In this document: positions 1-64,000 of the stretch, piece after piece
Numbering within the stretch: the first letter of the stretch is position 1
How the letters are laid out: the number at the start of each line of letters is the position of its first letter
NCBI GenBank assembly: GCA_030426085.1
Contig: JAUHYW010000030.1
Coordinates: 1-64,000 of the forward strand
Length of the DNA stretch: 64,000 nucleotides
Direction: 5' to 3'
DNA from: a bacterium
GTDB lineage: Bacteria > Myxococcota_A > Bradymonadia > UBA7976 > UBA1532
Notes under the pieces: model-generated
What the model was told of the DNA's origin: nothing
The model's input: the letters and a program-made list of their open reading frames with translations, nothing else
Database searches by the model: none
Position numbers and translations under genes: made by a program

Positions 1-1
1 C

Positions 2-298
2 AACACCGGCAACTTCGGCAGCGGCGGCGGCGGCGTCGGCTGGGGCGTCGGCGACGCGCCGGCCAACGCCACCGGCGGCGGGCGGCGGGAGAACGGCCGC
101 GGCGGCTTCGGCGGCGGCGGCGCGGGCCTCGGATCGGGCGGCGGCGGCGGAGGCTACGCCGGCGGCGGCGGCGGCAACGCGGCCCAGGGCGGCGGCGGCG
201 GCAGCTCCTACGCCGCCCCCGACCGTCTCGTCGGCGAGCTGACCCGCAACGAGGCCGCGGCCAACGACGGCAACGGGTTCGTACACATCGGCGAGTGA
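2..298 (+). CDS. Glycine-rich surface protein, C-terminal fragment
   Basis: This is the tail of a gene that enters from the left edge; the frame is open from base 2 to a TGA at 296-298. About 98 residues are visible. They are dominated by runs of four to six glycines broken by single Tyr, Asn, Ala or Ser, with a GGGGSSYAAP-like stretch before a short closing segment ending in FVHIGE. Gly-rich runs followed by a GSSY motif are typical of the bacterial glycine-rich domain (Pfam Gly_rich type), usually found in secreted or outer-surface proteins. No catalytic domain is visible because the N-terminal part lies outside the window. The family call rests on composition only, so low-complexity similarity could mislead. 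Confidence 0.6.
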   Translation, partial: NTGNFGSGGGGVGWGVGDAPANATGGGRRENGRGGFGGGGAGLGSGGGGGGYAGGGGGNAAQGGGGGSSYAAPDRLVGELTRNEAAANDGNGFVHIGE

Positions 299-380
299 TC
301 GCCCCGCCCCGGCGCGTGCCGCCTCGGGCGCCTGGCGCCTCGATCGCCTCGATTGGCACCGCGATCAGCGTGGGCGGGAG

Positions 381-2117
381 TCACGCCCGGGCGACGATGT
401 ACGCCACGCGCATATCGCCAGCGCGGCAGAATCCGATCTTCTGCTGCCAGCGGCTGCGCAGGTGGTCGAAATCCGCCTGGCGCCAGCGACTCAGGAAGTC
501 GGCCTCGCCCGCCTCCAGGCGCGCCAGCTCATCGGCCATGGCGTCGCTGAACCACTCGGTGTAGTCGACCACGTCGAGCACCTCGAAGCCCGCGCGCTCG
601 ACCAGCTCGCGAAACCCGTCCACCGTCGGCAGTTCGAAGCCGCACGCGTCACAGTACGCGCGGAACCCCGACGAGAGCGGCCCGGGGTCGCGGCAGTAGT
701 CGGCCAGGACGCTGCGGCGACCGGGCTCGAGATGCGGGCGTACGCGCTCGAGACACGCCTGCTTGTCGGCCACGTAGAGCAGGGACTGGCACGTCCACAG
801 GGCGTGATGGCGCCGCTCGAGCTCGACGGTCCGGAAGTCGGCGTGCACGAAGTCGAGGCCGCCGAGGCCATGGAGCGCGGCCGTCTCGCGCGCCATCGTG
901 ATGCAATCCGCGGCGCCGTCCACGCCGGTGCCGTGCACCTGATAGTGTCTCGCCAGGTAGCGCAGGGTGCCGCCGGTGCCGCAGCCGAGATCGAGCACCC
1001 GGTCACCGGGCTGGAGCTCGAGGTGCGGGATGGTCATGGCCAGGAAGCGCTCACCGCCCGAGGATTGGAAGCCCGGACCGTACATCTCCTCGGACAGGAG
1101 CAGGCGCGTGCGCTCGTAGCGGTCCGCGAGATCCGCGGCCGCCCGCGCCTCCGGGTCGGGTATGGGTCCCGCGCGCTCGACCCAGTAGCGCTCCATGGTG
1201 CGCTTGACCCGGTCGCCGGGGCGCGCTTGGTGGGCGGGCACCGCGTCTGGATGATCGACGAATCCGGTGCGACCGTGCAGCATCTGGCAGTCGCGCGCGA
1301 TCAGCACCTGGCCGGGCCGCAGGGTGAAGCGGATCTGCCACACGCTCTCTTGCAGGAGCGCGTCCAGGACGTCGAACGCGTACACCTGGGCCCGGCTGAG
1401 CGCCTCTCCGGTCCGGGCGTGGGCCGCCTCCAGATACGGGCGCAGATAACGGAATCGGCACTCGCCGCGCGGGTCGTAGCTGATCACCGGCGCGCGGTAG
1501 ACGTCGTCCTTGATGCCGCGGTAGTCCCAGGAGACATCCTCGCGCAGGGTGGCCAGCACCTCCGGGTGGTGGGCCTCAAGGTGGTCGTGTAGCCGACGGG
1601 CGTCGACCAGGATGGTCTCGCCGCCCACCGGCGCGCTGGTGATGCACCCGAACACCAGATAGTCCCAGATCGCTGGCTGGTTGACGTTGTCCGTGTGGAT
1701 CGAGCCACCCTCGTGGGTCTGGTGATAACGCGCGCCGTCGGCCATGGTCCGCTCGGGGTCGCGATCCCACACGCTGATGGCCAGCGCGCCCGCGGCGTCC
1801 TGGGGCAGGACGGTGCCGAACAGGTGCGCGAGCACGGCGACCCCGGCGCGACGCCACGCCAGCGGGTCGGCGCCCTCGGCTGGCGGCAGATCGACGACCA
1901 CGAAGCGACGACCGCGCTCGACCTCCTGGCGGCAACTTTCGACGAGCGCGCGGAGCTGCGGCAGCGGACGCTCGGCGCAGTCCCGGGTGAGCGCCTCGGG
2001 GCTGGCGGCGGCGCGCACGAGCGCCCGGAGTTCGTGCGCGGCGGGGCCGGACACGGACACCTGCCATGGTGCCGACGTGGCCGCCGACTCGGCGCCGGGG
2101 TTCGAGGGTGTGGCCAT
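381..2117 (-). CDS. TauD-like Fe(II)/2-oxoglutarate dioxygenase fused to a phosphoethanolamine N-methyltransferase-like domain
   Basis: A 578-aa two-domain protein. The first ~330 residues look like a TauD/clavaminate-synthase-type oxygenase: HEGGSIHTDN supplies the HxD iron ligands and CQMLHGRTGF the distal His, with a downstream Arg-rich segment for 2-oxoglutarate. The second half (~340-578) is a class I SAM methyltransferase with VLDLGCGTGG as the SAM loop. Its LADYCR, FRELVERAGFEV and C-terminal W-Q-x-K features resemble phosphoethanolamine/phosphocholine N-methyltransferases. The start at 2117 (ATG) is preferred over an upstream alternative, because the extra 42 residues would be translated from the repeat cluster at 2150-2290. 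Both enzyme signatures are visible. The substrate, perhaps an amine or phosphonate analogue that is methylated and hydroxylated by one polypeptide, is inference. Confidence 0.82.
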   Translation of the reverse strand: MATPSNPGAESAATSAPWQVSVSGPAAHELRALVRAAASPEALTRDCAERPLPQLRALVESCRQEVERGRRFVVVDLPPAEGADPLAWRRAGVAVLAHLFGTVLPQDAAGALAISVWDRDPERTMADGARYHQTHEGGSIHTDNVNQPAIWDYLVFGCITSAPVGGETILVDARRLHDHLEAHHPEVLATLREDVSWDYRGIKDDVYRAPVISYDPRGECRFRYLRPYLEAAHARTGEALSRAQVYAFDVLDALLQESVWQIRFTLRPGQVLIARDCQMLHGRTGFVDHPDAVPAHQARPGDRVKRTMERYWVERAGPIPDPEARAAADLADRYERTRLLLSEEMYGPGFQSSGGERFLAMTIPHLELQPGDRVLDLGCGTGGTLRYLARHYQVHGTGVDGAADCITMARETAALHGLGGLDFVHADFRTVELERRHHALWTCQSLLYVADKQACLERVRPHLEPGRRSVLADYCRDPGPLSSGFRAYCDACGFELPTVDGFRELVERAGFEVLDVVDYTEWFSDAMADELARLEAGEADFLSRWRQADFDHLRSRWQQKIGFCRAGDMRVAYIVARA

Positions 2118-2149
2118 GCCGCCACTATAGCGACCGTGGGTGCAAAGGC

Positions 2150-2290
2150 CCAGATCAGGTGCAGGCACCTCGGTCAGCCCCGAACCAGGTGCCTGCCCCG
2201 AACCAGGTGCCCGAACCAGGTGCCCGAACCAGGTGCCTGGCACCCCCGATCCGGCCCCCCGATCCGGCCCCCCGATCGATCAGGGCCTGA
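2150..2290. repeat. REP-like palindrome cluster 1
   Basis: A short array of GGTGC-containing units spaced by CCCGAACCA: an AGGTGCAGGCACCT near-palindrome, three incomplete AGGTGCC copies, and one perfect 13-bp palindrome GGTGCCTGGCACC at 2232-2244. It is followed by tandem CCCGATCCGGCC units. The same 13-bp core recurs near 44.6, 45.3 and 46.2 kb. It lies between the start of the dioxygenase fusion and the stop of the next gene, so it is intergenic. Confidence 0.75.
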
Positions 2291-2298
2291 CCGGCGGA

Positions 2299-3654
2299 TC
2301 ACGCCTGCTCGTCATCGGCCGCGCTGAGCGCGCCGGCCGGGCCCTCCGCGGCGAGGGCCAGCCCCCCGCTGGCGTCGGGGCGGCCGACGAGCATCTCCAG
2401 CCGGTCCCGCTGCGCGCGGGCGAAGCCGCCGAGCGGACCCGACACCCCGCCCCAGCGCCCCAGCCGCCGCAGATCTTCCACCGCGCCGACGTGGCCCAGG
2501 TGGTCGAGGGCGGCCCGGATCGCGCCGACGTGGCGGTCGCCGAGGGCCTCGAAGCGGCGCCGCAGATCGTCCCGGTCGAGCAGGGCCCGGGCCGCGGGGA
2601 TGGCGGCGTCGGGGACCCGCAGCGCGCGCTCGATCCCCCGGGCGGCGACCTCGGGCTCGGGGTGGTTCGCCAGCCGCAGCCAGTGATCGAGCCCGGCGTC
2701 GGGCAGATCGAGGCCCGCCAGCCAGATGGACAGCTCGGGGTCGGCGCACCACCGCTCGAGCAGGTCCGGGGCGGGCGCCGCCATCCAGCGGGCGCGCATC
2801 AGATCACCCCGGGCGGCGTACGGCAGGCCGTCGGGGGCGGCGATGAGGGCGTCCATCCGCGCCACGTCGCCCTCGGCCATCGCCGCCGCGGCTCGGGCCG
2901 GCGCCGGGCCGTGATCGGCCAGCCACGCGACCAGCCGATCCCGGGTGTCGGGGTCGACGTCCGCCAGTTGTTCGAGGGCCTCCCGGGCGCGGGTCCAGCG
3001 GACCGTCTCGGCGCCGGCCATCGCCGCCAGCCACGCGCTGCGCGGGTCGGGGCGGGCGTCGAGGAAGGCGACGACGCGCAGGATGGCCTCGAGCCGCACC
3101 CGGATCGGCCGCTGCCCGCGCCCGCCGTCGGGGTCGCCCACCAGCGTCGCGCCGGATCGCGGGTCGTGGGCGCCGCCGGGCTCCAGGTGGATCGCGTCCC
3201 AGATCCGGGCCCGCCACAGCGCATCCATGGCCTCGCGCTGGGCGGCGTCGGCGGGGTCGAACGGCGTCGGCGCGGGGCGGGTCTGCCCCAGCGGGACCCG
3301 CAGCGCATACGGCCGGCCGTCATCGCCGGGCCTGACCTGGAGGTCGAACGTCAGGCCGGGCGCGTAGCGGCGGATGGCCCGCTTCATGCGGGCCGACGCG
3401 CTGAAGGTGCCCCAGATCAGGAGCGGTCCGAGCGCCGCGGCGACCAGCCCGCCGCTCCAGGCGTATCGCCCGGCGATGAACAGGCCCAGCGCGGCCATGA
3501 GCGCCAGCCCCCCGCCGACGCCGAGCACCAGGCAGCCGAGCATGCCCGCCCCCGCCCGGGCGGTGGAGACAGCCGGCGACGGGATACGGCGGATCGGGTC
3601 GTCGGTCTCCATGCCCGGCAGGCCGACCGGGAAGTCGAAGGCGGCGTGATGCAT
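2299..3654 (-). CDS. Membrane protein with HEAT-like helical repeats
   Basis: 451 aa, not recognised as a named family. After ~35 polar residues come two hydrophobic segments (about residues 36-62 and 67-85), followed by a basic stretch, so a cytoplasmic C-terminal part is likely. From about residue 160 the protein is made of amphipathic helices rich in Ala, Leu, Arg and Asp in a repeating pattern (for example MDALIAAPDGLPYAARGDLM and GIERALRVPDAAIPAARALL), which suggests HEAT/ARM-type helical repeats used for protein binding. It is transcribed towards the dioxygenase fusion but is separated from it by the repeat cluster, so co-transcription is uncertain. The ATG at 3654 is chosen because it is the first in a clearly coding frame. 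Confidence 0.6.
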   Translation of the reverse strand: MHHAAFDFPVGLPGMETDDPIRRIPSPAVSTARAGAGMLGCLVLGVGGGLALMAALGLFIAGRYAWSGGLVAAALGPLLIWGTFSASARMKRAIRRYAPGLTFDLQVRPGDDGRPYALRVPLGQTRPAPTPFDPADAAQREAMDALWRARIWDAIHLEPGGAHDPRSGATLVGDPDGGRGQRPIRVRLEAILRVVAFLDARPDPRSAWLAAMAGAETVRWTRAREALEQLADVDPDTRDRLVAWLADHGPAPARAAAAMAEGDVARMDALIAAPDGLPYAARGDLMRARWMAAPAPDLLERWCADPELSIWLAGLDLPDAGLDHWLRLANHPEPEVAARGIERALRVPDAAIPAARALLDRDDLRRRFEALGDRHVGAIRAALDHLGHVGAVEDLRRLGRWGGVSGPLGGFARAQRDRLEMLVGRPDASGGLALAAEGPAGALSAADDEQA

Positions 3655-3705
3655 CGGGCCACGGTACCAGAGCCGGGGGGTGGTGGCGCCCGCGGATGCG
3701 CCGGG

Positions 3706-3737
3706 TTGACATGTCGGCGCGGGCGCCCCGATAGAAT
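3706..3737 (+). promoter_or_regulatory. Possible sigma70-type promoter for the cytochrome c'-like gene
   Basis: TTGACA at 3706-3711 and TAGAAT at 3732-3737 stand out in otherwise GC-rich DNA, 31 bases before an ATG that has a CTGGAGG ribosome-binding site. The 20-base spacer is longer than the usual 17, so the -10 box may be misassigned. Confidence 0.35.
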
Positions 3738-3767
3738 GCGGGCGCCCGCACCTCTGGAGGACCGCCC

Positions 3768-4376
3768 ATGACCCCCCGCTCGTTCGCCGCGCTCCTGGCG
3801 GCCTGCGCCCTCGGCCTGACCGCCTGCGACCGCCCGCGCGAGGCGCCCCCGCCGGCCACCCCCGCGCCGGCCGCGCCGACCCCTGCGCCGGCCCCGCCCC
3901 CGGCCCCGAGCGCCTGCGCGCCGATCGAAGCCCTGGCCGCGATGGATCCCCGGCGACCGGTGCCCTTGCAGCCGATGATGGCCTGGCATCAGAAGCAGAA
4001 CATGATGGAGCACCTCGTCGCGGTGCAGCGCATCACCGAGGCCCTCGCCCGCGAGGACTGGGGCGCCATCGCCGAGGCCTCGGCGCTCATCGAGTCCTCG
4101 CCCCAGATGCAGCAGATGTGTCGCCACATGGGCGCCGGCGCCGACGGCTTCACCGATCTGGCGCTCGACTTCCACCGCCGGGCGGACCGGATCGGCGTCG
4201 CGGCCCGGGCTCAGGACGGGCCGGGCGTGCTGCGGGCGACGGCCGACACCCTCGAGGCGTGCACCACCTGCCACGCGACCTACCGCCAGGAGGTCGTGGA
4301 CGCGGCGACGTGGCAGGCCCGCACCGGGTCGGATCACGACCCCGCGACGGTGCACGGCGGCCACGGCGGCCACTGA
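3768..4376 (+). CDS. Cytochrome c'-like lipoprotein
   Basis: 202 aa. It begins with a lipoprotein signal (hydrophobic core ending LGLTAC, lipobox Cys at about residue 20), followed by a ~28-residue Pro/Ala linker that would hold the domain away from the membrane. The remainder is helical and Met/His-rich (MMAWHQKQNMMEHLV) and ends with one CTTCH haem-binding site near residue 166. A single C-terminal CxxCH in a four-helix protein is the pattern of cytochrome c' and related cytochrome b562-like c-type proteins. A His/Gly tail (HGGHGGH) follows and could bind metal. It probably acts in periplasmic electron transfer or gas/metal binding. A ribosome-binding site GGAGG precedes the ATG. Confidence 0.75.
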   Translation: MTPRSFAALLAACALGLTACDRPREAPPPATPAPAAPTPAPAPPPAPSACAPIEALAAMDPRRPVPLQPMMAWHQKQNMMEHLVAVQRITEALAREDWGAIAEASALIESSPQMQQMCRHMGAGADGFTDLALDFHRRADRIGVAARAQDGPGVLRATADTLEACTTCHATYRQEVVDAATWQARTGSDHDPATVHGGHGGH

Positions 4377-4461
4377 CCGCGGGCGCGGAGGCGCCCCCGC
4401 CATCGGGCGGTTGCCCTCGACCGCCCACTCGTCACACACTGGCCCGAGAGGGAGGTGCAGC

Positions 4462-5130
4462 ATGGCCCGTCGTACGTTCCGCGTCTCACGCCACGGTCTC
4501 ACCGCGTGCCCCGGCTGCGGGACCCACATCCGGATCGACAGCGCCGACTGGCGGCAGACGGTCTGCCCGTTCTGCGACGCCGAGCTGCTGGCCAAGGCGC
4601 CGCCCGGCCTCCGGGCTCCCGGGCGGGCGGGGTTGCTGGCGGCGGGGCTGCTCTCGCTGGGCATCGCCGCGTGCGACGACGGCGGCGGCAGCGGGGACGT
4701 GGGCGTCGACCCGGCCGACGTGGCGGTGGACGGCGGGCTGGGCGACATGGGCCCCGACGACCTGGGCCCCGACGATGACATGGATCCGGCCGAGCCCGAC
4801 CTGGGCGAAGAGGACGCCGAGGTCGACATGGAGCTGGCCCCCGACTTCGGCCTCCAGCCGGAGTACGGCAAGCCGGCGGACGACTTCGGGGTCGAGCAGG
4901 ATATGGAGCTGGCCCCCGACTTCGGCGGCCAGCCGGAGTACGGCGGCCCGCCGCCCGACTTCGGGCCGCCGATGGACGCCGAGGTCGACGAGGCGGTGGC
5001 CCTGCCGCCGTACGGCATCCCCCCGCAGGAGGACCTGGGCCCGCCGAGCACCCGCGACGCCGAGGTCGACGCCGAGGAGCCGGTGCCGGTGCCGCTCTAC
5101 GGCGTGCCCCCCCAGCCGGAGGAGGCATGA
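4462..5130 (+). CDS. Zinc-ribbon/membrane protein with four YGxP motifs, candidate radical SAM substrate
   Basis: 222 aa, starting at the ATG after a GGGAGGTG site. Residues 16-39 hold two CxxC pairs (CPGCG and CPFCD), a zinc ribbon. Residues ~54-70 are one hydrophobic segment ending LGIAAC, which resembles an internal lipobox. The rest is an acidic Asp/Gly/Pro-rich tail with a near-duplicate module (DMELAPDFG, 14-20 residues apart from QPEYG) and four YGxP motifs at about residues 135, 160, 184 and 213, the last in PVPLYGVPP. It overlaps the next gene by 4 bp, and that gene encodes a smaller protein of the same design. Both precede a radical SAM/SPASM gene. Substrate status is inferred from this context; the motif count is seen directly. 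Confidence 0.7.
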   Translation: MARRTFRVSRHGLTACPGCGTHIRIDSADWRQTVCPFCDAELLAKAPPGLRAPGRAGLLAAGLLSLGIAACDDGGGSGDVGVDPADVAVDGGLGDMGPDDLGPDDDMDPAEPDLGEEDAEVDMELAPDFGLQPEYGKPADDFGVEQDMELAPDFGGQPEYGGPPPDFGPPMDAEVDEAVALPPYGIPPQEDLGPPSTRDAEVDAEEPVPVPLYGVPPQPEEA

Positions 5131-5456
5131 GCCGCGACGCCCGACGCACCCTGGTCTCGTGCCCCGACTGCCGGTCCCACATCCGCCCCGACGCGGCGTG
5201 CCCGTTCTGCGCCGGTGATGGCCCGGGTCTGCGCCTGGGCCGGCTCGGTCGGGCCGGGGCGCTGGCCCTCGGGTTGGTGTCGCTGGGCTGCGGCGTGCGC
5301 GCCGAGACCGCCCCCACCCCCGCCGCCGACGCTGGACCGGACCCCGCGGCCGACGCCGCCCCGCCGGTGAAGCCCGCCCCGCCGGTGAAGCCCGCGCCGA
5401 AGCCCCCGCCCGAGCCGCCGGACGTGCCCCTCTACGGCGTCCCGCCGATGGATTGA
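5127..5456 (+). CDS. Small zinc-ribbon/membrane protein ending in PLYGVPP, candidate radical SAM substrate
   Basis: 109 aa. It is a shorter paralogue in design of the preceding protein: two CxxC pairs (CPDCR and CPFCA) in residues 12-28, a hydrophobic segment at about 38-54 ending SLGC, an Ala/Asp/Pro/Lys linker that includes a tandem PPVKPA, then DVPLYGVPPMD at the very C-terminus. Its start codon overlaps the stop of the upstream gene (ATGA) and the radical SAM gene begins 4 bases after its own stop, so the three are almost certainly one operon. The shared C-terminal VPLYGVPP in two otherwise low-complexity proteins suggests a recognised or modified site. Export or membrane anchoring is likely from the hydrophobic segment. 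Function beyond that is unknown. Confidence 0.68.
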   Translation: MSRDARRTLVSCPDCRSHIRPDAACPFCAGDGPGLRLGRLGRAGALALGLVSLGCGVRAETAPTPAADAGPDPAADAAPPVKPAPPVKPAPKPPPEPPDVPLYGVPPMD

Positions 5457-5460
5457 CCCC

Positions 5461-6846
5461 GTGTCGCAGACCGATCAGCCCCGAGCCCCCATCGGCGCGC
5501 TGCCGGAGGACGTGCAGGCCCTGGCCCGCACCGCCCGCCCCGACGAGTACGCCGCGCCCCACCCGCTCTACGTCGTGTGGGAGATCACGCTCGCCTGCGA
5601 CCTGGGCTGCAAGACCTGCGGTTCGCGGGCCGGCCCCGCCCGCAGCGACGAGCTGAGCACCGCGCAGTGCCTCGACGCCGTGCGCCAGATGGCCGACATG
5701 GGCATCCGCGAGGTGACCTTGATCGGGGGCGAGGCCTACCTGCGCGACGACTGGGACGTCATCGCCGCCGAGATCACCCGCCGGGGCATGACCTGCGGCA
5801 TCACGACCGGGGCCCGCAACTTCGACGCCGAGCGGGTCGCCCGGGCGGTCGACGCCGGGGTCCGGGGCATCTCGGTCAGCCTCGACGGCCTCGAGCGGAC
5901 CCACGACGCCCAGCGGGGCAGCCCCGGCTCGTGGCAGGCGGCCACCGCCGCCGCCCGGCGCATCGCCGAGAGCCCGATGCGGCTGTCGACCAACACCCAG
6001 ATCAACCGCCTGTCGCTGCCCGAGCTGGCGGCCGTTGCCGACCTGCTGCGCGAGCTGGGCAGCGAGGCGTGGCAGATCCAGATCACCGTGCCGATGGGCC
6101 GGGGCGCCGACCGCCCCGACATGCTGCTCCAGCCCCACGACCTGCTCGAGCTGTTCCCGCTGCTGGCCTGGATCAAGCAGGAGAAGCTCACTCCGCATGG
6201 CATCCGGCTCTTCCCGGGCAACAACATCGGCTACTTCGGCCCGTGGGAGAAGGTCCTGCGCTACGGCGGCGGCGAGGGCGCGCACTGGGGCGGCTGCGGC
6301 GCGGGCAAGTGGTGCCTGGGGGTCGAGGCCGACGGCAAGATCAAGGGCTGCCCGTCGCTGCCGAGCGAGGACTGGACCGGGGGTTACCTGGGCCGGGACC
6401 GGCTGGCCGAGGTGGTCGCCGACACGCCCGAGCTGCGGTTCCTGCGCGAGCGCACCCGGGACGACCTGTGGGGCTTCTGCCGCACCTGCTACTACGCCGA
6501 CGTGTGCAAGGCCGGCTGCACCTGGACCAGCCAGTGCACGCTGGGCAAGGCCGGCAACAACCCCTACTGCATCCACCGGGCGCTGGAGCACGAGGCCCGC
6601 GGCGAGCGGGAGGTGCTGGTGCACGCCCGCCCGGCGCCGGGGGTGCCCTTCGACCACGGGCGCTTCGATCTGCGCGTCGAAGAGGCCCCGCCGGCCGATC
6701 CGGAGGCGACCCCGACCATCGGCGGCTTCGATCTGGCGACGGTGACCGGCCTGACCTGGGACGCGGGCAGCGTCTGGAGCCCGGATGAGCTGCGGCGCCG
6801 TCTCAAGCGCATCGGCCGCCGCGATCTGGTGCACATCTCGGGCTGA
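5461..6846 (+). CDS. Radical SAM/SPASM peptide-modifying enzyme candidate
   Basis: 461 aa, GTG start. The radical SAM CxxxCxxC motif (CDLGCKTC) sits at residues 46-53, followed by GGEAYLR and a complete TIM-barrel-like region with SVSLDG. The C-terminal half has the SPASM arrangement for two auxiliary iron-sulfur clusters: a Cys pair around GVEADGKIKGC, then CRTCYYADVCKAGC, which matches Cx2Cx5Cx3C, then a final Cys in NPYC. SPASM enzymes mostly modify ribosomal peptides or proteins (thioether, C-C or ether links). About 70 residues beyond SPASM end in a basic helix. It directly follows two YGxP proteins with nearly no spacer, so they are the obvious substrate candidates. Alternative: a heme- or cofactor-biogenesis rSAM enzyme. 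Family membership is secure; the substrate is inferred. Confidence 0.88.
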   Translation: MSQTDQPRAPIGALPEDVQALARTARPDEYAAPHPLYVVWEITLACDLGCKTCGSRAGPARSDELSTAQCLDAVRQMADMGIREVTLIGGEAYLRDDWDVIAAEITRRGMTCGITTGARNFDAERVARAVDAGVRGISVSLDGLERTHDAQRGSPGSWQAATAAARRIAESPMRLSTNTQINRLSLPELAAVADLLRELGSEAWQIQITVPMGRGADRPDMLLQPHDLLELFPLLAWIKQEKLTPHGIRLFPGNNIGYFGPWEKVLRYGGGEGAHWGGCGAGKWCLGVEADGKIKGCPSLPSEDWTGGYLGRDRLAEVVADTPELRFLRERTRDDLWGFCRTCYYADVCKAGCTWTSQCTLGKAGNNPYCIHRALEHEARGEREVLVHARPAPGVPFDHGRFDLRVEEAPPADPEATPTIGGFDLATVTGLTWDAGSVWSPDELRRRLKRIGRRDLVHISG

Positions 6847-6858
6847 TCCCGCGGCGGT

Positions 6859-7682
6859 TCACGCCCGGCGGCCGCTCTCTCCGGTGCGCACCGCCGAGCC
6901 GATCAGGTGCGCGATGCGCAGCGCCTCGGGCACGTGCCCCCGGTCGGTCAGCCGGCTCAGCGTCGGCCCGATCACATCCGGCGCCGCGCCGGCCACCTGG
7001 AAGACGAAGGGCCCGTCGTCGTGCACCGGCCCCGCCCGCGCGATGAGCGCCAGCCGCCGCTCGACGTCGTCGAACCGGGCCAGCGCCCGGCGGATGGCCG
7101 CCATGTCGGGGCGCTTGCGCATCACCGCCACGCACGGCCGCCCGACCGCCGCGGCCAGCGCCGGCAGATCCACGAGGTTGAACCCGCCCACCGCCAGCCC
7201 ATCGATCAGCACGAGGTGCACCTGATCGGCGAACTCAGGCTCCGGAAGGAAATGACTCGGACAGCGAGGGCGTGAGGTCGGCCCCCAGTCGCCAGCGCCC
7301 CCACAGCCGGCGACGCAGTCGCACCAGAGGTGCGGCGAGGGGGCCAAGCCCACGACCCGACGGGGCGTAGGCCCGGGTCGAGGCGCGCAGCGCGGAGACC
7401 AGGCGAGGAGGAAAGCGGCGAATGGGGGTCGAGATCGCGGCCGCAGCCCGAGTCATTTCCTGACGGAGCCTTACTGCCGGTCAGCAGCGCCGCCATCACC
7501 CGGGTCGCGTCGTCCCCGTCGCGGGTCGCGGTGCCCCACACCATGCCCTCGAAGCGGGTGTCGGCGCAGACCACCCCCGCGACGTCGACCGGCGCCCCGG
7601 GCCGCTTCTCGAACGGCGCGTCGTCGAAGCCCATCACCCGGATCGTGCGCCGGTGCGCGAGCAGCGTCTCCAGCGGCTTCAC
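6859..7682 (-). pseudogene. DUF99 / endonuclease dU-like gene interrupted by a MITE
   Basis: Two pieces of one gene in different frames. The N-terminal part (GTG at 7682 to about 7470) reads VMGFDDAPFEK, VAGVVCADTRFEGMVWG and TRVMAALLTGSK. The C-terminal part (7233 to the stop at 6859) reads FADQVHLVLIDGLAVGGFN, GRPCVAVMRKRP and GHVPEALRIAHLIGSAV. Both are hallmark segments of DUF99, the family of putative deoxyuridine endonucleases with an endonuclease V-like fold. Exactly between Lys of TGSK and Phe of FADQ sit 236 extra bases, a 233-bp inverted-repeat element plus a 3-bp duplication, which also shifts the frame. The GTG start overlaps the stop of the upstream lipoprotein gene by 4 bp. Without the insertion the protein would be about 195 aa, normal for the family. 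Confidence 0.85.
7238..7470. mobile_element. 233-bp MITE-like insertion with ~23-bp terminal inverted repeats
   Basis: The left end GGCTCCGGAAGGAAATGACT and the inverted right end GGCTCCGTCAGGAAATGACT match at all but two positions, and the match continues through CGG. Flanking trinucleotides are TCA (left, 7235-7237) and TTA (right, 7471-7473), consistent with a TNA target duplication that has since mutated, as made by some IS5-family subgroups; that family link is inference. There is no transposase, but one 73-codon frame on the minus strand starts with an ATG inside one repeat and stops just outside the other. The element splits the DUF99 gene. Confidence 0.8.
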
Positions 7683-8737
7683 GGCCGGGCGCCGCAGACC
7701 ACGACGTCCGAGCGGCAGTAGAACGGGGCGCCTCGGGTCGGGTGGGGGGCCATCATGCCGATGGCGGCGCCCTCGAAGCCCTCGGGGCAGGTGCAGTCGC
7801 CGGTCCGGGGGTTGGGCACGCACAGCGCGTCGCCCTGTATCTCGTTGCAGGCCACCGTCTGCGGGCGCCACACCCGGTAGGCCCCGCCGAAGGTGAGCGG
7901 GGCGTTCGCCGCGCACAGCGTGATCGCGCGGGGGCACTGGTCGATGCCGCGGAACATCTGGCGCACGCCTTCGAAGCGCAGCGCCGTCGCGCCCTCGGGG
8001 CAGCCGCACTCGGGCTGCAGCGGGCCCAGCCGGCACCCGCTGGGGCAGCCGACGCCGGCCGGATCGGACGCCACGGCGAAGGCCCCCCGCAGGTCGGCGA
8101 TGGGGTCGTCGTCCTCCGGGGCGCAGACATAGACGCTGTGGAAGAGGCCCAGGCCCTCGGTCTCGTCGAAGTCGACGTCTTCGAGCGGGTGGTCGGTGAA
8201 GCCGGTGGGGCAGGTGCAGCGGTTGCGGTTGAGCGGGTTGCCCGTGGTGCAGTCGCCGTCGAGGCCGCCGAACGCGTAGACCCCGCCGAACGCGGCGCAG
8301 GTGCCGTCGAGGCAGCCCCCGTCGCGGCAGACATCCCCCGGGCAGCAGGCCTGCCCGAAGCGCCCGCAGTCGTCGGGCGGCCCCTGGTCGGGGGCGGCGT
8401 CGGCCAGGCCCATGCCGTCGACCATCGGGCCGCCGTCGCCCGGCGTATCACCATCCGGCGGGACGCCGCGATCCACCGGCCGGGCGTCGATGGGCGGGCC
8501 TCGATCGGGCGGCGGCTCGGGGTCGGGGGCCGCATCGGGCGGGGGGCCGCCCCCGTCGGGGCCGCGGTCGAAGCGGGCGGCGTCGGGGGTCGGCGGCACG
8601 CAGAACCCGGCCACGCAGCGGGCCCCCAGCCCGCACGGGCGGGCCTCGTCGCACACCCCCACCTGCAACGGCGGCTCGGCGTCGGCGCAGGCGACGAGCG
8701 ACGCCGCGAACAACGCGACCCCCACGGCTCGAACCAT
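7679..8737 (-). CDS. Cys-rich lipoprotein with Pro/Asp linker
   Basis: 352 aa, ATG preceded by GGGAGGAGAT. The N-terminus has a lipoprotein signal with SLVAC near residue 18. A short Cys-rich motif (CDEARPCGLGARCVAGFC) follows, then a ~70-residue Pro/Asp/Gly linker. The C-terminal ~230 residues contain repeated CxCPxGF/CGCPEG segments and conserved Gly-rich blocks such as GGVYAFGG and GGAYRVW, which look like two or three copies of an extracellular disulfide-stabilised module. This Cys module plus acidic linker layout is shared by other lipoproteins in the window. It is the first gene of a two-gene unit with the now broken DUF99 gene, which it overlaps by 4 bp. The specific function is not recognised; it should be exposed on the outer membrane or in the periplasm. 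Confidence 0.7.
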   Translation of the reverse strand: MVRAVGVALFAASLVACADAEPPLQVGVCDEARPCGLGARCVAGFCVPPTPDAARFDRGPDGGGPPPDAAPDPEPPPDRGPPIDARPVDRGVPPDGDTPGDGGPMVDGMGLADAAPDQGPPDDCGRFGQACCPGDVCRDGGCLDGTCAAFGGVYAFGGLDGDCTTGNPLNRNRCTCPTGFTDHPLEDVDFDETEGLGLFHSVYVCAPEDDDPIADLRGAFAVASDPAGVGCPSGCRLGPLQPECGCPEGATALRFEGVRQMFRGIDQCPRAITLCAANAPLTFGGAYRVWRPQTVACNEIQGDALCVPNPRTGDCTCPEGFEGAAIGMMAPHPTRGAPFYCRSDVVVCGARP

Positions 8738-8876
8738 CGGATCTCCTCCCGGGCACAGGCGGCGAGAGACTAACGCATCTTCGCGGTTGATCGCTGCGCC
8801 GCATCTCCGCGGTTGATCGCTGCGCAGAGGCCGGATAGACCTCGCACGCGCCGCCACACCGAGCCGAGGAGCCGCC

Positions 8877-9575
8877 GTGCAGACCATCGACGCCACCGTG
8901 ATCGCCCGGGAGAAGACCGCCGTCGCCGAGGCCGCCGCGCAGCGGGTCGAGCCGCGCATGCTGGTGGGCCTCGGCAGCGGCTCGACCGCGCTGAAGCTGG
9001 TCGACGCGCTCGGCGAGCGGGTCGCCGCCGGGCTCGAGTTCGTGGCCGTGGCCACCTCGGAGCAGACCGCGGCCCGCGCCCGGCGGTGGGACATCCCGCT
9101 CATCACCGGCCCGGTGCCGCCGCGCATCGACCTCGTCATCGACGGGGCCGACGAGTTCGACGCCGAGCTGCGGCTGGTCAAGGGCGGCGGGGGCATGCTG
9201 CTGCGGGAGAAGATCGTGGCCAGCGCCGCCGACCGCATGCTGGTGATGGTCGACCACACCAAGCGGGTCGAGGCGCTGGGGGCCTTCCCCCTGCCGGTGG
9301 AGGTCGTCCCGATGGCCCGCGCCCGGGTCAAGCACCACCTGCGCCGGCTGAAGCTGGCCCCCGAGCTGCGCCGGACCGCCGACGGGCAGCCGTTCACGAC
9401 CGACGAGGGCAACGTGATCCTCGACTGCCACATCGGCCGCATCGAGCGACCGGCGGCGCTGGCAGCGACGCTGGCCGGCGTCCCGGGGGTGGTCGAGCAC
9501 GGGCTCTTCCTGGATCTGGCCGACGAGGTGCTGATGGCGGTGGGCGACGAGATCGAGGTATTCACCCGCGGCTGA
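8877..9575 (+). CDS. rpiA: Ribose-5-phosphate isomerase A
   Basis: 232 aa with a GTG start. It interconverts ribose 5-phosphate and ribulose 5-phosphate in the non-oxidative pentose phosphate pathway, in the cytoplasm. Visible family motifs are the phosphate-binding GLGSGSTA near residue 32, the DGADEFD active-site segment near residue 83 (with the catalytic acids), and KGGGGMLLREKIVA containing the catalytic Lys region. Length matches RpiA (about 220-235 aa). It stands alone, divergent from the lipoprotein gene at 8737, and is followed by a strong GC hairpin. Confidence 0.95.
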   Translation: MQTIDATVIAREKTAVAEAAAQRVEPRMLVGLGSGSTALKLVDALGERVAAGLEFVAVATSEQTAARARRWDIPLITGPVPPRIDLVIDGADEFDAELRLVKGGGGMLLREKIVASAADRMLVMVDHTKRVEALGAFPLPVEVVPMARARVKHHLRRLKLAPELRRTADGQPFTTDEGNVILDCHIGRIERPAALAATLAGVPGVVEHGLFLDLADEVLMAVGDEIEVFTRG

Positions 9576-9581
9576 TCCGAT

Positions 9582-9603
9582 CCTGGGGTCGCCCGACCCC
9601 GGG
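9582..9603 (+). terminator. GC-rich hairpin after rpiA
   Basis: Inverted repeat centred on GGGGTCGCCCGACCCC starts seven bases after the rpiA stop codon and extends to nine of ten paired positions per arm. There is no T-tract, so intrinsic termination is only likely, not shown. Confidence 0.45.
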
Positions 9604-9727
9604 ACATCGGCGCCCCACGCCCCCCGCATCGGCCCCACAGCGGCCCGCAGACCGCATCCCACCGTCCCCTCGGGCTGGCATGCCCCTCGCAATCAGCGCG
9701 ACCCATCACCCGCCCGAGGAGACCCCG

Positions 9728-11095
9728 ATGCCGCGTCGCCTGCACCTGCTGCCCCTCGTCGCCCTCTTCGCCCTCGGCTGCGCCTCCGAGGCCGTCGACG
9801 ACGGTCACGGCGAGGACTACGACGACCACTTGCACGAGACCGACGCCCCCATCGACCTCAAGGCGGCCGGCCTGCGCACGGTGCAGGACGTCGTGCGCAG
9901 CTACGGGTGCAGCACCGGGCCGCTGGCCGCGCTCGACGATCAGATCGCCGCCGAGCTGGCCTGCCTCGCCCCGAATACGATGAAGCGCATCGACGACATC
10001 CCCGGGGTCAGCCTGGGGGCCGGGGCCCGCCGCTTCATCCAGGCCGACGCCGCCGACGCCCTGCGCCGGGTGGCCGGCCGGGTGGGCGGCGTCAGCGTCA
10101 ACAGCGCGTGGCGCTCGGTGGCTCAGCAGTACGTGCTCAAGAGCTGGGAGGGCAGCTGCGGCATCGGCATCGCGGCGGCCCCCGGGCGCAGCAACCACCA
10201 GTCGGGGCTGGCCCTCGACGTCGGCAACTGGAGCGCCGCCCGGGCCGCCCTGCGGGCCGAGGGCTTCTCGTGGTACTGCGACTACCGCAACGGCGGCCGG
10301 TCGAGCGGCTGCCGGGACGTGGTGCACTTCGACTACTTCTCGGGCGAGGATCTGCGCCCGCTGGCGGTCCTGGCCTTCCAGAAGCTGTGGAACCGCAACA
10401 ACCCGGACGACCGCATCGCCGAGGACGGCGGCTGGGGCCCCCAGACCGCCGCCCGGGTCGCCCGCTCGCCGCTCGACGGCTTCGCCCGCAGCGCCACCTG
10501 CGAGGCCGCCGGCGGCGCGCCCGAGCCCGAGGCCCCCGAGGCCTGCGGCCACTACGCCGACGTGCCGGTCGAGCACATCGCCTGGAGCGCCATCCAGGCC
10601 ACCACCGACGCCGGCTGGTTCAGCGGCTGCGGCGAGGGCAAGTTCTGCCACGAGGACTCGATGAGCCGGGCCCAGGCGGCGGCGGTGATCGCCTCGGTGC
10701 TCGGCCTCGCCCACCAGCCCCACGGGGGCATCTTCGCCGACGTGCCGGCCACCCACTGGGCCTCGGGCGCCATCGAGGCGCTGTACCGCGAGGGCATCAT
10801 CTCGGGCTGCAAAGCGGGCGAGTTCTGCCCCGGGGACACCGTCGACCGGGCCCAGGCGGTGGTCATGCTGGCGGCGGCGTTCAACGTCGAGCCGGTCGAG
10901 CCGACCGGCGTCTTCGAAGACCTCGACCCCGGCCACTGGGCGGCCCCGCTGGTCGAGGCGATGAAGGCGGCGGGCTACGTCAGCGGCTGCACCGCGACCC
11001 GCTTCTGCCCCACCGACGACCTGCCCCGCTACCAGATGGCGATGCTGCTCGCCGGCCTGACCCACCTCGACCTGCCCGAGGCCACCTGCGAGTGA
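9728..11095 (+). CDS. Lipoprotein with M15 peptidase-like domain and three SLH repeats
   Basis: 455 aa. The lipoprotein signal ends FALGC (Cys at residue ~18) and an acidic linker follows. Residues ~95-215 resemble the M15 D-Ala-D-Ala carboxypeptidase/VanY fold: NSAWRSVAQQ, SNHQSGLALDVG (a metal-site HxxxxxxxD pattern) and VVHFDYF (the second His). A short peptidoglycan-binding-like helix (FQKLWNRNNPDD...GGWGPQT) comes next. From ~280 to the end are three S-layer homology modules, each of the YADVP...HWA...GxFCP type with paired Cys. The protein should be anchored in the outer membrane and act on, or bind, peptidoglycan; the SLH repeats could tether it to wall polymers. The combination is unusual in a Gram-negative lipoprotein. 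Confidence 0.85.
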   Translation: MPRRLHLLPLVALFALGCASEAVDDGHGEDYDDHLHETDAPIDLKAAGLRTVQDVVRSYGCSTGPLAALDDQIAAELACLAPNTMKRIDDIPGVSLGAGARRFIQADAADALRRVAGRVGGVSVNSAWRSVAQQYVLKSWEGSCGIGIAAAPGRSNHQSGLALDVGNWSAARAALRAEGFSWYCDYRNGGRSSGCRDVVHFDYFSGEDLRPLAVLAFQKLWNRNNPDDRIAEDGGWGPQTAARVARSPLDGFARSATCEAAGGAPEPEAPEACGHYADVPVEHIAWSAIQATTDAGWFSGCGEGKFCHEDSMSRAQAAAVIASVLGLAHQPHGGIFADVPATHWASGAIEALYREGIISGCKAGEFCPGDTVDRAQAVVMLAAAFNVEPVEPTGVFEDLDPGHWAAPLVEAMKAAGYVSGCTATRFCPTDDLPRYQMAMLLAGLTHLDLPEATCE

Positions 11096-11180
11096 CCCCG
11101 CCCCGTGATCGGCGCGCGCAGGTTGCCCCCGCCCGCGCATCGGTGTAGCAGCGAAGTCGGCCCCCGCGAAGGAGACGCCG

Positions 11181-12875
11181 ATGTCGACCATGCGCACCCT
11201 CTACACCAACATCCGGGCGGCCCAGACGGCCATCAAGGACATCGGCCGGCTGCGCCAGATCGCCGCGGTGCTGGTGCGCCACGGGCTGGGGCACGTCGTC
11301 GAGGCGTGGCACCTCCAGGACAAGGCCATCGTCGGCCTGCTGGTGAACAAGCGCCCGCCCGAGGCGCAGCCCATCCCGCTGTTCGAGCGCATCACCCTCG
11401 CGCTCCAGGACCTCGGCCCGACCTTCGTCAAGCTGGGTCAGATCCTGTCGACCCGCAGCGACCTCATCCCCCAGGCGCTGTGCGACCAGTTCGCCACGCT
11501 GCAAGATCGGGTGGCCCCGATCACCTTCGAGCAGGCCCGGGCGGTGCTCGAGGCCTCGCTCGGCGCGCCGCTCGACACCGTCTTCGACGACTTCGACCCC
11601 ACGCCGCTCGCCAGCGCCAGCATCGCCCAGGTGCACACCGCGAAGCTGAAGTCGGGGGAGGACGTCGTCATCAAGATCCAGCGGCCGGGCATCGCCGCCA
11701 GCATCGAGAGCGACCTGAACATCCTCTACTGGGTCGCCAAGCAGGTCGAGGCCACCATCCCCGAGGCCGAGGCGTTCAACCCGACCAGCATCGCCCGGGA
11801 GTTCGAGCGGGCCATCCGCAAAGAGCTGGACTTCCAGTTCGAGGCGGCGAACCTCGAGCGCTTCGACCGCAACTTCAGCGACTGGACGACGGTGTACATC
11901 CCCCGGGTGTACAAGGATCACTCCAGCGCCACGGTGCTGGTCATGGAGCGCCTGCGGGGGGTCAAGATCACCGAGGCGGCGGCCCGGGGCCACGAGATGG
12001 AGCCCATCGCCCGGGAGTGCATCCGCATGCTGCTCAAGCAGGTCTTCGACGACGGCCTGTTCCACGGCGACCTGCACCCGGGCAACCTCTTCGTGCTCGA
12101 CGACGGCCGCATCGGCCTCATCGACTTCGGGCTGGTGGGTCGCATGACCCAGCGGATGAAGGACCAGATGGCCGACCTGCTGCTCGCCATCGTCAGCGGC
12201 AACTTCGAGGGGGTCGCCCGCAGCTTCTACGAGCTGTCCATCCGCAGCGGCAAGGTCGACTATCAGGCGTTCGAGGCCGACGTCGTCGAGCTGATGGAGC
12301 GCTACTTCACCAGCGCCTCGCTGGCCGAGGTCGACTTCGGCGAGTACCTGCGGGAGCTGATCGAGGGTGCCATCCGGCACAACGTGCGCATCCCACCCGA
12401 CTTCACGATGTTCTTCAAAGCCATGATGACGGTCGAAGGCATCGGCAAGATCGTCAGCCCCGACATGGATCTCATCAGCGAGTGTCGGCCGTACATCGAA
12501 GATCTCATCGCCCAGCGCTACGGCCCCGAGCGGGTGCTCAAGAGCGCCGCCGATACGCTGCAAGCCTTCGCCCGCTTCGCCCGCCAGTTCCCGGTGAGCG
12601 CCAACCAGTTCCTGGCCCAGCTCGAGGAGGGCCGGCTGGCGCTCGGGGTGGAGTACGCCCAGCTCGACCGGCTCGAAGCGGAGCGCGACAAGCGCCTCAA
12701 CCGGGCGGTGCTGGCCGCGGTGGGCTCGGTGCTGCTGCTGTGCGGCACCTTCGCCCGGCTGGACGATGGCATCACGATCCTGGGCATGCCGGCGCTGTCA
12801 CTGCTCTGTTATGTGATCGGCGGCTGGATGCTGATGCGGCTGGTGCTGCGCATCCAGCGCGAGGGGCGGTGGTAG
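11181..12875 (+). CDS. UbiB/AarF/ABC1-family atypical kinase
   Basis: 564 aa. It carries the family signature FVKLGQILSTR (KxGQ, near residue 84), the Ala-rich ASASIAQVH loop that replaces the normal glycine loop, VVIKIQRPG with the ATP-binding Lys, FHGDLHPGNL as the catalytic loop and LIDFGLVG as the metal-binding segment. The last ~60 residues contain two hydrophobic helices (about 513-532 and 533-560), the usual C-terminal membrane anchor of UbiB. Members support ubiquinone/isoprenoid lipid metabolism through an ATPase activity. A good GAAGGAGA site precedes the ATG. No quinone-biosynthesis neighbours are present, so the exact role is open. Confidence 0.92.
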   Translation: MSTMRTLYTNIRAAQTAIKDIGRLRQIAAVLVRHGLGHVVEAWHLQDKAIVGLLVNKRPPEAQPIPLFERITLALQDLGPTFVKLGQILSTRSDLIPQALCDQFATLQDRVAPITFEQARAVLEASLGAPLDTVFDDFDPTPLASASIAQVHTAKLKSGEDVVIKIQRPGIAASIESDLNILYWVAKQVEATIPEAEAFNPTSIAREFERAIRKELDFQFEAANLERFDRNFSDWTTVYIPRVYKDHSSATVLVMERLRGVKITEAAARGHEMEPIARECIRMLLKQVFDDGLFHGDLHPGNLFVLDDGRIGLIDFGLVGRMTQRMKDQMADLLLAIVSGNFEGVARSFYELSIRSGKVDYQAFEADVVELMERYFTSASLAEVDFGEYLRELIEGAIRHNVRIPPDFTMFFKAMMTVEGIGKIVSPDMDLISECRPYIEDLIAQRYGPERVLKSAADTLQAFARFARQFPVSANQFLAQLEEGRLALGVEYAQLDRLEAERDKRLNRAVLAAVGSVLLLCGTFARLDDGITILGMPALSLLCYVIGGWMLMRLVLRIQREGRW

Positions 12876-12940
12876 GCGGGCGTTGATCGGGGGCGGTCGA
12901 TCGTCGACGATGAGCCGACGCGGCGGCTCGGGGAGGCGCG

Positions 12941-15900
12941 ATGGCGCCCGGTGAGATGATCGGCGAGGTGATCGACGGGCGGTATCGGGTCGAGTCCCAT
13001 ATCGGCAGCGGGGGGTTCGCCGAGGTCTACCGGGCCCTGGATCTGCGGCTCGAGCTGCCGGTGGCCATCAAGCTGACGCGACCGGAGTTCTCCAGCCGGA
13101 CCGACCACGCCGGGCGGTTCCACCGCGAGGCGCGCGTGATGCGGGTGCTGCGGCACCCGGTCACCGTGCGCACCCTGGACTACGGCCCCTACGGGGACAG
13201 CCTCTTCATCGCGATGGAGCTGGCCGAGGGGCGAACGCTGAAGGACGTCTTGCAGGCGCGCCCGGCGCTGCCGCCGGCCGAGATCGGGCGGCTGCTCGGG
13301 CCGGTGCTCGACGCGCTGCACGAGGCGCACACCCACGGCGTGATCCACCGGGACATCAAGCCGGGCAACATCATGGTCGCCCCCGACGGCGCCGAGCCGC
13401 CGGTGCGGCTGCTCGACTTCGGCATCGCCCGGCTGATGGACGACGCGGACCTCGAGGACGACGCGCAGCGGACACGGGAGGGGATGGTCATCGGCACGCC
13501 GTCGTACATGGCGCCCGAGGTCATCCAATCCGAGGCAGTACGGCCCGCAGCCGACCTGTACGCGATGGGGTGCGTGCTCTACGAGGCCGCCGCCGGCGCC
13601 CGACCCTTCGGCGGGATCGCGGTCCGGGTTCTGACTGCCCATATCAACCAGCCGCCGCCCCCGCTGCCCCCAGGGGTGCCCGCCGCGTTGTCGGATGTCA
13701 TCCTTCGAGCGATGGAGAAACGGCCCGAGGCGCGTTACCCCTCGGCGGCGGCGATGGCGCTCGCCTTGCGGACTGCGACCCGTCCGCCCATCGTCTACCC
13801 GGATGACTATCACCGCCTCGAAGTCGCCGAGGCTCCGGTGTCAGCCGGTATGCCCCGCTCGGCCGCGCCGCTCGCCTGGCTCACCGCCTGGCTCGGGGCC
13901 GTCGTCCGCTCGCTGGGCGCCCTCTTCCGCCGCCGGGTGGTGGACCCGCCTCCGTTCGATGACTTCACCGCCCCGCCGCCCGAGCCCGAGCCCCCGTGGG
14001 ACGAACCCACCGTCGAGACCCCCGTCGATCCACCGGAGCTCAGCCCCGACAGCCAGCGGCTCATGGCATACCTCGACACCGCGGGCGTCGCATATGCCAT
14101 CGACGACGGCCTCTTCCGCTTGCAGGCGCACCCCTTCGGATCACACCTCGACGATCGCATCGTGGCGCTCGCCTTCGACGCGCCCGGCGCCCGGGACGTC
14201 GATCGCACCCTGGCGACGCAAGCTTTCGAACTGCACGCCCAGCCCCTGCTGCGGCTGCGCGGCGACCCCGCGGCCCCGATCCTGGCCCTGGCCGTCTTCC
14301 ACCGGCGCCCGGCGACCGGGGTCTACAAGACGTGGTTCGATCTGGCCACCCGCCAGGGGGTGCAGGTGGTGCCGGTCTCGGCCGCCGCGCTCGACCGGGA
14401 GACCGGCGCCGGCACCGCCGCCCGCCACCTGCGCAGCCTCGTCGAGGGCGTGCAGAAGGACCCCTTCCTGCTGCGGGAGCCGGTGCGCGACCCGCTCGAC
14501 TTCTTCGGGGTCGACGCCCTGGTGGGGGCCCTCTTCGACCGGGTGGTGGCGCAGGGGTCGCCGGTGGTGCTCTACGGCCTGCCCAAGTCGGGGGTCAGCT
14601 CGGTGCTGCACCGGCTGCGGGACGAGGTGAGCGATCGGCCGCGGGCGCTGATCGACCTCAAGGCGCTGGATGTCATCACCCCGCTGTCACTGCTCGATGC
14701 CATCGCCGACGCCGTCGTCCTCGACGCCGAGCGGTTCGGCCCCCGGGGCGCGGGGTGGCAGGCGGCGGCCGACGGGCGGTTCGCCGAGGTCGGCGCCGCG
14801 ATCAAGGCCATGCGCCGGGCCCGGGGCGAGCTGCCCCCGCCGCTCATCCTCATCGACGAGTGCGAAGAGCTGGCCCGGGATCACCGCTGCGCGCCGACGG
14901 TGCGGGTCGACGTGCTGCGGCTGCTGTATCGCCTCGGCTGCGACGGGCCGGTCGCGCAGCGCTTCCCGCTCGTGCTGGGGGGCGACGCGTTCGAGTTGAT
15001 CGCCCGGGATGTCATCCCGGCCGACGCCGGCGACCTCGACAACCCGCTGTGGGGCCGCTTCGAGCTGTTCGACTGCCCGCTGCTCGAGCGGGAGGCCTTC
15101 GATGACTTCGTGACGCTCACCGGGGCCCGGGTCGGGCTGACCTTCACCGCCGCCGCGCTCGACGCGCTCTTCGCCGAGACCGGGGGCCACGTCTACCTGT
15201 CCCGGCTGCTGGGCAGCGCCGCGCTGGCCGCGGTCGGGCCGGGGGGGCCCATCGACGCGGCCGACGTCGAGCGGCTGGTGCCGGGCGTGCTGTCGGGCCA
15301 CCGGCCGTACCTCGAAGGGCTCGTCCGGCGCCTGCCGCCGACGACGCGGGACGCCTTGCGGGCCCTGGCCCGGGGCGAGCCGGCCGGCCCCAAGCTGCCC
15401 GCCTTCGCGGCGCGGCATCACCTGGTGCGCGGCGCGGGGGCCGAGGCCCGGCTGCGCATCGGGCTGCTGGGGCCGGTGCTGCGCGACGCGCCGGACGCCG
15501 CCCCCCGCCCCCGCCCCCGTCCCCGGGCCCGCCCCCGGCGGGTCTTCGTCAGCTACAGCCACCACGACCCGGCGCGGGAGGCGGTCCGGGCGCTCGTCGC
15601 CGAGCTGACCGGGCGGGGCTTCGAGGTCCGGTTCGACGAGGCCGAGCCCCACCCCAAGGGCGGCTGGGCCCAGTGGGCGGTGCAGCAGATCGAGGCGTCC
15701 GATCTGGTGGTGCTCGTCTGCGGGCCGAAGTACCACGAGACGTGGCAGAGCGATGGGCCCGATCCCATGCCCGGGGTGGAGCAGACGATCATCCAGGGCG
15801 GCCTCGGCGCCCGCTGGGAGGCCACGCTGCTGCGCCAGATCCTGTTCGAGCAGCGCGACCAGCCGCGGCTGCTGCCGGTCCTCTTCGGTGACTCGACGGC

Positions 15901-16000
15901 CGAGCACGTGCCGCTCGAGCTGCGCGGCGTCGGCTCGTACTTCCACCTGCCGAGCCAGCGGGATGCCTTCGAGAAGGCCCTGGGGCCCTCGACGGTGTGA
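12941..16000 (+). CDS. Ser/Thr protein kinase - NTPase - SEFIR (TIR-like) fusion protein
   Basis: 1019 aa. Residues 1-275 are a complete Hanks-type kinase: GSGGFAEVY glycine loop, AIKL with Lys44, HRDIKPGN near 134, DFG near 160 and the APE motif. A Pro-rich linker with a possible amphipathic or membrane helix (~305-330) follows. Residues ~360-500 form an unassigned alpha/beta domain. Residues ~510-830 look like a STAND/AAA-type NTPase: DFFGVDALV lead-in, Walker A-like GLPKSGVSS at 546-554 and Walker B LILIDECEEL near 635. The usual Walker A Lys appears replaced by Val, so ATP hydrolysis is doubtful. A Pro/Arg stretch leads to a C-terminal SEFIR/TIR-like domain (866-1019) with VFVSYSHHD and ASDLVVLVCGPKY. 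Kinase sensing coupled to a SEFIR effector suggests signalling or defence; that is inference. Confidence 0.88.
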   Translation: MAPGEMIGEVIDGRYRVESHIGSGGFAEVYRALDLRLELPVAIKLTRPEFSSRTDHAGRFHREARVMRVLRHPVTVRTLDYGPYGDSLFIAMELAEGRTLKDVLQARPALPPAEIGRLLGPVLDALHEAHTHGVIHRDIKPGNIMVAPDGAEPPVRLLDFGIARLMDDADLEDDAQRTREGMVIGTPSYMAPEVIQSEAVRPAADLYAMGCVLYEAAAGARPFGGIAVRVLTAHINQPPPPLPPGVPAALSDVILRAMEKRPEARYPSAAAMALALRTATRPPIVYPDDYHRLEVAEAPVSAGMPRSAAPLAWLTAWLGAVVRSLGALFRRRVVDPPPFDDFTAPPPEPEPPWDEPTVETPVDPPELSPDSQRLMAYLDTAGVAYAIDDGLFRLQAHPFGSHLDDRIVALAFDAPGARDVDRTLATQAFELHAQPLLRLRGDPAAPILALAVFHRRPATGVYKTWFDLATRQGVQVVPVSAAALDRETGAGTAARHLRSLVEGVQKDPFLLREPVRDPLDFFGVDALVGALFDRVVAQGSPVVLYGLPKSGVSSVLHRLRDEVSDRPRALIDLKALDVITPLSLLDAIADAVVLDAERFGPRGAGWQAAADGRFAEVGAAIKAMRRARGELPPPLILIDECEELARDHRCAPTVRVDVLRLLYRLGCDGPVAQRFPLVLGGDAFELIARDVIPADAGDLDNPLWGRFELFDCPLLEREAFDDFVTLTGARVGLTFTAAALDALFAETGGHVYLSRLLGSAALAAVGPGGPIDAADVERLVPGVLSGHRPYLEGLVRRLPPTTRDALRALARGEPAGPKLPAFAARHHLVRGAGAEARLRIGLLGPVLRDAPDAAPRPRPRPRARPRRVFVSYSHHDPAREAVRALVAELTGRGFEVRFDEAEPHPKGGWAQWAVQQIEASDLVVLVCGPKYHETWQSDGPDPMPGVEQTIIQGGLGARWEATLLRQILFEQRDQPRLLPVLFGDSTAEHVPLELRGVGSYFHLPSQRDAFEKALGPSTV

Positions 16001-16004
16001 TGGC

Positions 16005-17918
16005 TCAGGGCGCCGCCGGCCGTAGGGCCGATGCCTCGGGGGATGCCTCGGGCGATGACTCGATGGGGTCGATGAAGCCATCCAGCACGGCGATGGCCAC
16101 CTTGTACCGCCCGAACGGCGGCATGATGTAGGCCCCCTGCACCCGATCGCGCGCCGCCGTCAGCGCCTCCCGGGCGATGCGGATGCCCTCGGCCTGCCCC
16201 TCGCCCCGGGCGTCGGCCGCGGCCATGCGCTCGAGGATGTCGCCCGGCACCTGCATGCCGGGCACGTTCTCGTGCAGGAACTTCGCGTTGCGGAAGCTGG
16301 CCAGCGGGCACAGGCCGAGCATCACCGGCAGGCCCAGGTCGGCGGTGTCGTCCAGGAATCGCTCGACCTTGCCCGGGTCGTAGACCGGCTGGGTCATCAC
16401 CACCTCGGCCCCCGCGTCGCGCTTCATCTCGAGCCGGCGCAGCTCGCGGGTGTAGTCCAGCGCGGCCGGCTCGGCGCCGGTGGCCAGCACGAAGCGGGTC
16501 GGCTCGGGCATCTCCCGGCCGGCGGGGTCGATGGCGTGGTTGAAGCCGTTGACGATGTCGAGCAGGCCGACGCTGTCGACGTCGTACACCGCCGTCGCGT
16601 GGGGGTAGGGCCCCATCTTGGGCGGGTCGCCGGTGATGATCACCAGGTTGCGCAGCCCCTGCACGTGCATGCCGAGCAGGTGGCTCTGCAACCCGAGCAG
16701 GTTGCGGTCGCGGCAGCAGACGTGCACCAGCGGCTCGAGCCCGGTGGCCCGGCCGACCTCGACCGCCATCGCCACGTTGCCCATGCGCAGGCTGGCCCGG
16801 GGGCCGTCGGCGATGTTGATGGTGGTCACCCCGGCGGCCTTCAGCGCCCGGGCGGCCTTGATCTTCTTGCCCAGGTCGAAGCCGTTGGGCGGGTTGATCT
16901 CGACGCTGGTGACGAACTCGTCCGCCGCCAGCCGGGCCCCCAGCGTGCTGCGGTCGGCGATCGGCACCCCGGCGTTGGGGTCGACCGGGGTCAGCTCGAC
17001 CGCGCCGGTGCGGGGCGCGTCGGGGGCGAACATGCGGGTGGCGTTGGCCATCTTGCGGATGTGGGCCGGGCCGGTGCCGCAGCAGCCGCCGAGCACCCGC
17101 ACCCCGGCCTTGAGCAGCCGCCGGGCGAAGACCCCGAAGTACTCCGGGTTGGCGACGTAGATCGTGCGCCCCTCGACGTTCTCCGGGCGGCCGGCGTTGG
17201 CCATGGCCATCACCGGCTTGCCGGCGGCGACCATCGGCGCGGTGACCCGGAACAGGAGATCGGGCCCGCCCCCGCAGTTCGAGCCGATGACGTCGGCCCC
17301 GGTCGCCGCCAGCCGCCGGCTGACCGGCTGGGGGCCGAGCCCGCTGACGGTCTTGCCGCTCGCCTCGAACATCACCAGCGCGACGATCGGCAGGGCGCTG
17401 CGGTCGCGGGCGATGCGCACCGCCAGCTCGACCTCGGCGACGTTGGAGAAGGTCTCGAAGACCAGCGCATCGACCCCCGCCTCGAGCAGCAGGTCGATCT
17501 GCTCGGCCAGCGCCTGCTCGGCCCGCAGCCCCGAGGCGCCGGCGAGCTGGCGGATGCCGAGGCCGGTGGGCCCCACGCTGCCGGCGACGAACGCCCGCCC
17601 GTCGGCCACCTCCCGGGCGAGGCGCACCGAGGCCCGGTTGATGTCGGCGACCTTGTCGGCGAGGCCGTGCTTCTCGAGCTTGAGCCGGTTGGCGCCGAAG
17701 GTGTTGGTGGTCAGCACCCGGGCCCCGGCCCGCAGGAAGTCGGCGTGGATCGTGCGCACCAGCGCCGGCTGCTCGATCGAGACGTATTCGAAGCACCGGG
17801 TGAGGTAGACCCCACGCTCGTAGAGCATGGTGCCCATGCCCCCGTCGAACAGCAACCCGCCCCGCTCGGCGAGGCGGCGCAGCTCGGCGTGGCGGTCGGA
17901 TCGGGCGGTCGGCGTCAT
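16005..17918 (-). CDS. Bifunctional homocysteine S-methyltransferase / methylenetetrahydrofolate reductase
   Basis: 637 aa. The N-terminal half (~1-300) is a Pfam S-methyl_trans domain: FDGGMGTMLYERG at the start, NTFGANRLKL, and the zinc/homocysteine ligands in GSNCGGGP and GGCCGTGPAHI. The C-terminal half (~315-620) is a MetF-like reductase: VTSVEINPPNGFD, NIADGPRAS, VIITGDPPKMG and VMTQPVYDP for flavin and folate. The same fusion is known from Bacillus YitJ-type proteins. It would reduce methylene-THF and pass the methyl group to homocysteine, or use another methyl donor such as S-methylmethionine. It is convergent with the kinase-SEFIR gene (4 bases between stops). The ATG at 17918 is chosen because it lies just before the conserved domain begins. 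Confidence 0.93.
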   Translation of the reverse strand: MTPTARSDRHAELRRLAERGGLLFDGGMGTMLYERGVYLTRCFEYVSIEQPALVRTIHADFLRAGARVLTTNTFGANRLKLEKHGLADKVADINRASVRLAREVADGRAFVAGSVGPTGLGIRQLAGASGLRAEQALAEQIDLLLEAGVDALVFETFSNVAEVELAVRIARDRSALPIVALVMFEASGKTVSGLGPQPVSRRLAATGADVIGSNCGGGPDLLFRVTAPMVAAGKPVMAMANAGRPENVEGRTIYVANPEYFGVFARRLLKAGVRVLGGCCGTGPAHIRKMANATRMFAPDAPRTGAVELTPVDPNAGVPIADRSTLGARLAADEFVTSVEINPPNGFDLGKKIKAARALKAAGVTTINIADGPRASLRMGNVAMAVEVGRATGLEPLVHVCCRDRNLLGLQSHLLGMHVQGLRNLVIITGDPPKMGPYPHATAVYDVDSVGLLDIVNGFNHAIDPAGREMPEPTRFVLATGAEPAALDYTRELRRLEMKRDAGAEVVMTQPVYDPGKVERFLDDTADLGLPVMLGLCPLASFRNAKFLHENVPGMQVPGDILERMAAADARGEGQAEGIRIAREALTAARDRVQGAYIMPPFGRYKVAIAVLDGFIDPIESSPEASPEASALRPAAP

Positions 17919-18023
17919 CGCGGCGCAGTGTAGCGGAGCCCCGCGGCGGATGCATCCGCCGGTTCGTCGGCCGCGGGGACCCCCTCGCCGGGACACCGCT
18001 CGCCGGGCCCGGGCGCCGCGGGT

Positions 18024-18902
18024 ATGATGGCCGGCATGCGCCGCACCCTCGCCATCGTCGGCCTCACCGCGCTCGTCGCCGGCATCGTTCTGCTGGGGCT
18101 GTGGCGCTCGGCGCAGGACGTCGACCCCGAGCAGCTCCACCCCCCGGTCGATCCGGCGGCGTGGAGCGCCTATCTGGCTCAGGTGCAGGCCATCACGCCG
18201 CCCCCCGAGCGGGCGGTGGCCCCGCTGCTCGCCGCCTTCGCCGGGCTCAACCGGGCCGAGGTGGCCAGCGCCGATCCGCCCCGCGACCCGCGCTACGCCG
18301 CCGCCGCCGAGCGCTGGCGCCGGGCCGCGGCCGACTTCGTGCACCGCCGGGGCGGGGCCGACTTCCTCGACGTGGGCCGGCGCCAGGGCATGCGGCTCGC
18401 CGAGCGGCTGTCGGCCCTGCTCGCCTTGTGCGACGCCCGGGGGCTCTCGCTGACCGAGGCCCTGGCCCTGCCCGATCGGCCCGAGGCGGTCGAGGCCTAC
18501 ATCGACGTGGGCGGCGGCTTCGTGCGCTTCGCCGCCGAGGGCGGGCTGCTGCGCGACGGGCGGCTGGTCGAGGAGCGGCTGCCCTTCGTGCAGGCCCTGT
18601 TCATCGAGCATTGGGTCGCGCCGCTGCGGGGCCGGACGCCGCTCGACGCCCACCTGTGGCCCGCCGAGCGGGCGTGGCTGCTGCGATGGCGGGTGGAGTA
18701 CCAGCGGGCGGGCTCGCTGGAGGATCGGCTGGCCGCCGCCGACGAGCTGAGGGCCCAGCCGGACTACCCGGCGCACGTCAACGCGGGGGTGCTGCTCTAC
18801 GACGCGGGGCGCTACGCCGAGGCCGCCCGCCGCTTCGGGCAGTCGAGCCACCCCCGGGCGGTGGCCTACCGCCGCATGGCCGAGCGGGCGGCCGGGCGAT
18901 AG
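18024..18902 (+). CDS. Membrane-anchored protein with a short TPR-like tail
   Basis: 292 aa from the ATG at 18024; an in-frame ATG at 18036 would give 288 aa and places the basic residues directly before the helix, so it may be the real start. A single N-terminal membrane segment (about residues 8-27) is followed by a helical Ala/Arg/Leu-rich region with no recognised motif. The last ~45 residues (NAGVLLYDAGRYAEAARRFG) look like one tetratricopeptide unit. The next gene begins two bases after its stop codon and the one after that overlaps by 4 bp, so the three form an operon. Topology suggests a periplasmic domain. Function is not recognised. Confidence 0.62.
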   Translation: MMAGMRRTLAIVGLTALVAGIVLLGLWRSAQDVDPEQLHPPVDPAAWSAYLAQVQAITPPPERAVAPLLAAFAGLNRAEVASADPPRDPRYAAAAERWRRAAADFVHRRGGADFLDVGRRQGMRLAERLSALLALCDARGLSLTEALALPDRPEAVEAYIDVGGGFVRFAAEGGLLRDGRLVEERLPFVQALFIEHWVAPLRGRTPLDAHLWPAERAWLLRWRVEYQRAGSLEDRLAAADELRAQPDYPAHVNAGVLLYDAGRYAEAARRFGQSSHPRAVAYRRMAERAAGR

Positions 18903-18904
18903 CC

Positions 18905-19423
18905 ATGCACCTCATCAGCCTCCAGCGCAGCTACGACCGCTTCGCCCCGCGGTACGACGAGATCTTCGCGCCGCAGCAGACGCCCAAGATCGAGGCGCTC
19001 GTCGGCGCGCTGCCCGACCCGCTGCCGACCCCGGTGCTCGACCTGGGCGCGGGCACCGGCATCGCCCGCCGACTGCTGGCCGACCGGCTGAGCGGGCCGC
19101 TGTGGGCGATCGACGCCTCGCGGCGCATGCTGGAGCGGGCCGAGGGCCCCCGGGCGCTGGGCGATCTGTACCGGCTGCCCCTGCGCGACGGCTGCGCCGG
19201 GCTGGCGCTGTCGGTGACCGCGCTGCTGGACTTCGTCGACCCGGCCCCGGCGCTGGCCGAGATGGCCCGGGTGCTGCGCCCCGACGGCTGGCTGGCGCTG
19301 AGCGTGCTCAAGATCGAGGCCATCGCCGCCGTGCAGTCGGGGCTGGCCGCGGCCGGGTTCGAGGTCGTGCGCCGGCTCGATCTGGAGCAGGACATCGGCT
19401 TCGTCTGCCGGCCCGGCCGATGA
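18905..19423 (+). CDS. Class I SAM-dependent methyltransferase
   Basis: 172 aa. It has the SAM-binding motif VLDLGAGTGIARRLL (near residue 44), an acidic AIDASRRML loop after beta-2, and ALAEMARVLRPDGWLALSVL, the usual post-motif segment of Methyltransf_11/25 enzymes. The N-terminus (SYDRFAPRYDEIFA) is typical of small UbiE-like enzymes. The protein is shorter than most relatives because it lacks an elaborate C-terminal cap, so the substrate cannot be guessed. It is translationally coupled to the following MopE-repeat gene through an ATGA overlap. Confidence 0.85.
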   Translation: MHLISLQRSYDRFAPRYDEIFAPQQTPKIEALVGALPDPLPTPVLDLGAGTGIARRLLADRLSGPLWAIDASRRMLERAEGPRALGDLYRLPLRDGCAGLALSVTALLDFVDPAPALAEMARVLRPDGWLALSVLKIEAIAAVQSGLAAAGFEVVRRLDLEQDIGFVCRPGR

Positions 19424-22400
19424 GGGCCGCGCTCGCGCCGACGATCGCGTTGGCGCTGCTCGCCGCGCCCGCCGCCGCCCGGGAGACGGTGTGCCTGCCC
19501 GGCGAATATCAGGGCGACGGGCAGCAGCTCGCCGTCGCCGCCGACGGCACGCTGCACCTCGCCCGGGTCGACCGGATCCTCGGCGCGCTGCTGCACACCG
19601 CCATCGCGCCCGACGGCGCCGCCCGGGACACCGTCGTCGTGGACCGGCTGAGCCGCCTCCTCGACGACGAGGTGCGCGATCTGGGCCTGGTGGTGGCCGA
19701 CGGCGCGGTCCACATCTGCGCCTACGACGCGGTCCAGCGGCGGTTCGACGTGCACACCGGGGTCGACGGGCAGTGGCAGCGGGCGCCGCTCGACGTCGGC
19801 CCCCGGGTCGGCGAGAGCTGCGAGCTGGCGCAGACCCCCGGCGGCTTGTTCGCGGCGTGGCGCGGCGCCGGCGTGCTGCGGGCGGCGCTGCGGACCGACG
19901 GCGGGTGGCGGGTCGTCGACGTCGACGCGCTGCCCGACAGCGACGTGGGCGGCCAGCCCTCGATCGCGGTGGGGGACGGGGTCATCGCCATCGCCCACCT
20001 CGACGCGACCGCCGGCGCCCTGCGGGTGAGCGCGGCCCGGACCGACGGGCCGATCGACGGCTGGCGCTGGCGGACGACGGCCGCCGGCAGCGGCGGGTGG
20101 AGCCCGGCGGCGTTCTTCGACGGCGAGACGCTGCGGGTCTACCACGGCGGGGTGCCCGACGACCCCGACGTGGGCAGCGACGTGGTGGTCTACTCGACGG
20201 CCGGCCCGCCCCTGGGGCCGCTGGAGACCCTCATCGAGCCCGGCTTCGACCTCGGCGGCAGCCTGGACGCGATCGGCGCGGGCGGCGAGATGTGGCTCTT
20301 CGTGCGCAGCCGCACCCGCTCGGCGCTCTTCGGGGCCTTCGACGGCCTGTACCTGATGACCGGCCCCGCCGGGGGCGCGCTGGAGCGCACGATCCTGGCC
20401 GACAGCGGCCCCGCCGGGCAGCGGCACCTCTACGCCGAGCTGCAGATCGCGCTCGACCCGTTCGGGCTGCCGGTGCTGGCGTGGTTCGACGACGCGGCGG
20501 CGGCGTTCGGCCGGCCGGCGCGGGCGGTGAGCTGCTACGCCCGGGAGCCCGACGCCGACGGGGACGCGGTGCCCGATGTCATCGAGGCCGCGCTGGGCAC
20601 CGATCCGGCGGACGCCGACACCGACGACGACGGGCGCACCGACGGGCAGGAGATCCTGCTCGACGGCACCGACCCCGGGGCGCTGGTCTGCGAGGCCGAG
20701 GTCTGCGACGGGGCGGACGACGACTGCGACGGCGCCGTCGACGAGGGGGTCGAGGGCGGCCCGTGCCCCACCGGTGCCGTCGGGCTGTGCGCCGCGGGCC
20801 GGGCGACCTGTGTCGGCGGGGTGCCCGGCTGCGCGCCGGTGGTGGACGCCACGCCCGAGCGGTGCTCGGGGGCCGACGAGGACTGCGACGGCGCGGTCGA
20901 CGAGGGCACGCTGCGCTGCGGCGAGGGCGTCTGCGCGGTCGAGGTCCCGCGCTGCGCGGGCGGGGTCGAGGCGCCGTGCGCGCCCGGCGATCCGACGGGG
21001 CCCGACACGGCCTGCGACGGGCTGGACGCCGACTGCGACGGCGCGACCGACGAGGGCTACGCCGCCCGGGACATCGAATGCGGCGTCGGGCGCTGCCGGG
21101 TCGTGGTGCGCTCGGCGTGCATCGCGGGGGTCGAGCGGGCGGCGTGTGTGCCGGGTGCGCCGGCGCCGGCGGACGCCACCTGCGACGGCGCCGACGACGA
21201 CTGCGATGGCGCCGCCGACGAGGACGCGGGGGACGTGCCGGTGCGCTGCGGGGTGGGCGCCTGCCGCCGGGATGGGACCGTGCGATGCCTGGACGGCGGC
21301 CCGGTGGAAGACTGCGCGCCGGGGGCCCCGGCGGCCGACGATGGCACCTGCGATGGGATCGACGACGACTGCGACGGCGCGCTGGACGAGGATCACGTCG
21401 AGCGGGCCACGGCCTGCGGGGCCGGCGCCTGCGCCGCGGCGGGTGTGATCCGATGCGTGAACGGGGCCGAGGTCGACACCTGCCGGGCGGGCGCCGGCGC
21501 GCCGGACGATGACTGCGACGGCGTCGACGACGACTGCGACGGCGCGGCCGACGAGGGGTTCGCCGCCGAGTCGACCTGCGGCGTGGGCGCCTGCGCAGCG
21601 GCCGCGGCGGTGCGGTGCGTGGACGGGGCCGCGGTCGATGACTGCGCGCCGGGCGCACCCATCGGCCCGGATGACACCTGCGACGGCGTCGACGATGACT
21701 GCGACGGATCGGTGGACGAGGGCTTCGTCGGCGAAGAGACCCGCTGCGGCGCGGGGGTCTGCGCCGCGGTGGGCCGGCTGCGCTGCGTCGACGGCGCGCC
21801 GCTCGATGACTGCGCGGCGGGGCCCACGGCGCCCGACGACGACTGCGACGGCGTCGACGACGACTGCGACGGGCCGGTGGACGAGGCGGCGATCTGCGCC
21901 TGCCCGCCGGACGACCCGGCCTGCGGCTGCCGGGTGGGCGACGACGACTGCGACGGCGCGGACGACGACTGCGACGGCGCGGTCGACGAGGGCTTCGTGC
22001 CCGGTCCGACCCCGTGCGGGCTGGGCGCCTGCGCGACGGTCGGGGACGGGCGCTGCGTCGACGGGGCGCTGGCGGTGGACTGCGCGCCGGGTGATCCCAC
22101 CGGGGACGATACGGACTGCGACGGGGTCGACGACGACTGCGACGGCGCGGTCGACGAGGGCTTCGTGGACGGCGAGATCGCCTGCGGGGTCGGGATCTGC
22201 GCCGCCGTCGGCACCCGGCGCTGCGTGGACGGGCGGGTGATCGAGCGCTGCCGGCCGGGGCCGGGGCGGGCGAATGATCCCATCTGCAACGGGCTGGACG
22301 ACGACTGCGACGGCACGGTGGACGAGGGCGCGTGGCCCGAGCCGATCACCTGCGGGGTCGGGGCCTGCGCCGCCGACGGGCAGCGGGTGTGCCGCCGGGG

Positions 22401-23673
22401 ACGCTACGTCGATCGCTGCACGCCGGGCGCGCCGGCGGCGGGTGACGCCACCTGCGACGGCGTCGACGATGACTGCGATGGTGTCCCCGACGAGGACGCC
22501 ACCCCGGTGGAGACGGCGTGCGGGGTCGGGGCCTGCGCCGCGCGGGGCACTCGGCGCTGCGTAGGCGGGGTCGAGGTCGATGACTGCGCGGCGGGCGCGT
22601 CGGGGGACGACTCGAGCTGTGATGGCGTCGACGACGACTGCGACGGGGCCGTCGACGAAGGGTTCGCCCCGGCGGTCGTGCGCTGCGGGGTCGGGGCCTG
22701 CGCCGACGAGGCGCCGAGTCGCTGCGTCGATGGGGTCGAGGTCGAGGTCTGCGCCCCGGGGGCGCCGGCGGATGGGGATCCGACCTGTGATGGCATCGAC
22801 GACGACTGCGATGGGGTGGTCGACGAGGGCTTCGCCGCCGGAGCGATCACCTGCGGCCGGGGCGCCTGCCTGCGGGTCGGCGAGCGGCGGTGCACGGCGG
22901 GCGCGGTGGTCGACGCCTGTGAGCCGGGCGCGCCGGGGCCGCTCGACGGGGTGTGCGACGGGGTCGACGCCGACTGCGACGGCGCCGTCGACGAGGACTT
23001 CGTCGGCGAGCGGGCGGTCTGCGGGGTCGGGGCCTGCGTGCGCAGCGTGCGCGATCGGTGCGTGGACGGGGTCTTCGCGGCGGCCGACTGCCAGCCGGGC
23101 CTGCCGGGCGAAGAGCGCTGCGACGGGCGCGATCGGGACTGCGACGGGGTGCTCGACGAGGGCTGCGCGCCGGACGCGGGGGGCGACATGGCGCCGCCCG
23201 ACGCGGAGCCGGACGCGGCGCTGGATGCGGCGTGGGACGCGGAGCCGGACGCCGAGGCCGACGCGGCGCCCGACGGGCCGCCCGCTCCCCTGGCCGATCG
23301 GGGTGGGATCGAGCCGACGCCGGATGCCATGCCCGCCGTCGATGCCATGCCCCCCGTCGATGCCATGCCCGACCGCGCGCCGGATGCCATGGGCGATGTC
23401 ATCAGCGACGCCGCGGTCGACGCCATCGACGAGCCGGCGCCGGATGCCGCCGCCCCCGACTTCGGCGCGGCCTCCGACGCCCGGCGACCCACCGACGGCG
23501 GCGCCCCGGCCGCCGAGCGGGACGCCACCCGGCTGGACTACGATCTGCCCCCGCTCGAAGACCTGGCCCCGCCCCGGGAGTTCGACTGCCTCGGCCGGAT
23601 CGCCGCCGACGGCGCCCCCGGCTGGCCGCTGGCGCTGTGGCTGCTCCTCGGGCTGGGGCGTCGGCGGGGCTGA
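19420..23673 (+). CDS. Giant secreted protein with sixteen MopE-type Asp/Cys repeats and a C-terminal anchor
   Basis: 1417 aa. It starts with a Sec signal peptide (cleavage near AAPAAARE). Residues ~20-370 are beta-rich with repeated Ala-Trp-Asp-Gly blocks, probably a propeller. Residues ~373-420 hold a thrombospondin type 3-like calcium stretch (DADGDAVPD, DTDDDGRTDGQE). From ~427 to ~1248 there are sixteen copies of a CDGxDxDCDGxxDE motif separated by Cys-rich spacers of about 50 residues, as in the MopE copper-binding repeat family. An Asp/Ala/Met/Pro linker (PDAMPAVDAMPPVDAMP) follows. The end has a tripartite sorting-signal pattern: small residues, a ~12-residue hydrophobic helix (LALWLLLGLG) and RRRG. 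It is likely a cell-surface metal-binding or adhesion protein. Last gene of a three-gene operon. Confidence 0.85.
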   Translation: MRAALAPTIALALLAAPAAARETVCLPGEYQGDGQQLAVAADGTLHLARVDRILGALLHTAIAPDGAARDTVVVDRLSRLLDDEVRDLGLVVADGAVHICAYDAVQRRFDVHTGVDGQWQRAPLDVGPRVGESCELAQTPGGLFAAWRGAGVLRAALRTDGGWRVVDVDALPDSDVGGQPSIAVGDGVIAIAHLDATAGALRVSAARTDGPIDGWRWRTTAAGSGGWSPAAFFDGETLRVYHGGVPDDPDVGSDVVVYSTAGPPLGPLETLIEPGFDLGGSLDAIGAGGEMWLFVRSRTRSALFGAFDGLYLMTGPAGGALERTILADSGPAGQRHLYAELQIALDPFGLPVLAWFDDAAAAFGRPARAVSCYAREPDADGDAVPDVIEAALGTDPADADTDDDGRTDGQEILLDGTDPGALVCEAEVCDGADDDCDGAVDEGVEGGPCPTGAVGLCAAGRATCVGGVPGCAPVVDATPERCSGADEDCDGAVDEGTLRCGEGVCAVEVPRCAGGVEAPCAPGDPTGPDTACDGLDADCDGATDEGYAARDIECGVGRCRVVVRSACIAGVERAACVPGAPAPADATCDGADDDCDGAADEDAGDVPVRCGVGACRRDGTVRCLDGGPVEDCAPGAPAADDGTCDGIDDDCDGALDEDHVERATACGAGACAAAGVIRCVNGAEVDTCRAGAGAPDDDCDGVDDDCDGAADEGFAAESTCGVGACAAAAAVRCVDGAAVDDCAPGAPIGPDDTCDGVDDDCDGSVDEGFVGEETRCGAGVCAAVGRLRCVDGAPLDDCAAGPTAPDDDCDGVDDDCDGPVDEAAICACPPDDPACGCRVGDDDCDGADDDCDGAVDEGFVPGPTPCGLGACATVGDGRCVDGALAVDCAPGDPTGDDTDCDGVDDDCDGAVDEGFVDGEIACGVGICAAVGTRRCVDGRVIERCRPGPGRANDPICNGLDDDCDGTVDEGAWPEPITCGVGACAADGQRVCRRGRYVDRCTPGAPAAGDATCDGVDDDCDGVPDEDATPVETACGVGACAARGTRRCVGGVEVDDCAAGASGDDSSCDGVDDDCDGAVDEGFAPAVVRCGVGACADEAPSRCVDGVEVEVCAPGAPADGDPTCDGIDDDCDGVVDEGFAAGAITCGRGACLRVGERRCTAGAVVDACEPGAPGPLDGVCDGVDADCDGAVDEDFVGERAVCGVGACVRSVRDRCVDGVFAAADCQPGLPGEERCDGRDRDCDGVLDEGCAPDAGGDMAPPDAEPDAALDAAWDAEPDAEADAAPDGPPAPLADRGGIEPTPDAMPAVDAMPPVDAMPDRAPDAMGDVISDAAVDAIDEPAPDAAAPDFGAASDARRPTDGGAPAAERDATRLDYDLPPLEDLAPPREFDCLGRIAADGAPGWPLALWLLLGLGRRRG

Positions 23674-23685
23674 GCGGCGACCCGA

Positions 23686-24807
23686 TCAGAGGTCGCAGGC
23701 GGGGTCGTTCACCAGCGGCGCGTCGGGGTCGCGGCCCTCGGGGGGCGGCGGGCCGATGAAGTCGACCGGCGCGGCGTCGACCTCGTAGACGATGGGGTAG
23801 GCGTCGGCCAGCCCGTCCCCGTCGGTGTCGATGCGCAGGTCAGCCTGATCGAGCAGCTCGGTGAGCCGGATGAGCGCGCCGTTGCCGAGGCGGAAGACGA
23901 CCCGCGCGGCGTCGGCTTCGCGCATCGCGGCGTAGACCAGCCCGTACACCCCGAGGTCGCCATCGGGCCGGGCGGCGGGTTGCAGGGTCATCTCGCCCTC
24001 GAGGCGCCAGTCGCTGAGGCAGGTGACCAACTCGCCCCGCGCGTTCTCCACCGTGCCCGAGGGCACCAACAGCCGATGGGCGAAGCGCACGTCGGGGCTC
24101 CACAGCAACCCCCGGAAGTCGTCCTCCCACCACCGGCCGCTGGCCTGGGGCACCGGCACGCCCGGTCGATACGCATAGCCGAGCGCCCGGCGCACGCCGT
24201 TGCCCATGTACCAGACGTAGCGCCCGCCGGCCTCGTAGCCCCCGGCTTCGAACAGCATGCCGAGGGCCCGGCTCTCGATGAGGTCGTCGAAGATGGCGCC
24301 GAGCAGATCGGCCGAGTTGGCCGGTTCGATGAACCGGATGGCGGTGGCGGCATACACCTCGGGGGCCGGGTCGGGTCGGCAGCGGTCCTCGTCGCAGACG
24401 CCCCACGGGCCGACGCAGTCCCGATCCACCGCGCAGGGGGGCTCGACGGCCATGTCGGGGTCGGGGCCGGGCTCGACCCCCCGGTCGGGGTCGGGCTCGA
24501 CCCGCATGTCGGCGGGCACGAAGGCGTCGGGCTCCGGCCGCATGTCGGGCGCCGGCCGCATGTCGGGCGCCGGCCGCATGTCGGGCGCCGGCCGCATGTC
24601 GGGCGCCGGCCGCATGTCCGGCCGCGGCGCCCCATCGCCGAGCGGCGCGCCGTCCGCGGCGCCATCCGGGCCCGGCGCGACGTCGCCGGCCGACCCGTCG
24701 CGCGCGACCGACCCGTCCCCGCCGCCGCCACCGCCACCGCCCGCCGGCAGGCAGCCGACCATCACCCCGAGCACCACCAGCGCGCCCCAGCGCGTCACGC
24801 CGCCCAC
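23686..24807 (-). CDS. Lipoprotein with repetitive Pro-Asp-Met linker
   Basis: 373 aa from a GTG at 24807; a second GTG at 24798 is possible. A lipobox-like VMVGC ends the signal, then Gly8 and a low-complexity acidic linker with several tandem APDMRP units encoded by an 18-bp DNA repeat. A small Cys motif (CAVDRDCVGPWGVCDEDRC) precedes a globular domain of ~220 residues with no recognised family; it has FIEPANSADLLGAIFDDLIE, aromatic Gly-rich segments and a DTDGDGLAD calcium-like loop near the end. It lies just downstream of the acyl-CoA synthetase gene (stop and start one base apart) and is convergent with the MopE-repeat gene. Outer-membrane exposure is probable; the role is unknown. Confidence 0.68.
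   Translation of the reverse strand: MGGVTRWGALVVLGVMVGCLPAGGGGGGGGDGSVARDGSAGDVAPGPDGAADGAPLGDGAPRPDMRPAPDMRPAPDMRPAPDMRPAPDMRPEPDAFVPADMRVEPDPDRGVEPGPDPDMAVEPPCAVDRDCVGPWGVCDEDRCRPDPAPEVYAATAIRFIEPANSADLLGAIFDDLIESRALGMLFEAGGYEAGGRYVWYMGNGVRRALGYAYRPGVPVPQASGRWWEDDFRGLLWSPDVRFAHRLLVPSGTVENARGELVTCLSDWRLEGEMTLQPAARPDGDLGVYGLVYAAMREADAARVVFRLGNGALIRLTELLDQADLRIDTDGDGLADAYPIVYEVDAAPVDFIGPPPPEGRDPDAPLVNDPACDL
24541..24612. repeat. Four tandem 18-bp units within the lipoprotein linker
   Basis: CATGTCGGGCGCCGGCCG is repeated perfectly four times, with degenerate partial copies on both sides. In the coding frame each unit is a hexapeptide of the APDMRP type, so the linker length can vary by slippage without a frameshift. 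Confidence 0.9.
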
Positions 24808-24808
24808 C

Positions 24809-26827
24809 TCAGCCCCCGACCTTCTCGGCGTAGCGGCTGCGCAGCACCCGGCGCATGACCTTGTTCGAGGCGGTGCGGGGCAGCCCGTCGATCAGCCAGA
24901 CGTCGCGCACCTTGAACAGCGGGTTGAGCTCGCGGCGGATGGCCGCCTGCGTCGCGGCCCGCAGCGCCTCGGCGTCGGCCGCGCCCTTCGGCACCACCAC
25001 CAGCACGAGCTGCGACGGGCCGCCGTCGGGCGGGTCGTGGGCGATGGCGGCGACCTCGTGCACCCCGTCGACGAGGCACGCCCGCTCGATCTCGGCGGCG
25101 CTGATCTTGATGCCCCCCAGGTTCATCGCGTCGTCGGCCCGCCCCTGCGCCCGGTAGTAGCCCCGGCCCAGGTGGCGCATGCGGTCGCCGTGCCGCCGCA
25201 GCACCTCGCCCTCGGGGCCCGGCGGCATGCCTTCGAAGTACACCGCGCGGTGGTCCTTGTTCAGCAGCCGCTGGCTGCTGCCGAACAGCGGCGCGATCAG
25301 GCCCACCTCGCCCTCGTCGGCGAAGCCGCCGTCGTCGCCGATGAGCACGAAGCGGCAGCCGATGGCCGGGGTGCTGAACGTCGCCGGGGCCTGGGGCTGC
25401 ATGCGGCTGCCGCAGATGTAGCCCCCGCCGATCTCGGTGCCGCCGCAGTACTCGATCACCGGCGCGTAGCCCGCCCGGGCCATCAGCCACAGCATGTCGT
25501 CGGCGTTGGACGCCTCGCCGGTCGAGCTGAAGCAGCGGACGGCCGACCAGTCGAGCCCGGCCGTCGCGTCCCGGGTGCGCCACGCTTTGACCAGGCTCGG
25601 CACGACCCCCAGCATCGTGACCCCCGCGTCCTGCACGAAGCGGCAGAACCCGGCCCCGCCGGGGTTGCCCTCGTACAGCGCGATGGCGGCGTCGTTGAGC
25701 AGGCTCGCGTAGATCAGCCAGGGGCCCATCATCCAGCCCAGGTTGGTGGGCCAGGCGACGACGTGCCCCGGGTGGATGTCGTGGTGGGCCCAGCCGTCGG
25801 CGGCGGCCTTGAGCGGGGTCAGGTGGGTCCAGGGGATGGCCTTGGGGGTGCCGGTCGTGCCCGACGAGAACAGGATGTTGCTCGGGAAGTGCACCACCGG
25901 CAGGTGGCGGTCGAAGTGGGCGTCGGTCTCGTCGACCGCGGCCAGGAAGTCGGCCCACGACAGGTCGCCGTCCCGCAGATCGGCGACCAGGGCCTCGCCG
26001 GCGGGCAGGACGACCGTCATCGGCGCCCCCGCGTCGCACACCCGCTCGTAGAGGGGCAGCGCCTTGCCGCCCCGGGGGATGACATCCTGGGTGAAGACAC
26101 CCACCGCGTTGGCGATGTGCAGGCGGGTCTTGATCTCTCTGGGCGAGAAGCTGTCGGCGATCGAGACGACGACCCCGCCGGCGAGCACGATGCCGAGGTA
26201 GATCCAGACCGACTCGGCGGTCATCGGCATGTCGACCGCCCAGGCGTGCCCCGGCTCGAGCCCCTGGGCCCGCAGCGCGCGGGCGACGTGCTCCGCCCGC
26301 TCGCGGATGTCGCCCAGGGTGAAGCGGTCGAGTCGATCGGAGCCCTCGCGGCGGCGGATCAGGGCCACCCGGTCCTGATCGCGGCCGTCGAAGCACGCCG
26401 CCGCCGCGTTGAGCCGCATCCCGGGGAACCACGTCGGGTCGTCGGCCGGCCCCCGCAGCACCACCTCGCTGTGGCTCGCCGGCTGGATCTTCAGCGCGTC
26501 CAGCGCCCGCCGCCAGAACCAGCCCGGCTGCTCGACCGAGCGGCGGTGGATGTCGGCCCACGGCAGGTCCAATGCGGCGATCCGGGCCTCGGCGACCTCG
26601 TCGGGGGTGGGGCTCCAGGCGGGCGGGGGGCCGTCCGCGGCGGGCCAGTCGGCGTAGACCGCCGCGAAGAGGCCGGCGTGCAGCGGGTGGGGGTCGGTCG
26701 GGCGCAGCAGCTCCCGGCTGACGAACCGCCAGCGGGCGTCGGCCGGCCCGGAGGCGGCGAGCGCCCGGGCGAAGGCCACCCGGCGGGCGGGGTCGGGGAC
26801 GTGGGTCTCGAGCAGCGCGTCGATCAT
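24809..26827 (-). CDS. AMP-forming acyl-CoA synthetase (acetyl-CoA synthetase-like)
   Basis: 672 aa. Adenylate-forming enzyme that activates a short- or medium-chain acid to its CoA thioester. Visible are an ACAS N-terminal region (WFPGMRLNAAAACFDG), the P-loop ILFSSGTTGTPKAIPWTH near residue 320, EYCGGTEIGGG near 460 (core motif), GDRMRHLGRGYY (the hinge Asp/Arg region) and TASNKVMRRVL with the catalytic Lys near residue 660. The length and the long N-terminal extension resemble eukaryotic-type AAE17/18-like and acetoacetyl-CoA-type enzymes more than canonical Acs. There is no obvious pathway partner nearby; the downstream lipoprotein start is adjacent but probably unrelated in function. Confidence 0.88.
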   Translation of the reverse strand: MIDALLETHVPDPARRVAFARALAASGPADARWRFVSRELLRPTDPHPLHAGLFAAVYADWPAADGPPPAWSPTPDEVAEARIAALDLPWADIHRRSVEQPGWFWRRALDALKIQPASHSEVVLRGPADDPTWFPGMRLNAAAACFDGRDQDRVALIRRREGSDRLDRFTLGDIRERAEHVARALRAQGLEPGHAWAVDMPMTAESVWIYLGIVLAGGVVVSIADSFSPREIKTRLHIANAVGVFTQDVIPRGGKALPLYERVCDAGAPMTVVLPAGEALVADLRDGDLSWADFLAAVDETDAHFDRHLPVVHFPSNILFSSGTTGTPKAIPWTHLTPLKAAADGWAHHDIHPGHVVAWPTNLGWMMGPWLIYASLLNDAAIALYEGNPGGAGFCRFVQDAGVTMLGVVPSLVKAWRTRDATAGLDWSAVRCFSSTGEASNADDMLWLMARAGYAPVIEYCGGTEIGGGYICGSRMQPQAPATFSTPAIGCRFVLIGDDGGFADEGEVGLIAPLFGSSQRLLNKDHRAVYFEGMPPGPEGEVLRRHGDRMRHLGRGYYRAQGRADDAMNLGGIKISAAEIERACLVDGVHEVAAIAHDPPDGGPSQLVLVVVPKGAADAEALRAATQAAIRRELNPLFKVRDVWLIDGLPRTASNKVMRRVLRSRYAEKVGG

Positions 26828-26891
26828 GGGAGGCTCCCGGGCCGTGCGGGAGGATGATAGCCGCTGGCGGCGCCGTCCGGGAGGCCGCCCG

Positions 26892-27635
26892 TCAGGCCAG
26901 CCCGAGCTTGCGCCGCACGATCGCCGGGGCCGCGCGGTGGTCGGCCAGCAGCCACTCGGCGAGCAGCCGGCGCTGGCGGGCCTCGGAGAGATCGCCCGCC
27001 CGCCCTTCGGCCGCGAGCCGGGCTCGGACCCGGGCGGTGTGGGCCGCGAGGGTCATGCCGACGCTGACCGAGACGTTGAACGACTCGCAGAAGCCGTACA
27101 TCGGGATGCGGAAGACGCCGTCGCAGGCGGCCATCGTCTCGGGGCGCAGGCCCTCCTTCTCGTTGCCGAACAGCACCATCAGCGGGCGGTCGGGCAGCTC
27201 GGCCAGGGTGCGCTCGCCCCGGGGCCCGGCTCCGAAGATGAGCATGCCCCGATCCCGGGCCCAGCGGACGAGGTCGGCGCTGGTCGGCAGCCGGTGCAGC
27301 GAGATCCAGCGGTGGGCGGCCATCGTGATCTTGCGCTCGGGCGGGTCGGGCGGCAGGTCGAGCGGGTAGGCGTGGCGCAGCTCGACGGCGACGGCGTCCT
27401 GCACGCCGAGCGCCTCGGCGGTGCGCAGGCAGGCGTGGCCGTTGTGCGAGTGGTGCAGGTCTTCGACGCCGAGCGCCACCGAGCCCAGCCGGCGGGCGAG
27501 CACGCCCCGCATACGGGCCAGCCGGCTGTCGCTGACGTGGGGCGCGAGCGCCTCGATCACCGCGGCCGGGGGCAGGCGGTGGCCGTCGAGCGGGATCGCG
27601 TCGTCTTCGGGCGGCATGGGGGCCTCGCGGGGCAA
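26892..27635 (-). CDS. trmH: TrmH-family tRNA (guanosine-18-2'-O)-methyltransferase
   Basis: 247 aa. SPOUT-class RNA ribose methyltransferase. Motif 1 is seen in LGVEDLHHSHNGHACLRTAE (the Asn-x-x-Ala/Arg substrate region), motif 2 in LMVLFGNEKEGLRPE and motif 3, the trefoil-knot hallmark, in CDGVFRIPMYGFCESFNVSV. The C-terminal helix (RQRRLLAEWLL) is also typical of TrmH. An alternative ATG six codons downstream of the chosen start is possible. It likely modifies G18 of tRNAs in the cytoplasm, although TrmH-like proteins of other specificity share these motifs. Confidence 0.9.
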   Translation of the reverse strand: MPREAPMPPEDDAIPLDGHRLPPAAVIEALAPHVSDSRLARMRGVLARRLGSVALGVEDLHHSHNGHACLRTAEALGVQDAVAVELRHAYPLDLPPDPPERKITMAAHRWISLHRLPTSADLVRWARDRGMLIFGAGPRGERTLAELPDRPLMVLFGNEKEGLRPETMAACDGVFRIPMYGFCESFNVSVSVGMTLAAHTARVRARLAAEGRAGDLSEARQRRLLAEWLLADHRAAPAIVRRKLGLA

Positions 27636-27780
27636 TGACGGCGGGGTTCTACCCGAAAGCGCCGCGGGCGCGCAAAGCGGCGGCCCCGGCGGGGTGACGG
27701 GTCGGTGAAAACCGACCGTCGCTCAGGTGTGGGTGCCTCCCGGCCCCCGGGCGCTTGTGATAACCTGCCGGCCTTCGAAA

Positions 27781-27796
27781 TGATGTAGAAACATCA
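27781..27796. promoter_or_regulatory. Inverted repeat upstream of pckA
   Basis: TGATGTAGAAACATCA is a perfect 6-bp inverted repeat with a 4-base centre, in the only AT-richer patch (27755-27800) before pckA, 42 bases from its ATG. It may be a regulator-binding site; no regulator is assigned. Confidence 0.35.
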
Positions 27797-27837
27797 CCAG
27801 ATACAGCAGCCGACCACCCCCACGGAAGCGAGACATC

Positions 27838-29508
27838 ATGAGCGAGAGCATCATCGACGGCCGCCGGTTCAGCGACGCCCGGGAGCTCGTCGGCCGGCAC
27901 GACATCCGGCCGTCGGGGCTGGTCTACCGCAACCCGGGGGTCGACAGCCTCTATCAGGCGGCGGTGCAGCAGGGCCAGGCGCGGGTCATCGCCAACGGGG
28001 CGCTGCTTCAGGACACCACCCCGTTCTTCGGCCGGGCGGCCAAGTCGTCGTTCTACGTCGCCGACCCGGACGTGCGCATCGCCGGGCGCAGCCTGGATGA
28101 GCTGATCGCCTGGGGCGACCCCGCCCGCAAAGAGTTCGACAACCTGCCCATCGGCCCCGCGGTCTACCGCCGGCTGCGCAGCCGGGTGGTCGAGCACCTC
28201 TCCAAAGACGGCGACCTCTACGTGACCGACGCCTGGAGCGGGCGCACCCCGGCCAGCCGGCTGGCGGTGCGGGTCATCACGAGCCGGGCGCCGAGCGCGC
28301 TGTTCGCCCGCAACATCTTCCTGCGGCCCACCGCCGACGAGCTGGTCGACTTCGCCCCCGAGTGGACCATCCTGCACGCGCCGGCGGTCGAGGCCGAGCC
28401 GGCCGACGGCACCAACGGCAAGGCGTTCGTGATCACCGACCTCGCCGGCAAGCTGACGATCATCGGCGGCACCCGGTACCACGGCCAGATCAAGAAGAGC
28501 ATCTTCGCGGTGCAGAACTTCCGGCTGCCGCTCGAGGGCATCCTGACGATGCACGCCGGGGCCAGCGAGGGCGACGGCGGGCGGGCGGCGATCCACGCCG
28601 GGCTGTCGGGCACCGGCAAGACGACGCTGTCCAACACCGGGCACCCGGTGGCCGACGATCAGATCGTGATCGAGATCGACGCCGCCGACGCCGAGGCGGT
28701 GGTCTCGAACATGGAGGGCGGGCAGTACGCCAAGACCGAGAACCTGCGCCGGGACAAGGAGCCCGAGACCTACGACGCCATCCGCTACGGCACGACGGCG
28801 GAGAACATCGCCGTCGACGACGCCGGGCAGGCCCGCTACGACGACACCCACATCACCGCCAACGGCCGGGTGGGCTACCCCCTGGCGTTCGTCGAGACCG
28901 CCAAGGCCAGCGGCACGAGCGGGGCGCCGAAGGCGATCACCTTCCTGACCGCCGACGGCTTCGGGGTGCTGCCGCCCCTCGCCCGGCTGACGGTCGACGG
29001 GGCCAAGTTCCACTTCGCGTGCGGGTTCACCAGCAAGATGCCGGGCACCGAGCAGGGCATCACCGAGCCGGTGCCGACCTTCTCGGCGTTCTTCGGCAAG
29101 CCGTTCATGCCGCTCAAGCCGCAGTACTACACCGACCTGCTCGCCCGGCTGATCGAGGTGCACGGCACCGAGGTGTGGCTGGTCAACACCGGCTGGCTCG
29201 GGCCCACGACGCCCGGCCGGGGGCGGGTCGACATCCTGGTGAGCAAGGCGATCATCAACGCGGTGCGCGACGGGCAGGTCGACCTGAGCGACGACAACTT
29301 CGTCTACGACCCGGTCTTCAAGCACCACGTGCCCAAGGCGGTGCCCGGGGTCGACCCGAAGGTGCTCGACCCGCGCAACTTCTGGGACGACGCGGCGGCC
29401 TACGACGCGGCGGCGGACAAGCTCGCGGGCATCTTCCAGGGCGCCATCCGGGCGCTGCCCGACGTGCCGAAGGCGGTCATCGAGGCCGGGCCGGCGCCCC
29501 GGGGCTGA
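27838..29508 (+). CDS. pckA: Phosphoenolpyruvate carboxykinase (ATP-type)
   Basis: 556 aa. It converts oxaloacetate plus ATP to phosphoenolpyruvate, CO2 and ADP, the first step of gluconeogenesis. Motifs: GGTRYHGQIKKSIF (oxaloacetate/Mn region, near residue 212), GLSGTGKTTLS kinase-1a loop near 259, FLTADGFGVLPP, and ITEPVPTFSAFFG. One difference is clear: canonical enzymes have GDDEHGW after the P-loop, whereas here the segment reads VADDQIVIEI, keeping the two Asp metal ligands but losing the EHGW part. The overall length and order otherwise match. It is a single gene with an inverted repeat upstream, ending 18 bases from the convergent response-regulator gene. Confidence 0.92.
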   Translation: MSESIIDGRRFSDARELVGRHDIRPSGLVYRNPGVDSLYQAAVQQGQARVIANGALLQDTTPFFGRAAKSSFYVADPDVRIAGRSLDELIAWGDPARKEFDNLPIGPAVYRRLRSRVVEHLSKDGDLYVTDAWSGRTPASRLAVRVITSRAPSALFARNIFLRPTADELVDFAPEWTILHAPAVEAEPADGTNGKAFVITDLAGKLTIIGGTRYHGQIKKSIFAVQNFRLPLEGILTMHAGASEGDGGRAAIHAGLSGTGKTTLSNTGHPVADDQIVIEIDAADAEAVVSNMEGGQYAKTENLRRDKEPETYDAIRYGTTAENIAVDDAGQARYDDTHITANGRVGYPLAFVETAKASGTSGAPKAITFLTADGFGVLPPLARLTVDGAKFHFACGFTSKMPGTEQGITEPVPTFSAFFGKPFMPLKPQYYTDLLARLIEVHGTEVWLVNTGWLGPTTPGRGRVDILVSKAIINAVRDGQVDLSDDNFVYDPVFKHHVPKAVPGVDPKVLDPRNFWDDAAAYDAAADKLAGIFQGAIRALPDVPKAVIEAGPAPRG

Positions 29509-29526
29509 TCGACGCAGCCCGCGCGG

Positions 29527-30156
29527 TCAGCGCAGGTTCTCGTCCACCAGCCCGGTGCGGATCGCGTAGCGGGTGAGGCCGGCCACGTCCCCGATCTTGA
29601 GCTTCTTCATGATGCGCGCCCGGTGATGCTCGGCGGTGCGCGAGCTGATGTCGAGGATGGCCCCGATCTCCTTGCTGGTGTGGCCCTGGGCGATGAGGGT
29701 CAGCACCTCCCGCTCGCGGTCGGTCAGCGGGTCGGCGTCGGCCGCCCGCTTCGCGCCGGGCGAGAGGTAGTCCTCACCCGCGGCGACGGCCCGCACCGCG
29801 TCGAGCACGTCCTTGACCCCCGACCCCTTGAGCAGATAGCCGTTGGCCCCGGCGTCGAGCGCCCGCTTGACCCAGACCGGATCGTGGTACATCGACAGCA
29901 CCACCACCCGGGGCGGCTCGTCGGCGTCCTGCAAGCGCTTGATGACCTCCAGGCCCGACAGGCCGGGGATCGCCAGGTCGCACAGCACGACGTCGGGCTT
30001 CGACTCGAGGATCATCTCCAGCGCGCTGCGGCCGTCGCCGGCCTCGCCGACGACCTCGAGGTCGCCGGCGGTCTCCATCAGGGCGATGAGCCCCTGGCGC
30101 ACGATGGTGTGATCCTCGACGACGAAGACCCGGATGGGGCTCTGCGCTTCGCTCAT
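29527..30156 (-). CDS. NarL/LuxR-type response regulator
   Basis: 209 aa. The receiver domain (1-125) has VFVVEDH (acidic pocket), VVLCDLAIPG with the phosphoacceptor Asp near residue 57, and YLLKG with the conserved Lys near 110. The C-terminal domain (~145-205) is a LuxR-type helix-turn-helix: LTDREREVLTLIAQGHTSKE and SRTAEHHRARIMKKL. It is the last gene of a three-gene operon with the histidine kinase just upstream (12 bases apart), so the pair is a cognate two-component system acting on transcription. Confidence 0.93.
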   Translation of the reverse strand: MSEAQSPIRVFVVEDHTIVRQGLIALMETAGDLEVVGEAGDGRSALEMILESKPDVVLCDLAIPGLSGLEVIKRLQDADEPPRVVVLSMYHDPVWVKRALDAGANGYLLKGSGVKDVLDAVRAVAAGEDYLSPGAKRAADADPLTDREREVLTLIAQGHTSKEIGAILDISSRTAEHHRARIMKKLKIGDVAGLTRYAIRTGLVDENLR

Positions 30157-30168
30157 GCTCTCCTCCGT

Positions 30169-31416
30169 TCAGGCATCGGCCGGCAGCCAGACGAGCACCC
30201 GGGCGCCGCCCGGGGTGTCGTCGGGCGCCGGGTCCCGGTTCTCCAGATCCAAGTAGCCGCCGGCCTGCTCGACCCGCTCCCGGGCGCCGACGAGGCCCAG
30301 GCCGGCGCCCTCGCCGCCGCCGGGCGAGAAGCCCCGGCCGTCGTCTTCGACCACCAGCCGCCAGCCGTCGTCGGCCGGGCCCAGGTGGACGTCCACCCGC
30401 CGGGCGTCGGCGTGGCGGGCGATGTTGGTCAGGGCCTCCTGGCACACCCGGAACAGCACCTCGGCGGCGGCGCTGTCGGGCTGCACCGGGGCCAGGTCGA
30501 GCGCGACCTCGAGGCCGGCCATCGCGGCCCAGCTCCGGGCGTGGCCGGCGATGGCGTCGGCCAGCCCCAGCGCGTCGAGCGCCGGCGGGCGCAGGTCGTG
30601 GGCCAGCCGGCGCACCGCCTCGACCCCGTCGTCCACCGCCTCGAGCGCGGCCTCGAGGTGGGGCCGGGTCGCGGCGTCGGCGGCGGCCTCCAGCGCGGTC
30701 AGCCGCAGCCGCAAGCCGGTGAGCACCTGCCCCAGGTCGTCGTGCAGGTCGCGGCTGATGCGGGCCCGCTCCTCCTCCTGGACCGCCACCAGCCGGGCCC
30801 CGAGCGCCTGGAGCTCGGCCTCCCGCCGGCGCAGCTCGGCGGTGCGGGCCTCGACCCGGGCCTCGAGCGAGGCGTTGGCCTCGACCAGCGCCTGCCACAG
30901 CGCGCGGTTGCGGGCGTCGCCCCGGCGCACGGCGGCCAGCGGCAGGAAGAACAGCCCCGCGGCGAGGGCCAGGCCGACGATGGGGGCCCCGATCCAGACG
31001 GCGACCGCCCGCTCGGGGGCGGGCAGCTCGACCCGGACCCGGCCGACGGCCCGCGGACCCCGGCCGACGGTGGCCCAGCCGCCCACCGCGTCGCCCCGGG
31101 CGGCGCCGGCCTCGTAGATCGCGGGGTGGCTCGCGGTGTCGAGGCGGACCCGGGCGTCGATCGGCGGCCCGACCAGCGGCTCGACCAGCGCGTCGAGCGC
31201 CAGCCGGTCGTAAGGCCACAGCGTGGGCCGGGTGCGGGCGAGGCCCTCGAGGCGATCGGCGAGCTGGCGGGCCCAGGCGGTGGCCTCGCCGGCCCGCTCG
31301 GCGACCGCCTCCCGGGCGTAGAAGAACGGCACGACCCCGCCCACGACGGCCCCGGCGAGCAGCGCGAGGGGCAGCATGCGGCGGGAGAAGCGACCGGCGA
31401 GCGGCGCGGGCTTCAT
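30169..31416 (-). CDS. Sensor histidine kinase of the NarX/HisKA_3 type
   Basis: 415 aa. It has two membrane helices (about 15-35 and 142-162) enclosing a ~105-residue periplasmic sensor. A coiled-coil signalling helix (NASLEARVEARTAELRRREA) leads into the HisKA_3 dimerisation domain with the phosphorylated His in ISRDLHDDLGQVL near residue 221. The HATPase_c domain follows: N box EALTNIARHA, G1 DDGRGFSP and G2 GLGLVGARERV. It starts inside the stop codon of the upstream solute-binding lipoprotein gene and precedes its response regulator. Confidence 0.93.
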   Translation of the reverse strand: MKPAPLAGRFSRRMLPLALLAGAVVGGVVPFFYAREAVAERAGEATAWARQLADRLEGLARTRPTLWPYDRLALDALVEPLVGPPIDARVRLDTASHPAIYEAGAARGDAVGGWATVGRGPRAVGRVRVELPAPERAVAVWIGAPIVGLALAAGLFFLPLAAVRRGDARNRALWQALVEANASLEARVEARTAELRRREAELQALGARLVAVQEEERARISRDLHDDLGQVLTGLRLRLTALEAAADAATRPHLEAALEAVDDGVEAVRRLAHDLRPPALDALGLADAIAGHARSWAAMAGLEVALDLAPVQPDSAAAEVLFRVCQEALTNIARHADARRVDVHLGPADDGWRLVVEDDGRGFSPGGGEGAGLGLVGARERVEQAGGYLDLENRDPAPDDTPGGARVLVWLPADA

Positions 31417-32219
31417 CGGGCCTCGCCGGGGGCTTCGAAGCCCAGGTCGACCACGAGGCCCCGGCCCTCCTCACCGGTGGCGAACGCCAGGAAGGCCCGC
31501 AGGCGGGCGGGCACCGGCTCGGCCGGCTCGAGGCGGATCTCGACGGCGGCCGGCTGCCGGCCGGGCAGGTCGACCTCCCAGGTGGGCGAGCCGTGCAGCC
31601 GCAGGTTGCCCCGGTCGGCGACGCCCAGCACGCCGGGGCGGCGCAGCGCTTCGCGGAGGGTCGTCTCGCGGCTGTGCACCGGCCACCGGCGGGCGCGCAC
31701 CGCCTCGGTCAACGCCCCGTCCAGCCTGGGGGTGGCCGCGGCCAGCGCCGCCTGGAGCGGGTCGTCGATCGGGCGCAGCACGAGCTGGCGGGGCAGGCCC
31801 CCCGGCCAGTCGTCGGCGGTGCCCCCGGCCAGCGCGGCGAGCGCCTCGGGGGTGACCCGGCGGGCCCGCACCCCGGGGCCGACGACCAGGACGACCGGCG
31901 AGCGGGCGAGCAGCGCCCCCGACCCGTCCCGGCCGGCGACGACGGTGGCCAGCACCCCCGACAGCAGGCCGTCGACCATCGCCGCCCGGGCCCCGTCGAC
32001 CCCGAGCGGGGGCTCGACGACGATCGGGCGGCCGGGCAGCCGCGACTCGAAGACCTGGACCAGGTGGTTGACCAGCGGGGTGGCGGTGACGTCGCCCGCG
32101 AGGCGGATGGGCTGGGCGCCGCCGCGCCCGGCGGGCGGGGCCAGATCGGGCGGTGTGTCGGCCCGGGGGCAGCCCGTCAGGGCGAGCGCCAGCAGGATCA
32201 GGAGCGTGCAGCGGGCCAT
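31413..32219 (-). CDS. Substrate-binding-protein-like lipoprotein, first gene of a two-component operon
   Basis: 268 aa. A lipobox LTGC follows a short hydrophobic signal (residues 5-17). The mature part resembles PstS/PBP-like phosphate or anion binding proteins: PIRLAGDVTATPLVNHLVQV opens as in such proteins, followed by ARSPVVLVVGPGVRARRVTPEALAA blocks typical of these type II periplasmic folds, and a C-terminal LRAFLAFATGEEGRGLV segment. The gene overlaps the histidine kinase by 4 bp, which suggests that the lipoprotein senses or delivers a ligand to the kinase's periplasmic domain. No ABC transporter genes are present nearby, so transport is not its obvious job. The ligand is unknown. 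Confidence 0.78.
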   Translation of the reverse strand: MARCTLLILLALALTGCPRADTPPDLAPPAGRGGAQPIRLAGDVTATPLVNHLVQVFESRLPGRPIVVEPPLGVDGARAAMVDGLLSGVLATVVAGRDGSGALLARSPVVLVVGPGVRARRVTPEALAALAGGTADDWPGGLPRQLVLRPIDDPLQAALAAATPRLDGALTEAVRARRWPVHSRETTLREALRRPGVLGVADRGNLRLHGSPTWEVDLPGRQPAAVEIRLEPAEPVPARLRAFLAFATGEEGRGLVVDLGFEAPGEAR

Positions 32220-32360
32220 CGGAGGACGATGACACGGCCCCCGAACGGGGCGCAAACGGTGGATCTGCGGACGCTTCGGACCCCGGCCGGCCGCCCCCAC
32301 GACAGCGGCGCCCGGCCGGCGTACACTCGCCCGCGACGTGCCCGCCGCATGGGAGCCCCG

Positions 32361-33014
32361 ATGTCCGACCCGCCGACCGTGCCCCTCGACTTCCACCGCC
32401 AGCCGCCCGAGGCCATGCGCCGCCGGGCCGGCGAGCTGCGGGCGACCCTGACCCGTCGCCGCTCGGTGCGCCACTTCGCGCCCGACCCCATCCCGCTCGA
32501 CGCGGTGCGGGACTGCATCCACGCCGCGGCCCAGGCCCCATCGGGGGCCAACAAGCAGCCGTGGACCTTCGCGCTGGTCACCGACCCCGAGACGAAGCGG
32601 GCCATCCGCCGGGCGGCCGAGGCCGAGGAGCAGACCTTCTACAGCGGCCGCGCCCCTCAGTCGTGGCTCGACGACCTCGCCCCGCTCGGCACCGACGCCC
32701 ACAAGCCCTTCCTCGAGACCGCCCCGGCCCTGATCGTCGTCTTCGCCCACCGCACCGCCGAGGACGGGGCCCGGCACTACTACGTCGCCGAGTCGGTGGG
32801 CATCGCCTGCGGCATGCTGCTCTCGGCGCTGCACCAGTGCGGGCTGGCCACGCTGACCCACACCCCGAGCCCGATGAAGTTCCTCGGCGAGATCCTCGAC
32901 CGGCCGGCCCACGAGCGGCCGTGGCTGCTCATCCCGGTGGGCTATCCGGCCGAGGGCTGCCGGGTGCCGGCCATCACCCGCAAGGCGCCGGGCGAGGTCC
33001 TGGTCGAGATCTGA
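32361..33014 (+). CDS. Nitroreductase-family FMN oxidoreductase
   Basis: 217 aa. The N-terminal RRRSVRHFAPDPIP segment holds the FMN-phosphate Arg/Ser residues, AAQAPSGANKQPWTF is the family core, and GIACGMLLSALHQCGL and PVGYPAEGC are the later conserved blocks. The spacing and the insertion (HKPFLETAPALIVVF) fit the iodotyrosine-deiodinase-like branch of nitroreductases, which act on halogenated or nitro aromatics with NAD(P)H; the actual substrate is unknown. The ATG at 32361 is chosen over 32349 because the upstream four codons are not conserved-looking and ribosome-binding bases are weak for both. Divergent from the lipoprotein/kinase operon. Confidence 0.87.
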   Translation: MSDPPTVPLDFHRQPPEAMRRRAGELRATLTRRRSVRHFAPDPIPLDAVRDCIHAAAQAPSGANKQPWTFALVTDPETKRAIRRAAEAEEQTFYSGRAPQSWLDDLAPLGTDAHKPFLETAPALIVVFAHRTAEDGARHYYVAESVGIACGMLLSALHQCGLATLTHTPSPMKFLGEILDRPAHERPWLLIPVGYPAEGCRVPAITRKAPGEVLVEI

Positions 33015-33023
33015 ACTCGGGGC

Positions 33024-33641
33024 TCAGCGCCCGCGGCGCCCCCGGCGGGCCCGGCGGGCGGGCACCCAGTCGTCGATGTCGTCCTCGGGCACCTCGGGCA
33101 CGACCACCAGCGGGTGCCCCAGGCGGCGGGCGAGCTGCTCGACGAAGGCCGGGGTCAGCCGGCCGAAGGCGGCCCCTTCGATCTTGATCCAGAACCGGGC
33201 CACCGCGGTCGGCTGGCCGAAGTCGATCTGGAACAGCGACAGGTCGGTGCGGCACGAGGGGCAGGTGTAGGCGAAGCGCTCGATGGGCCGGTAGACCAGC
33301 TCTTCGAGGCCGGCGAGCAGCGCGTCGACGTCGATCGGCTCCTCGCAGACGGTGCACACCGCCGCTTCGAACTCGTCGGCCGGCACCTCGACCGGCAGGA
33401 ACCGCGGGCGGCGGGCCCGATGCAGCGACAGGCTCTCGAACGTCAGCTCGGCGGGCAGCAGCAGCTCGTCGGCGTCGGGGTGGAACAGCGCCGAGACGGC
33501 GACCCCCGGGGCGTAGGCCTCGGGGCCGAGGGGGTTGCCGATGACGCGTTCATCGGCCAGAAAGGCGAGCACGTCGTCGATGGCCTCGTCGGCCGGCATC
33601 GGCGCCTTGCCGCTGCGCGGCGCGAGATAGAGGTTCAGCAT
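33024..33641 (-). CDS. Hypothetical protein with a four-cysteine zinc-binding site
   Basis: 205 aa, not a family I recognise. It contains two CxxC pairs, CTVC near residue 93 and CPSC near 127, separated by a helical stretch, which is a plausible structural zinc site. The remainder is soluble alpha/beta, with a C-terminal basic tail (RRARRGRRGR) that may bind nucleic acid or acidic protein surfaces. The DNA is convergent with the nitroreductase gene, whose stop is ten bases away, and divergent from the lipoprotein gene at 33705. Cytoplasmic location is likely because no signal or membrane segment is visible. Confidence 0.62.
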   Translation of the reverse strand: MLNLYLAPRSGKAPMPADEAIDDVLAFLADERVIGNPLGPEAYAPGVAVSALFHPDADELLLPAELTFESLSLHRARRPRFLPVEVPADEFEAAVCTVCEEPIDVDALLAGLEELVYRPIERFAYTCPSCRTDLSLFQIDFGQPTAVARFWIKIEGAAFGRLTPAFVEQLARRLGHPLVVVPEVPEDDIDDWVPARRARRGRRGR

Positions 33642-33704
33642 CGCGCCATTCTGCCGCCGCGCCCGCCGGGCGCGCAATGACCCGGGATCTGCCAGGAGCC
33701 CCCG

Positions 33705-34859
33705 ATGCACCCCCACCGCCTCCCGCTGCTCGCGCTCGCCGCCTGCGCCCTCGCCTGCGAAGCCGCCGGGCCGCTGCCGGCCTCCGACGCCGGCCGGACC
33801 CCCGATGTGACCGTCGACCGCGCGCTGCCCGCCCCCGACCTCACCCCGGCCTGCCCCGACGCCGACGAGGACGGCGTGCGCCGGGCGGACTGCGTCGAGC
33901 CGGGCCGCCTCGCCGACTGCGACGACGACGACCCGCTCATCCGCCCGGGGGCCTCCGACCCCTGCGGGGACGGCGTCGACCAGGACTGCGACGGGGCCGA
34001 TACGATGTGCCCGGTGGGCTGCACCCCCAACGCCGACCTCGCCCCGTGCGACGAGGTGGACGACGACTGCGACGGCAGCACCGACGAGTGCGCCCCGGGC
34101 CAGCGATGCCAGGACGCGGTGTGCGTGGCGGCCCCCGGCGAGGTGTGCAGCGACGCGGTCGCCTGCGCCCGGGGGTCGGACTGCATCGACGGGGCCTGCG
34201 TGCCCATCGAGCCGGGCGGGCTGTGCGCGGCGGACCGGGACTGCCCGGTGCACGCCTTCTGCGGGCTCAACGCGCTGTGCGACGAGTTCGACCCCCGGTG
34301 CTACGGGCTCCAGGGCAGCCGGTGCGTCGAGCCGTGCGACTGCGGCGGGATGTGGGTCTGCGGGGCCGACATCGGCCACTGCGCCCGGTGCCTGTTCGAC
34401 GGCCAGTGCGACGGGGCCTCGGCGTGCACCCCCGGCGGGCTGTGCGCCGTGCCCACCGCGCTCGGCGGCGAGGGCGAGGCGCTCGACCGGCTGCTGGCGG
34501 TGCTGCTCGACTGCCGGGCGACCCACGGGGCGGCGGCCAACGCCGAGGGCTGCGCGATCCTGGACACCGGGCGCCTCTTCACCGACGGCGCCGAGATCGG
34601 CGCGATCGAGCGCCCGATCGTGGGCGACGCCCGGGTGTGCGACGCCGTCGCCCTCGCCGGGCGGGGCTATGACGGCGACTCGATCGAGGCCATCCGGGCG
34701 ATGTTCGGCTGCGAGGGCCCGCCGCAGATCACCTGGGAGGCCCCGATCGCCGCCGAGCGCGAGGCGGCGGCCTGCGTCAGCCACCTGCCGCAGTGGAGCC
34801 CGACCCCGGGCGTGATCATCGCCCCCTGCGCGGCGGTGGTCTACGCCCGGGGCCCATGA
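33705..34859 (+). CDS. Cys-rich lipoprotein with MopE-type motifs
   Basis: 384 aa. The lipobox is in LACALAC near residue 17. Residues ~35-130 carry DADEDGVRRADC, CDDDDPLIRPGASD, CGDGVDQDCDG and CDEVDDDCDGSTDE, matching the MopE/Asp-Cys repeat seen sixteen times in the large protein at 19420. Further Cys-rich segments (to ~residue 245) resemble small disulfide modules with CVxxxxCxxGSDC patterns. A C-terminal ~140-residue globular domain has no recognised family. Likely exported and calcium- or metal-binding. The gene stands alone, in front of the lipid-kinase gene. Confidence 0.75.
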   Translation: MHPHRLPLLALAACALACEAAGPLPASDAGRTPDVTVDRALPAPDLTPACPDADEDGVRRADCVEPGRLADCDDDDPLIRPGASDPCGDGVDQDCDGADTMCPVGCTPNADLAPCDEVDDDCDGSTDECAPGQRCQDAVCVAAPGEVCSDAVACARGSDCIDGACVPIEPGGLCAADRDCPVHAFCGLNALCDEFDPRCYGLQGSRCVEPCDCGGMWVCGADIGHCARCLFDGQCDGASACTPGGLCAVPTALGGEGEALDRLLAVLLDCRATHGAAANAEGCAILDTGRLFTDGAEIGAIERPIVGDARVCDAVALAGRGYDGDSIEAIRAMFGCEGPPQITWEAPIAAEREAAACVSHLPQWSPTPGVIIAPCAAVVYARGP

Positions 34860-34926
34860 TTCACAGCCCCCGCGACCGCCATCGGGCGGGCGACATCCGA
34901 TGGGGGTCGACCGCCAGGAGATGCCG

Positions 34927-35808
34927 ATGCCCCGCCCCCTGCTCATCGTCAACCCCCACGCCGGCCAGGGCCGGCGGCAGGCGGCGCTCGACGCGGCCAT
35001 CGAGGCCCGCCCGTGGCTCGACGTCTACCGCTCGTCGTCCGCCGAAGACGCCCGGGAGGCCGCCCGTAAAGCGGTGGCCGGCGGCGTCGAGCGGCTGGCG
35101 GCCGGCGGGGGCGACGGCACCATCCACGACGTCGTCACCGCGGTGGCCGACGCCCCCCCGCCGGCCCTCGGCGTCGTGCCGCTCGGCACCGCCAACGACC
35201 TCGCCAAGACCCTCGGCGTGCCGCTCGACGACCCCGGCGCGGCGCTCGACCTGCTGCGCGACGGCCGTCCCCGCCCGATCGACCTCGCCCGCATGACCGA
35301 CGCCGACGGCACCCGGTGGATGGTCAACGCGGCCAGCGCCGGCTTCACCGAAGAGGTCGAGGCGGCCCTCGACGACGACCTCAAGGCCCGCTGGCAGGCG
35401 CTGGCCTACCTCCGGGCGACGCTCGAGGTGCTGCCCTCGCTGATGTGCGCCTCGCTGACCGTCGAGGTCGACGGCACGGTGCACACCGTCGACGCCTGCG
35501 CCTTCCTCGTGGCCAACGGGCGCTACGCCGGCGGCATGCAGTTCGCCCCCGAGACCGACCCCGCCGACCGCATGCTCGACGTGCTCGCGGTCACCACCGC
35601 CGAGGTCGCCGAGCACTTCCGGCTGGGGGTCGAGCTCGCGCTGGGCCAGCACCTCGAGTCGCCCCACGTCTGGGCCGCCCGGGGCCGCCGCATCCGCATC
35701 GACGGGGTGCCCGCCCGGCGGTTCTCGGTGGACGGCGAGAAGGGGGGCACGACCCCGGCCCGGTTCGAGGTCGTGCCCGGCGCGGTGCGCATGATCGGGT
35801 CGGGTTGA
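34927..35808 (+). CDS. YegS/DAGK-like lipid kinase
   Basis: 293 aa. The N-terminal NADK/DAGK-type catalytic domain shows LLIVNPHAGQGRR (start), GGGDGTIHDV (phosphate-binding Gly-rich loop near residue 64) and PLGTANDLAKTLG near 90. The C-terminal beta-sandwich domain has NAASAGFTEEV, VANGRYAGGMQFAPE and FSVDGEKG, the last containing the conserved Asp-Gly-Glu. Such enzymes phosphorylate diacylglycerol or related lipids in the membrane. The ATG at 34927 is favoured over 34921 because the AGGAG site ends right before the first ATG and is 6 bases from the second. Confidence 0.88.
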   Translation: MPRPLLIVNPHAGQGRRQAALDAAIEARPWLDVYRSSSAEDAREAARKAVAGGVERLAAGGGDGTIHDVVTAVADAPPPALGVVPLGTANDLAKTLGVPLDDPGAALDLLRDGRPRPIDLARMTDADGTRWMVNAASAGFTEEVEAALDDDLKARWQALAYLRATLEVLPSLMCASLTVEVDGTVHTVDACAFLVANGRYAGGMQFAPETDPADRMLDVLAVTTAEVAEHFRLGVELALGQHLESPHVWAARGRRIRIDGVPARRFSVDGEKGGTTPARFEVVPGAVRMIGSG

Positions 35809-35832
35809 ATCGGGCCGGAGCGAGCCGCGCGC

Positions 35833-36531
35833 TCAGCGGGCGATGGCGCCCGGCGGCTGGCGGTGATAGCGCCGATTCTGGCGGATGTAGGCGCTGAAGA
35901 CGTCCCCCGGCGTCGCATCGAAGGCCGGAGGCCCCGGCGGCGCCCGGCGCAGCGCCTCGAGCGCGGACCCCGCCCGGCGGGTGCCGGACCACGCCAGCCC
36001 GAACAGCGCCGCCCGGGCCCTGATCTCGGAGCGCCGCCGGCGGGCCGAGGGCGGGGTCGACCCGTCCGTCACCCGCCGGGTGTGCCACCAGCCGGGATCG
36101 GCCCGCTCGGTCAGCGCCGCGACCACCGCCTCGATGCGGGCGGTGTCGTCGCTCTGGCGCACCGCCAGCCCCAGCCCGGCGAGCAGGGCGTCGGCCTCGA
36201 GGTCGGACTCGCTCCGCTCGGCCACCCGCTCGATGGCCTCGAGCAGCAGCGGCTCGGCGTGCGGATCACCATGGGCCCCGAGCACCAGCGCCGCGTTGCC
36301 CCAGCACCCGCGCCAGTCGTCGCTCGACAGCACCCCCCGGGCCGCCTTGGGCGTGCGGGCGTCGCTGCGCCGCTGCATCAGCCGCAGCGCGTCGTCGAAG
36401 TCGGCCCCCTGCACCGCGCAGAACCACGGCGCCTCGTCGGGCACCGGGTGCGCGCTGCAGCCGAGGGCCAGCAGCGCCAGGGTCACCAGGGCGAGGCGGA
36501 CGGCTCGGGGGCGGGCGGATCGGGATCGCAT
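35833..36531 (-). CDS. Helical lipoprotein of unknown function
   Basis: 232 aa. A basic N-terminus (MRSRSARPRA) is followed by a hydrophobic core and the lipobox LALGC near residue 25. The mature part (residues 26-232) is mostly helical and Ala/Arg/Leu-rich with pairs of helices such as PLLLEAIERVAERSESDLEA, which suggests HEAT- or TPR-like repeats but no clear consensus. The C-terminal ~40 residues are Pro/Arg/His-rich. It is convergent with the lipid-kinase gene and divergent from the FAD oxidoreductase gene. No family recognised. Confidence 0.65.
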   Translation of the reverse strand: MRSRSARPRAVRLALVTLALLALGCSAHPVPDEAPWFCAVQGADFDDALRLMQRRSDARTPKAARGVLSSDDWRGCWGNAALVLGAHGDPHAEPLLLEAIERVAERSESDLEADALLAGLGLAVRQSDDTARIEAVVAALTERADPGWWHTRRVTDGSTPPSARRRRSEIRARAALFGLAWSGTRRAGSALEALRRAPPGPPAFDATPGDVFSAYIRQNRRYHRQPPGAIAR

Positions 36532-36642
36532 CGTTCTGATCTACCGCTCTCGGGCGCGGGGCGCCAGTGAAGCGACGCGGGGCGATTGCCGATCGAGGGT
36601 CGTTCGCGATACCGATGGGCGTGCAGTCCGAGCGGAGCGTGC

Positions 36643-37902
36643 ATGGCGGCGGCCGAGCATTTCGACGTGGTGGTGGTGGGGCGGTCCCTGGCGGGCCTGC
36701 TCACCGCGGCCCTGCTCGCGAAGCGCAAGTTCCGGGTGGCGGTCATCGACTGCGCCGGCGCGCCCCCGCTCGAGCGCCCGCCGCTCTTCGGCGACACCGC
36801 GAAGCTGGTGGTGCGGGTGCTCGACGAGCTGGGCCTGCAACACAGCATGCGCACCCGCCTCGAGGGCGCCTGGCGCCCGGTGACCCTGGCCCTGCCCGAC
36901 CGCCGCTTCGTGCTGCCCGCCGACGAGGGCGCCCGGGGCCGCGAGCTGGGCGAGGTGCTGCCCGGGCGGGTCGACCCGCTGCTCGACGTCTTCGGGCGCA
37001 TCGAGCGCTACGGCCCCAGCCTCGACCCGCTGCTCGACGGCGACGCCCCGCTGCCCGAGGCCGGCTGGCGGGCGAAGCGGGCCTGGAATCGGACCTGGGA
37101 GGGCGTCTCCGCCGCCCGGCTCGTCGACCGCCTGCCGTGGAGCGACGACCCGCTGGTGCGCATGACGCTGCGGGCCCTGCTGCGCGCCGCCGGCCAGACC
37201 GACGACGCCGAGGGCCCGATGACCGTGCGCGCCGTGCGGGCCCTGTGGCACCTGACCCACGGCGTCGTGCCCATGCGCGGCGGGCGGGCCGGATTCGCCC
37301 GCATGGTCTCGGAGAAGCTCGACGTGCTCGGGGGCCACATCGAGGGCCGGCGCGCCGCCGACGCGCTGAGCGTGCGCCGGCGGCGGGTCGAAGCGATCGT
37401 CACCGCCGACGACCGCCGCATCGGGGCCGACGTGGTGGTGCTCGCCGGCGGCGAACCCGACCTGGCCCGGCTGTGGCCCGACGCCCCACCCCACACCTCG
37501 CTGCCCGGCCGGCGCATGGGCCTGCGCCTCGCCGCCGCCGACCGCCCCGCCGACCTGCGCGACCCCTGCGGCTGGATCGCCGAGCCCGGCGGCCCGGCCC
37601 ACCTCGTGCGGGTCGCCGGCGACCGGCTCGTGCTCTCGTGGCAGGGCGGCGGCACCCCGCCCCTGGCCCGGCTGCTGCCCTACGCCCGCCCCGAAGGCGT
37701 CGAGACCGCCGCGGTCCCCTACCCCGCCCCGGGCGACGACCCGCTGGCGCTGCTCACCCGCCCGATCCGGGGCCCGCTGAAGAACCTGCTCTTCGTCGGC
37801 GAGTGGATCCTGCCCGGTCTGGGCCTCGAAGGGGCCTGCTTCACCGCGTGGCACGCCGCCGCCGCCGCCGAGCGCATCGGGCCCCGCAAGCGCCGCGGAT
37901 GA
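36643..37902 (+). CDS. FAD-dependent oxidoreductase (phytoene desaturase / amine oxidase-like)
   Basis: 419 aa. The ATG at 36643 puts the dinucleotide-binding fold at the start (FDVVVVGRSLAGLLTAALLA, GxSxxG variant with Arg9/Ser) and the acidic end of beta-2 in VAVIDCAG. A C-terminal FAD-binding segment is visible in KNLLFVGEWILPGLGLEGA, the usual last Rossmann contact of carotenoid desaturase/protoporphyrinogen-oxidase-type proteins. The central domain is divergent, with RMTLRALLRAA and MRGGRAGFARM, matching the PMRGG substrate-domain marker. Substrate unknown; carotenoid or isoprenoid modification is plausible. It overlaps no gene, and the HU/IHF gene follows after ~135 bases. Confidence 0.8.
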   Translation: MAAAEHFDVVVVGRSLAGLLTAALLAKRKFRVAVIDCAGAPPLERPPLFGDTAKLVVRVLDELGLQHSMRTRLEGAWRPVTLALPDRRFVLPADEGARGRELGEVLPGRVDPLLDVFGRIERYGPSLDPLLDGDAPLPEAGWRAKRAWNRTWEGVSAARLVDRLPWSDDPLVRMTLRALLRAAGQTDDAEGPMTVRAVRALWHLTHGVVPMRGGRAGFARMVSEKLDVLGGHIEGRRAADALSVRRRRVEAIVTADDRRIGADVVVLAGGEPDLARLWPDAPPHTSLPGRRMGLRLAAADRPADLRDPCGWIAEPGGPAHLVRVAGDRLVLSWQGGGTPPLARLLPYARPEGVETAAVPYPAPGDDPLALLTRPIRGPLKNLLFVGEWILPGLGLEGACFTAWHAAAAAERIGPRKRRG

Positions 37903-38038
37903 CGCCGCGGATGACGCCGTCGGCGCACCGGTCCGAGACGGGCGTTGCCAATGAACTCCGATGGTTACATCATTGCCCCGTCCCGCAGCGGTCACGCCGC
38001 AGCGGCCGGCATCGAACCGCCAGCCCGAGGATGCACCG

Positions 38039-38320
38039 ATGACCAGAGGCGAGCTCATCGAGCGGGTCGCCCGAGAGTGCCAGATCAACCTCAAGCAGGC
38101 CGAGATCGTGGTCAGCACCATCTTCCGGGCCATGAGCGAGACCCTCGCCGACGGCGGCCGGGTCGAGATCCGGGGCTTCGGCTCATTCGAAGTGCGGGCC
38201 TACGCCGCCTACAAGGGCCGCAACCCCAAGACCGGCCGCGAGGTCATGGTCGGGCCCAAGAAGGCCCCGTTCTTCAAGACCGGCAAAGAGCTGCGCGAGC
38301 GCATCAACGGCGAGGGCTGA
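38039..38320 (+). CDS. HU/IHF-family nucleoid DNA-binding protein
   Basis: 93 aa. It has the full HU/IHF fold: N-terminal helices (TRGELIERVARECQINLKQA), VEIRGFGSFEVRAYAAYKGR forming the beta-arm base, then GRNPKTGREVMV with the Pro-containing DNA-intercalating tip and KKAPFFKTGKELRERIN at the C-terminus. IHF-type features (GFGSFEVR, Arg-rich) suggest an IHF-like homodimer, but HU cannot be excluded. The ATG at 38039 is chosen; an upstream in-frame GTG would add 26 low-similarity residues. dnaE starts 46 bases downstream in the same direction. Confidence 0.93.
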   Translation: MTRGELIERVARECQINLKQAEIVVSTIFRAMSETLADGGRVEIRGFGSFEVRAYAAYKGRNPKTGREVMVGPKKAPFFKTGKELRERINGEG

Positions 38321-38366
38321 GCCCCGCCCCGCCCGACCCATCGACCCCAGCCGAGGCCCACCACAC

Positions 38367-41905
<3,539 letters not shown>

Positions 41906-41906
<1 letters not shown>

Positions 41907-42628
41907 TGGCGACGCTCGAAGCCCCCCGACCGCACTTCCTGCCGGCCGACGTCGACCACCTCATCGCCACCAGCCCCTACATGGCGCTGGCCCGCGAGCG
42001 CCGGGCCGTCCGATTCCTGGAGGCGCAGATCGACGCCGGCCGGGAGTGCCGGGCGACGCTGCTCGACTACCCCGCGTGCGCCATCGAGCCCCTCGAGTTC
42101 TTCTACACCTGCCTGCACAGCCTGGGCGCCTTCGGCCCGGCCCTCTTCGCCGACCTGACCGCCGGCACCTGGCGGGGCGTCGTGTGGGCCTCGTGGCTGG
42201 CGCTCCTGCGACCGCACCCGACCCTGCGCCCGCCGCTGGCGCGGCTCCTCGCCGCGCGGGGGCCCGCGCTGCCCCACAACCGCTGGCTCATCGAAGCCGC
42301 GGCGAGGGCCGCGAGCGGGCGCGACGACGACGCACCCATCGCGCGGGCCGCGGAGACCATCCGGGCCCTGCTGGCCCCCGTCCCGGCGCCGGCGACGCCC
42401 ATCCGACGCGTCCCCGACGACGCCGAGCGCGCGCTCATCGCCACCGAGGCCCGCCGCGTCGGCGCGATCTACCGGGTGAGCGGCGCGCAGGCGGCGCGCG
42501 CCGCGATCGAGGCGAGCCCGGCCCGAACATGGTGGACGCCCTACCCGGCCTGGGCCGCCGCCTGGAAGGCCGCCGGTCGGCCCACGGCGTGGCCCTGCCG
42601 CCTCCAGGCGGCACACCCCGACCCCTGA
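41906..42628 (+). CDS. Hypothetical Ala/Arg-rich protein coupled to dnaE
   Basis: 240 aa, unrecognised. It begins at ATG overlapping the dnaE TGA (TGATG), so translation is probably coupled. It is cytoplasmic, helical and Ala/Arg-rich, with Trp/Tyr concentrated near the end (TWWTPYPAWAAAWKAAG). A conserved-looking segment YPACAIEPLEFFYTCLHSLG lies near residues 51-70. The GC content matches that of its chromosomal neighbours, and it marks the last clearly core-like gene before the accessory island. Confidence 0.55.
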
Positions 42629-42737
42629 GCCGAGGCGCCCGAGCCGGCCCGGCGGCGCTTCATTTCGAGATTCTGCGCAACAACCGCTCCGGCTGATCGA
42701 TGAGGTCTTCGAGACCACGATGTGCTCGGAGGCCGCG

Positions 42738-43679
42738 ATGCCCCGCCCGCTGATGTTCGTCCCCCGGCCCTGGACCCCGTTCGAAATCACGATGCGCTGC
42801 ATGCACAGCCGCCTGCTGATGCGGCCGGGCGACGAATGCAGCCGGCGGGTGCTGGGCGTGATCGGGCGGGCGCTGGAGCTGTACGGCGCGCATGTGCACC
42901 TGTACTTCGCGGGGGGCACGAGCAACCACCTGCACATCGTGGGGGCGTTCGAGAGCGCCGAGTGGAAAGCGCGGTTCAAGTGCCACATCAAGGCCAACAT
43001 CTCGAAGGAGCTGGGCGAGCTGTTCGACTGGCCGGGCAGCTATTGGGACCGGCGCACGCGGGACATCGCGATCCTGGATGACGGGGCCTTGGCGGATCGG
43101 CTGGCTTACCTGGCTGCGCACGGGGTGAAAGAGGGTCTGGTCGAGACCCCGGGTTGCTGGCCCGGGATCCAGTGGGTGCGGGCGGTGACGGAGGGCCGGC
43201 CGCTGGTGGGGGTGTGGTACGACCGCAGCCGGCTGTGTGCGTTGCGGCAGCGGTGGGCGCAGGGCGGGCGGCGCGGCCCGAAGCCGACGCTGGGGGACGT
43301 GGCGCTGCGCAAGGTGGTGCGGCTGACGCCGCCGCCGATGTGGGCCGGGTTGGGAGAGGACGTGCTGCGGGCGAAGTGGGTCGAGCTGGTGGAGCTGGCG
43401 GTGGAGCGGCATCCGGCGCCGTGGCCCACCCGGGTGGTGGGGGCGGCGGCGCTGGTGGAGGCGGACCCGCATACCCGGCCGCCGCGCACGAAGACGTCGC
43501 CGGCGCCGCGGGTGCATACGCGGTGCAAGGCGTTGCGGAAGGCGTGGGGCGAGGCGTACAGCGCGTTCGTAGAGGCGTACCGGGCGGCGCTGCACGCGCT
43601 GCGGGAGGGGTGGGGGGCGGTGGGGTTCCCGGAGGAGGGTTGCCGGCCGGCGGTGCTGCTGCCGGAGGCGGGCGGGTAG
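42738..43679 (+). CDS. REP-associated tyrosine transposase-like (Y1, HUH) protein
   Basis: 313 aa; ATG at 42738, six bases after a GGAGG site. The HUH metal motif is NHLHIVG near residue 58 and the catalytic Tyr is probably that of LADRLAYLAAHGVKEGLVE, matching the layout of IS200-type/RAYT transposases. The C-terminal ~150 residues are an Arg/Ala-rich extension with an RRGPKPTLGD basic patch, which is absent from minimal Y1 enzymes and suggests DNA binding. It stands alone with no flanking inverted repeats that I can see. Clusters of short GGTGCCNGGCACC palindromes lie on its right within 4 kb, so it may mobilise or maintain them. Note: RAYT membership is inferred from motif spacing. Confidence 0.78.
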   Translation: MPRPLMFVPRPWTPFEITMRCMHSRLLMRPGDECSRRVLGVIGRALELYGAHVHLYFAGGTSNHLHIVGAFESAEWKARFKCHIKANISKELGELFDWPGSYWDRRTRDIAILDDGALADRLAYLAAHGVKEGLVETPGCWPGIQWVRAVTEGRPLVGVWYDRSRLCALRQRWAQGGRRGPKPTLGDVALRKVVRLTPPPMWAGLGEDVLRAKWVELVELAVERHPAPWPTRVVGAAALVEADPHTRPPRTKTSPAPRVHTRCKALRKAWGEAYSAFVEAYRAALHALREGWGAVGFPEEGCRPAVLLPEAGG

Positions 43680-44033
43680 CGCGCGGCGGGCTCGCGCAAG
43701 CGTGAGCAGGATGCGGGTTGGCGGGGCGCCGGGGTCGGGCGTGTGGGGGAAGTACGTTCAGGGCGCATGTGTAGGCGCCGTCAGGCAGCGGAGGTGGTGT
43801 CCCGTGGTGGCCGGGGAGGGGCCAGATAGCCGAGTTCGATACTTGCCTACCCCTCTTCTCGGTACCGCGTCCTCTACCTTCATGAGATGGTTGGCACCCC
43901 AGCACCACCGCACCCCATTCCGGCACCCCATTCCGGCGTACGAGACGGCCCTGGAAGGCGGGCAGGATGCGCTGCTGACGCATGTGCTCGAGCGGCGGGC
44001 CCTGATCCTCGACCTGCATCCAGGGTGGGCAGA
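43680..44033. other. 354-bp gap after the RAYT-like gene
   Basis: I see no supported gene. It contains a perfect 13-bp direct duplication of CACCCCATTCCGG (43911-43936). A plus-strand frame reading LLTHVLERRALILDLHPGW looks protein-like and may be a remnant of an eroded gene, but no start or family is evident. Confidence 0.5.
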
Positions 44034-44450
44034 TCACATGCCCAGGGACTCCAAGTACTCGGCGATGACCGCGACCGCCTTGTTGGTGTTGCCCTGGGAG
44101 CGACCTTCGACGGTGTGCCCGACCACGACCGCCGTCCTGGACTTCTGCGCCGTGATCGCGCCCTCACCCTTCTTCTTGCCGAGCACCATCCCGTCTTCGC
44201 CCCTCAGGAACTGGTACCTGACCCCCCCAGCCCGGATCCCAGCGGCCTGGAGAACCGAGAAATCTCCGCTCTTCAGCGCTGCGGCGAGGTACGACCCCTC
44301 CGCCTGGGTCAACTCCCAGCTGCTCGGGTGGGCGCCCGACGTCCAGGGCGAGCCATCGAGCCCGATGATGCATGCGCGGTCACATGCCGGCTGCCCGGAG
44401 GCATCTCTCGACTGTCCGATCAGATTGTCGATGTAGCTATCCCAAGACAT
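44034..44450 (-). CDS. Eukaryote-type profilin
   Basis: 138 aa, preceded by GGGGAGG. The full-length sequence follows the profilin fold from end to end: MSWDSYIDNLIG with W3 and Y6 in the polyproline-binding positions, IIGLDGSPWTSG near residues 28-39, AGGVRYQFLRGEDGMVLGKK in the central beta-sheet, GEGAITAQKSRTAVVVG and the C-terminal helix AVIAEYLESLGM with Y132 and the normal terminal Gly-Met. This order, plus the normal ~130-140 aa length, matches eukaryotic (amoeba/plant) profilins, which bind actin and polyproline. Bacterial profilins are rare. No actin-like gene is in the window. Codon use and GC are lower than in neighbours by eye, suggesting transfer. Cytoplasmic; no signal peptide. 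Confidence 0.88.
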   Translation of the reverse strand: MSWDSYIDNLIGQSRDASGQPACDRACIIGLDGSPWTSGAHPSSWELTQAEGSYLAAALKSGDFSVLQAAGIRAGGVRYQFLRGEDGMVLGKKKGEGAITAQKSRTAVVVGHTVEGRSQGNTNKAVAVIAEYLESLGM

Positions 44451-44832
44451 CGCCGCTGAGCCTCCCCGGTGGCAGGGTGAATCGGTCGGGCCACCACCGA
44501 CTGCCGGCCATGATAGAGAAGCGTCTGCCGGACGTCGAGGCAGCTGACTGACCGAGGTGCCTGACCGAGGTGCCCGGCACCACGATCAGCACCACGATCA
44601 GCACCTGACCGAGGTGCCCGGCACCACGATCCAGAGGTGCCCGGCACCACGATCCAGGCCCCGACCCCGCTCGACCGGGTGGATTCGGGCCCGGTGCGCG
44701 AACGGTGCCCGAGGGCGAGGCTGTCGATGGACCCGTTCCACCCCTCACTGTCGTCCCATGCCAGAGAAGTGGAGTACACGTACCGGCCGAACGCGCGCTG
44801 CATGTCGGTCTCCCAACCCGGGCCGGCGTGAT
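44451..44832. other. 382-bp intergenic region with REP-like cluster
   Basis: Between the profilin start and the DUF4240 stop. Its centre is the palindrome cluster at 44549-44660. A minus-strand frame reading MQRAFGRYVYSTSLAWDD from 44803 looks protein-like for about 35 residues and then runs into the repeats; I treat it as a possible gene remnant, not a gene. Confidence 0.45.
44549..44660. repeat. REP-like palindrome cluster 2
   Basis: Three perfect GGTGCCCGGCACC palindromes (44569-44581, 44613-44625, 44636-44648) separated by CACGATCAG/CCAGA-type spacers, plus incomplete copies at the left. The unit is CCGAGGTGCCCGGCACCACG. It shares the core with the clusters at 2.2, 45.3 and 46.2 kb. Confidence 0.88.
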
Positions 44833-45228
44833 TCAGGCGTCGGGCCGCCAGCGACCGAAGCGGTCGGTGCAGGCCATCACGATGTGGCCGGCGAACATCG
44901 GGCGGCGGATGTCTCCGCGGCGGGGGAAGGTGCTCGGATCGGCGAGCGTCGCCCGGTAGCGGGCCTCGCCCTGGGTGATGATCCAGTTGGCGATGAGCTC
45001 GAGCGTCTCGACGGACTCTTCGCGGAGGTCGGGCGCCAGGCCGGCGAAGCAGGACTTCACCAGCGCCTCCATCAACCCCTTGTACTGGCTGTAGACCTCG
45101 CGCAGCGCGGGCTCGTCCAGGTCGGCGAGGGCGGCCACGAACACCTCCGGCCGGCCCTCGGCGGCCTCGATACGGCGCCAGAACCCGGCGGGCACGGTCT
45201 CGATGGTCCAGTGGGGCAGCGGCAGCAT
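44833..45228 (-). CDS. DUF4240-like protein
   Basis: 131 aa, ATG after GAGGAGG. FWRRIEAAEG near the start, a central amphipathic region and NWIITQGEARYRATLADPST at the end match the typical DUF4240 layout (FWxLI opening, xWLIAQGxxxFxxALxDP close). The family has no established molecular role; members are small cytoplasmic proteins often found near toxin-like or Rhs-type genes, which would fit this accessory region, but no such gene is seen next to it. Repeat clusters lie on both sides. Confidence 0.68.
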   Translation of the reverse strand: MLPLPHWTIETVPAGFWRRIEAAEGRPEVFVAALADLDEPALREVYSQYKGLMEALVKSCFAGLAPDLREESVETLELIANWIITQGEARYRATLADPSTFPRRGDIRRPMFAGHIVMACTDRFGRWRPDA

Positions 45229-45238
45229 GGGCCTCCTC

Positions 45239-45372
45239 GACCGAATCCAGATAAGGTGCCCAGATAAGGTGCCCAGATAAGGTGCCCGGCACCTGATCCG
45301 GAATCCAGATAAGGTGCCCGGCACCTGATCCTGATAGCACCTGATCCAGGCAGCACCTGATCCAGGCACCCG
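45239..45372. repeat. REP-like palindrome cluster 3
   Basis: Two perfect GGTGCCCGGCACC palindromes (45281-45293, 45313-45325), each inside CCAGATAAGGTGCCCGGCAC followed by CTGATCC; two truncated AGATAAGGTGCCC copies lie before them and AGCACCTGATCC half-units after. It sits between the DUF4240 start and the next gene's stop. Confidence 0.88.
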
Positions 45373-45434
45373 TGCCTACCAGCGCCACCTCGCCAGGAGT
45401 CCCTGCCTACCAGCGCCACCTCGCCAGGAGTCCC
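45373..45434. repeat. Perfect 31-bp tandem duplication at a gene's 3' end
   Basis: Two direct copies of a 31-bp unit beginning TGCCTACCAGCGCCACCTCG (45373-45403 and 45404-45434). The second copy encodes the final residues and stop of the lipoprotein gene at 45407-45973; the first is its downstream duplicate, adjoining the palindrome cluster. Confidence 0.85.
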
Positions 45435-45973
45435 CGACGCTCTCCCAAGGGATCGAGCATCGGGACCAACGACACCGATCGAGCCCTGTCAAAAGCTTCT
45501 CGTGAGTCGCTCTCGAGGTGATGCCCAGCCAGGATCGCCGCTCCACCGATCACCGCGATGATGCCTCCTGCAAGCATCGCGCCGGCGCCGCCCATGATCT
45601 CCTCGACTCGATATCCGTCGTAGCCTGCGTCGGGATCCGATTCGACGCTGGCGTATACTGCCGCGCCCACCAGGAGTGTGACCCCGCCGATACCCACGAC
45701 GATCCCCCCGGCAAGCTGCTCGGTTTCACCCGCATGCCGGACCCTGGCGACGCCCCGCCTATCGAAGGTCTTCGTATGACCCCATTTGTCGGTGAGCGTG
45801 ATGCGTCCACTTTCGGCTTGCTGCACTCGCCCCTTCAGCGTGGATCCATCCTTCATGTGGACCACGGTCTCGGAGCACGCTGTGGCGAGGTTCAGAGACG
45901 CCGTCAGCACCAGGGCGACGAGCAAGGATTGACACACACGGCCCGGGCCCACCCCGAGTTCGTCCCTGTTCAT
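45407..45973 (-). CDS. Exported membrane protein with an SH3/LSm-like segment
   Basis: 188 aa. A signal-like hydrophobic segment (residues ~14-32) ends ATAC, a weak lipobox. Residues ~35-80 (VVHMKDGSTLKGRVQQAESG, then RITLTDKWGHTKTFD) form a small beta-barrel pattern like bacterial SH3 or LSm-type domains. Two further hydrophobic Gly-rich helices (~89-108 and ~126-148) would place it in the membrane. Its DNA is visibly lower in GC than the chromosome average in the window. The gene's 3' end is part of a 31-bp tandem duplication. No family recognised. Confidence 0.6.
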   Translation of the reverse strand: MNRDELGVGPGRVCQSLLVALVLTASLNLATACSETVVHMKDGSTLKGRVQQAESGRITLTDKWGHTKTFDRRGVARVRHAGETEQLAGGIVVGIGGVTLLVGAAVYASVESDPDAGYDGYRVEEIMGGAGAMLAGGIIAVIGGAAILAGHHLESDSREAFDRARSVSLVPMLDPLGERRGLLARWRW

Positions 45974-46149
45974 CCTTCAATCCTCCAGGCTTCTCGGCGC
46001 TGTGGGTCGGGCTGTTCGACAACACTAGCCTCACCCGAGAACGAGCGCAAAGGGCGCCCACGGCCTGTGACCGCAGGAGCGCAGCAACGGGGTGACCCGG
46101 CGTTGACCCGGCGTGGCGGGCACGTGTTCGGGTGCGGCCCGCTCGGGTA

Positions 46150-46194
46150 TCACTTCTTGTAGTCGATGCGCCCGATCTCTTCCCTGGCCTTCAC
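46150..46194 (-). other. Possible displaced C-terminus of the neighbouring lipoprotein
   Basis: On the minus strand 15 codons read VKAREEIGRIDYKK then TGA. They follow the palindrome unit that begins right after the stop of the lipoprotein gene at 46239. The sequence is protein-like, so the repeat may have separated it from that gene. This is inference. Confidence 0.4.
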
Positions 46195-46195
46195 C

Positions 46196-46240
46196 CGGGA
46201 TCGAGGTGCTGTCCGGGATCGAGGTGCCGGGCACCTTGTC
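46196..46240. repeat. REP-like palindrome cluster 4
   Basis: One perfect palindrome GGTGCCGGGCACC (46223-46235) and one truncated copy in CCGGGATCGAGGTGC units. It overlaps the stop of the lipoprotein gene and adjoins the displaced coding-like segment to its left. Confidence 0.85.
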
Positions 46241-46550
46241 AGCAGTCGTACAGCGGCTCGATCAAGAGCTCGCTGCCCCCCCGGGTGGGCGCCTCGAAGC
46301 CGTCGATCGGGATGACGGTCTCACCGAGGGTCAGCCGCCCCCGGGCGACGCGCAGGCGCGGCACGTCGTCCTGCACCCCGGCGAGACCGGCGGCCGGCGT
46401 GACCGCCAGGGGCGCGGCCGCCTGCTGCGCGGGCGTCGGGTCGGCGTCGGCGAGGGCCCGCGCGTCCGGGGCGGAGGCCTCGTCCCGCTGGCAACCGGGC
46501 GTGCAGCAGAGGGCGAGGGCGAGCAGCGAGGCGGGCGGTGGACGGCGCAT
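46239..46550 (-). CDS. Small lipoprotein, possibly truncated by a repeat insertion
   Basis: 103 aa. Signal MRRPPPASLLALALCCTPGC gives a lipobox Cys near residue 20. An Ala/Asp/Pro linker follows, then a short domain ending LTLGETVIPIDGF, EAPTRGGSELLIEPLYDC. The end is abrupt: the palindrome cluster begins at the stop and coding-like sequence (VKAREEIGRIDYKK) resumes 47 bases further in another frame. If joined, the domain would end IEPLYD...VKAREEIGRIDYKK. The original start is chosen because upstream codons belong to the 42-bp satellite and are not needed. Function unknown. Confidence 0.6.
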   Translation of the reverse strand: MRRPPPASLLALALCCTPGCQRDEASAPDARALADADPTPAQQAAAPLAVTPAAGLAGVQDDVPRLRVARGRLTLGETVIPIDGFEAPTRGGSELLIEPLYDC

Positions 46551-46692
46551 GGGGCCAGCATGCCGGGGGCTGCGGGGGTCGGCAAGCGCCGGTGGAGTCG
46601 CTCTCGTCGTCCGCCATGCGCGTCCTCGTCTTCGTGAGATGACATCGGAGTTGGTCGCGCGGTCGAGGAGCAAGCGCCCGTGTCCGAGATCG

Positions 46693-47400
46693 GGAGGCGA
46701 CTCGACACAGCGATCGCCCTCACGCCTGAAGTCCGGGTCCGGCCGGAAAAATCGATCGCCCTCATGCCTGAAGTCCGGGTCCGACCGGAAAAATCGATCG
46801 GCGTCATGCCCGAAGTCCGGGCCCGACCGGAAAAATCGATCGCCCTCATGCCTGAAGTCCGGGTCCGACCGGAAAAATCGATCGCCCTCATGCCTGAAGT
46901 CCGGGTCCGACCGGAAAAATCGATCGCCCTCATGCCTGAAGTACAGCCCCCACCCGCCCCACCGGTCGGTCGGGGCCGATGCCCGACGGGTCGGACCCGG
47001 CCGCCAGACGCGACGGCGATCTGCGCGCCGGGTCCGACCTGCGCGCGGGTTCCAGCGCCGAGCGGGTGAAGCGGGTCCGACCCGTCCGCCCGCCCGGAAC
47101 CGGATCCGCCGCGCGGGTCCGACCCGTCCTCCGGGCATCACGCCGATCGCGCGCGCGGGTCCGACCCGTCCGCCCACTCAGAGCCGGATCCGCCGCGCGG
47201 GTCCGACCCGTCCTCCGGGCATCACGCCGATCGTGCGCGCGGGTCCGACCCGTCCTCCGGGCATCACGCCGATCGAGCGCGCGGGTCCGACCCGTACCCC
47301 AGGCATCACGCCGCTCGAGCGCGCGGGTCCGACCCGTCCGCCCGCTCCGAACCGGATCCGACGCGCCGGTCGCACCCGGACACCGGCCCCCGGCGAGGCG
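46693..47400. repeat. 42-bp-period satellite array of about 16 units
   Basis: Left half (46693-46945): units of GTCCGGGTCCGACCGGAAAA plus ATCGATCGCCCTCATGCCTGAA, with GGG landmarks at 46735, 46777, 46819, 46861 and 46903, exactly 42 apart. Right half (46988-47400): CGCGCGGGTCCGACCCGTCC followed by one of two alternating 22-bp segments, with landmarks at 47073, 47115, 47157, 47199, 47241, 47283 and 47325, again 42 apart. Both halves share GGGTCCGACC, an inverted repeat, and the phase runs through both with one 1-bp slip. All this lies between the lipoprotein and protease genes (857 bp without a supported gene). Confidence 0.9.
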
Positions 47401-47407
47401 CCTCGGA

Positions 47408-48082
47408 TCAGTGCCAGACCTTCTCGAACTGAGGGTGATCGCTCGCCTTGTCGCCGTAATCGCCGCCGGGCACCAGCCCCGACAGGTCGAGCAGGACCTC
47501 GCGCTGATCGAAGTTGGGCACCACCGGCGCCGCGTAGCTGATGATGCGCAGCATCGAGAAGCCCCGCCGCTTCATCGCGCCCATCAGCAGCGCTGCGAGG
47601 GGGTAGGTCTGCTTGCGGCCGAACGTGTAGGGCTGGATCCTCGGCCCCTTCTTCGCCCGCTGCGCGAACTGCTTCGAGTACTTGTCGAACGTCTTGTCGT
47701 CGCCCAGCCGCTTCGCCGTCATCGCCTTGTCCCGCAGCGCCAGCCGCTTCTTGGACTCGGACCACGAGGTGACCGACGACCCCGCGTTGCACACCAGCAG
47801 GTGCAGGTCGCGGTGGTCCCGGTTCAGGCCGTCCTTCAGGAGCTGCGCGGCCACCTGATCGGGGGTCAGCGAGCCGACGGCGCTGGTGAACAGCGGCACC
47901 AGGCCGTGGCCGTGCACGAACAGGTACAGCGGCGCGCGGCAGTGCAGCGTGTCCAGGCCGCCCTTGCCCGCCAGGAAGGGCCTGGCGAAGCTGTTGGGCC
48001 AGAAATAGCAGAAGCCCTTCATGTCCCCGAGCAGGCTCTTGTCGTTCACCGGGCAGTAGATAGCGGCCTTGTTGATCCGCAC
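47408..48082 (-). CDS. Clan CD (caspase-like) cysteine protease candidate
   Basis: 224 aa; GTG start five bases after GAGGAGG. Two features of clan CD peptidases (caspases, C11, C80 toxin proteases) are visible: a hydrophobic strand followed by the catalytic His-Gly (PLYLFVHGHG, His57 or His59) and, ~40 residues later, a second hydrophobic strand followed by the nucleophile Cys (LHLLVCNAGSS, Cys98). The intervening SLTPDQVAAQLLKDGL helix is also as in these folds. The C-terminal half contains Lys/Arg-rich segments (SKKRLALRDKAMTAKRL) and no known domain. No signal peptide. Partner or activation mode unknown. The DNA is less GC-rich than neighbours by eye. Confidence 0.62.
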   Translation of the reverse strand: MRINKAAIYCPVNDKSLLGDMKGFCYFWPNSFARPFLAGKGGLDTLHCRAPLYLFVHGHGLVPLFTSAVGSLTPDQVAAQLLKDGLNRDHRDLHLLVCNAGSSVTSWSESKKRLALRDKAMTAKRLGDDKTFDKYSKQFAQRAKKGPRIQPYTFGRKQTYPLAALLMGAMKRRGFSMLRIISYAAPVVPNFDQREVLLDLSGLVPGGDYGDKASDHPQFEKVWH

Positions 48083-48179
48083 GATGACCTCCTCGGGGTG
48101 CCGCCGCTCGGGCGAGTGGGTGATGGCGGTATGTCGTTAACGGTAGAGAAGCCGCGTCCGCGGATCAGTGGCGATTTCT

Positions 48180-48842
48180 CTATGCCCGGGGGTTGACCGA
48201 GGGGCCGCTGCGGCAGACGAGCAGCCGCGCGTCGCGCCAGATCGGGGTGAGCCACGGCGCCGGGGGCAGGGGCAGATCGAGGCTGCACACCCGGATGGGG
48301 CGGGCCTCGGCGAGCGCGGCGAGGTCGTCGAGCACCCGGGCGAGGCGGGCGCCGCTGAAGGGGCAGTAGAGGAAGAACACCGTGCCGATGGGCACCCGCC
48401 CGACGAGCTCGGCGGCGTCGCCCTCGATGACCGCGACCCGCTCGGCGTTCAGCCGGGCCGAGAGCGCCCGGGCCCGGCGGACGAGCTGCGGCTGGACCTC
48501 GATCCCGATCGCGCCGGCGCCGGTGACGAAGTGGGCCAGCGCCGTCACCCGGCCGACGCCCGATCCGACGTCGACGAAGACGTCGTCCGCGGTCACCTCG
48601 GCGGCGTCGAGCATGCGCAGCACCAGATCGACGTCGCTCGGCAGGTAGGGCACGCAGCCCCGGGGCAGCGCGGGGCCGTCCGCGGGCAGCCCGTCGAGCC
48701 CGAAGGCCCGGTCGACCCACGCGTCGCGCCGGTCGGGCGGCACCGCGGTCAAGGCCCGGCGGAAGTCGTCCGGGGGCACGTCGCCTGCCGCGAGGCGTCG
48801 GGCCATCCGATCGGCGTCGGCCGCCAGCGCGTCGGCCGTCAT
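48180..48842 (-). CDS. SAM-dependent methyltransferase paired with a Rieske oxygenase
   Basis: 220 aa. SAM motif FVDVGSGVGRVTALAHF near residue 91 and IGIEVQPQLVRRAR for the acidic loop, preceded by the YLPSDVDLVLRML helix; this opening resembles Dot1-like/PrmA-type small enzymes. The ATG overlaps the stop codon of the preceding Rieske oxygenase gene by 4 bp (ATGA), so the two proteins are made together and may act on the same small molecule. VRVCSLDLPLPPAPWL near the end has the pattern of strand beta-7. Substrate unknown. Confidence 0.82.
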   Translation of the reverse strand: MTADALAADADRMARRLAAGDVPPDDFRRALTAVPPDRRDAWVDRAFGLDGLPADGPALPRGCVPYLPSDVDLVLRMLDAAEVTADDVFVDVGSGVGRVTALAHFVTGAGAIGIEVQPQLVRRARALSARLNAERVAVIEGDAAELVGRVPIGTVFFLYCPFSGARLARVLDDLAALAEARPIRVCSLDLPLPPAPWLTPIWRDARLLVCRSGPSVNPRA

Positions 48843-49972
48843 GGGCCCGCATCCAGCCGCGCTTCGAGCCGCGCGTGCCACGCCGACAGCGCCGCCTCGA
48901 ACCGGCCGAAGCGGAAGGCGGCGTTGGCCCCGGTCGCGATGCCCCGCTGGATCTGCTCGGCCAGTTCGAAGTCCTCGTTGAGCGCGGCCACCGTGATGGC
49001 GTGGTTGGCCTCGAGGAAGCGGCGGGCGCCCGCGCTGTAGCCGTCGGGGCCCGGCGCCCGGCCCACCGTCACCAGCCGGATGCGGGTGCGGTCGACCGCC
49101 TCGGGGGTCATGACCACCAGGACCAGGTGCCCGTCCTGCACCAGCAGCGAGACGTTGGGGGCCATCACGTAGAGCACGTTGGCGTGCTGCAGCAGCCGGG
49201 CGCCGGGCGGGGGGTCGGCCATCGAGGTCCGGGGCAGCACCAGCCGGACGTGCTCGCCGACGAAGGCGTGGATCGAGGCGGTGTCGGCGAACGCGGGGCC
49301 GATGGTGCGCCGGTGGGCGATCTTGAAGTGGTACGACTCCAGGCTGCCGTCGACGATGAGCTTCCAGTTGGCCCGCCACACCCGCTCTTCGGCGGCGAAG
49401 ACCGCCAGCCCCGGCCCGACCAGGCCTTCGATCTCGGTCAGCAGCCGGGTGGTCGGCCCGTCGAGCCCGGCCGTGGGGCGGCCGTCGGGCACGGCCCACA
49501 CCAGCCCGCCGGCCTCGAAGCACGGCAGCTCGACCAGCCCGCTCCCGGCGGGGTCGAGCCGGGGGAAGCCGTCCGGGTGGCGCACGTGCACCAGCGCCCC
49601 GTCGGTGGCGTAGCTCCAGGCGTGGTATGGACAGACGAACCGCTTGCAGCGGCCGGCCGGGCGCCGCTCGACCGTGGCGCCCCGGTGGCGGCAGACGTTG
49701 ACGAGCGCCCGCGCCCGCCCGTCGTCGCCCCGGGCCACGATCGTCGGCGTGCCCACCAGGTCGCGGGTCACGAAGGCCCCCGGCTCGGGCACCTCGCTGC
49801 TGTGGGCCACCAGGTTGGGCGTCGATCGGAAGAGGGCCGCGCGCTCCCGGGCGAAGCGGGCCGGGTCAGTGTAGCGCTCGACCGGCACCGTCGCCTCGTC
49901 GCCGTCCAGCGGCCGGGCGGCCGTCGCCCGGCGGGCGGCCTCGATGAGGGATGCTTCCAGCTCGGGCTGCAC
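48839..49972 (-). CDS. Rieske-type aromatic-ring-hydroxylating oxygenase, large subunit
   Basis: 377 aa. The Rieske centre is CRHRGATVERRP...CPYHAW (CxHx16-17CxxH, residues ~92-114). The catalytic domain has DGSLESYHFKIAH near residue 210, matching the DxxxDxxHxxxxH-like mononuclear iron site; the Asp that bridges the subunits is at DG. Length and order fit the alpha subunit of Rieske oxygenases such as choline/carnitine-type (CntA/GbcA-like) or aromatic hydroxylases. No reductase or ferredoxin gene is nearby, so it must take electrons from elsewhere. Translationally coupled to the methyltransferase downstream. Confidence 0.87.
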   Translation of the reverse strand: MQPELEASLIEAARRATAARPLDGDEATVPVERYTDPARFARERAALFRSTPNLVAHSSEVPEPGAFVTRDLVGTPTIVARGDDGRARALVNVCRHRGATVERRPAGRCKRFVCPYHAWSYATDGALVHVRHPDGFPRLDPAGSGLVELPCFEAGGLVWAVPDGRPTAGLDGPTTRLLTEIEGLVGPGLAVFAAEERVWRANWKLIVDGSLESYHFKIAHRRTIGPAFADTASIHAFVGEHVRLVLPRTSMADPPPGARLLQHANVLYVMAPNVSLLVQDGHLVLVVMTPEAVDRTRIRLVTVGRAPGPDGYSAGARRFLEANHAITVAALNEDFELAEQIQRGIATGANAAFRFGRFEAALSAWHARLEARLDAGP

Positions 49973-50172
49973 GTCGGCGCCTCCGATCCGTCGGCTCTAC
50001 CGGCATGCCACCGCCCGCCGGCCGGCTTGTCAACCGCGGCAGAGGGCCGCCGGGTCGTCGACCGTCGGGCGTCACGCTGTCACCCTCCCGCTGTATATGT
50101 CACGATTACCCCATATTCCCCATCGGGGACCGGGGAGGCCCGCCCGAGCCGGCCACACGAGGCGTCCGACAC

Positions 50173-50775
50173 ATGGAACCAGACGGCGACGGCACGTACA
50201 GTCCGACGCGGGGCGACGCCGCGCGCCGCCGGCAGGCCAGCCGCGAGATGCAGGCCTACGCCGAGGGCGACGACGGCGCGTTCCCCCGGCTCTACGCGCT
50301 GGTCGCTCCGGCGCTGTGGGGCTTCGTCGCCCGGCGGGTGGGCTGCCGGGCCGCGGCCGAGGACGTGATGCAACAGACGCTGCTGCACATGCACCGCGCC
50401 CGGGGTCGCTTCCGCCCCGGGGCCGATGTCTTCCCCTGGATGTTCACCATCGCCGCCCGCCTCGTCGTCGATCGCCACCGGCAGCGGCAGCGACGGCCGG
50501 CGAGCGCCCGGCCGGGCGAGGCGCTGGTCGACGGCGCGCCCGGCCCCGAGGCGCGGGTCGCGGCGGGGCAGCTCGAGGCGCGGCTGCACGCGGCGGTGGG
50601 CCGGCTGCCCGAGCGGCAGCGGGCGGCCTTCACCCTGGTCCGCGCCGAGGGGCTGTCCCACCGACAGGCGGCCGAGGCGCTCGGCACGAGCCCGCCGGCG
50701 ATCAAGTCCCTGATCCACCGGGCCCTGCGGGCGCTGCGCGGGGTGTATCGCGACGCCGACGGGGGCCCGCGATGA
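50173..50775 (+). CDS. ECF RNA polymerase sigma factor
   Basis: 200 aa from the ATG at 50173. The sigma-2 region (~25-95) contains FARLYALVAPALWGFV-like helices, AAEDVMQQTLLHMHRAR and FPWMFTIAARLVVDRHRQ; the sigma-4 region (~135-190) has LPERQRAAFTLVRAEGLSHR and PPAIKSLIHRALRALR as helix-turn-helix. No C-terminal extension. It overlaps the next gene by ATGA; that gene encodes a NrsF-like membrane protein, so the pair is a sigma/anti-sigma module. The target regulon may include itself. Confidence 0.93.
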   Translation: MEPDGDGTYSPTRGDAARRRQASREMQAYAEGDDGAFPRLYALVAPALWGFVARRVGCRAAAEDVMQQTLLHMHRARGRFRPGADVFPWMFTIAARLVVDRHRQRQRRPASARPGEALVDGAPGPEARVAAGQLEARLHAAVGRLPERQRAAFTLVRAEGLSHRQAAEALGTSPPAIKSLIHRALRALRGVYRDADGGPR

Positions 50776-51467
50776 GCCGGACGGACGGGGCGGACCATCC
50801 GCCGACGCTGCGCCCGGGGCTGCTCGACGACGTGCTCGACGCGGTCGGCGCCGAGCCGTCGCCGCCGCGGCCGGTCGTCCGGCGCCGGGCCTGGGGCTGG
50901 GTCGCGCTGTCGGTGGCGCTGGCCGGCGGGGTCTTCCTGGCCTACGGCGGGCTGCGCGAGGGCGGGGCGCCGCGGCCGGTGCTGGAGATCGTCGCCACGA
51001 GCCTCGGGGCGGCGCTCATCGCCGGATTCGGGCTGTGGCTGACCCTGGGGCAGCGGTCGATGCTGTCGCGCTCGGCGGGGGCCCTGGTGGCCACCGCGGT
51101 CGGGATCCCGCTGGCGCTGCTGGCGTGGAAGATCGCCTGGAGCGCCAGCTTCCCCGGCGGGCTGGCCCCGTGGCCCGGCCGGGTAGGCTGGCCCTGTCTC
51201 CAGATCAGCCTGCTGACCGCGATCACGCCGGCGCTGGCGCTGCTGCTCTCGCGGCGGGCCAGCGAGCCGCGCCACCCGCGGCTGCTCGGCGCGGCCCTCG
51301 GCGCGGTCGCCGGAGCCTTCGCCTGGGTGGTCACCGATCTGTGGTGCCCGGTGGGCCACGTGCCCCACCTGCTGCTGGGGCACGTCCTGCCGGTCGCGCT
51401 CTTCATCGGGGTCGGCGCCCTGCTCGGCGGGGCCTGCCTCGCCGTCCGCTGGTCGCCGGCCGGCTGA
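50772..51467 (+). CDS. NrsF/DUF1109-like membrane anti-sigma factor
   Basis: 231 aa with about six hydrophobic helices (40-60, 71-90, 100-120, 137-158, 169-190, 200-222), a cytoplasmic N-terminus and Trp/Pro-Cys contexts (WPCLQISL, DLWCPVGHVPHLLLGHVLPV) shared by the NrsF/DUF1109 family, which bind ECF sigma factors at the membrane. Its start is embedded in the stop of the sigma gene. Family assignment is from topology, the conserved Cys and neighbourhood; the signal sensed is unknown. Confidence 0.75.
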   Translation: MSRTDGADHPPTLRPGLLDDVLDAVGAEPSPPRPVVRRRAWGWVALSVALAGGVFLAYGGLREGGAPRPVLEIVATSLGAALIAGFGLWLTLGQRSMLSRSAGALVATAVGIPLALLAWKIAWSASFPGGLAPWPGRVGWPCLQISLLTAITPALALLLSRRASEPRHPRLLGAALGAVAGAFAWVVTDLWCPVGHVPHLLLGHVLPVALFIGVGALLGGACLAVRWSPAG

Positions 51468-51490
51468 GGCCGGGTCGGGGTGGGCCCCGC

Positions 51491-52888
51491 TCAGGGGTCG
51501 TTCGACGTGTCCTCGCCCAGCGCCGGGTCGATCGGATCACCGGTGAGCGCCTCGATGAACGCGATCAGATCGGCCTTCTCGGCGGCGGTGAGCCCCAGCG
51601 CCATCAGCGCCGGGTCGCGCACCCCCATCGGCGCCGGGCCGCCGCCGACGTCGTAGAAGTCGACGAGCGCGGCGAGGTCGGCGATCTGGCCGGCGTGCAT
51701 GTAGGGGGCGCTGATGGCCGCGTTGCGCACCGTCGGCACCCGGAACCGCCCGATCAGCGCGTCGCTGCGGGCCTCGACCGCGTCGATGAACGGCTGCCCG
51801 GCGGCCGGGTCGTCGCTGTAGGCCCCGACGCCGTTGAACGGATCACCGGCGATGGCCTCGACGACGTCGAACCGCCCGGCGTCCATCGCCGGCGCGTCGC
51901 CGGTCTGCTCGAGGCCCAGGTTGCGATACGACTGGTCGGTGAAGAACGGCCCGCTGTGGCAGCCCACGCAGCCGGCGTCGCCCACGAAGAGGGCGAAGCC
52001 CCGCTGGGCGCTCTCGTCGAGTTCGCCCGCGCCGGCCACGAAGCGGTCGAACGCCGAGGTGGTGCTGCGCAGGGTGCGCTGGTAGGCCTCGAGCGCCTTG
52101 CCCACGTTGGCCACGAGGCGGTTGACGGCCTCCTGGTCGGCGGGGTCCATCTCGTCCCACGCTGCGTCCCCCGGCTTGCCCTCGGCCGGGAAGCGGTCGA
52201 GGTCGTCGAGCGGCGGCAGCGGGTGATCCCCGAACACGGCGTCGTACTCGGCGCGGTACTGCTCGAAGACGACGTGGGCCACCCGCAGCCGGCTGCTGTT
52301 GAAGATGGCCCCGGCCTCGAACACCGCCCGGGGCAGGGCCCACATCACGTCGAAGCGCCCCCGCCAGGTGAAGCCGGCCTCGGCGTACCACGCGGCGTTG
52401 ACCGACCCCGGCGCGTGCCGCGGGTGGAAGCGCGCGCCGACGCCCACCGGATCGGCCGAGCCGAAGGTGTCGTCGTCGTGGCACACGAAGCACGAGACCT
52501 TGCCCGCCTCGCCCTCGGCGCCCAGGCGGCTGTCCATCTGCAGCGGCCCGGCCCAGTCGGCCTCGAAGTAGAACTTCTGCCCCAGCGCGGCGGCCGCCGG
52601 GTCGTCGGCGTAGTCGTTGGTGGGCGACGCCGGGATGGGCGGCATCGGCGACATCGCCCGCGCCATGCGGGTCTGCTCTTCGGTCAGGATGCCCAGGGTC
52701 TCGCCCGGCACCATGTCGGGCTCGGGGGTCATGTCGGCCTCGGGGGCCATGTCGGGCGCCGGCCCCATGTCGGCGCCGGGGTCCATGTCGGCCATCGGAT
52801 CGGCCGGGTCGTCGTCGTCACAGGCGCTCAGCCACAGCCCGCAGGCCGCGACCAGCCACACCAGCCACCCACGCTCGGATATACGCAT
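51491..52888 (-). CDS. Di-haem cytochrome c peroxidase / MauG-family lipoprotein
   Basis: 465 aa, ATG after GGAGGAGAC. The lipobox is in WLSAC, followed by an Asp/Met/Pro linker (PDMAPEADMTPEPDM). Two haem c sites are visible, CFVCH near residue 133 and CVGCH near 302, in the order and spacing of bacterial di-haem peroxidases, plus the C-terminal YMHAGQIADLAALVDFY family motif with Met/Tyr. It probably reduces peroxide with electrons from another cytochrome, or oxidises a protein side chain as MauG does. It is convergent with the anti-sigma gene (24 bases between their stops). Confidence 0.88.
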   Translation of the reverse strand: MRISERGWLVWLVAACGLWLSACDDDDPADPMADMDPGADMGPAPDMAPEADMTPEPDMVPGETLGILTEEQTRMARAMSPMPPIPASPTNDYADDPAAAALGQKFYFEADWAGPLQMDSRLGAEGEAGKVSCFVCHDDDTFGSADPVGVGARFHPRHAPGSVNAAWYAEAGFTWRGRFDVMWALPRAVFEAGAIFNSSRLRVAHVVFEQYRAEYDAVFGDHPLPPLDDLDRFPAEGKPGDAAWDEMDPADQEAVNRLVANVGKALEAYQRTLRSTTSAFDRFVAGAGELDESAQRGFALFVGDAGCVGCHSGPFFTDQSYRNLGLEQTGDAPAMDAGRFDVVEAIAGDPFNGVGAYSDDPAAGQPFIDAVEARSDALIGRFRVPTVRNAAISAPYMHAGQIADLAALVDFYDVGGGPAPMGVRDPALMALGLTAAEKADLIAFIEALTGDPIDPALGEDTSNDP

Positions 52889-53030
52889 CGGTCTCCTCCT
52901 CCTGTCGTTCACCGTTCCTCCCGGTGGTGTCGGCACTACGCCGGGCAGGGGGGCGGGTTGCGGTGGGCGGTGGAGATTGTGTGGCGGCCGCGTTGGCGGC
53001 GGTCTGACGGCGGCCCTTCGCCGGAGCGGC

Positions 53031-54194
53031 TCAGGGCGCGTCTTCGTCGAGCGGCGGTGAGGGCCGGGGCGCGGGCGGCGGCGGGGCGTCGACCGCGCGG
53101 CGCAGGCGGTCGAGCGGGTCGCCGGTGCGGGCGCGGAAGGCGGCCCGCAGCACCTCGGTGGAGAGCGCGTCGGCCTGGGCCCCGTCGACGTGGGCCCCGC
53201 CGCCGGCCGCGGCGATGGCCCGGTGCTGGGGGCGCACGATCCGGTCGTGCTCCCGGGTGATGCCCCGCCGGCGGCCGTAGCCCGGGGGCGGGGTCGAGAG
53301 CACGTAGATCCGGCCGCCGTCGGCGGCGAAGCGGCGGGCGGTGTCGAGGCACGGGCGGGCGCCGGGGTCGTCGGCGGCGGCGTCGCTGGTGGCGATGATC
53401 AGCTTGATGGCGTCGGGGCGCCAGCGGGCGGCGGCGCCGGCGGCGAGGCCGCCGCAGAGCCACTCGGGGCGGTCGTCGTCGACGGCGGTGCTGGTGGCCT
53501 CGATGTCGGCGAGGAAGCCGCCGAGCTCGGCCTCGTCGGCGGTGAGCGGGTGCTGCTCGAGGCGCAGGCCGGGGGCCTCGCGGCGGTCGCGGAAGACGAC
53601 GGCGCCGACCCGGGCGGTGGGGCTGACGACCCGCAGGGTGTCGAGGGTGGCGCGCAGGTTGCGCCGGGTGGCGTCGAGGCCGGCGGCCATCGAGCGGGTG
53701 CCGTCGATGACCAGCATCACGTCCACCGGGCGGGCGGTGAGCGGGTCGAGCTCGCCGAGCACCCGGCGGGCGGTCTCGTCGAGCGCGGCGGCCCGGCCCC
53801 GGGCGGCGCGGGCCATCTGCTCGCTCTCGGCGAGGGCTTCGGTCAGGCCGGCCCGGTCGGCGAGCAGGCGCTCCCGGTCGGCGAGCAGGGCGTCGCGCTC
53901 GGCGCGCAGGGCGGCGAGGGCCAGCTCGGCCTCGCTGGCGGCGCCGGTGGCGACCCGGGCGGCGGCCTCGGCGGCCCGCTCGCGGTCGAGCGCGGTGATC
54001 CGGGCGGCCTCGGCCCGGGCCCGGCGGTCGGCCTCGGCGGTCAGCTCGTCCCGGGCGTCGTTGAGCGATCCGCGGATGTGCATGACCGCGACGAGGAACA
54101 GGAGCAGCACGCAGCCCAGCGCGGTGGTGAGGATGTCGGCCAGCGAGGTGCCGAAGACCTCGGCCCCCCGGCGCTTCTCCCGGCGGCGGCTCAC
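53031..54194 (-). CDS. Membrane-anchored von Willebrand A protein with MotB-like helix
   Basis: 387 aa. A basic N-terminus leads to one membrane helix at ~17-40 containing SLADILTTALGCVLLLFLVA; Asp20 in ADILT aligns with the ion-carrying Asp of MotB (AYADFMT) and ExbD. A ~100-residue Ala/Arg/Glu coiled coil (44-145) follows, then a vWA domain (~155-330) with MIDAS start VIDGTRSMA (D164, T166, S168). A Pro-rich C-terminal tail ends the protein. It overlaps the TolQ/MotA-like gene by 4 bp (ATGA), as in known motor-pair operons. In place of the normal peptidoglycan-binding OmpA domain it has vWA, so it would pull on a protein partner. Confidence 0.82.
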   Translation of the reverse strand: MSRRREKRRGAEVFGTSLADILTTALGCVLLLFLVAVMHIRGSLNDARDELTAEADRRARAEAARITALDRERAAEAAARVATGAASEAELALAALRAERDALLADRERLLADRAGLTEALAESEQMARAARGRAAALDETARRVLGELDPLTARPVDVMLVIDGTRSMAAGLDATRRNLRATLDTLRVVSPTARVGAVVFRDRREAPGLRLEQHPLTADEAELGGFLADIEATSTAVDDDRPEWLCGGLAAGAAARWRPDAIKLIIATSDAAADDPGARPCLDTARRFAADGGRIYVLSTPPPGYGRRRGITREHDRIVRPQHRAIAAAGGGAHVDGAQADALSTEVLRAAFRARTGDPLDRLRRAVDAPPPPAPRPSPPLDEDAP

Positions 54195-55351
54195 GGCTCA
54201 CCGTCGGGGTCGTCGCCCAGGGTGTAGGGGGCCGAGCGGTCGGCCTCGGGCAGCTCCAGCGAGAAGGACGGCGGGCGCGCGGCGGGCGTATTTCGAGGCG
54301 CGGGGCCCCGGCGGATGATCATCGGCTGCTCGCCCTGCCGGCGCAGGTCGGCCAGGGCGTCGGCCATGCGGGGCAGCGCGCTGCGGGTCTCCCGGGCGGC
54401 CTGGACCAGCTCGCCCACGGCGCCGTCGATCGGAGGCAGCGCGGCGAGCCGGTCGGCGACGGCCGACAGCGCCCCGTCGATGGCGTGCAGGCTGCGCTCG
54501 ATGCGCTCGACGGTCTCGGCCTGCCGGTCGAGGGCGGCCTCGGCCGGGGTCTGCTGGGCGAGGCCGGCGAGGTCGAGCCGCTGCACGTAGCCCGCGCCCA
54601 GGTCGCGCTCGATGCGCTCGAGCAGGCGCTTGTCCCGGCCTTCGAGGCCGACCTCGAGCAGCTTGAGCGGCACGACGAGCGCCAGGGCGAGCAGGGTGGT
54701 GTCGAAGGCGATGGCCAGCCCCGAGACCGCCGGGATCAGGGCGGCGAGGTCGTCGCCGACGCCGGTGATGACCCCGTCGAAGCTGGCGATGGCCCCGGCC
54801 ATGCCGACGACGGTGCCCAAGAAGCCCGACAGCGGCAGCAGCCACATGGCGGCGGTGAGCGCCCGGTAGTCGTCGTCGACCCGGTCGTGGGCCCGGTCGA
54901 CGGCTTGGCGGGCGGCTTCGAGCAGCTCGTCGCGGGTGGGGCGCAGGGCGCGGAAGTAGCTGAAGACGGCGTAGAGCACGTCCCCGGCGAGGGTGTCCCG
55001 CAGGCGCACGAGCACCTCGAGGCGGCCGGCGAGCTCGTCCCGGGCGACGGCGCCGCGCCACAGGAGGCCCCGGCAGGCGTCGAGCGCCCGCCGCTCGCCG
55101 GTCTGCACGACCAGCCGCCGCAGGATGTGGCCCACGCCCCAGAAGAAGAGCGCGACGGTCAGCGGCTGGCTGAAGCCCCGGCGCCAGAGCAGGGTGTGCA
55201 GGCGGCCGTCGGGGGCGAGCGCGTCGACGGCGAAGAAGACCGCGGCGGTGCCGGCGACGGCGCACAGGAGGGGGATGAGGCGGGTCCAGCCGCCGACGAG
55301 CGAGGCGGTGGCCCGCAAGGCGGGCAGGTCTCGGGGGTGGGCGATGTCCAA
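54191..55351 (-). CDS. MotA/TolQ/ExbB-type proton channel subunit
   Basis: 386 aa. Four hydrophobic segments: about 24-44, 61-80, 162-188 and 196-222. The third and fourth hold the family core, LLPLSGFLGTVVGMAGAI and SGLAIAFDTTLLALALVV, matching ExbB/TolQ/MotA (PLLGLLGTVxG; GLxxAxxxT). A long C-terminal cytoplasmic part (~225-386) is helical and Glu/Arg/Ala-rich, longer than in TolQ, resembling the tail of ZorA-like proteins. The following gene encodes the TM-plus-vWA partner. The giant LTD lipoprotein lies 70 bases upstream in the same direction and may belong to the same unit. Confidence 0.85.
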   Translation of the reverse strand: MDIAHPRDLPALRATASLVGGWTRLIPLLCAVAGTAAVFFAVDALAPDGRLHTLLWRRGFSQPLTVALFFWGVGHILRRLVVQTGERRALDACRGLLWRGAVARDELAGRLEVLVRLRDTLAGDVLYAVFSYFRALRPTRDELLEAARQAVDRAHDRVDDDYRALTAAMWLLPLSGFLGTVVGMAGAIASFDGVITGVGDDLAALIPAVSGLAIAFDTTLLALALVVPLKLLEVGLEGRDKRLLERIERDLGAGYVQRLDLAGLAQQTPAEAALDRQAETVERIERSLHAIDGALSAVADRLAALPPIDGAVGELVQAARETRSALPRMADALADLRRQGEQPMIIRRGPAPRNTPAARPPSFSLELPEADRSAPYTLGDDPDGEP

Positions 55352-55421
55352 CGGCGACCTCCGGCGGGGGGACGGCCCCTACAATCGGCCGCCGGGGGTC
55401 ATTTGTTCAACCGCGGGCGGT

Positions 55422-58400
55422 TCAGGGGTCGCCGCAGTAGGCCCCGAACTCGTCGGGGATGCACACCATGCCGTTGGCGGCGCAGTTCTCGGTGAAGTTG
55501 ATCGGGTACTCGCAGACCCCTTCGCCGTCCTGCTCGACGCACATGCCCTCGCCGAAGAAGCCCACGGTGGTCTCGTCGACGCAGACGTTGGGCTGCAAGT
55601 CGAAGCAGAACACGTCGGCGCAGGGGTCGATGGTGATGGTCAGGTCGACGGCCTGGTCGGCGGTGAAGCCGTTCTGCGACCCGTCGAGGTCGCAGTGCAG
55701 CCAGCTCTGGCCGTTGTCGACGCTGAACCGGAACGCCATGTCGTACGCCCCGGCCACCGCGTTCACCCCGTCGAACCGGGCCTGATACTCGTCGTTGTCG
55801 GGCTCACCCCGCTGGTCGCCGTTCCACCCCGGGGAGTCGATCGCCTGGACCCAGGTCCACTCGGGGTTGCCGTCAGGGTCGGACCCCCGCGGGCCGTAGC
55901 CGCCCTCGGCCCGCAGCCGGGCGTCGAAGTCGACGAACGGCGACTGGTCGGTGATGCCCTCCTCGTAGACGAGGCCGTAGATCTCGTAGGCCGGCGGGGC
56001 GTCGCCTCCGGCCTCCCAGTTGCCGGCCTGCACCGGGAAGGTGAACCGGCAGTAGTCCACGGTGACGTCGACCTCGGGGCACTGGGGGTTGGCCGCCCCC
56101 GGGGTGCCGAAGTTGTCGAGCGCGGGGTCGCCCCCGGGGTCGGCGAAGTAGGGGTCGGCGGCGAGGCACCACTGCACGCCCTGGTCGTTGAGGTCGGCGT
56201 CGAGCGCGTCGGGGTCGAGGCTGATCGCGGCCCCGTTGGCCGCCACGAAGAAGCCGCCGACGTCGTAGTCGAGCACGTCGATGCCCGTCTGGCCGCAGCT
56301 CAGCTCCAGCCGCGATCCGTTGTTGCCGAGCGGGAAGTCGAAGACCTGGGTGACCCCCTGAAGCCCGCCGTTGACCGCGGGGTCGGCGCTGCGGGCGAGC
56401 AGCACGTAGGCCCCGGCGTCGATGGCGAAGTCCAGCGCCAGCGGGTTCGGCTGGCCCTCGGCCTCGAGGGTGCAGCCCTCGAGCACGAGCTGGCGGTCGG
56501 TCGTATTGTACAGCTCGATCCACTCGGCCTGCTCGTCGGCGAGCGCCCCCCGGGGGTTGTACATCACCTCGCTGATGATCACCTCGCCCGCCCCGGCGAG
56601 CGCGTCGGCCGGGATGCAGCGCCCGGCGGCGCACACCTGGCCGATGGCCCCGCAGTCGAGGATCTGGAAGTCGTAGTCGCACACCGGCGCGTCGCCCTCG
56701 AGGGTGCAGGTGCCCAGCTCGTCGTAGATCGCGGCGTTGGTCGCGTCGAGGCACTCGTCCTCGGGCACGTCCACGCAGGGGTTGGGGTCGCAGGCCCCGA
56801 CGACGTCCCCGCAGGGCGGGTTGGGCACGCCGGGGGTCCCGAAGTGGGGCGGCGCGCCGTCGAAGTAGGCCTCCTGCGCGTTGCACCACGCGTCGCCGAA
56901 GTCGTTGAGGTCGGCGTCGATCAGGTCGGGGTCGAGCTGGAAGGCCGCCGCGGCCACGCCGCCGGGGAAGCCGGCGACGGCGTAGTCCACCGCGTCGATG
57001 GTCACCACGCCGCAGCGCAGCTCGACGACGTCGCCCCCGTTGTTGAGGCTGAAGTTGAACAGGCCGTTGGGCCCCAGCCCGCCGTTGTTGGCCGGGTCGT
57101 TGGACCGGGCGAACAGCAGGGTGCCGCCCGGCGGGGCGATCAGATCACCGACCGCCAGCCCGTTGGCCCGGTCGCGCACCTCGCAGGCCGAGAGGTCGAG
57201 CGGCTCGTCGGTGGTGTTGACCATCTCGAACCACTCGCCGAACTGCTCTTCGAGCTCGCCTTCGGTGTTGAACATGATCTCGGTGATGACGATCTCGCCC
57301 GGCGCCGGACCCCGGATCTGGGCGATGTCGCACTGCCCGTCGAGGCAGTTGCCCACCCCGCAGTCCTCCCGGACCTCCTCCGGCTGCAAGCAGCGCGGCT
57401 GGTCGCCGTTCGCCTCGCACACCGAGGGCAGGTAGGTGACGGCCACGTCGCCGTCGCAGAAGGCGGCCGGGGCGTCGGCGCAGGGGTTGGGGTCGCAGGG
57501 GTCGCCCACCGGGCACTCGATGTTGAGCCCCCGGGGGGTGCCGAGGTGCAGCGGGTCGGCGAGGTAGACCGTCTCGGCGAGGCACCAGTTGCGGCCGACG
57601 TCGTTCTCCCCGGCGTCGAGCCGGGCGCTGCTGAGGTTGAGCGAGGCCGCCCGGGCGTCGGGGAACTCGCCCCCGTCGTCGTAGGTGACGGTGTCGATCA
57701 GGGCCCCGCCGCAGCTCAGGGTCACGGTGTCGCCGCCGCCGTTGGTCAGCGAGAAGTCGAAGACGCCGTCCAGGTCGACGAGGCCGCCGTTGAGCGCCGG
57801 GTCGTCGTTGCGGGCGAAGAGCGCGAAGCCCCGGGCCGGGATCTCGACCCCGCCGATGTCGGTGCCGCTCGACCGATCGGCCAGCTCGCAGCCCTCGAGG
57901 TTCAGCGGGCTGCCGGTGGTGTTGTACAGCTCGATCCACTCGGCGTCTTCGTCGGCGAGGGTGCCGTGGGGGTCGTACATGATCTCGCTGACGATCACCT
58001 CACCGACCACCGGCGGGCGCGAGCCGCCGCAGGCCCCGGCGACGCAGACGGTGCCCCCGCAGTCCTCCCGGATCTCGGGGTACTCGCAGGCGGCGAGGCC
58101 GTCATCGCCCACCGCGCACTCGCCCACCTCGGGGTAGCTCACCGCGGTGTTGTCGTCGCAGAACGCGACCGGCGGCGCGAGGCACGGGTTGGGGTCGCAC
58201 GGCGCGACCGGCGGGGTCACCACCAGCCGGCCGGCGTCCTCGACCCGGTAGCCGTCGGACGAGCCGGCGTCGCCGGCGTCGCAGAGCTGCCACGTCCGCC
58301 CGCCGTCGACGCTGAACCGGAAGGCCACGTCGTACTCGCCGGGGGCCGGCATCACGGCGTCGGCCCGCCACTCGTCGTTGTTCAGCTCGCCGAGCGGACC

Positions 58401-61400
58401 GGCGCCGTCGTACTCGTCGTTGGTGAAGCCGGGCACCCACACCCAGGCCGGGTCGTCCATCGGCATCGTGCCGTCGGGGCCGTAGCCGACCTCGGCCCGG
58501 ATGAGGCCGGTGGCGTCGTTGAGCGGGCTCAGGTCGGTCAGGCCCTCTTCGTAGATGCGGCCATAGAACGACTGCACCGTCTGGAACTCGGCCTCGAGGT
58601 CGGTGGGGAACTGCAACCGGCAGAAGTCCACCACGTCGTCGCACGGCGGGTTGGGCGCGCCGGGCGAGCCCCACTGCGCGGGGTCGAGCGAGTAGCGGGT
58701 CCGGGCCGGGCACCAGCTCGCCGGGTCGTCGTTGCCCACGAGGTCGAGCTGGCCGTCGCGCACCTGGATGGCGAACGCCCGCACCGCCGGGAAGCCGGCG
58801 TCCTCGTCGTAGATGACCTGGTCGATGACGATGCCCCCGCACGAGACGCGCAGGGTGTCGTCGGTGTTGTTCAGCCCGAAGTCGAAGGTGCCGGCCACCT
58901 CGATGCCGCCGTTGACCGCGAGGTCGTCGCTGCGGCCGAAGACGGTGTAGCTGCGCGGCTCGAGCACGATGTCGGGGGCCGGGCTCTCGGCGTTGGCGTC
59001 GGCGAACTCGCAGCCCTCGAGCAGCAGCGGCTCGTCGGTGCTGTTGTACAGCTCGAACCACTCGGCGGTGTTGTCGTCGAGGCCGTCGTGGGGGTCGTAC
59101 AGGATCTCGGAGATCACCAGATCACCGGGGAACGGCGCCCGGGGCTCGGCGTCGACGCAGGCCCCGTCGAGGCAGCCGAGGGGGCAGCCGACGATCTCGC
59201 TGGCGTACTCGCAGACCGGGGCCCCGTCCTCCACCGCGCAGGCGCCGAGCGGCGCGTAGATCAGCAGGGTGTCGGCGTCGCGGCACGCGTCGGCCGGCGG
59301 GTCGATGCACGGGTTGGGGTCGCAGGCGTCGACCGGATCACCGACCACGACGTGGCCCGCGTCGGCCGGCTGGTAGCCGTTGATCGAGCCCGGGTCGCGG
59401 TCGCAGTAGGCGTAGCTGCGGCCGTCGTCGACGCTGAAGCGCCACGCCACGTCGAAGCGCCCGGCGGGCAGGGCCGGCAGCAGGCTCAGCCAGGTGTCGG
59501 CGTTCTGGGCGTCGTTGGCCGGGTCGGGCACCGGGTCGAACCACACCCAGGTGGGGTCGACGGCCGGGTCGCTGCCCGCCGGGCCGTAGCCCGCGCCGGC
59601 CCGCAGCCGCACGTCGGCGTCCACCGCCCGGGTGCGATCGGTCAGGCCGGGGGCCACCACCAGGGCGCTGGTCTCGACGTCGGCCCCGTTCACGACGTCG
59701 ACGTCGTCGGGGGCGAGCAGGGTGCAGATGGTGAGGGTGGGGCACGGCGGGTTGGCCGCCCCGGGGGTGCCGTAGTGATCGCCGAGGTCGCCCTCGAAGT
59801 ACACCGACCGGGTGCGGCACCAGTTCGCGCCGTCGTCGTTGGCCGCGGCGTCGTACGCCTCGGGGTCGAGCGAGACGCTGTAGGTCGAGGCCGCGGGGAA
59901 CCGGTCGCCGGCGTCGTAGACCACCGCGTCGATCTCGACCTCGCCGCAGGTCAGGGCGATGCGGTCGCCGTCGTTGCCCAGGCCGAAGTCGAAGGTGCCG
60001 GCCACCTCGAGCCCGCCGTTGACCGCCGGATCGGCGCTGCGGGCGAGCACGATGTAGGCCCCCGGCGCGAGGTTGATCGCCTCCAGCGGGCTCTGATTGC
60101 CCCCGTCGTCGCCGATGCGGCAGCCGTCGAGGCCCACCTCGCGGTCGCTGGCGTTGTACAGCTCGATCCACTCGGCGTCGCCGCTGTCGAGGTCGCCGTC
60201 GGCGTCGTAGAGGAACTCGGTGACGAGCACCTCCCCCGGTTCGGGCGGCGCGGCGGGCACGAAGCACTGCCCGTCGATGCAGCGGGCGCCGATGGGGCAG
60301 GCGAGCAGATCCTCGGCGTAGGTGCAGCGGGCCTGCCCGTCGACCGCCTCGCACTGCCCGGGGGGCTGAGGCTCGATGACGCTCAGCCCGTCGTCCGAGC
60401 AGCGGGGCGCGGGCGGCGCGGGGCAGATGAAGCCGTCGCACAGCTCACCGCCGACCGGGATGGCGGTCAGCGCGCCGGCCTGATCGGGCTGGTAGCCGTC
60501 GGTCGAGCCGTCGCCCAGGTCGCAGTAGGTCCAGGTCGTGCCGCCGTCGAGGCTGAAGCGCCACGCGAAGTCGTAGGCCCCGGGGGCCGGCACGGTGAGC
60601 GTGGTCTGATACTCGTCGTTGTCCGGCTCGCCCCGGGCGGCGCCGTCCCACTCGGGGTTGGGCGCGCCGGCGATCCACTGCCAGCCGTCATTGCCCATCG
60701 GATCGGAGCCGTCGGGGCCGATGCCGGCCTCGGCCATCAGGCCCGGCACGACGTCGATCCCCGGGGTCTGATCGGTGTAGGTGGCCTCGTAGACGACGCC
60801 ATAGACCTCGAACTGCGTATCCTGCTCGGCCCGCACCGACCCGGGAGCCTGGAGCCGGCAGTAGTCGACCGTCGGCGGGGGGCACGGCGTATTGGCCGCG
60901 CCGGGGGTGCCCCGGTTGCCGTCGAAGTACACGTCGCCCAGGGCGGCCGGGCACCAGTTGGGGCCGTCGTCGTTGGCCCCTGCGTCCCGGGCCTCGGGGT
61001 CGAGGCTGATCGAGGCCCCGCTGACCGGAGCGAAGCCCGGCTGGCCGTAATCGACCTCGTCGACGTCGGCCCCGTCGCAGCGCAGCCCGATCAGGTCGCC
61101 CTCGTTGCCCAGGCGGAACTCGAAGATCGCGCCCACCTCGATGTCGCCGTTGATCGCCCGATCGGCGCTGTGCCCGAAGACCAGCCGCTCGCCGGCCCCG
61201 ATCAGGCCGCCCTCGAGCACCTCGACGTTGTCCCCGCCGTCGTAGATCTCGCAGCCGCCCAGATAGCGCGGCCCGTCGGCGAGGTTGAGCACCTCGAACC
61301 ACTCGGCGTCCTCGTCGCTCAGCGGGTCGAGGGCGTCGTACATGATCTCGGTGATGATGACCTCGCCCGCCGCGGGCAGGGGCGCCAGATCGACGCACGC

Positions 61401-62564
61401 GCCGCCCTCGCAGCGCCCGCCGGCCGCGGCGCAGTCCCGCCGCTCGACCTCGTCGTGGGTGCACTGCGCCTCGCCGTCGACCGCCTCGCAGGCCCCGCCG
61501 CCGGCGTAGGTCACCGCGACGTCGCCCTCGCAGGCGGGCGGGGGCGCCTCGGCGCACGGGTCGCCGTCGCACGGGCCGGGCAGCGAGACGAGCCGCCCGA
61601 GCTGCTCGGCCTGGAAGCCGTTGTCCGACCCGTCGAGGTCGCACAGCAGCCAGGTGTCGCCGCCGTCGAGGCTGAAGCGGAAGGTCAGGGCGTAGGTGCC
61701 CGGGGCGGGGGCGTCGAAGGTCGCCAGGTACTGATCGTAGCCCGCCGCGTCGGCCGCCTCGGCGCTCCACGCGGGGTCGGCCTCGGCCGCGATCCAGACC
61801 AGGGCCTCGGGGTCGTCGCCCGCGCCCTCGGGGGCGTAGCCCGCCTCGGCGATCAGGCCCTCGTCGGCGTCGACCCCGTCAGTCAGATCGGTCAGCCCGG
61901 CCTCGAGCACCACCGCCGAGAGGGTGACCGGGGCCCCGGTGAACAGCTCGGCGTCGGCCGGAGCGACGAAGCGGCAGGCGTCGACGCCGGTGTCGGGCAC
62001 GCAGGCGCCCTCTTCGCAGACCTCGCGCGGGCCGCAGTCCTCGGGGGTCGCCTCGTAGAGGCACGCGGCCTCGCCGTCCTCGGCGGTGCAGGCCCCGGCC
62101 CCGTAGGTGACCCGCTGGCCTTCGTCGTTGCACTCGGGCTCGGGCGGGGTGTCGCAGACCGTGTCGGCGCAGGGATCGACCGGCTCGCCGCAGGTGTTGG
62201 TCTCGAGGTCGCAGACCTGCTCGCCCTCGCAGTCCTCGTCGCCCTCGCAGCAGCCCTCGATGGGCTCGACGACGCACTCGCCCTCGACGCAGCGGCCCTC
62301 GCCGCAGACCGCGTCGACCGCGCACTGGATGTCTTCGGTGCAGTCGGGTGGGGTGGCGTCGGGGCCGACGTCGGGGTCGGGGCCCGTATCGGGGTCGGGG
62401 GCCATGTCCGGATCGGGCCCCTGGTCGGGGTCGGTGGTCCCGTCCGTCTCCATGTCCACCGCCGGGCCGGTATCACCGCCCGGATCCTCGGTGTCGTCAC
62501 ACGCGCCGAGGGCGATCGACAACCCGATCGCCCACAGCACCCTCACCCACGCTCTGCGCTGCAT
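55422..62564 (-). CDS. Giant lipoprotein with six lamin-tail domains
   Basis: 2380 aa. The lipobox is in IALGAC (Cys near residue 22), followed by an Asp/Pro/Gly linker and a Cys-rich head (~70-185). Six lamin-tail domains (LTD) are visible, each with a GEVIITEIMYD-like start and WIELYNTTxxPLxLxGCEL: approximately residues 396-558, 776-938, 1145-1305, 1518-1681, 1751-1916 and 1988-2158. Five CRxxxP...EYDxxWRFSxDGG modules, which look like Ig-like units, and several short DPCxxxxCxxPP Cys modules lie between. Such LTD-rich proteins are surface adhesins or nuclease-associated in bacteria. Its DNA is internally repetitive. The function cannot be given further. Confidence 0.88.
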   Translation of the reverse strand: MQRRAWVRVLWAIGLSIALGACDDTEDPGGDTGPAVDMETDGTTDPDQGPDPDMAPDPDTGPDPDVGPDATPPDCTEDIQCAVDAVCGEGRCVEGECVVEPIEGCCEGDEDCEGEQVCDLETNTCGEPVDPCADTVCDTPPEPECNDEGQRVTYGAGACTAEDGEAACLYEATPEDCGPREVCEEGACVPDTGVDACRFVAPADAELFTGAPVTLSAVVLEAGLTDLTDGVDADEGLIAEAGYAPEGAGDDPEALVWIAAEADPAWSAEAADAAGYDQYLATFDAPAPGTYALTFRFSLDGGDTWLLCDLDGSDNGFQAEQLGRLVSLPGPCDGDPCAEAPPPACEGDVAVTYAGGGACEAVDGEAQCTHDEVERRDCAAAGGRCEGGACVDLAPLPAAGEVIITEIMYDALDPLSDEDAEWFEVLNLADGPRYLGGCEIYDGGDNVEVLEGGLIGAGERLVFGHSADRAINGDIEVGAIFEFRLGNEGDLIGLRCDGADVDEVDYGQPGFAPVSGASISLDPEARDAGANDDGPNWCPAALGDVYFDGNRGTPGAANTPCPPPTVDYCRLQAPGSVRAEQDTQFEVYGVVYEATYTDQTPGIDVVPGLMAEAGIGPDGSDPMGNDGWQWIAGAPNPEWDGAARGEPDNDEYQTTLTVPAPGAYDFAWRFSLDGGTTWTYCDLGDGSTDGYQPDQAGALTAIPVGGELCDGFICPAPPAPRCSDDGLSVIEPQPPGQCEAVDGQARCTYAEDLLACPIGARCIDGQCFVPAAPPEPGEVLVTEFLYDADGDLDSGDAEWIELYNASDREVGLDGCRIGDDGGNQSPLEAINLAPGAYIVLARSADPAVNGGLEVAGTFDFGLGNDGDRIALTCGEVEIDAVVYDAGDRFPAASTYSVSLDPEAYDAAANDDGANWCRTRSVYFEGDLGDHYGTPGAANPPCPTLTICTLLAPDDVDVVNGADVETSALVVAPGLTDRTRAVDADVRLRAGAGYGPAGSDPAVDPTWVWFDPVPDPANDAQNADTWLSLLPALPAGRFDVAWRFSVDDGRSYAYCDRDPGSINGYQPADAGHVVVGDPVDACDPNPCIDPPADACRDADTLLIYAPLGACAVEDGAPVCEYASEIVGCPLGCLDGACVDAEPRAPFPGDLVISEILYDPHDGLDDNTAEWFELYNSTDEPLLLEGCEFADANAESPAPDIVLEPRSYTVFGRSDDLAVNGGIEVAGTFDFGLNNTDDTLRVSCGGIVIDQVIYDEDAGFPAVRAFAIQVRDGQLDLVGNDDPASWCPARTRYSLDPAQWGSPGAPNPPCDDVVDFCRLQFPTDLEAEFQTVQSFYGRIYEEGLTDLSPLNDATGLIRAEVGYGPDGTMPMDDPAWVWVPGFTNDEYDGAGPLGELNNDEWRADAVMPAPGEYDVAFRFSVDGGRTWQLCDAGDAGSSDGYRVEDAGRLVVTPPVAPCDPNPCLAPPVAFCDDNTAVSYPEVGECAVGDDGLAACEYPEIREDCGGTVCVAGACGGSRPPVVGEVIVSEIMYDPHGTLADEDAEWIELYNTTGSPLNLEGCELADRSSGTDIGGVEIPARGFALFARNDDPALNGGLVDLDGVFDFSLTNGGGDTVTLSCGGALIDTVTYDDGGEFPDARAASLNLSSARLDAGENDVGRNWCLAETVYLADPLHLGTPRGLNIECPVGDPCDPNPCADAPAAFCDGDVAVTYLPSVCEANGDQPRCLQPEEVREDCGVGNCLDGQCDIAQIRGPAPGEIVITEIMFNTEGELEEQFGEWFEMVNTTDEPLDLSACEVRDRANGLAVGDLIAPPGGTLLFARSNDPANNGGLGPNGLFNFSLNNGGDVVELRCGVVTIDAVDYAVAGFPGGVAAAAFQLDPDLIDADLNDFGDAWCNAQEAYFDGAPPHFGTPGVPNPPCGDVVGACDPNPCVDVPEDECLDATNAAIYDELGTCTLEGDAPVCDYDFQILDCGAIGQVCAAGRCIPADALAGAGEVIISEVMYNPRGALADEQAEWIELYNTTDRQLVLEGCTLEAEGQPNPLALDFAIDAGAYVLLARSADPAVNGGLQGVTQVFDFPLGNNGSRLELSCGQTGIDVLDYDVGGFFVAANGAAISLDPDALDADLNDQGVQWCLAADPYFADPGGDPALDNFGTPGAANPQCPEVDVTVDYCRFTFPVQAGNWEAGGDAPPAYEIYGLVYEEGITDQSPFVDFDARLRAEGGYGPRGSDPDGNPEWTWVQAIDSPGWNGDQRGEPDNDEYQARFDGVNAVAGAYDMAFRFSVDNGQSWLHCDLDGSQNGFTADQAVDLTITIDPCADVFCFDLQPNVCVDETTVGFFGEGMCVEQDGEGVCEYPINFTENCAANGMVCIPDEFGAYCGDP

Positions 62565-62688
62565 CCGCTCCCCCGTCGGCCGCTCCGGCGGCCACTCCTA
62601 CCGTCGATTCACGCGCGGATGATGTGGTGACGTGTCGGACCGAGTCAAACGACGGGACGGTGACGGGTCGGGCGGGGCAGAAGCGCGG

Positions 62689-63351
62689 TCAGACCAGCAT
62701 CTTGCGGGCGTCGTCCTGAAACTGCTCGACCGACTTGTCCGGGCGCGGGGGGACCGCCACGCCCCGCTGCGCCGCCGGCCGCTGCCCGATCCGGTCGACC
62801 CAGCCCGCCAGATGATCCAGCCCGTCGAGGTCGACCCCCGACCAGCGGTGGGTGCGCACCCAGCACCAGTTGGCGATGTCGGCGATGGTGTAGATCTGCC
62901 CCGCCAGCCACGGCTGCTCGGCGAGGCGGGCGTCGAGCACCCCGAACAGCCGGCGGGACTCCCGACGGTAGCGCTCGATGGCGAACGGGATCTTCTCCGG
63001 GGCGTAGCGGGCGAAGACGTTGGCCTGCCCCATCATCGGCCCCACGCCGCCCATCTGGAACATCAGCCACTGCAACGTCGCGTAGCGCCCCTGGGGGTCG
63101 GCGGGCATCAGGCGGCCGGTCTTCTCGGCGAGGTAGACCAGGATCGCGCCCGACTCGAAGACGGTCAGCCCCGCCTCGCGGTCGATGATCGCCGGGATGC
63201 GGCCGTTGGGGTTGATCGCCAGGAACCACGGCTGCTTCTGCTCGTCGGCCGACAGGTCGATCGGGCGGACGGTGTAGGGCAGCCCCAGCTCTTCGAGGGC
63301 GACCGAGATCTTGTGCCCGTTGGGGGTGGCGGCGGTGTACAGCTCGATCAT
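62689..63351 (-). CDS. Glutathione S-transferase (Nu/YfcG-like)
   Basis: 220 aa. The N-terminal thioredoxin-fold domain shows [20 protein letters not shown] (with the Thr/Asn contact residues of Nu-class enzymes), [11 protein letters not shown] with the cis-Pro, and [15 protein letters not shown] with the glutathione Glu/Ser contacts. The C-terminal all-helical domain (~90-205) has [16 protein letters not shown] and [15 protein letters not shown], which includes the N-capping ADI motif. It probably conjugates or reduces with glutathione. Divergent from the last, partial gene. Confidence 0.9.
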
Positions 63352-63505
63352 CGTGACGACTCCGGTTCGCGGCGCATCGGGACGACACCGGATCGATACG
63401 TCCGGTCGCGCCGGGGCGTTTCGCGTCGCCGCTCTCCGCGGCGCGCGACGTGTTCTTGACGGCGGCGGCGGTCCGACGTGAAGTCGGAGCGTTCGGGGAG
63501 GATCG

Positions 63506-64000
63506 ATGCCGCGCAGACAGATCGGGGTCGGACCGCGCCGCGGCCGGGCGCTGAGCCGGGCGCTGTGGTGCGCGGCCGTCTGCGCGGTGATGTGGGCCGC
63601 CTCGGCCGCGGGCCAGCCCGACGCCGGCGCCGGGGCCGTCGAACCGCCGGGCGCGCTCGACGCGCTCGAAGGCGAGCTGGACCGCCGCCGGGCGAGCCTG
63701 ACCGAAGCCCTCGGCGCCCTGCCCCCCGCCGCCGACGGCGGGGTGGACGACCCCCGGCGGGCCTCGCTGCGCCAGCGCCTCGACCTCATCGACGAGATCC
63801 GGACGACCCGGGCCGCCCTCGAGCGGCTGCGGGCCGACGACGAGGCCCGCGCCGCCCGCGAGGCCAAGGTCGCCGCCGACGAGGCGGCCCTCGACGGCAG
63901 CCAGCCCCAGCCGCTGCCCGAGCGGGTCGATCAGGCCACCCTGGAGCGCATCGAGGCCCGGGCCGAAGAGCAGCGGCGGGCGCTGGAGGCCCTGGAGAAC
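63506..64000 (+). CDS. Exported coiled-coil protein, N-terminal fragment
   Basis: 165 codons are visible before the window ends, starting with ATG six bases after GGGGAGG. A basic N-terminus and hydrophobic segment (about residues 17-33, ending AASAAG) form a signal peptide. The rest is charged and helical: [17 protein letters not shown], then [20 protein letters not shown] and later [17 protein letters not shown] heptads, so a coiled coil of at least 100 residues. This resembles the periplasmic N-terminal part of large mechanosensitive channels (MscK-like) or of outer-membrane tethering proteins; no more can be said from the fragment. Confidence 0.65.

What the first reader, a model, noticed from the sequence alone, without database searches (positions are those of the whole stretch)
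44034..44450. Orphan eukaryote-type profilin in a bacterial accessory island
The 138-residue product matches the profilin fold along its whole length: W3/Y6 N-terminal helix, IIGLDGSPW, GKKKGEGAIT and the C-terminal AEYLESLGM helix. Profilins act on actin and polyproline; bacteria normally lack them. I recall that a profilin with an actin-like partner has been reported in one myxobacterium, but could not check. Here there is no actin gene in the window, and the GC looks lower than nearby genes, suggesting lateral transfer.
Basis: partly seen in the sequence, partly recalled or inferred. Interest (0 to 1): 0.88.

Follow-up and report, generated by a model that had tools for sequence, protein, structure and literature searches.

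The report
Bacterial profilin with truncated actin partner
A bacterium (probably a myxobacterium relative) carries a genuine eukaryote-style profilin and, elsewhere in the same genome, a eukaryote-style actin that has lost the parts used to build normal filaments but kept the surface profilin grips, which makes it an unusual natural test of what actin and profilin can do without a eukaryotic cell.

Summary
The profilin is real. The 138-aa ORF lies on the minus strand (44450..44034), matches PF00235 over its full length (99.1 bits, cut-off 25), and is predicted with profilin fold (pLDDT 93.3; best PDB matches are all profilins). It is not an orphan. The same genome holds one eukaryote-type actin on another contig (C123:7171-8157, 328 aa, 63% identical to Dictyostelium actin). 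That actin, and relatives in two other genomes of the phylum, lack residues 38-67 (D-loop), 201-204 and 240-247, i.e. essentially all pointed-end longitudinal contact segments, yet keep 23 of 23 residues of the classical profilin footprint. Profilin is rare: 2 of 379 sampled genomes of the phylum, and both also have this actin. Close relatives sit in Planktothrix, Microcystis, Moorena, Hydrocoleum and a Methylococcaceae MAG. An actin/profilin pair is already known in Microcystis (ActM/PfnM) and an actin in Haliangium (BARP), so this is a new variant of a known kind: unlinked genes, a non-cyanobacterial host, and an actin stripped of its pointed-end face. Likely function: profilin binds this actin at the barbed-end face; the resulting assembly is not a conventional filament. 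Binding and assembly are inferred, not shown.

The parts
44034..44450 (-). profilin gene (138 aa, P0002)
   Evidence: PF00235 99.1 bits, full length; AlphaFold2 pLDDT 93.3; Foldseek top hits are profilins; 55-63% identical to cyanobacterial and Methylococcaceae profilins
44461..44467 (-). Shine-Dalgarno-like GGGGAGG, 10 nt before the ATG
   Evidence: read from sequence
44510..44538 (-). promoter-like site TCGACG-17-TATCAT (consensus match only)
   Evidence: 1 found, 0.1 expected in shuffles; not evidence of function
43750..46250 (.). low-GC patch (66.7% GC against 74.2% for the window) holding the profilin and two small ORFs
44833..45369 (-). 178-aa ORF upstream of profilin, weak DUF4240-like match below cut-off; relation to profilin unknown
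45407..45973 (-). 188-aa ORF, only sub-threshold matches (DUF6232, YgdI/YgdR-like lipoprotein); relation unknown
42720..43679 (+). 319-aa ORF with weak similarity to REP-associated tyrosine transposases (25 bits, cut-off 80)

Best explanation
The gene encodes a functional profilin, of eukaryotic origin, that has passed laterally between bacteria. Its partner is the eukaryote-type actin encoded on another contig of the same genome (C123:7171-8157). Profilin docks on that actin's barbed-end face, which is preserved. Because this actin has lost the D-loop and the subdomain-4 segments that make the pointed-end contacts, the pair does not build conventional F-actin. It acts as a profilin-actin complex or as a non-classical, profilin-decorated assembly, as described for Microcystis ActM/PfnM. 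Shown here: family, predicted fold, co-encoded actin, exact deletions, preserved footprint, rarity and co-occurrence. Inferred: physical binding, the form of the assembly, and the cellular role.
For: Profilin by sequence and predicted fold. One eukaryote-type actin in the same genome. In the phylum sample of 379 genomes, profilin occurs in 2 (G000, G754) and both carry the same D-loop-less actin clade, out of only 5 genomes with such actins (clade support 100/100). Actin deletions at 38-67, 201-204 and 240-247 are identical in G000, G001 and G754, whereas the recalled profilin footprint is 23/23 identical to Dictyostelium actin in each, against 57-60% over the rest (hypergeometric P 4e-6 to 1.4e-5). 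The window's profilin keeps W3, Y6, W36, Y132 and the G120/N123/K124 loop. Precedent: Microcystis PfnM binds ActM, binds monomeric rabbit actin, and decorates and bundles ribbon-like ActM filaments (PMC3254629).
Against: Actin and profilin are unlinked in G000 and G754 (on different contigs). G001, same genus, has the actin (72%) and the same 23/23 footprint but no detectable profilin, so footprint conservation need not be due to profilin. Moorena (2 genomes) and Hydrocoleum drafts have profilin without a detectable actin. G754 profilin is only 36% identical and has A and D at the window's N123/K124. Actin and profilin relationships disagree: G000 actin is closest to G754 outside its own genus (71%), G000 profilin is closest to Planktothrix (63%). 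No complex could be modelled.
Confidence: 0.6

Rival explanations
1. Actin-independent profilin: the protein is kept as a small poly-proline (or membrane lipid) binding adaptor, and the actin is incidental.
For: The poly-proline aromatic set W3/Y6/W36/Y132 is intact in the window, G754, Planktothrix, Methylococcaceae and Moorena profilins; the best structural match is a profilin solved with poly-Pro14; Moorena and Hydrocoleum have profilin without detectable actin; G754 profilin has changed the N/K of its actin-side loop.
Against: The actin-side loop G-x-x-N-K is invariant in the other full-length bacterial profilins. Microcystis LEGE 91341 lost W3 and W36 yet keeps actin and profilin side by side, the reverse of this prediction. 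No run of 5 or more prolines was found in the predicted window genes, and no formin FH2 above cut-off in the genome.
Confidence: 0.2
2. Interaction with eukaryotic cells: the actin, with a barbed-end face but no pointed-end face, caps or sequesters the actin of a eukaryotic prey or host, or titrates its profilin; the bacterial profilin keeps it soluble before release.
For: Only the barbed-end face is preserved; a monomer like this could still sit on the pointed end of a foreign filament. G012, same family, has an actin preceded by an RRxFL Tat-like N-terminus, so at least one actin in the family may be exported.
Against: No export signal is apparent at the N-terminus of P0002 or P0003 (both start at the conserved domain; read from sequence). 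G012's actin is a different one (40% identical, footprint 10/23). No secretion genes were recognised next to either gene.
Confidence: 0.1
3. A recent, functionless lateral acquisition that is decaying.
For: Low GC, patchy distribution, absence from the sister species G001; the Hydrocoleum copy is truncated.
Against: Full-length open frame with a full family match. GC3 is 0.85, well adapted to the host. All comparisons with the window's copy are saturated at synonymous sites (pS 0.78-0.96) with much lower pN (0.28-0.47), and Planktothrix-Methylococcaceae dN/dS is 0.09. The functional residues are preserved.
Confidence: 0.1

Closest known systems
ActM/PfnM of Microcystis aeruginosa PCC 7806 (PMC3254629)
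   Same: Eukaryote-type actin plus profilin in one bacterial genome, of eukaryotic origin. The window's profilin is 55% identical to the profilin of Microcystis LEGE 91341, whose actin gene is adjacent.
   Different: A different host group; the two genes are unlinked here; the actin here lacks the D-loop and two subdomain-4 segments, whereas the LEGE 91341 actin keeps most of subdomain 2 (only residues 46-48 missing there).
BARP, bacterial actin-related protein of Haliangium ochraceum (PMC3035250)
   Same: Eukaryote-type actin in a myxobacterium, probably the same phylum as this genome.
'Candidatus Uab amorphum' actin (PMC6906331)
   Same: Eukaryote-like actin in a bacterium with candidate actin-binding proteins.
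   Different: Planctomycete; the text held contains no mention of profilin; the authors consider an Asgard-related origin possible.
Heimdallarchaeal/Asgard profilins (PMC8410842) and OdinProfilin (PDB 5zza)
   Same: Profilin fold; OdinProfilin appears in the Foldseek list (TM 0.73).
   Different: Only 15% identity by structure alignment, so the window's profilin is eukaryote-type, not Asgard-type.

Membership tests
Profilin (PF00235) | Full-length match above the curated cut-off | tested here: met
   99.1 bits against 25, profile 1-127/127
Profilin (PF00235) | Profilin fold (N- and C-terminal helices packed against a central sheet) | tested here: met
   AlphaFold2 pLDDT 93.3, helices 4-13 and 119-135 with a strand series between; Foldseek best hits are profilins
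Profilin (PF00235) | Poly-proline-binding aromatic cluster | tested here: met
   W3, Y6, W36, Y132 align with the invariant aromatics of plant, amoeba, yeast and mite profilins; their role is from general knowledge; binding not measured
Profilin (PF00235) | Binds actin | not testable with these tools
   Loop G120/N123/K124 kept; partner actin has footprint 23/23; no biochemistry, and no complex model possible
Bacterial actin/profilin system (ActM/PfnM type) | Eukaryote-type actin encoded in the same genome | tested here: met
   C123:7171-8157, PF00022 295 bits
Bacterial actin/profilin system (ActM/PfnM type) | Actin and profilin genes adjacent | tested here: not met
   Different contigs, C87 and C123; also different contigs in G754
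Bacterial actin/profilin system (ActM/PfnM type) | Profilin of the same bacterial clade | tested here: met
   Bacterial profilins against eukaryotic ones split at 99/100 (unrooted, 8 eukaryotic rows; Microcystis represented by strain LEGE 91341)
Bacterial actin/profilin system (ActM/PfnM type) | Profilin-decorated, bundled actin ribbons | not testable with these tools
   needs purified proteins
Conventional actin | D-loop and subdomain-4 contacts for the pointed-end face | tested here: not met
   Residues 38-67, 201-204, 240-247 deleted
Conventional actin | Catalytic Gln137 | tested here: not met
   Arg in G000; not Gln in any of the nine bacterial actins aligned
BARP (Haliangium) | Sequence membership in the BARP clade | not tested
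Syringactin (NF040575) | Score above the equivalog cut-off of 300 | tested here: not met
   113.9 bits, C-terminal part only

The most novel reading that the evidence does not exclude
A bacterial lineage has trimmed eukaryotic actin down to a profilin-binding, barbed-end-only module: the pointed-end face is deleted and the catalytic Gln137 is gone, but the profilin face is kept intact. Profilin and actin then work as a non-filamentous or profilin-integrated complex, a mode of actin function not described in eukaryotes.
Probability: 0.3. Interest if true: 0.82.

Novelty: new variant of a known kind. Interest (0 to 1): 0.64.

Why it matters
Actin and profilin are textbook eukaryotic partners under tight joint constraint. 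Here a natural experiment has freed them from the other actin-binding proteins, and evolution removed one face of actin while keeping the other unchanged. It gives a direct test of whether the profilin-actin interaction is useful without treadmilling filaments, and of the idea that actin's conservation is imposed by its partners. It also extends the eukaryote-type actin/profilin pair from cyanobacteria to a second bacterial phylum, in two genomes.

Tried and rejected
Orphan profilin: rejected, actin found on C123. Profilin carried by phages, viruses or plasmids: no hits in viral contigs, phages or plasmids. Asgard-type profilin: rejected (eukaryote-type PF00235 match; Odin profilin 15% identity). 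Formin partner: no FH2 above cut-off. Contamination by eukaryotic DNA: rejected, since the profilin lies within a 99-kb bacterial contig, has bacterial-like GC3, no introns and a Shine-Dalgarno-like site. Conserved neighbourhood: none; among Planktothrix, Microcystis, Methylococcaceae, Moorena and window loci the only shared neighbour of profilin across genera is actin, in Planktothrix and Microcystis; G754 neighbours are unlike the window's. A shared actin locus between G000 (in a MotA-like/OmpA/DUF2894 cluster) and G001 (next to a prepilin peptidase): not conserved. Structure of the Planktothrix mini-actin: model useless (pLDDT 33, two-row alignment). I did not submit the window genome's actin to structure prediction because its locus came from a tool that is not on the predictor's stated list. 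Two of my own scripts stopped part-way on coding errors (pairwise identities, a first actin tree); the tree was complete and the actin tree was rerun.

Full report
Check of the observation. The ORF at 44034-44450 is on the minus strand and encodes 138 aa. It matches PF00235 over the full profile at 99.1 bits. phmmer against the PDB returns only profilins. An AlphaFold2 model built from six bacterial homologues has pLDDT 93.3 and pTM 0.88, and Foldseek returns profilins as best matches, with TM-scores mostly 0.77-0.84. A GGGGAGG motif lies 10 nt before the ATG. GC is 65.2% against 74.2% for the window.

It is not an orphan. The genome (10.1 Mb, 178 contigs, 95% complete) has one profilin and one eukaryote-type actin, on contig C123:7171-8157 (PF00022 295 bits). 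The actin is 63% identical to Dictyostelium actin over aligned positions. Hits to PF00022 on other contigs of the genome are far weaker (34 bits or less); most control genomes also give PF00022 hits, presumably MreB-like proteins.

The actin is unusual. Aligned to Dictyostelium numbering it lacks 38-67, 91, 201-204, 240-247 and 331-332. From general knowledge of F-actin, 38-65 (D-loop and neighbours), 202-204 and 241-247 are the pointed-end longitudinal contacts. They are essentially all gone: 32 of the 35 residues in my list are deleted and none is identical. The barbed-end list is 40/44 identical and the profilin footprint, listed from recall of the actin-profilin structure literature and not recomputed, is 23/23. 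The chance of 23/23 given overall identity is about 1e-5 for G000 and 2e-8 for identity in all three related actins, assuming positions are independent, which they are not. The same three deletions occur in G001 (same genus, 72% identical) and G754 (another family, 71%), and these three form a 100/100 clade. Gln137 is replaced in all nine bacterial actins aligned: R, D, R, D, D, G, R, A, S. The D-loop is also missing, outside that clade, from Planktothrix and from one of the two G771 actins. Loss therefore seems recurrent.

Distribution. Profilin was found in 2 of 379 genomes sampled from the phylum and in none of the 189 other genomes of the relatives search. It was above cut-off in 3 of 386 cyanobacteria and in 1 of 251 genomes of the order of the Methylococcaceae MAG. 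Both phylum members with profilin have the D-loop-less actin. The converse fails: G001 has actin but no profilin. Moorena and Hydrocoleum drafts and the Methylococcaceae MAG have profilin but no detectable actin; these are drafts, so absence is provisional.

Relationships. Bacterial profilins fall on one side of a 99/100 branch against eight eukaryotic ones (unrooted, small eukaryotic sample, G754 a long branch). The window's copy is nearest to the Planktothrix/Methylococcaceae/Microcystis group (55-63%), although outside its own genus its actin is nearest to G754. The histories of the two genes therefore differ, and transfer between bacteria is likely. Eukaryotic ancestry rests on the actins (up to 77% identical to Dictyostelium actin, in G587) and on established work on Microcystis (PMC3254629).

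Mechanism. The profilin keeps the poly-proline aromatics (W3, Y6, W36, Y132) and the G-x-x-N-K loop on the actin side. The simplest reading is that it binds its own genome's actin at the preserved barbed-end face. Because the pointed-end face is missing, ordinary filaments are not expected; PfnM of Microcystis shows that bacterial profilin can be an integral part of a non-classical actin assembly. Binding, assembly and role are inferences. G001 warns that the barbed-end face may be kept for another reason.

Comparison with the known. The pair works like ActM/PfnM and belongs to the same broad kind, but gene adjacency (a feature of that system) is not met, and the actin is a structural variant. 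The phylum is not named by the tools. I infer Myxococcota from general features (10 Mb, 74% GC, MopE-type metal-binding repeat proteins, genome-size patterns of its relatives); this is not tested.

Verdict: a real, uncommon feature; the orphan claim is wrong; the partner actin makes the case more interesting than the profilin alone.

Noticed in passing
L024:1613-2857 (+), genome G012, same family: A second kind of eukaryote-type actin (414 aa, full D-loop, 53% identical to Dictyostelium actin over aligned positions) preceded by an RRxFL Tat-like N-terminal sequence: possibly an exported actin.
   Followed up: partly
L044 and L045 (genome G771): Two divergent actins in one genome of the same genus as G754; one has lost residues 36-67, the other 41-56.
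   Followed up: partly
all nine bacterial eukaryote-type actins aligned: Gln137, the catalytic glutamine of eukaryotic actins, is replaced in every one of them.
   Followed up: partly
L002:8698-9471 (+), Planktothrix: A 257-aa actin lacking 35-67, 177-240 and 247-268 (most of subdomains 2 and 4), about 530 bp upstream of a profilin.
   Followed up: partly
L003:489-908, Methylococcaceae MAG: Profilin 91% identical to the Planktothrix one, near the end of a contig whose other genes look gammaproteobacterial: recent transfer between phyla or MAG contamination.
   Followed up: no
window 43910-46942: Dense short perfect tandem duplications, including a 42-bp unit repeated 5.5 times at 46711-46942.
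   Followed up: no
window 55422-62564 (-): 2380-aa protein with six lamin tail domains (PF00932), next to a MotA/ExbB-like gene at 54191-55351.
   Followed up: no
L014:3030-9648: In this genome the actin gene sits between a MotA-like coiled-coil gene and OmpA and DUF2894 genes, all on the same strand.
   Followed up: partly
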